Positions 1 to 25,014 of a DNA stretch of 25,014 nucleotides are shown here, piece after piece. A program made the position numbers and the translations under genes. A model generated the notes under the pieces. That model was not told the origin of the DNA, ran no database searches, and saw only the letters and a list, made by a program, of their open reading frames with translations. Numbering within the stretch: the stretch's first letter is position 1; each line of letters starts with the position of its first letter. The stretch comes from a virus, in the IMG/VR virus record IMGVR_UViG_3300032020_001003, positions 1-25,014 of that record, one strand, 5' to 3'.

Positions 1-1650
1 TTGACGGATAAGATTCTGTTGGGCTATGAGGTTGGTTCTGGCGAGCCTGTCTTTGTGCCGTTGCACCACCTAGCTATATTCGGGATGACACAATTATCGG
101 GGAAGACGACTACTCTTGAGGGTTTGATTAGCCGCAGCGGGCTCCGGGCTATTGCTTTTATTACGAAGCGTGGTGAAGCGGGTTTTACCAGGTACAATCT
201 TGTTGCTCCTTACTATAAGCCCCGGGCGGATTGGCAGTTCGTTGAAGGCTTGGTGAATGTTGCTCTCGGTGAAAAGGTGAAGTATGAACCGGGCATGCGT
301 TATGGAATAATGAAAGTGTGTAAGGGACGTAAAGACCTTAAGGAAATTCAGAAAGCTGCCTTAGAGTTTGCTCGAGACAGTAAACGTGAGTTTATGAAGG
401 CTGTGTATGAAAAGCTTGCCGCTTACCTTGAGATTGTGATTCCTGAGCTTGAGAAGTGGGTGTTTACGGATAAGTTGGAGTTGAGTGAAGGCATTAACGT
501 TATGGACCTTAGTGGCATGCGTCTCGAGACACAACACCTGGTGATTGCAAGCGCAATCGAGTATGCCTTCGCCAGTTTAGACCATGTTATCGTTATTATT
601 CCAGAGGCCTGGGAATCAATTCCTCAGGGCAAGATGACACCCGTGAAATGGGTTGCACAGCAATTCATTCGTAAGGGAGCTGCTCTAGGAAACTACATGT
701 TTTTGGATTCACAAGACATTGGGGGAATTGATAAGACTCCGTTAAGGCAATGTGACAACTGGCTTATGGGCAGAATGAAAGAAGCCCATGAAGTCGAAAG
801 GATCCTTAAACAACTATTGGGCATGAAGATTGCTGCTGAAGAGATTCAGACGTTGCCCTTGGGACATTTTTACGCTGCGATTGGGAATGATGTTAAGAAG
901 GTTTACGTTTTGCCCGTGGGCGTTCCTGAAGAGGTTGGCAGGGATGTTGCTCTCGGTAAACGTAGCCCTGAGAGCGTTCGTGATGATTTTCTTAAGCGTA
1001 AAATGGAGGTGAATGATTTGGTTTGGAAAGAAAAATACGAGCAGCTTGAAAAACGGTTTACAGATATCCGAACTGAAATCTTCAACGAGTTAAACAAAGA
1101 GTTTGAAAGCAAAATTGAGGAGGAAAGACAAAAGGCGTTCCGCGAAGCCATGAAAAAAGTGGATGAGATTAAGAAGCAGTGGAATATTGAGGAATATCAA
1201 AAAACAATTGTTCAGCTTAAGGATGAGAAGGTAGCTTTGGAAGCGACGCTGAAGCAGTTGGAGCCCTTAAAGGCTTTCAAAGAAGCCTTCATAAAGTTTT
1301 TAGGTGTAGTGGGCCCGCCGGGATTTGAACCCGGGTCCTCAGCTGCTGTGGGTTTGCAAGCTACTACGAGCATTGTTGATGTAGCCCCAGTCGAGAAATC
1401 AATCGTAATCAATACCGACACTATTCCAGGCAAGATTCTTGCAGTTGCTAAAAAGGGTAAGTTGGATGGCTGGCGTCAGCTTGGCGAAGTTGTGAAGGCT
1501 GTCGAAGAGGAACGGTGGACAGTAACTCCGCAGCAAATCAATAACGCCTTGAATGATTTGGTCAAGGATGGGCTAATTGCCAAGCGGCATACGGACCGCA
1601 ACTACTTCTGCCTAGCCCAAGGCGTTAGTTTTGCGAAGGAGGATAAATGA
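1..1650 (+). CDS. HerA/FtsK-like ATPase with C-terminal winged helix
   Basis: 549 residues starting from a TTG at the window edge, so an upstream extension cannot be excluded, although the N-terminus looks complete. Residues 28-36 (GMTQLSGKT) form a Walker A of the HerA/VirB4 type. A hydrophobic strand ending in PEAW near 196-204 fits Walker B with Pro in place of the usual Asp before Glu. Residues about 337-425 are a charged coiled coil, and about 475-540 look like a winged helix. Between these, residues 437-448 (VGPPGFEPGSSA) are the translation of the antisense of a tRNA T-arm and acceptor. HerA-family proteins are DNA-translocating hexameric ATPases; the viral role is unknown (segregation, conjugation-like transfer or packaging help are possible). 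A separate terminase is present, so this is probably not the main packaging motor. The ATPase assignment is solid; the biological role is open. Confidence 0.8.
   Translation: MTDKILLGYEVGSGEPVFVPLHHLAIFGMTQLSGKTTTLEGLISRSGLRAIAFITKRGEAGFTRYNLVAPYYKPRADWQFVEGLVNVALGEKVKYEPGMRYGIMKVCKGRKDLKEIQKAALEFARDSKREFMKAVYEKLAAYLEIVIPELEKWVFTDKLELSEGINVMDLSGMRLETQHLVIASAIEYAFASLDHVIVIIPEAWESIPQGKMTPVKWVAQQFIRKGAALGNYMFLDSQDIGGIDKTPLRQCDNWLMGRMKEAHEVERILKQLLGMKIAAEEIQTLPLGHFYAAIGNDVKKVYVLPVGVPEEVGRDVALGKRSPESVRDDFLKRKMEVNDLVWKEKYEQLEKRFTDIRTEIFNELNKEFESKIEEERQKAFREAMKKVDEIKKQWNIEEYQKTIVQLKDEKVALEATLKQLEPLKAFKEAFIKFLGVVGPPGFEPGSSAAVGLQATTSIVDVAPVEKSIVINTDTIPGKILAVAKKGKLDGWRQLGEVVKAVEEERWTVTPQQINNALNDLVKDGLIAKRHTDRNYFCLAQGVSFAKEDK
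1310..1344 (-). other. tRNA 3' half, probable attP core inside a gene
   Basis: Read on the minus strand, this stretch ends like an archaeal tRNA. The T stem CCGGG (1334-1330), T loop TTCAAAT (1329-1323) and matching CCCGG (1322-1318) are perfect. They are followed by a 7-base acceptor 3' strand CGGGCCC (1317-1311) and discriminator A (1310). A five-base variable region AGGAC (1339-1335) and a possible anticodon-stem half AGCTG (1344-1340) precede it. No matching 5' acceptor GGGCCCG lies in the expected place, so this is only a 3' half and not a functional tRNA. Viral attachment sites commonly carry tRNA 3' halves. The isotype cannot be read because the likely homology stops in or near the anticodon loop. 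Confidence 0.75.
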
Positions 1651-1667
1651 AGAATAGGTGAGTTGGG

Positions 1668-1820
1668 ATGCCTAGGTGTAAACATTGTCCCATAATCGAT
1701 GAGTGCAATAAGAACCCGATCATAGTCAACTCTCCTGACAAGTCAGGCAAGCCTGTTAAGCGGCGTCTTTGCCCGCTTACTATCCTTCTAGCTCGAATGA
1801 ATCCAGCAACAAAAGAATAG
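1668..1820 (+). CDS. Small cysteine-motif protein (50 aa)
   Basis: The ATG at 1668 is preceded by an AGGTGA-type ribosome binding site and gives 50 residues. Four cysteines (4, 7, 13, 35) are arranged C-x2-C-x5-C-x21-C, with a basic stretch in the middle. The CKHC and DEC clusters suggest a metal-binding knuckle, either zinc or iron-sulfur. It sits between the ATPase gene and the next DNA-binding-like gene, and its stop lies inside the next gene's ribosome binding site, so the two may be translationally coupled. No family is recognised and the function is unknown. Confidence 0.5.
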   Translation: MPRCKHCPIIDECNKNPIIVNSPDKSGKPVKRRLCPLTILLARMNPATKE

Positions 1821-1831
1821 GTGACTTGTTT

Positions 1832-2611
1832 TTGGCTGGGGCTCAGGACCGCAGGCGTTTTTCTTCCGATTTACGATATAACTGTGAGAGTAGTGATAGT
1901 GAAAGCATCACACGGCAAGTATTTGCGCAGCTCACCAAAAATCCATTACTGACGCCTAAGCCCTTATGCAAAATCCTCAGTTTATCATATCGAGAGCATG
2001 GGAAGTACGTCGCAAACCTGCGGAGCCGCTGGAAGTATCACCACAAAAATGAGCGAGGTTCAAAGTGTTCATTGCATGGGTGGCGTGGTTGGTGTTATTT
2101 GCCGAGGGAATACTCGAATGTTCGAGTAAGGGCTGTTGAGGTTGGCTGGATACGTAGTAGGGCTCGTAATAGGTGGTTGTTGTGGAAGGATAGGCTTGGA
2201 AGGCTTCAGTGGTTTGAGACTGGAAGGGTTAACTTGTACGTGCGGAAGCCAGCCAATCTTGGTAGGGCTTATCAACTGATCTGCAACGGTTTCAGCTTTA
2301 CGGGTTTGATTACGGACATTAAGGTTCTTGAACTGGTCTTATCAAGCATACGATTCAAGGGTGCTCATTACGTTTTTAGTGTGGGCGAGCGTTTGCCGAA
2401 GCTTACGATTGATCTTTTTCAGAAGAGTAATGGCGTAATCATTAAGGTTGGAGATGTTACGCATCCTGACAGCTTAGAGATTATTGCGACGTATCCTGAC
2501 TGGGCAGAAAGAAACGAGCGCATGTTTGAGCAGTTGAACGATACTTTAAAGCGACTTTTAGAGCCTACGATGCCCAAGGATCAGACGAAGATGGATAGTT
2601 ACGTGAGGTGA
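1832..2611 (+). CDS. Hypothetical protein with N-terminal HTH-like region
   Basis: The frame is open from a TTG at 1769, but that start would overlap most of the upstream small gene. The TTG at 1832 has GGTGA seven bases upstream (1820-1824) and is preferred, giving 259 residues. Residues about 29-62 (QVFAQLTKNPLLTPKPLCKI and onward) resemble a helix-turn-helix. A Trp- and Arg-rich middle follows, then an alternating alpha/beta C-terminal part with hydrophobic strands. It could be a DNA-binding or replication-associated viral protein. I do not recognise the family; the protein is probably real given its length and coding character, but the function is only a guess. Confidence 0.6.
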   Translation: MAGAQDRRRFSSDLRYNCESSDSESITRQVFAQLTKNPLLTPKPLCKILSLSYREHGKYVANLRSRWKYHHKNERGSKCSLHGWRGWCYLPREYSNVRVRAVEVGWIRSRARNRWLLWKDRLGRLQWFETGRVNLYVRKPANLGRAYQLICNGFSFTGLITDIKVLELVLSSIRFKGAHYVFSVGERLPKLTIDLFQKSNGVIIKVGDVTHPDSLEIIATYPDWAERNERMFEQLNDTLKRLLEPTMPKDQTKMDSYVR

Positions 2612-2672
2612 CGTTTTTGGAATGTTTAGCTGTTAAATGTGGTTTTGAATGTTGTTTGAGGAGGCTTAATTT

Positions 2673-2801
2673 ATGGCTGTTTTGTTGAACGGTTTGTTTT
2701 TTGCGGTTGTCTTAAGACTGCATATTTGTGAAGCTAATTGGTCTAGGTTAACATCTCAACATTCGCTACATTTAATACATGCTCTCTGGAGGGTTTGTTG
2801 A
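2673..2801 (+). CDS. Possible small protein (42 aa), hydrophobic N-terminus
   Basis: An ATG at 2673 lies seven bases after a strong GAGGAGG (2659-2665) and opens a 42-residue frame that runs into the start of the next gene. The first 17 residues are hydrophobic (MAVLLNGLFFAVVLRLH) and could be a short membrane segment. The rest is unremarkable. The strong ribosome binding site is the main support. The 167-base space between flanking genes is otherwise without coding signal. Function unknown. Confidence 0.4.
   Translation: MAVLLNGLFFAVVLRLHICEANWSRLTSQHSLHLIHALWRVC
2771..2777 (+). promoter_or_regulatory. Possible TATA box
   Basis: TTTAATA in an AT-rich patch resembles an archaeal TATA box. 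If used, transcription would start near 2800, and the following gene would begin at the TTG at 2806 on a nearly leaderless message rather than at the ATG at 2779. This is inference from spacing only. Confidence 0.3.
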
Positions 2802-3306
2802 AGTTTTGACAGAGAATACTACGAGTAATGTTAAAATTAAAAGGCGACGTACTCCGGAGCAAAAATATGGTAAGTATAAGTGGCTAAACATTCTTGTACG
2901 TCGCAATGCTGAGGAAATTCGAGAGATTAAACGTATGTTAAGAGGGCTTACTCTCGGTCTCCGACACTTGATGGATGTTGATTCTCAATATTTAATTGAC
3001 ATTGCTTGTAGTGATAGTCGAGACCAGGCAATCTTGGATGTGCTTCACGCTGCAGGATCTGAAGGTTTGTCGTCGAAAGAGATTTATGCTCGTGTGAAAG
3101 GCTGCGGTTTGAAATATCATCATATTACTCGTAGGATTAAACGCATGAACAAGCGCATGCAGAATGAGATTGGCGAGCGAGTAGCTGATAAAGTTGGTAG
3201 AAACTGGGCTCTAAGCGATTTCATGCTGCGCAACTGGTCTGCGAAAACCGCTGAATTAACGGAAAAAGAAATAGAGGATGAGGAAAGAGGAGAAGAGAAT
3301 GTGTAA
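2779..3306 (+). CDS. Winged-helix DNA-binding-like protein
   Basis: 175 residues from ATG 2779; a TTG at 2806 would give a shorter form and fits the putative TATA box better. An N-terminal Lys/Arg-rich segment (residues about 19-60) is followed by a helical stretch. Residues about 95-150 (ILDVLHAAGSEGLSSKEIY and onward, ending in a GRNWAL wing) have the pattern of a winged helix-turn-helix. The C-terminus is acidic. It converges with the leftward regulator gene, with only 44 bases between their ends. It is probably a viral transcription factor; the exact family is not recognised. Confidence 0.6.
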   Translation: MLSGGFVEVLTENTTSNVKIKRRRTPEQKYGKYKWLNILVRRNAEEIREIKRMLRGLTLGLRHLMDVDSQYLIDIACSDSRDQAILDVLHAAGSEGLSSKEIYARVKGCGLKYHHITRRIKRMNKRMQNEIGERVADKVGRNWALSDFMLRNWSAKTAELTEKEIEDEERGEENV

Positions 3307-3350
3307 GCGCTGGGACGACGAATTTTCCACATGTTAGAGCATCTCTTCAA

Positions 3351-3602
3351 TTAGGCTTCTTGTGGGAATAGTGTGTTGCATATTCGGTAATGTTGCAGAA
3401 ATTGGCGTCCTTTATCTGTTATAATCAGCTTTTTCCGTCTTTTACTTGCATTCTCTATTTGGACTAATTCGTTTTTGGCTATCACTTTTAGGAATTGGTA
3501 GTTTACGCTGGTTCTTGCAACGATGCGTGTCATTGCAAGATTTGGCGATCTGATCACTTCTTCAAGAATTTCTGCTGCCGCGTCTTTTGAGCCACGCTTC
3601 AA
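3351..3602 (-). CDS. Archaeal winged-helix transcriptional regulator (HTH_45-like)
   Basis: 83 residues starting from a TTG at 3602; an in-frame TGA lies three codons upstream and no ATG is available. The layout matches small archaeal HTH_45-type regulators: AAAEILEEVI, then TRIVARTSVNYQFLKVIAK as the recognition region, then a LIITDKGRQFLQHY wing and final helix. Such proteins usually bind DNA as dimers. It is the only convincing leftward gene in the window, divergent from the terminase operon. A 32-base imperfect palindrome lies 30 bases upstream of its start, over a TTAATAT box, which suggests autoregulation and perhaps control of the rightward genes. Confidence 0.8.
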   Translation of the reverse strand: MKRGSKDAAAEILEEVIRSPNLAMTRIVARTSVNYQFLKVIAKNELVQIENASKRRKKLIITDKGRQFLQHYRICNTLFPQEA

Positions 3603-3631
3603 ATTGCATCAGAAAAAATAATGAACTGTAT

Positions 3632-3663
3632 TACATATTAAGATTATCTATTCTGATTATGTA
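3632..3663. promoter_or_regulatory. Candidate operator: 15-base-arm imperfect palindrome
   Basis: The left arm TACATATTAAGATTA (3632-3646) and the reverse complement of the right arm (3649-3663), TACATAATCAGAATA, match at 12 of 15 positions with a two-base spacer. On the minus strand the left arm contains TTAATAT (3641-3635), a plausible TATA box about 33-39 bases upstream of the regulator's TTG start. A dimeric winged-helix protein bound here would block the promoter. The 175 bases from 3603 to 3777 hold no gene and are AT-rich, as expected for a divergent promoter region. Confidence 0.5.
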
Positions 3664-3777
3664 TTCTAATTACAGATTCACTTACAATAATCTTCTTTTC
3701 TCACAAGTGCTGCTTCTAAGTTGAAGAAACACGCGTTTTCATTTTGCCGCCTTTGAGTGGCATGACGGTGAAGTTTT

Positions 3778-4002
3778 TTGGTTCATAAAAGAAGCGAAAA
3801 GAAATTATTGTTGAGGCAGATTCGAGCGATAATCTATTCGCTAAGCTACAATGATCAGATAGTGTGCGAAACAGTTAGTAAAGCTTCGCGAGTGGATGTT
3901 CTTGCCTTTCTCAACAAGGCTATTCAAATCAGTGATGTGCCTGATGTTGAGAAGGGCGAAGTGCTTGTTGATTCTCGTGGAAGAGGAAGTTTTCAACGTT
4001 GA
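3778..4002 (+). CDS. Hypothetical protein (74 aa)
   Basis: The TTG at 3778 follows GGTGAA (3767-3772) at a five-base spacing. The N-terminus is basic (KRSEKKLLLRQIR), followed by a mixed helical part. The frame ends 33 bases before the putative small terminase gene, so this is likely the first gene of the rightward packaging operon. No family is recognised; it could be an accessory DNA-binding protein, judged only from size, charge and position. Confidence 0.5.
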   Translation: MVHKRSEKKLLLRQIRAIIYSLSYNDQIVCETVSKASRVDVLAFLNKAIQISDVPDVEKGEVLVDSRGRGSFQR

Positions 4003-4035
4003 AAAAAAGGTAGGTATAGGGGCGGTGTCTCAGAT

Positions 4036-4404
4036 ATGGTTTCGGTAAGGTCATCTGAGAGGGTAGCTCTATACCTAGTAAAAATTCGTCGTGTTGCACG
4101 TGTTGATAGTCAGGAGATACGTGCTAAACTGCTGAGGCAGCTTGATGCTTTATTTAATTTGGCTTTTTCGATTGCGCAGGGTAAGGTTAAGCGGCTCCGA
4201 GATGATGAAGGGAAAGAGTATGGTGTTACTCCTCAGCAGCGGCAGAAGTGGGCACGGTTAGCAACGTACACGGCGCAGGTTATGCAGAATCTGAGTAAGG
4301 GGTTTGATGAGAAAGAGTTTCAAACTGATTTAAAGCGGCTGGAGCGGATGGTTAACGAGATCCGGCGGAGAGAAGCTGAAAAAAGCAGTAGAGCAGTTGT
4401 ATGA
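4036..4404 (+). CDS. Putative terminase small subunit
   Basis: 122 residues, predicted to be largely helical and strongly charged, with no motif that by itself proves identity. Position is the main evidence: it lies directly upstream of, and overlaps by eight bases, the large terminase gene, the normal place for the small subunit that recognises viral DNA and recruits the motor. The GGGGCGGTG stretch before ATG 4036 may serve as a ribosome binding site. The second half (residues about 65-115) looks like a helical oligomerisation segment. A non-terminase accessory protein cannot be ruled out. Confidence 0.5.
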   Translation: MVSVRSSERVALYLVKIRRVARVDSQEIRAKLLRQLDALFNLAFSIAQGKVKRLRDDEGKEYGVTPQQRQKWARLATYTAQVMQNLSKGFDEKEFQTDLKRLERMVNEIRRREAEKSSRAVV

Positions 4405-5752
4405 AAAGTCTCATGCAGAAGGAAGGGGCGCTAAAAGTCAGCTCCAAATCCCCAATGATGTTGTTGAGTTTGCGGAAACTCTTTTTAACTTCAAGCCTTT
4501 CGAGTATGAGGCCAAACTGCTGGAAGAGAAGAGTAAGCGTATCGTTGTGCGCTGGTCTCGTCAAGTCGGCAAGACAACCTGCATAGCTCTAAGAGCAATA
4601 TGGTTCGCTGCTACGCATCCGAAGACTTTGACGCTTATTGTGGCGCCTACGCTCCGGCAGAGCATGATCATGAGCGACCGTATCCAAGATTTTCTATTAA
4701 GCATGCCAGCAGGCTATCGGTCGCTGCTTATAGACAGGTTGCAGCGGACAACAATGCGTTTTAAGAATGGAAGCCGAATCGTTGCCTTGCCCAACAGTCC
4801 GCAGCTGCTGAGAGGCTACACAGCACATCAAGTGATATGTGACGAAGCCGCTTTTTTCAAGGATGACCAGCTTATCTTTTATAATGTGTTGTACCCAATG
4901 CTCAGCACAACTGACGGCGCGTTGATAGTGTCTAGCACACCTTGGAGTAAGGACAGTGTATTCTATAAGATGTGCCAGAATGAGGAGTTTAAACAGTTTG
5001 TTACTACTTGTGAAGATGCTAAACAAGCAGGCTTAGTCACGCAAAGTTTCATAAACGAAATGAAGCAGCAGCTTCCGTTTGAGCGTTTCCAGCGGGAGTT
5101 TATGGCTGAGTTTCTCGAAGATGTTGACACTTGGCTTACGCAAAGCCTCATTGTCAGCTGCATAGACAGCCAGTTGCAGCTCTATGATTTTCAGGACCAG
5201 CCGAAGGGCGAGTTTTACGTTGGCGTGGACTTTGGTAAGGAACAGGATTATAGTGTTGTCTTAGTAGCTGAAAAGTCCGGGTCAACGCTACGAGTTGTAC
5301 ATGTTCACCGTTTTCCGTTGAAGACCGAGTACGCTAGTGTAATCGGCTACGTGAAAAGCCTCCAAGACCGCTGGCACGAAGTAAGAGCAATATACGCAGA
5401 CATTACCGGCGTTGGCAACTACATCGTTGAAGATATGGTCCGCAGCGGTATTCAAGGCGTGATGGGCATTGGGTTCACTGTTCAGAGTAAAGAAGAAATG
5501 GCCACGATCCTTCGTGAGAAGATGCGCACTAGCGAAGTGAAAATCCCGTATGTTCCCGCAAATAGGCTTGAGGATGTCGACATGACTGCTGAGTTGAACA
5601 TTGAAAAATACAAGTTAATGAAGACAGGACATATTCAGTTTGCGCATCCTGTAGGCGGTCATGATGATGTTTTTTGGAGTACGGCTCTGGCGGTTTATGC
5701 GAGTGTTCAGGCGCCCCTTCCCGGCAAGGGCGCTGTTATGCTTCCGCATTGA
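4397..5752 (+). CDS. terL: Terminase large subunit
   Basis: 451 residues from the TTG at 4397, overlapping the upstream gene end. It is the ATP-driven packaging motor and headful or site nuclease. The ATPase half has Walker A SRQVGKTT (residues 54-61), Walker B VICDE (146-150, Asp149 and Glu150) and the SST coupling motif (179-181). The nuclease half is RNase H-like with three acidic clusters: VGVDFG (Asp278), IYADI (Asp335) and GHDD (Asp423/424). Length and motif order are those of a complete, active enzyme of the Terminase_6 type. It works with the portal encoded downstream. No ATG start is available in frame near the beginning. Very secure assignment. Confidence 0.95.
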   Translation: MYEKSHAEGRGAKSQLQIPNDVVEFAETLFNFKPFEYEAKLLEEKSKRIVVRWSRQVGKTTCIALRAIWFAATHPKTLTLIVAPTLRQSMIMSDRIQDFLLSMPAGYRSLLIDRLQRTTMRFKNGSRIVALPNSPQLLRGYTAHQVICDEAAFFKDDQLIFYNVLYPMLSTTDGALIVSSTPWSKDSVFYKMCQNEEFKQFVTTCEDAKQAGLVTQSFINEMKQQLPFERFQREFMAEFLEDVDTWLTQSLIVSCIDSQLQLYDFQDQPKGEFYVGVDFGKEQDYSVVLVAEKSGSTLRVVHVHRFPLKTEYASVIGYVKSLQDRWHEVRAIYADITGVGNYIVEDMVRSGIQGVMGIGFTVQSKEEMATILREKMRTSEVKIPYVPANRLEDVDMTAELNIEKYKLMKTGHIQFAHPVGGHDDVFWSTALAVYASVQAPLPGKGAVMLPH

Positions 5753-5763
5753 CCCTCGGGTCA
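5750..5763 (+). other. Short perfect inverted repeat at the terL stop
   Basis: TGACCC-TC-GGGTCA is a six-base perfect inverted repeat that includes the terL stop codon. The loop is only two bases and no T-run follows, so it is a weak terminator; it could be a protein site or chance. Confidence 0.3.
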
Positions 5764-5785
5764 AAGTAGTATCAAAGTGACCTGA

Positions 5786-5983
5786 ATGGAAGAGGAAATT
5801 TTTGTGGCTAATTCAAAAGGCGATGTGAAAGCCTTGGGCATGAAAATAAATTGTGCTTCAACGGATCTTCACATCTACGTGAACGGCGTGGACATTACAA
5901 AAAACGTGGTTCTCGAAGAAGTCCGCATTGTTGTCGAGAGGGCACCTGAAAGTAAAGGTGTTGTCTTAGCGGCTACAAAGTAG
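5786..5983 (+). CDS. Hypothetical protein (65 aa)
   Basis: A short frame between terL and portal. ATG 5786 gives 65 residues; a GTG at 5804 preceded by GAAGAGGAAA is an alternative giving 59. The sequence alternates polar and hydrophobic residues (DLHIYVNGVDITKNVVLEEV), suggesting a small beta-rich fold. The VNGVDIT phrase is typical of small viral beta proteins in general, not of a specific family. Position suggests a head-assembly accessory. Function unknown. Confidence 0.55.
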   Translation: MEEEIFVANSKGDVKALGMKINCASTDLHIYVNGVDITKNVVLEEVRIVVERAPESKGVVLAATK

Positions 5984-5990
5984 CTAGAAA

Positions 5991-7376
5991 GTGAAAACTA
6001 TGCCATGGAAAAGCACTTTAAAAGAGGGTTTCGAAGCTCAACGCCAAGTTCCGCCAGAACTGAGCAAAAGGCAGATTGAAGAGGAGATTCCAGTCAGCTG
6101 GAAAGCTGATGGGATGCTTTGGGGCTACGTTACCAAATATATGCTTAAGGGCAGCGGTGCGGGCTTCGTCACTCCGCCCTATACGGCATATTGGGAACGT
6201 ATCTGGGGCGCGGTTCCAATTGAGGATTTGCCCAAATACAAAGATCTTTTTACGTTTACTCCGTATATCTCCGCGTGTATCAATGTTACGATTAATCTGG
6301 CGATTAGCAACGGTTTTGAGTTGGAAGGCGGAGATGAAGCTGTTAAAGAGTGGTTGACAGATTGGCTTGATGAGCATAATATTTTGCAGACTCTACGTAT
6401 CATAGGAACGGATATGCTTGTTTTTGGCAATGGAGAGTTTGAGATCTGCCGTGAAGAGGGTATGCCGCCTGAAGAATGGTGGCTTAAGCCGCTGGATCCT
6501 GTGCACGTGCGGGTTAGACGTGATGCTTATGGCAATGTGTTCGGTTACATACAATTATTGACCATGCCTCCTGTCGTCTTCACAGTCCAGGATATTGTGC
6601 ATTTTCGATGGGGCGCTAAGTCTTGGTGGTATGAATTTTCATATGGCACAAGCCTACTAAGACCGTTGCTGAAGATTCAGGCGTTAATCGATCAGCTTGA
6701 AGATGACATGGCGATCATCATCCATACTTATACTAAGCCAATGCTCGTAGTCAAAGCGGGAAGACCTGAAATGCCCTTCAGCGATCCGCAGCTTCAGCAA
6801 CTTATGGAAGCTTTTCGTGATCGTCAGCCTGCCACGGATGTTTTTGTGCGTGGTGATGTTGCTGTTGATGTTGTTCCCAGCCTTACGAAGGATGTGAATG
6901 TTCAGTTTTGGTTGGATTATCTGTACAAACAGAGGGAAGCTGTGCTGGGAGTTCCAAAAATCTTTCTCGGACAAAGTGAGGGAACAAACCGTGCAACAGC
7001 TGAAATTGTGATGCAAGAGTATGTGACACGGTTAAGGATGCTGCAGGAGCTCATCGGCGACACGCTTGAAACAATACTGTTTAAGCAACTCTTGGAAGCT
7101 AAGTTTGGAGAGGGCGTTGAAGTTCCAACTATAAAGTGGCGTCCGATTTGGGAGCCTACACTTGATGTTAAAGCTAAATTCATCGGTGATCTCGTGGAGA
7201 AAAACATTATTCTGCGAAGTGAAGCTCGACCGCAACTAGGTTATCCTGAACAACCTACTGATGAGGCTTTAGAAGCGGAGAATATGCTTCCTCCTCCTCA
7301 GCCCAGAAGCCAAGGCAGCAAAGTAGTCGATAAGACCGTGACAGGTGTTGTTGAGGCGTTACAGAGCGAGGGGTAA
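5991..7376 (+). CDS. Portal protein
   Basis: 461 residues from a GTG at 5991; ATG 6000 is an equally acceptable start. It forms the dodecameric ring at one capsid vertex through which DNA enters and to which the neck attaches. Features typical of siphovirus portals are present: a PYISACINVTINLAISNGFEL opening, the clip/stem region with FRWGAKSWWYEFSYGTSLLR, and the VPKIFLGQSEGTNRATAEI crown-side motif followed by long helices. The C-terminus is a Pro-rich tail. It lies right after the terminase, as is standard. Assignment rests on these motifs, the length and the position. Confidence 0.9.
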   Translation: MKTMPWKSTLKEGFEAQRQVPPELSKRQIEEEIPVSWKADGMLWGYVTKYMLKGSGAGFVTPPYTAYWERIWGAVPIEDLPKYKDLFTFTPYISACINVTINLAISNGFELEGGDEAVKEWLTDWLDEHNILQTLRIIGTDMLVFGNGEFEICREEGMPPEEWWLKPLDPVHVRVRRDAYGNVFGYIQLLTMPPVVFTVQDIVHFRWGAKSWWYEFSYGTSLLRPLLKIQALIDQLEDDMAIIIHTYTKPMLVVKAGRPEMPFSDPQLQQLMEAFRDRQPATDVFVRGDVAVDVVPSLTKDVNVQFWLDYLYKQREAVLGVPKIFLGQSEGTNRATAEIVMQEYVTRLRMLQELIGDTLETILFKQLLEAKFGEGVEVPTIKWRPIWEPTLDVKAKFIGDLVEKNIILRSEARPQLGYPEQPTDEALEAENMLPPPQPRSQGSKVVDKTVTGVVEALQSEG

Positions 7377-7380
7377 ATAA

Positions 7381-7650
7381 TTGAAGATTCGCATGCCTTG
7401 TCATACTTTGTGTGGCTATTCAAACCGGATGAGTAGACCACATTTTACTTGTCTATTCTGTCGCGTCAGACGGTTTTTTTATGGTAAAATGGATAAGAGC
7501 AAGTATCATTACAACAGCAAGATGCGCATAGTGATGCCGCAGGATTGCCAAACATACGTACTTTTCATTGACAATAAGCGACACCTTGCAAACGTCAAAG
7601 CTGCTATTTTGAAGCGTTTGTTAACGATTGCTGAGTGGTTGGCGAACTAG
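7381..7650 (+). CDS. Small zinc-ribbon-like protein (89 aa)
   Basis: TTG 7381 follows GAGGGGT at the end of the portal gene. Cysteines at 7, 11, 24 and 27 (with CLFC at 24-27) suggest a zinc ribbon at the N-terminus. The remainder is basic and helical (residues 65-86), with a beta strand around YVLFIDNK. It is one of several mini zinc-binding proteins in this structural operon. The function is unknown, perhaps a head-assembly or DNA-contacting factor. Confidence 0.55.
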   Translation: MKIRMPCHTLCGYSNRMSRPHFTCLFCRVRRFFYGKMDKSKYHYNSKMRIVMPQDCQTYVLFIDNKRHLANVKAAILKRLLTIAEWLAN

Positions 7651-7651
7651 C

Positions 7652-7810
7652 ATGGCTAGAAAGTTTCACGAAGAAGGCTGCATGTGTGGCTATTTGAATC
7701 CTGTTACCGAATGGGCTGGCGGTTCATACGTAGTAATTGTTGCGTATGAATGTCCTAAGTGCAAGAAGCGAACTCCTGTCTCCGAGTTTTTGCCTAAAAT
7801 CGCTGGGTGA
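7652..7810 (+). CDS. Small zinc-ribbon protein (52 aa)
   Basis: ATG 7652 begins one base after the preceding stop. Residues form CMCGY (Cys10, Cys12) and CPKC (Cys35, Cys38), with beta strands between (GGSYVVIVAYE), a good zinc-ribbon pattern. An in-frame start at 7628 would add eight residues but would lie inside the previous gene. The frame ends in GGGTGAAAAG, which forms the ribosome binding site of the next gene, so translation is probably coupled. Confidence 0.6.
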   Translation: MARKFHEEGCMCGYLNPVTEWAGGSYVVIVAYECPKCKKRTPVSEFLPKIAG

Positions 7811-7814
7811 AAAG

Positions 7815-8126
7815 ATGCCGGGGCTTGAGAAAGGCACAACTGTGTGGCGAATGCGTGTCAAAGACCCTGATAGATTCGACAAGTTTAGGGTTAAGGAGAT
7901 CACGGAAGGCGTGAAAATAACGCTTGGAAGAGTTAAGGGTACAAATCGTTGGATAATTCAGAATTACATGTTTGACAAGCAACGATTCAAAACTCGTGAG
8001 CAAGTTAATAACTGGTATGAAAAGCACGTAAAAAGTGAAACCCGTACAGCTATGGATTTCAACGTATGGAATGAATACCGTAAAATGGCTCTTCAGGCTT
8101 ACATGGAAATATCACACGTTTCATAG
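7815..8126 (+). CDS. Conserved head-region protein (103 aa)
   Basis: ATG 7815 is five bases after GGTGA; a longer in-frame extension upstream overlaps the zinc-ribbon gene and is not needed. The protein has a WRMRVKDPDRF opening, a GVKITLGRVKGTNRW middle and a REQVNNWYEKH helix. From memory, this resembles a domain found beside capsid maturation proteases in many phages (kinase-like wording: RVRDP ... GRLKGK ... AW..H). It is followed by another member of the same neighbourhood and then the protease. It may be a substrate or partner in prohead maturation; biochemical role unknown. Confidence 0.6.
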   Translation: MPGLEKGTTVWRMRVKDPDRFDKFRVKEITEGVKITLGRVKGTNRWIIQNYMFDKQRFKTREQVNNWYEKHVKSETRTAMDFNVWNEYRKMALQAYMEISHVS

Positions 8127-8139
8127 TTATGGTGAGAAT

Positions 8140-8550
8140 ATGAGTTTTCAAGCGAAAGAATGGGACACCAAAATGATAAATGACCTCCCCGATTCGGCTT
8201 TCGCCCTTGTGGTCAAAGGTGAAAAGGATAGCGAAGGCAAAACCGTTCCTAGAACAAACCGCAATCTACCACATCACGACAAAAGCGGAAAAGTTGACGG
8301 TCCGCATCTACGGAATGCTATTGCTCGTGTGACGCACACAAACTTGTCAAAGGAGCAACAGAAGCAGGCGCATGACCATTTGCTAGGACATTATAAGGAG
8401 TTGGGTATGGCTCATCCGCCATGCAGCGTGCCAGGATGCAAAGGCTACTATCCGCAAGAAAAGAAGAGCATGCTTGAAGATTGGCAATCGTTTAGGGCTT
8501 GGCAAGAGGCCCTGTTCAAAGTTCGTGGAAAACGGATTCCAGCGGTTTAA
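8140..8550 (+). CDS. DUF6582-like head-region protein (136 aa)
   Basis: ATG 8140 follows GGTGAG closely; an upstream in-frame start would overlap the preceding gene. Residues 12-90 contain the pattern NDLPDSAFALV, GKTVPRTNRNLPHHDKSGKV and HLRNAIARV..TNLSKEQQKQAHDHLL. I recognise this as a domain that usually lies next to or inside phage capsid maturation proteins (DUF6582-like, recalled rather than searched). A CSVPGC pair near residues 94-99 is a possible half metal site. The C-terminal 35 residues are basic. The exact role in capsid formation is not established. Confidence 0.65.
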   Translation: MSFQAKEWDTKMINDLPDSAFALVVKGEKDSEGKTVPRTNRNLPHHDKSGKVDGPHLRNAIARVTHTNLSKEQQKQAHDHLLGHYKELGMAHPPCSVPGCKGYYPQEKKSMLEDWQSFRAWQEALFKVRGKRIPAV

Positions 8551-8553
8551 GCC

Positions 8554-8614
8554 TGATTTATACCACCATTGGTATTTTGCCAGAAATAGCAACCAGATGA
8601 AGGTGTAAAATGCA
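8554..8614 (+). repeat. Leader repeat, copy 1 (partner at 9245-9305)
   Basis: Aligned without gaps to 9245-9305 (constant offset 691), 39 of 61 bases match; within the last 44 bases 31 match. Shared blocks are TGATTT, GTATTTT, AACCAG, TGAA, TGTAA and ATGCA. Both copies end in an ATG and a similar N-terminus (MQLTYFIF here, MQLRYYVP at 9301). This looks like a decayed duplicate of the protease gene's leader and start. Confidence 0.55.
8560..8575 (+). terminator. Hairpin with T-run, possible terminator
   Basis: ATACCA-CCAT-TGGTAT forms a six-base stem and is followed at once by TTT, just after the 136-residue gene stop. It overlaps the first copy of the duplicated leader, so it might instead be part of that element. 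Confidence 0.4.
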
Positions 8615-8735
8615 ACTTACATATTTTATTTTTGACCTGCTTTTATTGTTTATGGAGAACCCCAAAACAGCCTTTAAAGGCCTTACAGGATTTGAGCAAA
8701 AATTAAAATTGGTAAATGACCCCTTTAATCTCTGA
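8610..8735 (+). CDS. Small protein or decayed gene start (41 aa)
   Basis: ATG 8610 follows AAGGTG at a suitable distance and opens 41 residues. The N-terminus MQLTYFIFDLLLLF echoes the MQLRYYV start of the protease-scaffold gene 691 bases downstream, and the leaders also align. It may be a relic of a duplicated gene start left behind when the HIT gene entered, or a tiny hydrophobic peptide. A perfect 12-base palindrome GCCTTTAAAGGC lies at 8670-8681 within it. Translation is uncertain. Confidence 0.35.
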   Translation: MQLTYFIFDLLLLFMENPKTAFKGLTGFEQKLKLVNDPFNL

Positions 8736-8749
8736 ATGCGGGTGGCTTT

Positions 8750-9178
8750 ATGGGTGAAGTTTCATGCATTTTTTGTAAAATTGTTAGAAGGCAGTCTCCA
8801 GCAAGCTACGTCTACGAGGACGAGAGGGTTATAGCTGTTCTGGACATTTGGCCTTTGAATGAGGGTCACACCCTTGTGATTCCTAAGAGACATTACAAAA
8901 CGGTCTATGAGGTTCCAGATGAAGAAGTTGCCCATCTATACAAAGTCGTCAAGAAGGTTGCATTGGCTGTGAAGAGGGCGGTAGGGGCTGAGGGAATAAG
9001 CATAACTCAACATAACGGGAAGGCTGCTGGCCAAGACGTATTCCACGTACACGTGCATGTAATCCCAAGATATGAAGGGCAGAAGCTTCCCAAATTTGAA
9101 GAAATTCAGGAAGCAAGCAGAGAAAAGTTGGATTATGTTGCCAATAAAATAAAGCCATACATTCGACACGAAAGCTAA
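8750..9178 (+). CDS. HIT-family nucleotide hydrolase or transferase
   Basis: 142 residues from ATG 8750, preceded by GGGTGG. It is a complete HIT-superfamily protein: CIFC zinc pair at residues 6-9, the WPLNEGHTLVIPKRH strand-turn at 34-48, QHNG at 87-90, and the HVHVHVIP triad at 99-106 with His101 as the expected nucleophile. Such enzymes (Hint/Fhit-like) cleave nucleoside phosphoramidates or dinucleoside polyphosphates via a nucleotidyl-His intermediate. It is a typical cellular gene and out of place between capsid genes, and it lies between two diverged copies of the same leader, so lateral acquisition is likely. The substrate cannot be told from sequence. Confidence 0.93.
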   Translation: MGEVSCIFCKIVRRQSPASYVYEDERVIAVLDIWPLNEGHTLVIPKRHYKTVYEVPDEEVAHLYKVVKKVALAVKRAVGAEGISITQHNGKAAGQDVFHVHVHVIPRYEGQKLPKFEEIQEASREKLDYVANKIKPYIRHES

Positions 9179-9244
9179 AACCAATCCTGTTTGGATTTGC
9201 GGCGCATGCGCTTGTTACATGGCGCAAGCGTTTTCCTTGCCCTA

Positions 9245-9305
9245 TGATTTTCTTCGGTGCTAGTATTTTACTGTTCATGGTAACCAGGTGAAAATGTAAG
9301 ATGCA
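9245..9305 (+). repeat. Leader repeat, copy 2 (partner at 8554-8614)
   Basis: This is the functional leader of the protease-scaffold gene, including AGGTGAAAATG and the ATGCA start. It pairs with copy 1 at a fixed 691-base offset. Just upstream (9179-9244) no gene is seen; the stretch has a perfect ten-base palindrome GCGCATGCGC at 9202-9211 and a repeated GGCGCA. Confidence 0.55.
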
Positions 9306-10470
9306 GCTGCGTTACTATGTGCCTTTTAAGGCTCAGGAAGGCGTTTCTGCAGAGTACGCGCTGAAAGAGAAGTTAATCAACATTGAAGGCGTAGCCATTG
9401 ACACAAGTGTTAATGCGAATAAATGGCAGGTTCCAGAGGAAGACCTTGACTTTTTCGTTCAAAGTCTTATCGGCGCTCAACTTCGTGTAGATCATGCAGA
9501 GAGTGCCTTAATGGTTGTAGGCAAGGTTCCAGAAGCAAAACGCATGGGCAATTCTGTTTGGTTCAGAGCAGAAGTCGGCGAGGAAAAACTGATTGAAAAA
9601 ATAATTCGCAATTACGTCAACACGGTTAGTGCTCAGGTAGATAGCGACGATGTTGAATGTAGCAAATGCAAGAAACCTACACGCAAAGAGGGCATGCTTG
9701 TTCACTTGTGCCCTGGAGCTTGGGAAATCGTGCATAAGCCTAAAGTGAGAGAGTTAAGTATCGTCGCCTCTCCAGCTTATAAGACCACAGAGTTTCATCC
9801 TGTTGGCTTTGCAGCAGCCATGAATGATTCTCAATATGATGCTATTTTAAAGAATATTCAAAATTCGCAGTTATCGGAAGATAACAAAGATGTGGGTTCT
9901 AGGCTAACGCCGCAAGAACCTGAAAACAAAAAGAGTGAAGCAAAAGAGGAGGTGAAGCATTTGTCTGAACAGAATGCTCAGGCGAAGGCTTCTCCGCATC
10001 AGGCACAAGGCGTAGTGAACGTGGCGCCAGGCGAAACGGCGCCGAAACAAGTTGAATACGAAGACTTGATGAATAAGGTGCAAAAACTGGAGAAGCAGAT
10101 TACGGAAGGTCCAAGCGCAAGCGACTCAGAATTGGACACTTTAAAGAAAAGGGTTGCTGAATTAGAGAATGAAATCGGAAAAAGAGCAACGAAACGAAGT
10201 CTAAGCAAAAAAATAAGTGAACTGTCAAAGAAGCTGGCAGAGCCAGAAGAAGCAGAGGAAGGCGAATCTGGTGAAGGTGAGGCGGGATTTCCACCAAAAG
10301 CTGAGGGAGCTGAGGCTGAAGCTCAGAAAAACACTGGCAAAGCATCGGGCAAAGGCATTGTCGCAGTGGACGAGTTAAATAAAGACACCGCGGGTCCCGA
10401 CTATGACTGGTTTTTCAAGGATATTCTCAAAGCTAACAGGATGCTGCAAACTCAAGGCTTCAAAGGTTAG
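9301..10470 (+). CDS. Prohead protease fused to scaffold
   Basis: 389 residues with AGGTGA upstream of ATG 9301. Residues 1-165 match an HK97/herpes-type maturation protease: an early EGVAIDT strand, His65 in LRVDHAES and Ser153 in VRELSIVASPAY are the likely catalytic His and Ser. Between them sits a probable zinc site, Cys120-x2-Cys123 and His135-x-Cys137, unusual for this fold. Residues 180-340 are Glu/Lys/Gln-rich with a coiled coil about 243-315, followed by an acidic Gly-rich linker, all typical of an internal scaffold. The last 40 residues form a conserved-looking tail (DYDWFFKDILKANRML) that may bind the capsid protein. The protease normally degrades the scaffold after shell assembly. 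Confidence 0.85.
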   Translation: MQLRYYVPFKAQEGVSAEYALKEKLINIEGVAIDTSVNANKWQVPEEDLDFFVQSLIGAQLRVDHAESALMVVGKVPEAKRMGNSVWFRAEVGEEKLIEKIIRNYVNTVSAQVDSDDVECSKCKKPTRKEGMLVHLCPGAWEIVHKPKVRELSIVASPAYKTTEFHPVGFAAAMNDSQYDAILKNIQNSQLSEDNKDVGSRLTPQEPENKKSEAKEEVKHLSEQNAQAKASPHQAQGVVNVAPGETAPKQVEYEDLMNKVQKLEKQITEGPSASDSELDTLKKRVAELENEIGKRATKRSLSKKISELSKKLAEPEEAEEGESGEGEAGFPPKAEGAEAEAQKNTGKASGKGIVAVDELNKDTAGPDYDWFFKDILKANRMLQTQGFKG

Positions 10471-10479
10471 GTGTTTTGA

Positions 10480-10863
10480 ATGGCTACTCTACAATTAGAA
10501 GGAACAAGTCCGCTTGTCTCAGATCGTTACATTGTAACCCTTATCGCGGGTGAAGACATTAACATAGGCGATGTTCTCGAATACAGCGGAGATTGGACGG
10601 TTAAAAGGTCAACTGTCGTTGTGGGCACTAAGAAATTTGCAGGTATAGCTCTTACGAAGGCTCTAAGCGGCAAAAGCGTTAGTGTTGTGAAAAGAGGAAT
10701 TTGCAGAGTAATCGCTTATGGCACTATAGTTGCAGGAGATCAAGTCAAACCACAGAATGACACACAATTTACAGCAGACAACACGACTCTGAACACTACG
10801 ATCGTAGGTCAAGCAACCGCAGGCGCCGCAAGCGGCGGCACCGCATACATTGATCTCTGGTAA
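10480..10863 (+). CDS. Capsid decoration-like protein (DUF2190-like)
   Basis: 127 residues, ATG 10480 after AGGTG. The sequence is beta-rich with Gly/Thr/Val (IVTLIAGEDINIGDVLEY, GIALTKALSGKSVSVVKRG, VAGDQVKP). The pattern of an acquired-property barrel with a late GTAYIDLW strand is that of phage DUF2190/decoration proteins. These usually trimerise on the capsid surface to stabilise it. The position directly before the major capsid gene fits this. Family assignment is from memory of the pattern. Confidence 0.8.
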   Translation: MATLQLEGTSPLVSDRYIVTLIAGEDINIGDVLEYSGDWTVKRSTVVVGTKKFAGIALTKALSGKSVSVVKRGICRVIAYGTIVAGDQVKPQNDTQFTADNTTLNTTIVGQATAGAASGGTAYIDLW

Positions 10864-10876
10864 AAGGTGATTTTAC

Positions 10877-11770
10877 ATGGCTATGGTTCGTGATGCTTTT
10901 ACATGGGTTGACACAGGCGCGATAGCGTATCCCGCGTTGCACAAGCATATCATAGAATTGACGATGCCGGCTCTGGTCGTAAAACGGTTACTGCCCGAGT
11001 TTCCGCTTGTTGCAGGTCGAACAGCAACATTTGCGAAAGAGCAAGGTTCAAGAAGCATTGGCATCAGCGAGATCAGCGAAGGAGCGGAAATTCCGATGGA
11101 CTTTACACCATTAACAACCGTAACAGTCACGCCTTACAAGAAAGGGCTGCGAGAAAGGATTCCACGTGAGGCAATCGAAGACTTGTATATTCCAGTGATT
11201 GAACAGCAGCTTCGACGTCTAGCGAGACGTATGGCTTTTCAAATTGACAAAGACTGCATGACTGTGATTGATGCTGCAGCTGGTAGTAGCAGTGCTGGCA
11301 CGGGCAAAAGCCTCGGATCCACAGGTACAGAGTTTGTCATAACTGGTGGCATTGGTACAAAGGATCTGCTTTGGGCTGACGCGAAAATTGCTAGTTACAA
11401 CTTCATCGCTGATACTTTGCTTTGTAATCCTGTTAATGCGCGTGATCTCAAGTATTTGCCCCAATTTTCACTGTATGCTCAGTATGGCGAGCCAGTGGTT
11501 CAAAGCGGTGCAATAGGAACTGTGTATGGATTGCAATTCTATGTTAGCAGCGTTGTGCCAGTTGGTACTGCTTACGTGTTTAGTACAGGGCAAAATCTAA
11601 GCGCATCCTATGCGCCGCTAGGTTTCTTCGTGATAAAGCGACCTTTGCTTACTGATATTGACATTAAAAAAGAGTTCGACGCAATCGACATCAGTCTTAC
11701 GACAAGGTACTCGCCGGTTATAACATGCGGAGAGGCAATTTCGAAAATAACGGGTTTGGCGACAACTTAG
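10877..11770 (+). CDS. Major capsid protein (HK97 fold)
   Basis: 297 residues with a good GGTGA upstream; two candidate ATGs (10877, 10883), the first preferred. The layout fits the HK97 fold: an N-arm, then the E-loop region with RTATFAKEQGSRSIGISEISEGAEIP, a long spine helix around IEQQLRRLARRMAFQIDKDCM, the P-domain, and an A-domain (ADTLLCNPVNARDLKYLP, PVGTAYVF). A C-terminal strand ends ITGLATT. There is no long N-terminal delta domain, consistent with a separate scaffold in the protease fusion. The place in the operon (portal, protease, decoration, capsid) supports the call. Confidence 0.9.
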   Translation: MAMVRDAFTWVDTGAIAYPALHKHIIELTMPALVVKRLLPEFPLVAGRTATFAKEQGSRSIGISEISEGAEIPMDFTPLTTVTVTPYKKGLRERIPREAIEDLYIPVIEQQLRRLARRMAFQIDKDCMTVIDAAAGSSSAGTGKSLGSTGTEFVITGGIGTKDLLWADAKIASYNFIADTLLCNPVNARDLKYLPQFSLYAQYGEPVVQSGAIGTVYGLQFYVSSVVPVGTAYVFSTGQNLSASYAPLGFFVIKRPLLTDIDIKKEFDAIDISLTTRYSPVITCGEAISKITGLATT

Positions 11771-11776
11771 AATTAG

Positions 11777-11791
11777 TCTGAACTTTTCAGA
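11777..11791 (+). terminator. Hairpin after the major capsid gene
   Basis: TCTGAA-CTT-TTCAGA forms a six-base perfect stem within ten bases of the capsid stop, followed by T-rich sequence. It may trim or end the capsid transcript, which is often the most abundant one. Confidence 0.45.
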
Positions 11792-11832
11792 TTCATTTCC
11801 CCATTTTCAGTTTCCACGTTTTTGTTTCAATG

Positions 11833-11853
11833 CTTCAAGGTTTGACCTTGAGG
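11833..11853 (+). other. Second hairpin before the signal-peptide gene
   Basis: CTTCAAGGT-TTG-ACCTTGAGG can form a nine-pair stem, one pair being G-T, 35 bases before the next ATG. It lies upstream of the strong AGGAAGAGGTGA ribosome binding site and may protect the following message or regulate translation. Confidence 0.45.
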
Positions 11854-11888
11854 CGGAACAAATAAAAAAAGGAAGAGGTGAAACACAA

Positions 11889-12248
11889 ATGAAGAAATAC
11901 CTTCTTCTAGTCATGTTGGTTACAGCAGCAGCTCTGTTCTTGGCGAAACCTGTGTTTGCTGACGGAAATGTGACGTCTACAACTGTAACTACTGTCGTCG
12001 CATTCGACCCATCCTTCCTGATTACGATGGGTTTGGTGTTCGGCGGGATAGGAACGCTGGCTTTCGTAATCGCTGAGCTAATAGGTATGTACGTCACAAA
12101 AAGCGCTCAAACAAGTATAGTTCAGACGACAACTACAGGAATTAATGCGATAGTCTCTATGACAAGCTTGGGCGTAACAGCAAGTCAAGCAGCAGCCGTC
12201 ACTGAAGTATCCGGCATACCAACAGCGATACCAAAACCGGCAACGTAG
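11889..12248 (+). CDS. Secreted or membrane-anchored small protein (119 aa)
   Basis: ATG 11889 has a strong upstream AAGGAAGAGGTGA. Residues 1-25 are a classic signal peptide: MKK, a hydrophobic core, and a likely cleavage after VFA before DG. Residues about 43-68 (FLITMGLVFGGIGTLAFVIAELIGMYV) form a transmembrane helix. The remainder is Thr/Ser/Ala-rich. It is unusual inside a capsid and neck gene run, flanked by hairpins, which suggests separate regulation. Possible roles include virion-associated membrane protein, superinfection block or lysis helper; none can be chosen from sequence alone. Confidence 0.75.
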   Translation: MKKYLLLVMLVTAAALFLAKPVFADGNVTSTTVTTVVAFDPSFLITMGLVFGGIGTLAFVIAELIGMYVTKSAQTSIVQTTTTGINAIVSMTSLGVTASQAAAVTEVSGIPTAIPKPAT

Positions 12249-12320
12249 TAATAGCATGATTAGGTAATTATAGACATTCCCCTTTTTTAGGAACTTTTCA
12301 GTTTTTAGAGGTAGAACGGT

Positions 12321-12785
12321 ATGACAGTACAATATGTTACAATTAGTGATATTCAGTCTCATCTTAACGCCAGTTTTGATGCTTCAGGCTTAAGTTACAC
12401 CGTGTTCGGTTTGCCCGTAGCCCAGGCATCTTTCCAAGCGCATGTTGATTATGCAAACTTATACGCCAACAGTATTGTGGGCCAGGATTTGCTTGTGACT
12501 GATCCACGGTATAATTGGGCGAAGATGGCTGCCATAAACCTGGCTTCATTGCGTATCCTTGTGGCTGCAAGCGGAGGCATGCTGCTCGGCGCCTTCGACT
12601 ATCGCCTTGGAGACCTTTACATTACAAAGGCTTCTATTGGAAGGCTTGCGTTTGAAGGCGCAGTTCAAGGCTTCCAGAACGACCTGCTCAGGGTCCTGGT
12701 CAATTTTGCTTTGCCCGTGAAGGCTGCTGAAGCTTCAGCCAAAGATGAAGTCCCGACATATCGGGGCGGGTTGATTAATCCATGA
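12321..12785 (+). CDS. Head-tail connector/adaptor-like protein
   Basis: 154 residues with GAGGT upstream of ATG 12321. It is helix-rich (HVDYANLYANSIVGQDLL, NWAKMAAINLASLRILVAA), with size and position of the gp6-like adaptor that docks beneath the portal. The adaptor assignment is by synteny: it is the first gene of the neck module after the capsid genes and is followed by closure and terminator proteins. Sequence alone is not decisive. Confidence 0.6.
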   Translation: MTVQYVTISDIQSHLNASFDASGLSYTVFGLPVAQASFQAHVDYANLYANSIVGQDLLVTDPRYNWAKMAAINLASLRILVAASGGMLLGAFDYRLGDLYITKASIGRLAFEGAVQGFQNDLLRVLVNFALPVKAAEASAKDEVPTYRGGLINP

Positions 12786-12907
12786 GTAAAGTCTTGGGGA
12801 AGGGTAATTATATCGTGGCTAAAGTTAACAATGTTAAAATGGTTTTGACAAGCGCCGAGTTGAAGCAGCTTATGGATAATGGCTATGACGTTGAAGTTGT
12901 AGGATAG
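12782..12907 (+). CDS. Small protein (41 aa) overlapping the connector gene
   Basis: ATG 12782 overlaps the connector stop as ATGA, giving 41 residues: a short beta start (YIVAKVNNVKMVL) and a helix-strand end (SAELKQLMDNGYDVEVVG). A GTG at 12815 lies after GGGGAAGGG and is another possible start. The tight overlap suggests translation by coupling. Function unknown; perhaps a small neck or regulatory protein. Confidence 0.5.
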   Translation: MSKVLGKGNYIVAKVNNVKMVLTSAELKQLMDNGYDVEVVG

Positions 12908-12930
12908 GACATCATCATAAAAACCCGAAA

Positions 12931-13005
12931 CCACTCAGAAGGCTTTGCGGTGAAATCTCCTTTCTCCTTTACAGCAAACTTATTGGTTGGGGGCTTTCTG
13001 AGAGG
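12931..13005 (+). other. Nested hairpin in a 112-base spacer
   Basis: Ten-base arms CTCAGAAGGC (12934-12943) and GCTTTCTGAG (12993-13002) pair with one G-T. Outer CC/GG pairs flank a mismatched A-A. Inside, TTTGC (12944-12948) and GCAAA (12974-12978) form a second stem directly stacked on the first, with a further imperfect GT-AAA/TTTAC extension and a CT-rich loop. The stretch holds no gene. It could be a structured RNA element, processing site or leaky terminator in the neck operon. Confidence 0.4.
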
Positions 13006-13019
13006 CGGGAATTTGTTTG

Positions 13020-13139
13020 ATGATTGAGAAGCTTAAGAGACTCAGCAAGCTTGTGTGCGAAAAGTGTTCTGTAGTCGATTATTCCGTTTGCACTCATTGC
13101 GAGATTAAAAAGTTGATAAATGAGCTGATGGCAAAGTGA
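13020..13139 (+). CDS. Mini zinc-ribbon protein (39 aa)
   Basis: ATG 13020 follows GAGGCGGG at ten bases and gives 39 residues with two CxxC pairs, CEKC (13-16) and CTHC (24-27), flanked by helical charged segments. Its stop overlaps the start of the following 540-residue gene as GTGA. The double CxxC motif makes chance translation unlikely. It may act in neck assembly or DNA binding; unknown. Confidence 0.65.
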   Translation: MIEKLKRLSKLVCEKCSVVDYSVCTHCEIKKLINELMAK

Positions 13140-14758
13140 ACGTTCCACAAAGCTATTACGATTTCATAATGCATTACGCTCCATACTTTTACGTTATTCC
13201 AACGAACATGACTCAAAATGCGTCTGCTGGACAAAAAGACGTCACGGTTGCTGACGGTTCCAAATTTAAAGTTGAATATCCAGTGCAAATTCAAGATGAT
13301 GCTCATAGTGAATGGAATAGTGTTGCAAGCATAAACGGCAACGTCTTAACAATGCAGAACAATCTCCAATACACGTATTACGTCGCCAAAAACGGTAAGG
13401 TTGAAGGTCCAGATCCATCCTTTGGAAGAGGAGCCTTTCCTGCAGCCTTCGCAATTGACTTTCTCTATGAGGCTTATTCCGCTTCTCAATTTGCAAGCAA
13501 ACAAACCGAAATTCTCGCTAAAATTGTCGAGCTCGCAGACTTTATCTTAACTCAGCAGTGCACAGATAACATGAAAAAGGCTTACGGCGGATTCAAAAAC
13601 GCTGAAGCTGGAACGGAGTATTGGAGTATTGATACTGGTCGATGCATTCCTCCTCTTTTGAAAGCTTACACTTTAACTAACACGGTTGGATATCTGAATG
13701 CTGCTAAGCTTGCTGGATTAACCTTCCTCTATAACATGCAGCACAATCCGAGCCTTTTAGGGGTTCATGACAAGTATTACGGCGGATTCGCTCGATATGT
13801 GGACATCAACAACAATTGGAGTCAGCCAATGAATTGCGAGGACCTTTATGATTTAATCGGCTTAGATATGCTTGCTCAAACTTACGATCCGACAAACCTA
13901 CCTACCTACGTCGCAATGATGGTTGACCTCGTTAACTTCTTGCGTACCGGCTTTGAGCAGCTTTACTTGTGGTTTGACCCTAAGCCTTCAGGCGACGGAA
14001 GTTGGCACCGTGTTGGCACAGGAGAAACGCAAGTTTACGATGACCCGATGAGCTTCGCATTGTTAGGCTTATACACTTATGAAGGATGGAGCGTAACATG
14101 TCAAAGAGTCTACAATTTCATACAAACAATCCGAGCTTCAGCACAATATCCAGCTTACAACCCCGCCATCTGTTGGCCAGGCTACATCGATGTCGTAACC
14201 CGTTTTCCAGCATGCGCCTACTATGATGCCCTAACGAGCGGTATCCTCTGGAAGATTAGAGCAGTACATGATAAGCCAAGCCTTGCCTTAAGCATGCAAA
14301 TCATCAACAAATATCAAAAGGAGTTCTTGGCTTCTTGGGGACCTTTGTTCACGGATTACAGCCCCATAACACCTCAGAAGGCCATGGCTAACACGACATG
14401 GCTTGCACAACTATTCCTCAATTATGCGGACCCACTGACAAACTTCACACGCATCTTGGACTTGCAGGGCGAAAACCTGCTTCTCTATCCAATTCGTGAA
14501 GCTGCTGAACAAGTCAGCTACAGTCAAGCCCTGGACATCAAAGCCACTGTTACAATGGGCACGGCAGGAGAAATCATGATCGAACCCGGCTATCTCTTTG
14601 AAGACCACATTACAGTCTACACGTTCGTGCCGGTACGTCTCCACGACAAAATCAGGCGTGCTGGCGTTGACTACGAGGTTTTAACCGTTCAAGCCTTCGA
14701 TTTGAACGGAGACCCAGAATATTACAAAAACGTTTGTCGGAGGCTAATTAGTCAATGA
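13136..14758 (+). CDS. Toroid glycosidase-like domain fused to head-closure protein
   Basis: 540 residues from GTG 13136. Three parts can be seen. Residues about 25-92 are a small beta module (SAGQKDVTVADGSKFKV) common in virion proteins. Residues about 95-405 are a run of helix pairs joined by Gly-rich aromatic turns (AYGGFKN..., YYGGFARYV..., WSIDTGRC..., DDPMSFALLGLYTY), the pattern of an alpha/alpha toroid as in six-hairpin glycosidases. Residues about 425-540, with VRLHDKIRRAGVDYEVLTVQAF and a final CRRLI, match head-closure or stopper proteins. Stopper proteins are usually near 100 residues, so the large N-terminal part is an addition. The next gene is the tail terminator. The catalytic residues are not evident from sequence, so enzyme activity is unproven. 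Confidence 0.7.
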   Translation: MNVPQSYYDFIMHYAPYFYVIPTNMTQNASAGQKDVTVADGSKFKVEYPVQIQDDAHSEWNSVASINGNVLTMQNNLQYTYYVAKNGKVEGPDPSFGRGAFPAAFAIDFLYEAYSASQFASKQTEILAKIVELADFILTQQCTDNMKKAYGGFKNAEAGTEYWSIDTGRCIPPLLKAYTLTNTVGYLNAAKLAGLTFLYNMQHNPSLLGVHDKYYGGFARYVDINNNWSQPMNCEDLYDLIGLDMLAQTYDPTNLPTYVAMMVDLVNFLRTGFEQLYLWFDPKPSGDGSWHRVGTGETQVYDDPMSFALLGLYTYEGWSVTCQRVYNFIQTIRASAQYPAYNPAICWPGYIDVVTRFPACAYYDALTSGILWKIRAVHDKPSLALSMQIINKYQKEFLASWGPLFTDYSPITPQKAMANTTWLAQLFLNYADPLTNFTRILDLQGENLLLYPIREAAEQVSYSQALDIKATVTMGTAGEIMIEPGYLFEDHITVYTFVPVRLHDKIRRAGVDYEVLTVQAFDLNGDPEYYKNVCRRLISQ

Positions 14759-15741
14759 GTGAATATGAGGATTCCATAACAACCACGATAAGGCTTCTGC
14801 GCAAGAACATTCATGTAATTAAGGATGATAATTCAATAGCCAGCATTTACGTGAGCAAGGAATGGTATGACCGAGAGCTTTTCAAAAACTATGACGGACA
14901 AATAACCGTTGGCTTGGCTCAGAGTGAAGACCAGAAAATCGAGATGTCCGGTAGGATACGTCGCCGTTTAGGAAGAATCCGAGTTAACACGTGGGCAACC
15001 GACCGCCCAGCAACCTCAGACCCTGGAAGGCTCATGCGCCAAAAAATGGTTGAAGAAGTAAACCGCATTGTCAGGCAAAACAACAAGATTCCAAATCAGA
15101 CACGCTACGATTTTGCCGGGTTAGGCTGGCCGAGTGGCGATCCGCATAAGGCTTTTCAAGCAGGATCCGCTTCGGAGCTTGTTCCTGGAAACACATCTTG
15201 GATCGAGCTAACTAACACTGAATATCAAGGAATCTGGTATAGCGATGATCAGCGTTATTCTAAAAACACCTCTGTTAACCTCGAATATGCATTGATGCTT
15301 TTGCGCTTCAAGGTTGAGAGCAGAGAGAAAACGGTTAAAAAGATTGTTTTAGCTTTTGAAGGCTACGGCACAGCTCCAGCGGGCAATGGCGTAACCATAA
15401 AAGTTTGGAATCACGTCGCAAGTGCTTGGCAGCAGGCCCAGAGCGGAACAGGTGGAGCAGACGAAACAATCACTATCACACTTACTACGAGCATTACCGA
15501 TTACATTGATGATAATGGGTATGTTTGGCTTTTGGCAAGAACCACAAACCCAAGCAACGGCGTGACAGCAGCCATAATAAATTGCGATTGTGTAAGTTGC
15601 ACGGTCATGGTTAATGGAATCACATACCTCGATGTTGTAAGCTTTCGGGATGCTGACCGTGTGGATACTAAACCCATCATTTTCAGAACTGAGTTTGTTC
15701 TGAAATCATGGTCCTTCGAGGACATTGGAGGAGTATTTTAA
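14755..15741 (+). CDS. Tail terminator-like protein with inserted beta-sandwich
   Basis: 328 residues; ATG 14755 overlaps the previous stop as ATGA. Residues 1-115 (TTIRLLRKNIHVI, DGQITVGLA, LRQKMVEEVNRIVRQN-like) fit a tail-completion protein. Residues about 145-285 (SWIELTNTEYQGIWY, KKIVLAFEGYGTAPAGNG, ITLTTSITDYIDDNGYVW) form a beta-sandwich resembling carbohydrate-binding or structural modules. The last 40 residues (YLDVVSFRDADRVDTKP to KSWSFEDIGG) resume the terminator-like fold. Terminator proteins normally run 110-150 residues, so about 150-200 are extra. The inserted domain would project from the neck. The function of the insert is inferred from fold character only. Confidence 0.6.
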   Translation: MSEYEDSITTTIRLLRKNIHVIKDDNSIASIYVSKEWYDRELFKNYDGQITVGLAQSEDQKIEMSGRIRRRLGRIRVNTWATDRPATSDPGRLMRQKMVEEVNRIVRQNNKIPNQTRYDFAGLGWPSGDPHKAFQAGSASELVPGNTSWIELTNTEYQGIWYSDDQRYSKNTSVNLEYALMLLRFKVESREKTVKKIVLAFEGYGTAPAGNGVTIKVWNHVASAWQQAQSGTGGADETITITLTTSITDYIDDNGYVWLLARTTNPSNGVTAAIINCDCVSCTVMVNGITYLDVVSFRDADRVDTKPIIFRTEFVLKSWSFEDIGGVF

Positions 15742-15763
15742 AAAAGGAGTGTGAAAAGAGGAA

Positions 15764-16618
15764 ATGGTTGACACATATGGAGCGCATGAAAGCCGCGTCT
15801 ACTTCGTTGAAGAAAGCGTCTATGGAGTAACGCCTACAAGCCCAGCAATGCTTGGTATTACAGCTGAAAGCGTTGAGCCAGCCATAAATCCCAGCAATAT
15901 AAAAGTTCGTGGAGTAGGCTTAGTAGATCTGCAAGCCATCAAAAAAGGTTTGAGAGCACCAAGCCTCAAAGTATCGTATCCGCTTCCAAGCGAAGCACCC
16001 ATAGCCTTTCTTCAGTGGGCAAAAGTTGAATTAGACAAGTCATTAAGCATTCAAGCACTGTATTATAAGGGAATCTTCGCCTCGGCAACGGACATAATTT
16101 CACTTCTTTACACAGGTTGCAAATTTCAGAAAGTAAGCGTTGAATGTGGCATCGAAGACATTGTTAAGGCAACTGCGGATTTGCTCGGACAAGACTTAAC
16201 GGTTGGCACAGCTAAAATCACAGGAGCAACATATGCAGACTACGTAGGCGCCGTTCCATTCTATGAAAGCTACGTTAAAAAGGGCGGAACCGCACTTGAC
16301 CGTGTAACAGACTGGAAATTCAACATAGAAAACAACCTAAAGCCTGTGCCAGTCATAAAAACCACAGGATACATTCTAAAGTATCTACCTCATAGACACA
16401 GAAACCTAACAGGTGAAGTAACATTCGAGTTTGAAAGCAAAGACGAGTTTGACGATGTCATAAACGATACGGAGTTCAGCTTAGAGTTTGGCTTAGGCGG
16501 AAGCAACAAAGCTGTTTTCAGCAACTGCAAATGGGAAGATGTAAAAACACCGACTAAAGTTGAAGACTTGGTATCTCTTAAAGCTTCATTTGTAGCCAGA
16601 CAGGTAGCGATAAGCTAA
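15764..16618 (+). CDS. Major tail tube protein
   Basis: 284 residues with AAGAGGAA before ATG 15764. It begins with a typical ESRVYFVEESVYGVTPTSP segment found in siphovirus tube proteins, followed by alternating beta strands, a linker helix region and a FEFESKDEFDDVINDTEFSLEFGLG section near the end. It stacks as hexamer rings to form the tail tube. Order between terminator and chaperones is standard. No sheath gene follows, so the tail is non-contractile. Confidence 0.8.
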   Translation: MVDTYGAHESRVYFVEESVYGVTPTSPAMLGITAESVEPAINPSNIKVRGVGLVDLQAIKKGLRAPSLKVSYPLPSEAPIAFLQWAKVELDKSLSIQALYYKGIFASATDIISLLYTGCKFQKVSVECGIEDIVKATADLLGQDLTVGTAKITGATYADYVGAVPFYESYVKKGGTALDRVTDWKFNIENNLKPVPVIKTTGYILKYLPHRHRNLTGEVTFEFESKDEFDDVINDTEFSLEFGLGGSNKAVFSNCKWEDVKTPTKVEDLVSLKASFVARQVAIS

Positions 16619-16632
16619 GCGGAGGCTTTCAA

Positions 16633-16968
16633 GTGAGGAGAGAAACTATTGAAATCGGAGACGAATACGGTTCAGAATATAGGGGCAAATACGTTTTTCA
16701 AGAGATCAGCTGGGCTAAGAGAAACCGCATACTGCAGAAGTACACACGCTATAACCCTCAAACAGGCATGGTCATAACAACAGACTACGTAGCGATTCAG
16801 GCTGAAACAATATGTGCTTCGCTTAAAGAACAGCCACAAAACAAACCAGTAACCATTGAAAAATTGTTAAGCGAAGAAGAAGGCGTTCCAATAAGCTTAG
16901 GCGAACTCTTCAGCAGAATCGCAAACAAGCTAAACACCGTAACGGTTGAAGAAACAAAAAACTCTTGA
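16633..16968 (+). CDS. Tail assembly chaperone, upstream part (gpG-like)
   Basis: GTG 16633 is seven bases after GGAGG. 111 residues with a beta-hairpin start (YGSEYRGKYVFQEISWAKRN) and a helical, charged C-terminus. It lies between tube and tape measure and ends next to an A-AAA-AAC slippery site, the hallmark of the G/GT chaperone pair. The pair coats the tape measure during tail assembly and is not part of the finished virion. Sequence similarity alone is weak; gene position and slip site carry the call. Confidence 0.75.
   Translation: MRRETIEIGDEYGSEYRGKYVFQEISWAKRNRILQKYTRYNPQTGMVITTDYVAIQAETICASLKEQPQNKPVTIEKLLSEEEGVPISLGELFSRIANKLNTVTVEETKNS
16956..16962 (+). promoter_or_regulatory. 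-1 ribosomal frameshift site (A-AAA-AAC)
   Basis: In the frame of the upstream chaperone the codons are ACA AAA AAC TCT TGA, so the canonical heptamer A-AAA-AAC is in the correct phase two codons before the stop. A -1 slip gives CTC TTG AGG GCA ATG and continues in the downstream frame to 17162, for a 176-residue fusion. Programmed -1 shifting between G and GT is well known in tailed phages. Confidence 0.8.
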
Positions 16969-17162
16969 GGGCAATGAGACGGGGAAAACCCCATCAAGCC
17001 ATCACAGAGTACAGACTCTGTGCAGAGTTCAAGTGCCTACCAAGCCAGCTCGTAAGAGAGCCAGCCAAGAAGATTCAGGAATTTCTTGTTATTTTGGGCG
17101 AAGTGGATCGTCAGACGCAGGAAGAGATTGATAAAGCGAAGCGTGAGGCAAAAGTGCATTGA
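16965..17162 (+). CDS. Tail assembly chaperone, -1 frame extension (gpT-like)
   Basis: Frame -1 relative to the upstream gene, open from before the slip site to 17160. The T-part is about 66 residues when fused and is basic at the start (RAMRRGKPHQ) with a helical end (EEIDKAKREAKVH). It could be started alone at TTG 16965 or ATG 16974, but no ribosome binding site is apparent, so expression by frameshift is more likely. The fusion normally binds the tape measure and recruits tube protein. Confidence 0.7.
   Translation: MRAMRRGKPHQAITEYRLCAEFKCLPSQLVREPAKKIQEFLVILGEVDRQTQEEIDKAKREAKVH
16981..17022 (+). other. Hairpins downstream of the slip site
   Basis: GGGG-AAAA-CCCC (16981-16992) and an eight-base perfect stem CACAGAGT-ACAG-ACTCTGTG (17003-17022) lie 18 and 40 bases after the slip site. 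The first may be extended by CTTGA (16964-16968) pairing with TCAAG (16994-16998). They could act as stimulators of frameshifting. Confidence 0.45.
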
Positions 17163-17536
17163 GTATTGAGTTTGGAATGAATGTTGAAGGAATTGAAGAG
17201 GTGCAGAGGGCATTTGATAGGCTGCCCCCTTTGATGCACACGGCTGTTCAGCGTAGTCTGGAGCGTGTGGGCGAAGATATTCACATTGCAGCTTTCAGGA
17301 TGTGCCCTGTCAGGACTGGTTTCTTGCGAAGTACAATTTACCACCGTGTTGAGGATTGGATTTTGAGGGTAGGTGCATGGGCTCCCTACGCCTATATGGT
17401 AGAGTTTGGAGCCAGTCGCACTCCGCCACGCTATTTCTTGACGGAAGCATTTCAACTGAACTGGCCAAAACTCGGTCAAGTTCTTGCGTGGGCTTGGGAT
17501 GCAGCCATTCAAGCTGAGAGGAGTTTACAGGGATGA
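17159..17536 (+). CDS. HK97 gp10-like virion protein
   Basis: 125 residues from TTG 17159, overlapping the previous stop; ATG 17177 is an alternative start. The sequence has the typical family core: CPVRTGFLRSTIYHRV, then APYAYMVEFGASRTPPRYFLTEAF. HK97 gp10-like proteins are usually tail-completion or neck components and normally lie upstream of the tube gene. Here it sits between chaperones and tape measure, which is unusual order. It might act at the tail rather than the neck. Family recognition is good. Confidence 0.8.
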   Translation: MSIEFGMNVEGIEEVQRAFDRLPPLMHTAVQRSLERVGEDIHIAAFRMCPVRTGFLRSTIYHRVEDWILRVGAWAPYAYMVEFGASRTPPRYFLTEAFQLNWPKLGQVLAWAWDAAIQAERSLQG

Positions 17537-18234
17537 GCGCGTTAGGCGAGATATTCGTTACGATCAGAGCAGTTGATGAGGCGACGCCTACGTTTGAGTC
17601 TGTTCGCAGTGCTGTAACTGACATGGGCGGGAACGTTAAGGCTGCAGGGTCCAGCTTCACTGACATGCAAACACATGTTGAATCTTGTACCGTGAGCTTG
17701 CGCACTATCGCCGGCGGCATCAGAACTACCGCCATGATGGGTACAGAACTCATAACACTCGCCTCAGACTTCGGACTCGTTGATAAAGAAACGAGCAAGT
17801 ACCTTCGCACAATAATGATGGTAATAATGCTTGTATCCACATGCGCCAGAATGTACAGCTTCTTAACGCTTATGACGACTGGACACACGGCTGCCGTGGC
17901 GATTGAAGGAACAACTGAAACAGCTACAGCAGGAGCCGTAACCGCTTCAGGCATAGCACATAGCATCAAAACGGCTATTACGTGGGCAGCAACTGCGGCT
18001 CAAAACGCCTTAAACATTAGCCACGCAACATTTCTGGCTTTAACCGGTGTGGGAATAGGAATAGTTATTGCTGCAGCAGCAGCCATGGCTATTTTCGCAA
18101 GTCAAATGAATGCAGCGACGTCAAGCGTTAAAGAGTATAATGCAACAGCCGCTGAAACACCTGAGCGTACACGTGGCATAACTCGAGCTGGAGAACAAGC
18201 CTTGTACCGTCGAGGAGTTGAAAGTGCTCCATGA
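17533..18234 (+). CDS. Tape measure protein (very short)
   Basis: ATG 17533 overlaps the previous stop. 233 residues, Ala/Thr-rich, beginning with the GEIFVTIRAVDEATPTFESV phrase typical of tape measure N-termini. Two or three hydrophobic helices are visible (about 96-117 and 170-192), as in the membrane-interacting part of tape measures. At roughly 1.5 angstrom per residue this implies a tail of only about 35 nm. Position after chaperones and before the hub supports the call. Most siphovirus tape measures are far longer, so a minimal tail is implied. Confidence 0.75.
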   Translation: MSALGEIFVTIRAVDEATPTFESVRSAVTDMGGNVKAAGSSFTDMQTHVESCTVSLRTIAGGIRTTAMMGTELITLASDFGLVDKETSKYLRTIMMVIMLVSTCARMYSFLTLMTTGHTAAVAIEGTTETATAGAVTASGIAHSIKTAITWAATAAQNALNISHATFLALTGVGIGIVIAAAAAMAIFASQMNAATSSVKEYNATAAETPERTRGITRAGEQALYRRGVESAP

Positions 18235-19844
18235 GTGTTAACATTCCCGTGTTGGCTGTGGTTCTGGGCTCTGTTACGCCTCCTCAAGGTGACGTTATTG
18301 AAGCCAGAGTGCATCTTGGCTGCACCACAGAGGTTAGCAGTTGGGAATTGTTGCTTCAGAATTGGGATAAGAAGTATAGTGCCGGTGGGACCTACCCGAT
18401 CATTATCGGTCAAAATGGCTCTATTTACATTGGTAGAGGCGTGAATTGTCCGCAGATTATTACTACGAGGACCGAGAGCACCAAGTATGAATCAAGTCCT
18501 ACTGAGAATTATGTGCGCGTCGCTGGCCGATGTTGGGGAGAGAAGCTCTTCCGCAGAGTTGTTACGAAGACGTATTCCAGTCAAAAAGGCGAAGCCATAG
18601 TTAAGGACTTGATGGATTACTATGCTGGTTTAAGCCATAATCGAAGCGGAGTAGAACTTGTAGAGGATACAGACACAACATTTACTCTGTTAGAATATGA
18701 TAATACACCCGCTTGGGACATTCTAAGGGCTATTGCTGCAGCAAGCGACAAGGCTGGAGTAATTGGTTACGATTTTCGTGTGGCCCCAGACGCTAAGTTC
18801 GAGTTTTTCGCACGTCTAAGTAAAACGTCATCTGTAAGCCTTACTGATAAAATCGAAGTTGGTGAATATCGCAAGGACATTTTTGGCGTGAGAAACAAAA
18901 TCACGATTTACGGAGCAGCAGAAAAGACTGAACCTCCGAGTGGAGACGCTTGGACAGAGGCAAGTTTAGATGGTTGGACTGCTACTATTGGACATTTGGC
19001 ACTTGTTGCATATTACATGGTAGGAACTCACAGCGTAGAATGTTATGTTGACATAGCAACTGAAGGAAGTATTATAGATTTTAAACATACACATCCCGTT
19101 CCAGTAAAGAACCCCTCCAAACTTATAATGTGGCTTTATAAAGACCCATACAATGTTGATGATTCCCAAAGTTACATCAGAATCTTGGCTCCTGACACCT
19201 CAAATTATTATCAAATAAACTGGGCAGATTTGAATTTGGGATATGTAACTTGGAAATTGGAAGAGTTTGATTTATCCAAAGGAAATATTTATGATGTAAA
19301 TAAAAATGCAAATGGTAAACTTCATGTTGTTGGAACCCCTTCCTTCACGAACATCCAAGCTATTCAATTTCATAAGGTAACTACGGGAACGGCTACGGGA
19401 ACTAATGACCTTCGAGTTGACGGATTATGTTATATGGAAATAAGATTTAGCAATACGCAGGAGGATAGTGGCAGCATTGGATATCCACGTGAACTTGCGG
19501 ACACTGATGAGGAACTCTACAGTGACAATGAATGCATGTTAAGGGCTAAGGCTATTCTCGCTCAGCTGAAGGATCCAGCGGAGTACCTCACGGTCCGGAG
19601 CACAGTCATCGACTACGGAACAACACCTCTTTTGCCTGGCGACAAGATCCATGTGGTCTTGCCGAACGAGAATGTTGATGCTGACTTCCGCATTTTGAGC
19701 GTTGAGTATTATGTTGATGCTAAAACTCAGACTCTCGAAATCACAATGGAGCTTGGAAGAGAAATTCCATTATTAGCGGATTACTTGTATGCTCTCCGGA
19801 GCAAAACCGACCATCTGAGTAGATATAAACTTGCGAGGATTTGA
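18231..19844 (+). CDS. Baseplate hub protein with inserted jelly-roll domain
   Basis: 537 residues; ATG 18231 overlaps the tape measure stop as ATGA. Residues 1-225 (WELLLQNWDKKY, YVRVAGRCWGEKL, AWDILRAIAAAS) and 405-537 (AILAQLKDPAEYLTVRST, LPGDKIHVVLP, FRILSVEY) form the beta-rich hub seen in gp27/late-control-like tail-tip proteins. Between them, residues about 230-400 (DAWTEASLDGWTATIG, LIMWLYKDPYN, TNDLRVDGLCYMEIRF) look like a jelly-roll of the carbohydrate-binding or concanavalin type. The insert could contact the host surface. The hub fits the tail end and the fibre proteins downstream. The fold of the insert is by pattern only. Confidence 0.65.
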   Translation: MSVNIPVLAVVLGSVTPPQGDVIEARVHLGCTTEVSSWELLLQNWDKKYSAGGTYPIIIGQNGSIYIGRGVNCPQIITTRTESTKYESSPTENYVRVAGRCWGEKLFRRVVTKTYSSQKGEAIVKDLMDYYAGLSHNRSGVELVEDTDTTFTLLEYDNTPAWDILRAIAAASDKAGVIGYDFRVAPDAKFEFFARLSKTSSVSLTDKIEVGEYRKDIFGVRNKITIYGAAEKTEPPSGDAWTEASLDGWTATIGHLALVAYYMVGTHSVECYVDIATEGSIIDFKHTHPVPVKNPSKLIMWLYKDPYNVDDSQSYIRILAPDTSNYYQINWADLNLGYVTWKLEEFDLSKGNIYDVNKNANGKLHVVGTPSFTNIQAIQFHKVTTGTATGTNDLRVDGLCYMEIRFSNTQEDSGSIGYPRELADTDEELYSDNECMLRAKAILAQLKDPAEYLTVRSTVIDYGTTPLLPGDKIHVVLPNENVDADFRILSVEYYVDAKTQTLEITMELGREIPLLADYLYALRSKTDHLSRYKLARI

Positions 19845-19849
19845 TACCA

Positions 19850-20059
19850 ATGAGTGTTTGGGCTGGCGAATCAATTCACAACGCCATTCTAAGCACATTA
19901 ACAAGCGCGCCCATAGGGAAAAAAATCACAAAGTTGATTGGCACACCGAACCCTGATGGGACAATTGCCACAATAAAAGCGTACCAGGATACAGAGTTGC
20001 TTTTCACGCTTACATTCACTTGGAACGAGGATGGAACATGGATTATTACTCGAACATAA
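19850..20059 (+). CDS. Small tail-region protein (69 aa)
   Basis: ATG 19850 is ten bases after GCGAGGA; an in-frame TTG at 19841 would add three residues and overlap the hub gene stop. The C-terminal half is a beta pattern (IATIKAYQDTELLFTLTFTWNEDGTWIITRT). It sits between hub and tail-tip genes. No family recognised; likely a small virion or assembly protein. Confidence 0.6.
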   Translation: MSVWAGESIHNAILSTLTSAPIGKKITKLIGTPNPDGTIATIKAYQDTELLFTLTFTWNEDGTWIITRT

Positions 20060-20123
20060 TCGGCTCGACACATTCGGCTTGCCTGACTGTGCGAGAAACC
20101 GAAAATAATGGAGGAATAAAAAA

Positions 20124-20627
20124 ATGAGTATAAAAGAAGAAGCGAAACATAAAATCCAATGGACAGTCGAAAAATTCATTGCAAAAGATAGCAAGGAAAT
20201 TGAAGAAAAAGGCATAAAACCTTATGAAGTTGTTAAAGGCAATCCACATAATTGTTTGCTTCACGAAGGAATTGCAACATTCCTCGGATTACTGTGCGGC
20301 ATCGGATCGGAAGTTGTTTATAGCAATGCCAATGCACGAATAGGCGTTGGCAACGATGCAACAGCGCCAGCAGACACGCAAACGGGATTATTGGGTGCAA
20401 GTTCGCTCTACAAAGCAATGAACGCAACTTATCCATCGAAAAGCGGCGACCATAACATAGTGTTCCAATCAGATTTTGTCGATGGTGAAGCAGAATGGGC
20501 GTGGCTTGAAGAATCCATAGATAACGGTTCTACGCCAAACAAGAACTTATGTCGGCAAAATACGAGTTTAGGCACTAAACCAAGTGGCCAGACGTGGCGT
20601 TTGACGGGCACTATCACATGGAGCTAA
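20124..20627 (+). CDS. Conserved tail-tip structural protein (167 aa)
   Basis: Strong GGAGGA upstream of ATG 20124. The first 40 residues are charged and helical. After residue 60 comes a Gly/Asn-rich beta domain: ARIGVGNDATAPADTQTGLLG, FQSDFVDGEAEWAWLEES, NTSLGTKPSGQTWRLTGTIT. I recall this GVG-x-(N/D)-TAA-to-LGTK..G.TW layout as recurring in siphovirus tail proteins. It is likely a tail-tip or fibre attachment component. Neighbouring small proteins suggest a multi-part tip. Confidence 0.65.
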   Translation: MSIKEEAKHKIQWTVEKFIAKDSKEIEEKGIKPYEVVKGNPHNCLLHEGIATFLGLLCGIGSEVVYSNANARIGVGNDATAPADTQTGLLGASSLYKAMNATYPSKSGDHNIVFQSDFVDGEAEWAWLEESIDNGSTPNKNLCRQNTSLGTKPSGQTWRLTGTITWS

Positions 20628-20641
20628 ATCGGTGGTATTTC

Positions 20642-20857
20642 GTGGGAAAAACTGTTACATTGAAGAGATTAGAATCAGGGGCGTCAATCTGTGCTGCCAT
20701 AGATGACATACTTACTATGATGCAAACTGTTGCTAAGGAGAAAGCCATAGACATTAATGTAGCAACGGTTGAACAGAAAAGACAGGTTCTCAAAAGCATG
20801 GGTTATGAACCGTATTTTGAGGTATTAAAAAAGGAGGCTGAGTTTCAATGGCTGTAG
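20642..20857 (+). CDS. Small helical tail-region protein (71 aa)
   Basis: GTG 20642 is six bases after GGTGG and does not overlap the previous gene; ATG 20618 or GTG 20594 in the same frame would overlap it. The product is a two- to three-helix protein (CAAIDDILTMMQTVAKEK, EQKRQVLKSMGYEPYFEVLKK). Similar small GYEPYFEVL proteins accompany tail-tip genes in phages, possibly as assembly factors. The stop overlaps the next start. Confidence 0.55.
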   Translation: MGKTVTLKRLESGASICAAIDDILTMMQTVAKEKAIDINVATVEQKRQVLKSMGYEPYFEVLKKEAEFQWL

Positions 20858-21135
20858 GCGATGTTGTGGCAGACATTCAAAGTATTGCAGCAGCTGCTTA
20901 TTTGGACATTCAGCCAGCGTCTGGTGTTGAGTGGGTTATCCATAACGTTTACCACGAGTTTGACGTTGAACTGCATAGATATGACGGGACAAACGACTTA
21001 ACATTTGATACCGACACAGGAGCAGGCATATATGCAAAATACGCTTTTCACTGCAACAACACTGACAGGATTCGAGTGAAAAACACGAATGCCGCGGCGA
21101 AACTTATTGGCTATGATGGCGTGCAGACGAAGTAA
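20848..21135 (+). CDS. Small beta-rich tail protein (95 aa)
   Basis: ATG 20848 with GGAGG (20834-20838) upstream. A beta-rich protein with the phrase GDVVADIQSIAAAAYLDIQPASGVEWVIHNVYHE and the ending RVKNTNAAAKLIGYDGVQTK. This layout is familiar from fibre- or tip-associated virion proteins of small size, though the exact family is not named here. It is probably a structural component of the tail tip. Confidence 0.65.
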   Translation: MAVGDVVADIQSIAAAAYLDIQPASGVEWVIHNVYHEFDVELHRYDGTNDLTFDTDTGAGIYAKYAFHCNNTDRIRVKNTNAAAKLIGYDGVQTK

Positions 21136-21149
21136 GGAGATAAGACGGA

Positions 21150-21863
21150 ATGGGTCGAGTAACTCCGCTTTTGACAGAAAGAAAAATATTGACTTTCACT
21201 TATCCAGCCGTTCAGGAAACACAAATTACCCCTGAAACTCTTCCCACTTCTGAACCAACTGACCCTCAAATAGCCTACACGATAGCACAAGCAGATTTAG
21301 TTCAGTTAAGCTTCAACGTTTTTCAAAGAATAGAAGTTGCAATTCTCAACGGAAGCGGTCAAGTTGTAACAGCCGCAACAATTTCTTATCGAATGACAAA
21401 AAATGGGGTTTCAGTTAAGACTGGAACTTTTACTGTTGCTGCCAATTATTATTACAGATTGGGATGCTATTTTTATAATGTTGCAGTCGGTGACGTTTTA
21501 GGTATTAAATTATGGTCTAATCAAGCTGATAGCAACTGGGATATGAAAACTTTCTGGATGAATGTCACTCGAGTAATTCCATTCAACAAACCTCGATGCT
21601 TATATAATATAAACGTAGCAGTTCAAGGTAGTGGCGGAACCCCCAAATGGTATCATAATGATGTTTTTGTTTACACAGCAGCAAGCGCTTTTACTGTTCC
21701 ATTATGGTATCCTGCAGCAACTTATGGAATGTTTCAAATTTCACGAGGAGATTCCATATACTCAAATGGTATAGAATCTACAACGGGAACAACACGCCCT
21801 GTTCGAAACGGTAGTAACTGGGTTCCTTCACAGATAATCTTTCGAGGCTTAAGAATTGAGTGA
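21150..21863 (+). CDS. Tail fibre or tip structural protein (237 aa)
   Basis: ATG 21150 follows AAGGAG. The protein is beta-rich with no clear transmembrane part. Aromatic and Asn/Gly-rich strands (IAILNGSGQVVTAATISYRM-like, NYYYRLGCYFYNVAVGDVLGIKLW, WYHNDVFVYTAAS) suggest two beta-sandwich or jelly-roll repeats. It lies between tail-tip genes and the repeat protein and likely forms part of the host-contacting apparatus. No specific family recognised. Confidence 0.6.
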   Translation: MGRVTPLLTERKILTFTYPAVQETQITPETLPTSEPTDPQIAYTIAQADLVQLSFNVFQRIEVAILNGSGQVVTAATISYRMTKNGVSVKTGTFTVAANYYYRLGCYFYNVAVGDVLGIKLWSNQADSNWDMKTFWMNVTRVIPFNKPRCLYNINVAVQGSGGTPKWYHNDVFVYTAASAFTVPLWYPAATYGMFQISRGDSIYSNGIESTTGTTRPVRNGSNWVPSQIIFRGLRIE

Positions 21864-22773
21864 CCTGACCGAGTACGGCGACGTGATGATTAACGATTAC
21901 ATGGACGAATGGGGCTTTCGCAAAATAGATGGTTTGCTGGAAGACGGAACAACAATAATAATTGTCGGAGTCGGAGTTATTGACAAAAGCTTTTCTGAAT
22001 CTGGTGCAGGTAGCGAAGTTTTCGGCATACCGTTTAAGGCTTTACCGTTTGGTGATGTAGGTCAAGGTGCAGATGCTTTTAACACGCCTTTTAGGTCCAT
22101 GGGCTTTTCTGATGTAGGCGCAGGAGCAGACGTTTTTGCTCTTCTGCGTGAGTTAGCATTCTCAGATTCGGGCTTAGGCTCTGACAGTTTCGCAAAGGAA
22201 ATTTTAGCAGCAATTTTAAAAGCGTTTTCTGATGCAGGATTGGGAAGTGACGCTTTTAGCATTCCATTTAAGGCGATGAAATTTTCAGACACTGGTTTAG
22301 GTACTGATGCTTTCATCATATTATTCAAGGCTATGCGATTTTCAGATGTCGGCGATGGAGTGGACGTTTTTGGTCTTTTACGACAGTTAGCATTTTCAGA
22401 CTTAGGAAGTGGCAGTGACATATTCTTAATTCCGTTCAAGGCAATGAAGTTCTCTGACATTGGAAGCGGAGCAGACATATTTACTCTTTTGCGTGAATTA
22501 GTGTTTTCGGACTTAGGAAGTGGCTCCGATGTTTTCACAAACGAAGTTTTAGGATTCCTTTTAAAAACGTTTTCGGATACGGGCTTAGGAGTTGATATAT
22601 TTAACATTCCATTCCGAGCCATGAAGTTTCAAGACTCTGGGTTAGGAACCGATGTTTGGAAAGGCGCCAACTTAATTGAGGCTCCGTTGGTAATTGTTAC
22701 CGCCGACGGAAAAATAATTCTAAGAATTTCAAGGGCGACAAAGAAGGAGCCTGATTACATAATGTTAGGTTGA
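21856..22773 (+). CDS. Repetitive SDxGxGxD fibre-like protein
   Basis: 305 residues from TTG 21856, overlapping the previous stop. Residues 46-268 consist of about 12 imperfect repeats of 18-22 residues with the core FSDxGxGxDxF. Three linker types alternate: IPFKAMK, LLREL or LLRQLA, and a longer EILAAILKA-like form. The GxGxDxF core is like an RTX-type calcium site, but the period is about twice that of RTX. The ends (1-45 and 269-305) are non-repetitive. It is probably a rod-like fibre or adhesion module; the number of units likely varies. Confidence 0.7.
   Translation: MSDLTEYGDVMINDYMDEWGFRKIDGLLEDGTTIIIVGVGVIDKSFSESGAGSEVFGIPFKALPFGDVGQGADAFNTPFRSMGFSDVGAGADVFALLRELAFSDSGLGSDSFAKEILAAILKAFSDAGLGSDAFSIPFKAMKFSDTGLGTDAFIILFKAMRFSDVGDGVDVFGLLRQLAFSDLGSGSDIFLIPFKAMKFSDIGSGADIFTLLRELVFSDLGSGSDVFTNEVLGFLLKTFSDTGLGVDIFNIPFRAMKFQDSGLGTDVWKGANLIEAPLVIVTADGKIILRISRATKKEPDYIMLG
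21991..22659 (+). repeat. Tandem repeats of 54-66 bases coding FSDxGxGxDxF units
   Basis: About 12 in-frame units, each 54-66 bases, code the repeated protein. Linker types follow a partly ordered series, with leucine-type, long-type and IPFKAMK-type triplets in units 3-5 and again in units 9-11, which suggests segmental duplication. Synonymous sites differ widely, so the array is not a recent expansion. Confidence 0.7.
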
Positions 22774-22790
22774 AAAGTAGGCGATTTTAC

Positions 22791-23171
22791 GTGAATAAGA
22801 AAAAAGAAAAGCTTGAACCAGGAGACCTTGTCTGCATATTCTGGAACGATGCAAGCATCGGATCCAGCTTCACCACAGCAGGAATCCCGGTTCCCGTTAA
22901 AAGCGTAGGCATATACGTAGGCTACGCTGGACAGCCAAAACATGCAATTCTCTGCCAAAACGACTTTTCCTACAACCCTGAATTGCACGATGTCGATTAC
23001 ACAGCCATCCCGTTTCCATGGTTCAAAGAAATTCAAATTCTCCATAAGGCTTTTCTAACAAGTGAAGAGGCGACTCTAATTCTCCGAAACGTAATGATGG
23101 GCGCAGGAACACGGAGAAGACGTAGAAGAATTTTCCAGATGAGGGCTAACAATCATGAGAAGCTGGATTAG
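22791..23171 (+). CDS. Conserved small viral protein (126 aa)
   Basis: GTG 22791 with AGGCGA upstream is preferred; TTG 22770 in frame would overlap the previous gene. The N-terminus EKLEPGDLVCIFWNDASIG is followed by a VGIYVGYAGQPKHAILCQNDF segment and an IPFPWFKEIQIL end, suggesting a compact beta-barrel or permuted-papain-like fold. A run of six arginines is found near the C-terminus. It lies just before the holin-like gene, so a late role in lysis or tail assembly is possible, without motif proof. Confidence 0.6.
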   Translation: MNKKKEKLEPGDLVCIFWNDASIGSSFTTAGIPVPVKSVGIYVGYAGQPKHAILCQNDFSYNPELHDVDYTAIPFPWFKEIQILHKAFLTSEEATLILRNVMMGAGTRRRRRRIFQMRANNHEKLD

Positions 23172-23412
23172 ACGTGCTTTAACAAAAAAGATAGCTCGTA
23201 AAGGACCAAAGGGAAAACAGCAAGTAATAGTGATTCCGCCAAACGAAAAACTTGTTTTAGGCGTGAAATTCGCAATAGCCATGACTGCTTGCTTGTCAGC
23301 TCTCGAAATAGCCCACATGGCTTTACTGGGCAAATGGAACAGCGAAATATTCGCGGCAATCACGGGCTTATCCGGCACAGTTATCGGCGTTTTCGTGGGG
23401 CAGAAAGCCTAA
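23155..23412 (+). CDS. Holin-like two-helix membrane protein (85 aa)
   Basis: ATG 23155 overlaps the end of the previous gene. The first 25 residues are strongly basic. Two hydrophobic helices follow, about residues 33-58 and 65-83 (EIFAAITGLSGTVIGVFVG). The size, charge and topology are those of small phage holins or membrane accessory proteins. No endolysin is found nearby, so lysis is only one option; exit from archaea may use other means. Confidence 0.65.
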   Translation: MRSWIRRALTKKIARKGPKGKQQVIVIPPNEKLVLGVKFAIAMTACLSALEIAHMALLGKWNSEIFAAITGLSGTVIGVFVGQKA

Positions 23413-23487
23413 ATGGGCAAGGGAAGAGAAAAGCGTAAGCGCAAGGAGAAGCGTAAAGCAAAAAGGCTCCTTTTGAAATCCTTTTAG
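23413..23487 (+). CDS. Very basic 24-residue peptide
   Basis: ATG 23413 immediately after the previous stop begins a short frame of 24 residues, over half of them Lys or Arg (MGKGREKRKRKEKRKAKR). It could be a nucleic acid-binding peptide or a chance frame. The following 66 bases to 23553 show no other gene. Confidence 0.3.
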   Translation: MGKGREKRKRKEKRKAKRLLLKSF

Positions 23488-23553
23488 TCCTTCCGCTATT
23501 TTTGTGCATTTTAAAACCTGTCAGCGGACACCATACAAATCAAAAAATAGTGA

Positions 23554-25014
23554 TTGAATTTGAGAAGACGCCGAGAGTATTTCCACATTCGCAGTTACGC
23601 CCGTCGCTATGACAAGCGAACAGGCAAATTCATAATTAGCATCGGCTATCAAACTGCTGCTCCCAAGCCTACAAGCAGAGTGGTCTCTGTGGCTGAAGGC
23701 TTCGGACTTGGGCTTGACCAATGGGAGAAGTTCATAGTTTACGATAATGTTGAGTTGAAAATAGGGCCTACGGACATCGTTTACATAACGGGTGATAGTG
23801 GAAGCGGAAAAAGCGTTTTGCTGAAGGCTTTGGAGAAGGACATCAAAGGGGACATGGGCGTAAGCTGCATTAACATTGCGGACATCCAGCCGGACTTGAA
23901 CCGGCCACTAATAGAGACGGTTGGCGAAACCCTTGAGGAAGGCTTGGAGCTTCTGAGCAAAGTCGGCTTAAACGATGCTTTCCTTTTCTTACGCAGTTAT
24001 GAGCAGCTTAGTGATGGACAGAAATACCGTTACAAGATTGCGAAAATGATGGAGAGTAAGGCTCAGTTTTGGATAATGGACGAGTTCGCTGCAACCCTTG
24101 ACAGAGACACGGCTAAAATCGTAGCTTATAATCTTCAGAAGCTTGCACGTCAACAAGGCAAAGCGGTTCTTGCAGCGACAACACACACAGACTTGTTTGA
24201 GGATCTAAACCCGAGCGTCCACATTCACAAACGCTTCGGAAAAGAAATAACCATAAATTACTATCCTAACAATCCAGCCAAAGAATGCAGTTTAACAAAA
24301 GAAATGCGAATAGTTGAAGGCACAACAGAAGATTGGAGAAAACTCTCGGGCTTCCACTATCGCAGCCACAAGATAGCTGCACCTCGCAAAATCTTCTGCC
24401 TCAAACGTGGGGAAGAACTGTGCGGAGTCATTGTTTACTGTTATCCGCCACCCACATGCTTCGGGCGTAGGCTTGTTTTGCCAAAGATGTCAATGAAAGA
24501 GCTAAACGACAAGTTGAGCATTATAAGCCGTGTTGTTGTGCATCCAAAATACCGCACCATAGGCTTGGGCGTTAAGCTTGTGCGGGAAACCTTGGCTAAG
24601 GCTGGAACGCCTTACGTGGAAATGCCAGCAGTCATGGCGAAATATAATCCGTTCGGAGAGAAGGCTGGAATGCGGAAAATAGCAGAGCAGCCACCGCCTA
24701 AAGAAGCCTTGAAGATTGCGGAAACCCTCGAGCATCTCGGCTTTAACATTCAACTGCTCGGAAGCGAAAAATACGTTTTGAATAAGCTGCAAACCCTAAG
24801 CGATGAAGGTCTAGAAAAGTTGAGGGAATCATTCATTAAACATTGTCACGCACGGTTTATGAAATACTTTTTCTGCCATATTCCCTTCGGAAGGAAGGAA
24901 GTTTACGCCAAAGAAGTGATGAAAGCCAACCTTGAAAAGCTTGCACGCTTAATCAAGGTCTGCGGTTTCTTGTTGCAGATTAAAGTTTACCTTTTCTGGA
25001 AAGCTAAAAACTAA
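23554..25014 (+). CDS. ABC-type ATPase fused to GNAT acetyltransferase domain (COG2401-like)
   Basis: 486 residues, starting from TTG 23554 or TTG 23560, running to the window end. Residues 45-235 are an ABC ATPase with Walker A GDSGSGKS (80-87), signature LSDGQ (152-156), Walker B FWIMDE (172-177) and H-loop His211. Residues about 250-380 carry a GNAT fold, with RVVVHPKYRTIGLG (326-339) as the acetyl-CoA-binding motif. No transmembrane part is visible, so it is not a transporter. The layout matches COG2401, an archaeal ABC-ATPase/acetyltransferase of unknown substrate that recurs in archaeal viruses and phages. The C-terminal 100 residues are basic and helical. The role may be modification of a viral or host protein or of nucleic acid. 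Confidence 0.85.
   Translation: MNLRRRREYFHIRSYARRYDKRTGKFIISIGYQTAAPKPTSRVVSVAEGFGLGLDQWEKFIVYDNVELKIGPTDIVYITGDSGSGKSVLLKALEKDIKGDMGVSCINIADIQPDLNRPLIETVGETLEEGLELLSKVGLNDAFLFLRSYEQLSDGQKYRYKIAKMMESKAQFWIMDEFAATLDRDTAKIVAYNLQKLARQQGKAVLAATTHTDLFEDLNPSVHIHKRFGKEITINYYPNNPAKECSLTKEMRIVEGTTEDWRKLSGFHYRSHKIAAPRKIFCLKRGEELCGVIVYCYPPPTCFGRRLVLPKMSMKELNDKLSIISRVVVHPKYRTIGLGVKLVRETLAKAGTPYVEMPAVMAKYNPFGEKAGMRKIAEQPPPKEALKIAETLEHLGFNIQLLGSEKYVLNKLQTLSDEGLEKLRESFIKHCHARFMKYFFCHIPFGRKEVYAKEVMKANLEKLARLIKVCGFLLQIKVYLFWKAKN

Follow-up and report, generated by a model that had tools for sequence, protein, structure and literature searches.

Our analysis revealed that a virus of Bathyarchaeia encodes a single protein in which a large N-terminal domain, predicted to be an (alpha/alpha)6 toroid resembling the six-hairpin glycosidases, is fused to a head-closure (stopper) domain. 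The gene lies in a 25,014-base viral contig, the whole of which is referred to here as the window. We propose that the stoppers carry a hexameric neck collar of toroids which contacts glycans on the host surface, either by binding or by processing them; we estimate the probability of this reading at about 0.6.

The fusion gene begins with a GTG codon that overlaps the stop codon of the preceding small ORF, and its relatives start with GTG, TTG or ATG at the same or an adjoining spot. No comparable ORF was found on the minus strand across 13136-14758. The frame is not a chance ORF, because a profile search recovered 106 viral contigs encoding the family and because the toroid shows a dN/dS of 0.08-0.12, indicative of strong purifying selection. 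Searches with the window protein as a single sequence gave nothing significant in Pfam, PHROGs or the PDB, and tblastn against phage records gave only one weak match across 57 residues; all significant Pfam, PHROG and PDB matches came from family-wide scans and profiles. The search for relatives also gave 24 close ones. Three contigs from Candidatus Bathyarchaeota genomes carry the family as well, one with a length of 342 kb, and profile matches, some of them fragments, were obtained in 43 of 251 Bathyarchaeia genomes. Multiple copies in one genome were frequent, and so was a location in long contigs (up to about 2.7 Mb). The carriers are therefore proviruses or viruses of Bathyarchaeia, and the virus that carries the fusion is a siphovirus-like tailed virus of this group. 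The features of the locus are collected in Table 1.

Table 1. Features of the window that bear on the fusion protein and its neighbourhood.
Feature	Position	Strand	Basis or remark
Major capsid protein	10877..11770	+	Pfam Phage_capsid_4 5.4e-11; PHROG 1650 2.4e-15
Putative head-tail adaptor, 154 aa	12321..12785	+	Position only
Toroid-stopper fusion protein, 540 aa	13136..14758	+	Single intact ORF, GTG start
First helix of predicted (alpha/alpha)6 toroid, residues 1-23	13136..13204	+	Structural alignment from residue 1; helix 5-14
Rider-like beta cassette inserted in toroid, residues 24-89	13205..13402	+	Missing in short subfamily; Pfam K1-lyase_Rider
Remaining predicted (alpha/alpha)6 toroid, residues 90-435	13403..14440	+	AlphaFold2 model, structural matches, dN/dS 0.08-0.12
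Invariant acidic and aromatic residues (D166, E235, Y238, Y301, D302, D303, Y362, Y363, D364)	13631..14227	+	85-sequence alignment
Head-closure (stopper) domain, residues 436-540	14441..14758	+	Fold, structural and profile matches
Putative tail terminator, 328 aa, with jelly-roll insert	14755..15741	+	Named by position and size; no family match
Putative jelly-roll (galactose-binding-like) insert, residues about 114-288	15094..15618	+	Absent in L264 and others
Tail tube protein	15764..16618	+	Pfam Phage_tube_2 3.1e-24

The putative adaptor has no family match in Pfam or PHROG, and it corresponds in position to L264:563-1024 and L277:4798-5163 in related viruses. Three further genes of the window were noted, the first two being identified by eye. 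Between the portal and capsid genes, at 8750-9178, lies a gene for a HIT-family nucleotide-binding-like protein with the motif HVHVHVIP, an unusual presence in a structural module. Immediately after the major capsid gene, a small protein (11889-12248) shows an apparent signal peptide and a transmembrane segment. Finally, 21856-22773 encodes a 305-residue protein built of FSDxGxGxDxF-type repeats, the antisense frame of which is open for 186 codons.

The full-length AlphaFold2 model, built on a 66-sequence alignment (pLDDT 93.9, pTM 0.91), comprises 13 helices followed by a beta domain. Twelve helices fall within residues 100-444, the last of which is part of the stopper domain; since the structural alignment starts at residue 1, the toroid includes the N-terminal helix 5-14, and the model shows a closed toroid of six helix pairs. 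VIA-align gave Z scores of 28.0 with 3ren (GH126; 3.4 A over 303 residues), 27.8 with the cellobiose 2-epimerase 5zig, and 23-27 with GH76, GH88, GH63 and AGE proteins, far above the warning level for helical repeats, which is a Z of about 13. The alignments with 3ren and 5zig span 303-329 residues. Among the top 50 structural matches listed, nearly all are six-hairpin glycosidases or sugar epimerases, and the top viral Foldseek match is F9VHN7.

At the sequence level, Pfam C5-epim_C was matched in 51 of 66 family members (best 6.2e-6), with one member exceeding the curated cut-off when scanned singly, and the best PDB profile matches of the toroid are GlcE (E 0.0064) and a GH76 mannanase (E 0.01). 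The viral toroid has in common with GlcE and GH76 the repeated helix-pair motif DAG..I..LL.AY.LT...YL.AA. As C5-epim_C, GH76, GH88 and GH127 all match this same repeat, assignment to a single CAZy family was rejected; on the model, the N-terminal part is a six-hairpin-glycosidase-like toroid, with membership claimable at the superfamily level only. The known enzymes of this fold (GH126 3ren, GH76, GH88, AGE epimerases and the C-terminal domain of GlcE, Z 23-28) differ from the viral toroid in that the latter sits in a virion structural protein and has a Rider-like cassette inserted. A host protein of (alpha/alpha)6 type (L314:3401-4624, minus strand; GH76 profile 3.1e-7) is encoded in a glycosyltransferase/aminotransferase cluster of Bathyarchaeia. 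It was set aside as a donor of the toroid, because the generic repeat alone may account for its similarity to the toroid profile (hhalign 87%, 96 columns).

The C-terminal domain was found to resemble neck proteins when taken alone. Residues 430-540, folded with 61 sequences, gave a pLDDT of 84.9 and a pTM of 0.76, and the domain matched the necks of Pam3 (Z 13.6; Foldseek 1.2e-5), Pa193 (12.5) and XM1 (11.9), the T1 stopper-terminator (10.8), GTA (9.7), the lambda portal/neck (9.4) and the SPP1 connector with gp16 (7.9). PHROG 939, a 'head protein', was matched by 38 of 61 C-terminal domains (best 3.5e-8); PHROG 161, head closure Hc1, reached only 0.025, and the window member itself has no PHROG match. 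SPP1 gp16, lambda gpFII, the T1 stopper and the Pam3 and XM1 neck proteins have in common with this domain the beta-barrel, the N-terminal helix and the slot between adaptor and terminator. They are about 100-130 residues long, whereas here 435 toroid residues precede the barrel. The original prediction thus holds in its two halves, the fold model having returned a toroid (pLDDT 93.9, Z 28.0) and the C-terminal domain having matched head-closure proteins by structure (Z 13.6-7.9), by PHROG 939 and by the profile of a stand-alone relative. It was right in placing a large addition ahead of the ring, put at some 400 residues and here 435, but it drew the toroid at 95-405 instead of 1-23 plus 90-435, and it overlooked both the beta cassette at 24-89 and the jelly-roll insert of the adjacent terminator. 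Its description of the collar domains as enzyme-like or sugar-binding is plausible.

That stand-alone relative, a 113-residue stopper, is encoded in L277 in the same gene slot, between the putative adaptor and terminator. Its alignment to the profile of the C-terminal domain covers 102 of 111 columns (probability 99.2%, E 1.9e-19), and the tail tube of L277 is 61% identical to that of the window. Since the alignment starts at the helix 436-444, the toroid was added before a complete stopper. Four further viral contigs (L283-286) likewise encode a stand-alone stopper. From these sequence comparisons, the fusion is an addition to a stopper, with the toroid as the extra part. In the retrieved loci, 282 ORFs combine toroid and stopper, a figure that is not a count of viruses because the loci overlap; the toroid occurs without the stopper only in broken or truncated genes and in one distant host protein.

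Two junctions were seen in host genomes. In L278:5327-7411 (genome G244), an ORF that by eye resembles the topoisomerase VI B subunit matches the stopper profile over its last 100 residues or so (E 4.4e-15), possibly the fused remnant of a provirus that has decayed. In L279:5630-6670 (genome G135), a single reading frame joins the first 100 or so residues of the toroid protein to the C-terminal end of a tail hub protein; this junction is the deletion scar of a decayed provirus. In L277, the stretch 2081-4238 between the capsid and adaptor genes holds, by eye, sugar-nucleotide epimerase-like and glycosyltransferase-like genes.

The Rider-like cassette behaves as a separate module. It is cleanly missing in a short subfamily (22 of 85 non-redundant members), and Pfam K1-lyase_Rider was matched in 48 of 66 members (best 1.4e-4). 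Homologues with 35-52% identity are found inside the tail-hub ORFs of the related viruses L027, L035, L046 and L070; the hub ORF of L046 (11071-13608) combines its Rider-like stretch with a C-terminal GH43-like stretch (E 1e-4). The cassette DNA of the window is 97-98% identical to that of L005 and L002, whereas the adjoining toroid segments are 70-84% identical, and between the window and L002 the dS is 0.05 in the cassette, 1.04 in the toroid and 0.34 in the stopper. The cassette therefore recombines on its own.

A second optional module is found in the next gene. The putative terminator is homologous to the putative terminators of L264 and L277, which have 152-153 residues, and about 175 residues are inserted in it. 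Weak Pfam matches in the terminator family point to Mann_GBD_bact (4.5e-4) and GH114_assoc (8.8e-4). The insert is absent in the toroid-bearing viruses L264, L265, L115, L117, L119, L238 and L275; in L188 and L191 the terminator gene runs on into a different, longer C-terminal part (481 aa). A WD-40 identity suggested by a PDB match of the terminator profile was discarded, the match being spread over repeats. It thus appears that the neck bears two optional outward modules, carried by two stacked rings.

Stoppers form hexamers, and that of phage 812 carries an external beta-sandwich with separate decoration proteins (PMC12886913); from the hexameric state of known stoppers we infer that several copies make up a collar. 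The stopper of phage R4C touches the adaptor with its N-terminal helix (PMC10276861), so that the toroid would sit at the level of adaptor and stopper. Six stoppers would form the usual neck ring, from which six toroids would project outward to give the collar. Each toroid mouth, with its lining of invariant acidic, Arg and Tyr/Trp residues, would engage a host surface glycan of the S-layer or an N-glycan and would either only bind it or also cleave or modify it. The Rider-like cassette and the terminator jelly-roll would be interchangeable accessory modules of the collar for glycan contact. The separate recombination and the coming and going of these cassettes support this reading; on the other side, the toroid fold also occurs in proteins other than glycan enzymes, and the neck is an unusual site for a primary receptor binder.

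Across 85 non-redundant sequences, conservation reaches 97% or more at 68 positions of the toroid, which comprise 7 Asp, 3 Glu, 3 Arg, 10 Tyr and 4 Trp, besides other residues. They include D166, E235, D302, D303, D352, D364, R169, R292 and R375, and the aromatic residues W290, Y301, Y350, Y362 and Y363. The set listed in Table 1, from D166 to D364, is placed near the N-termini of the first helices of helix pairs; the invariant W290, R292, Y350 and D352 are in long loops. In six-hairpin enzymes the active site lies where helices begin after long loops, and several of the invariant toroid residues are found at such positions. These residues are thus candidates for an active site or sugar-binding site, probably facing the cavity, although a formal test of their polarity toward the long-loop side was not significant (p 0.17).

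The toroid may also be a true enzyme, whether glycoside hydrolase, lyase or epimerase, and would then act on host surface glycan from the neck in the manner of enzymatic neck appendages. This stronger, overlapping form of the glycan collar is a serious possibility, with odds clearly against it. GH76 enzymes employ two adjacent catalytic Asp residues, D124-D125 in BcGH76 (PMC9213526), and the toroid has the six-hairpin fold with the invariant pair D302-D303, located where the fourth helix pair of the model begins, together with other invariant Asp and Glu residues; the GH43-like stretch in the tail hub of L046 points the same way. However, with an uncertain register relative to GH76, D302-D303 is only a candidate for the catalytic position. 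The catalytic residues of human GlcE are E499-Y500, together with Tyr560/Tyr578 (PMC13308652), and this Glu-Tyr does not seem to be kept: a weak alignment (E 0.0064), which lacks the Tyr560/578 region, places it on A219-R220. An AGE-type epimerase was ruled out, as its two catalytic histidines are not kept and no His of the toroid is conserved in the 85 sequences, the best reaching 76%. Slightly more tentative is a two-tier enzymatic collar, in which six active toroids would cut or remodel S-layer or N-glycans above a carbohydrate-binding jelly-roll on the terminator ring below. Because for none of the known families can the catalytic set be shown to persist, glycan contact is favoured over catalysis, and a structural role ranks lower again.

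In that structural role, which we consider unlikely, the toroid would be an inactive decoration that braces the adaptor-stopper-terminator junction or stabilizes the particle, its invariant residues keeping the fold and subunit contacts. The lack of demonstrably retained catalytic residues would suit such a brace, as would the absence of toroids without a stopper outside the exceptions given above. Nevertheless, the many conserved charged and aromatic residues where helices begin after long loops exceed what a brace would appear to need, related viruses cope with a bare stopper, and the cassettes recombine as host-facing modules do. It is most improbable that the C-terminal domain is some other small beta-barrel virion protein, such as a baseplate-hub barrel, with the toroid away from the neck: baseplate and tail-tip proteins with related barrels do appear lower in the structural list (Z 5-7.4), but neck proteins make up almost all of the top matches (Z 8-13.6), the terminator is downstream of the gene in 84 of 86 loci and the tail tube in 83 of 86, and the L277 relative stands directly between putative adaptor and terminator.

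The proposed glycan-contacting collar has partial parallels among decorated necks. Phage 812 gp97 is likewise a stopper with an extra outward domain in a hexameric decorated ring, but its extra domain is a beta-sandwich and its decorations are separate proteins (PMC12886913), whereas the present stopper is covalently fused to a helical toroid of glycan-enzyme fold. In lactococcal 936 phages, carbohydrate-binding modules sit on a separate neck collar, and this neck passage structure is likewise glycan-directed, modular and variable between relatives (PMC6669499). Its separate collar protein has a conserved N-terminal ring domain and is built of beta-sandwich and helical fibres, in contrast to the six-hairpin fold fused to the stopper here; given this fusion and a model with no helical fibre, the present protein is not a neck passage structure of the lactococcal type. 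In TP901-1, the neck collar protein was reported to be non-essential for infection (PMC6669499).

The pre-neck appendages of phi29, formed by gp12, are enzyme-bearing receptor-contact proteins located near the connector and not at the tail tip; they are separate trimeric beta-helix proteins of a short-tailed phage. The main text of papers on Bathyarchaeia viruses and archaeal proviruses describes no head-closure, neck or glycosidase protein like the fusion, and no six-hairpin-stopper fusion is described in the papers on Bathyarchaeia viruses and neck structures that were covered, most subscription literature lying outside the search. Within this literature, a six-hairpin domain fused to a stopper is a new form of decorated neck.

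Head-closure proteins are regarded as conserved plumbing, and here one serves as the platform for a large domain resembling glycan enzymes. Neck proteins can be seen to evolve by cassette insertion and recombination. Few archaeal groups are as abundant, or as hard to cultivate, as the sediment-dwelling Bathyarchaeia, and the toroid-stopper provides a marker family for finding their viruses. The fusion also opens to test how tailed viruses may engage the surface glycans of archaea.
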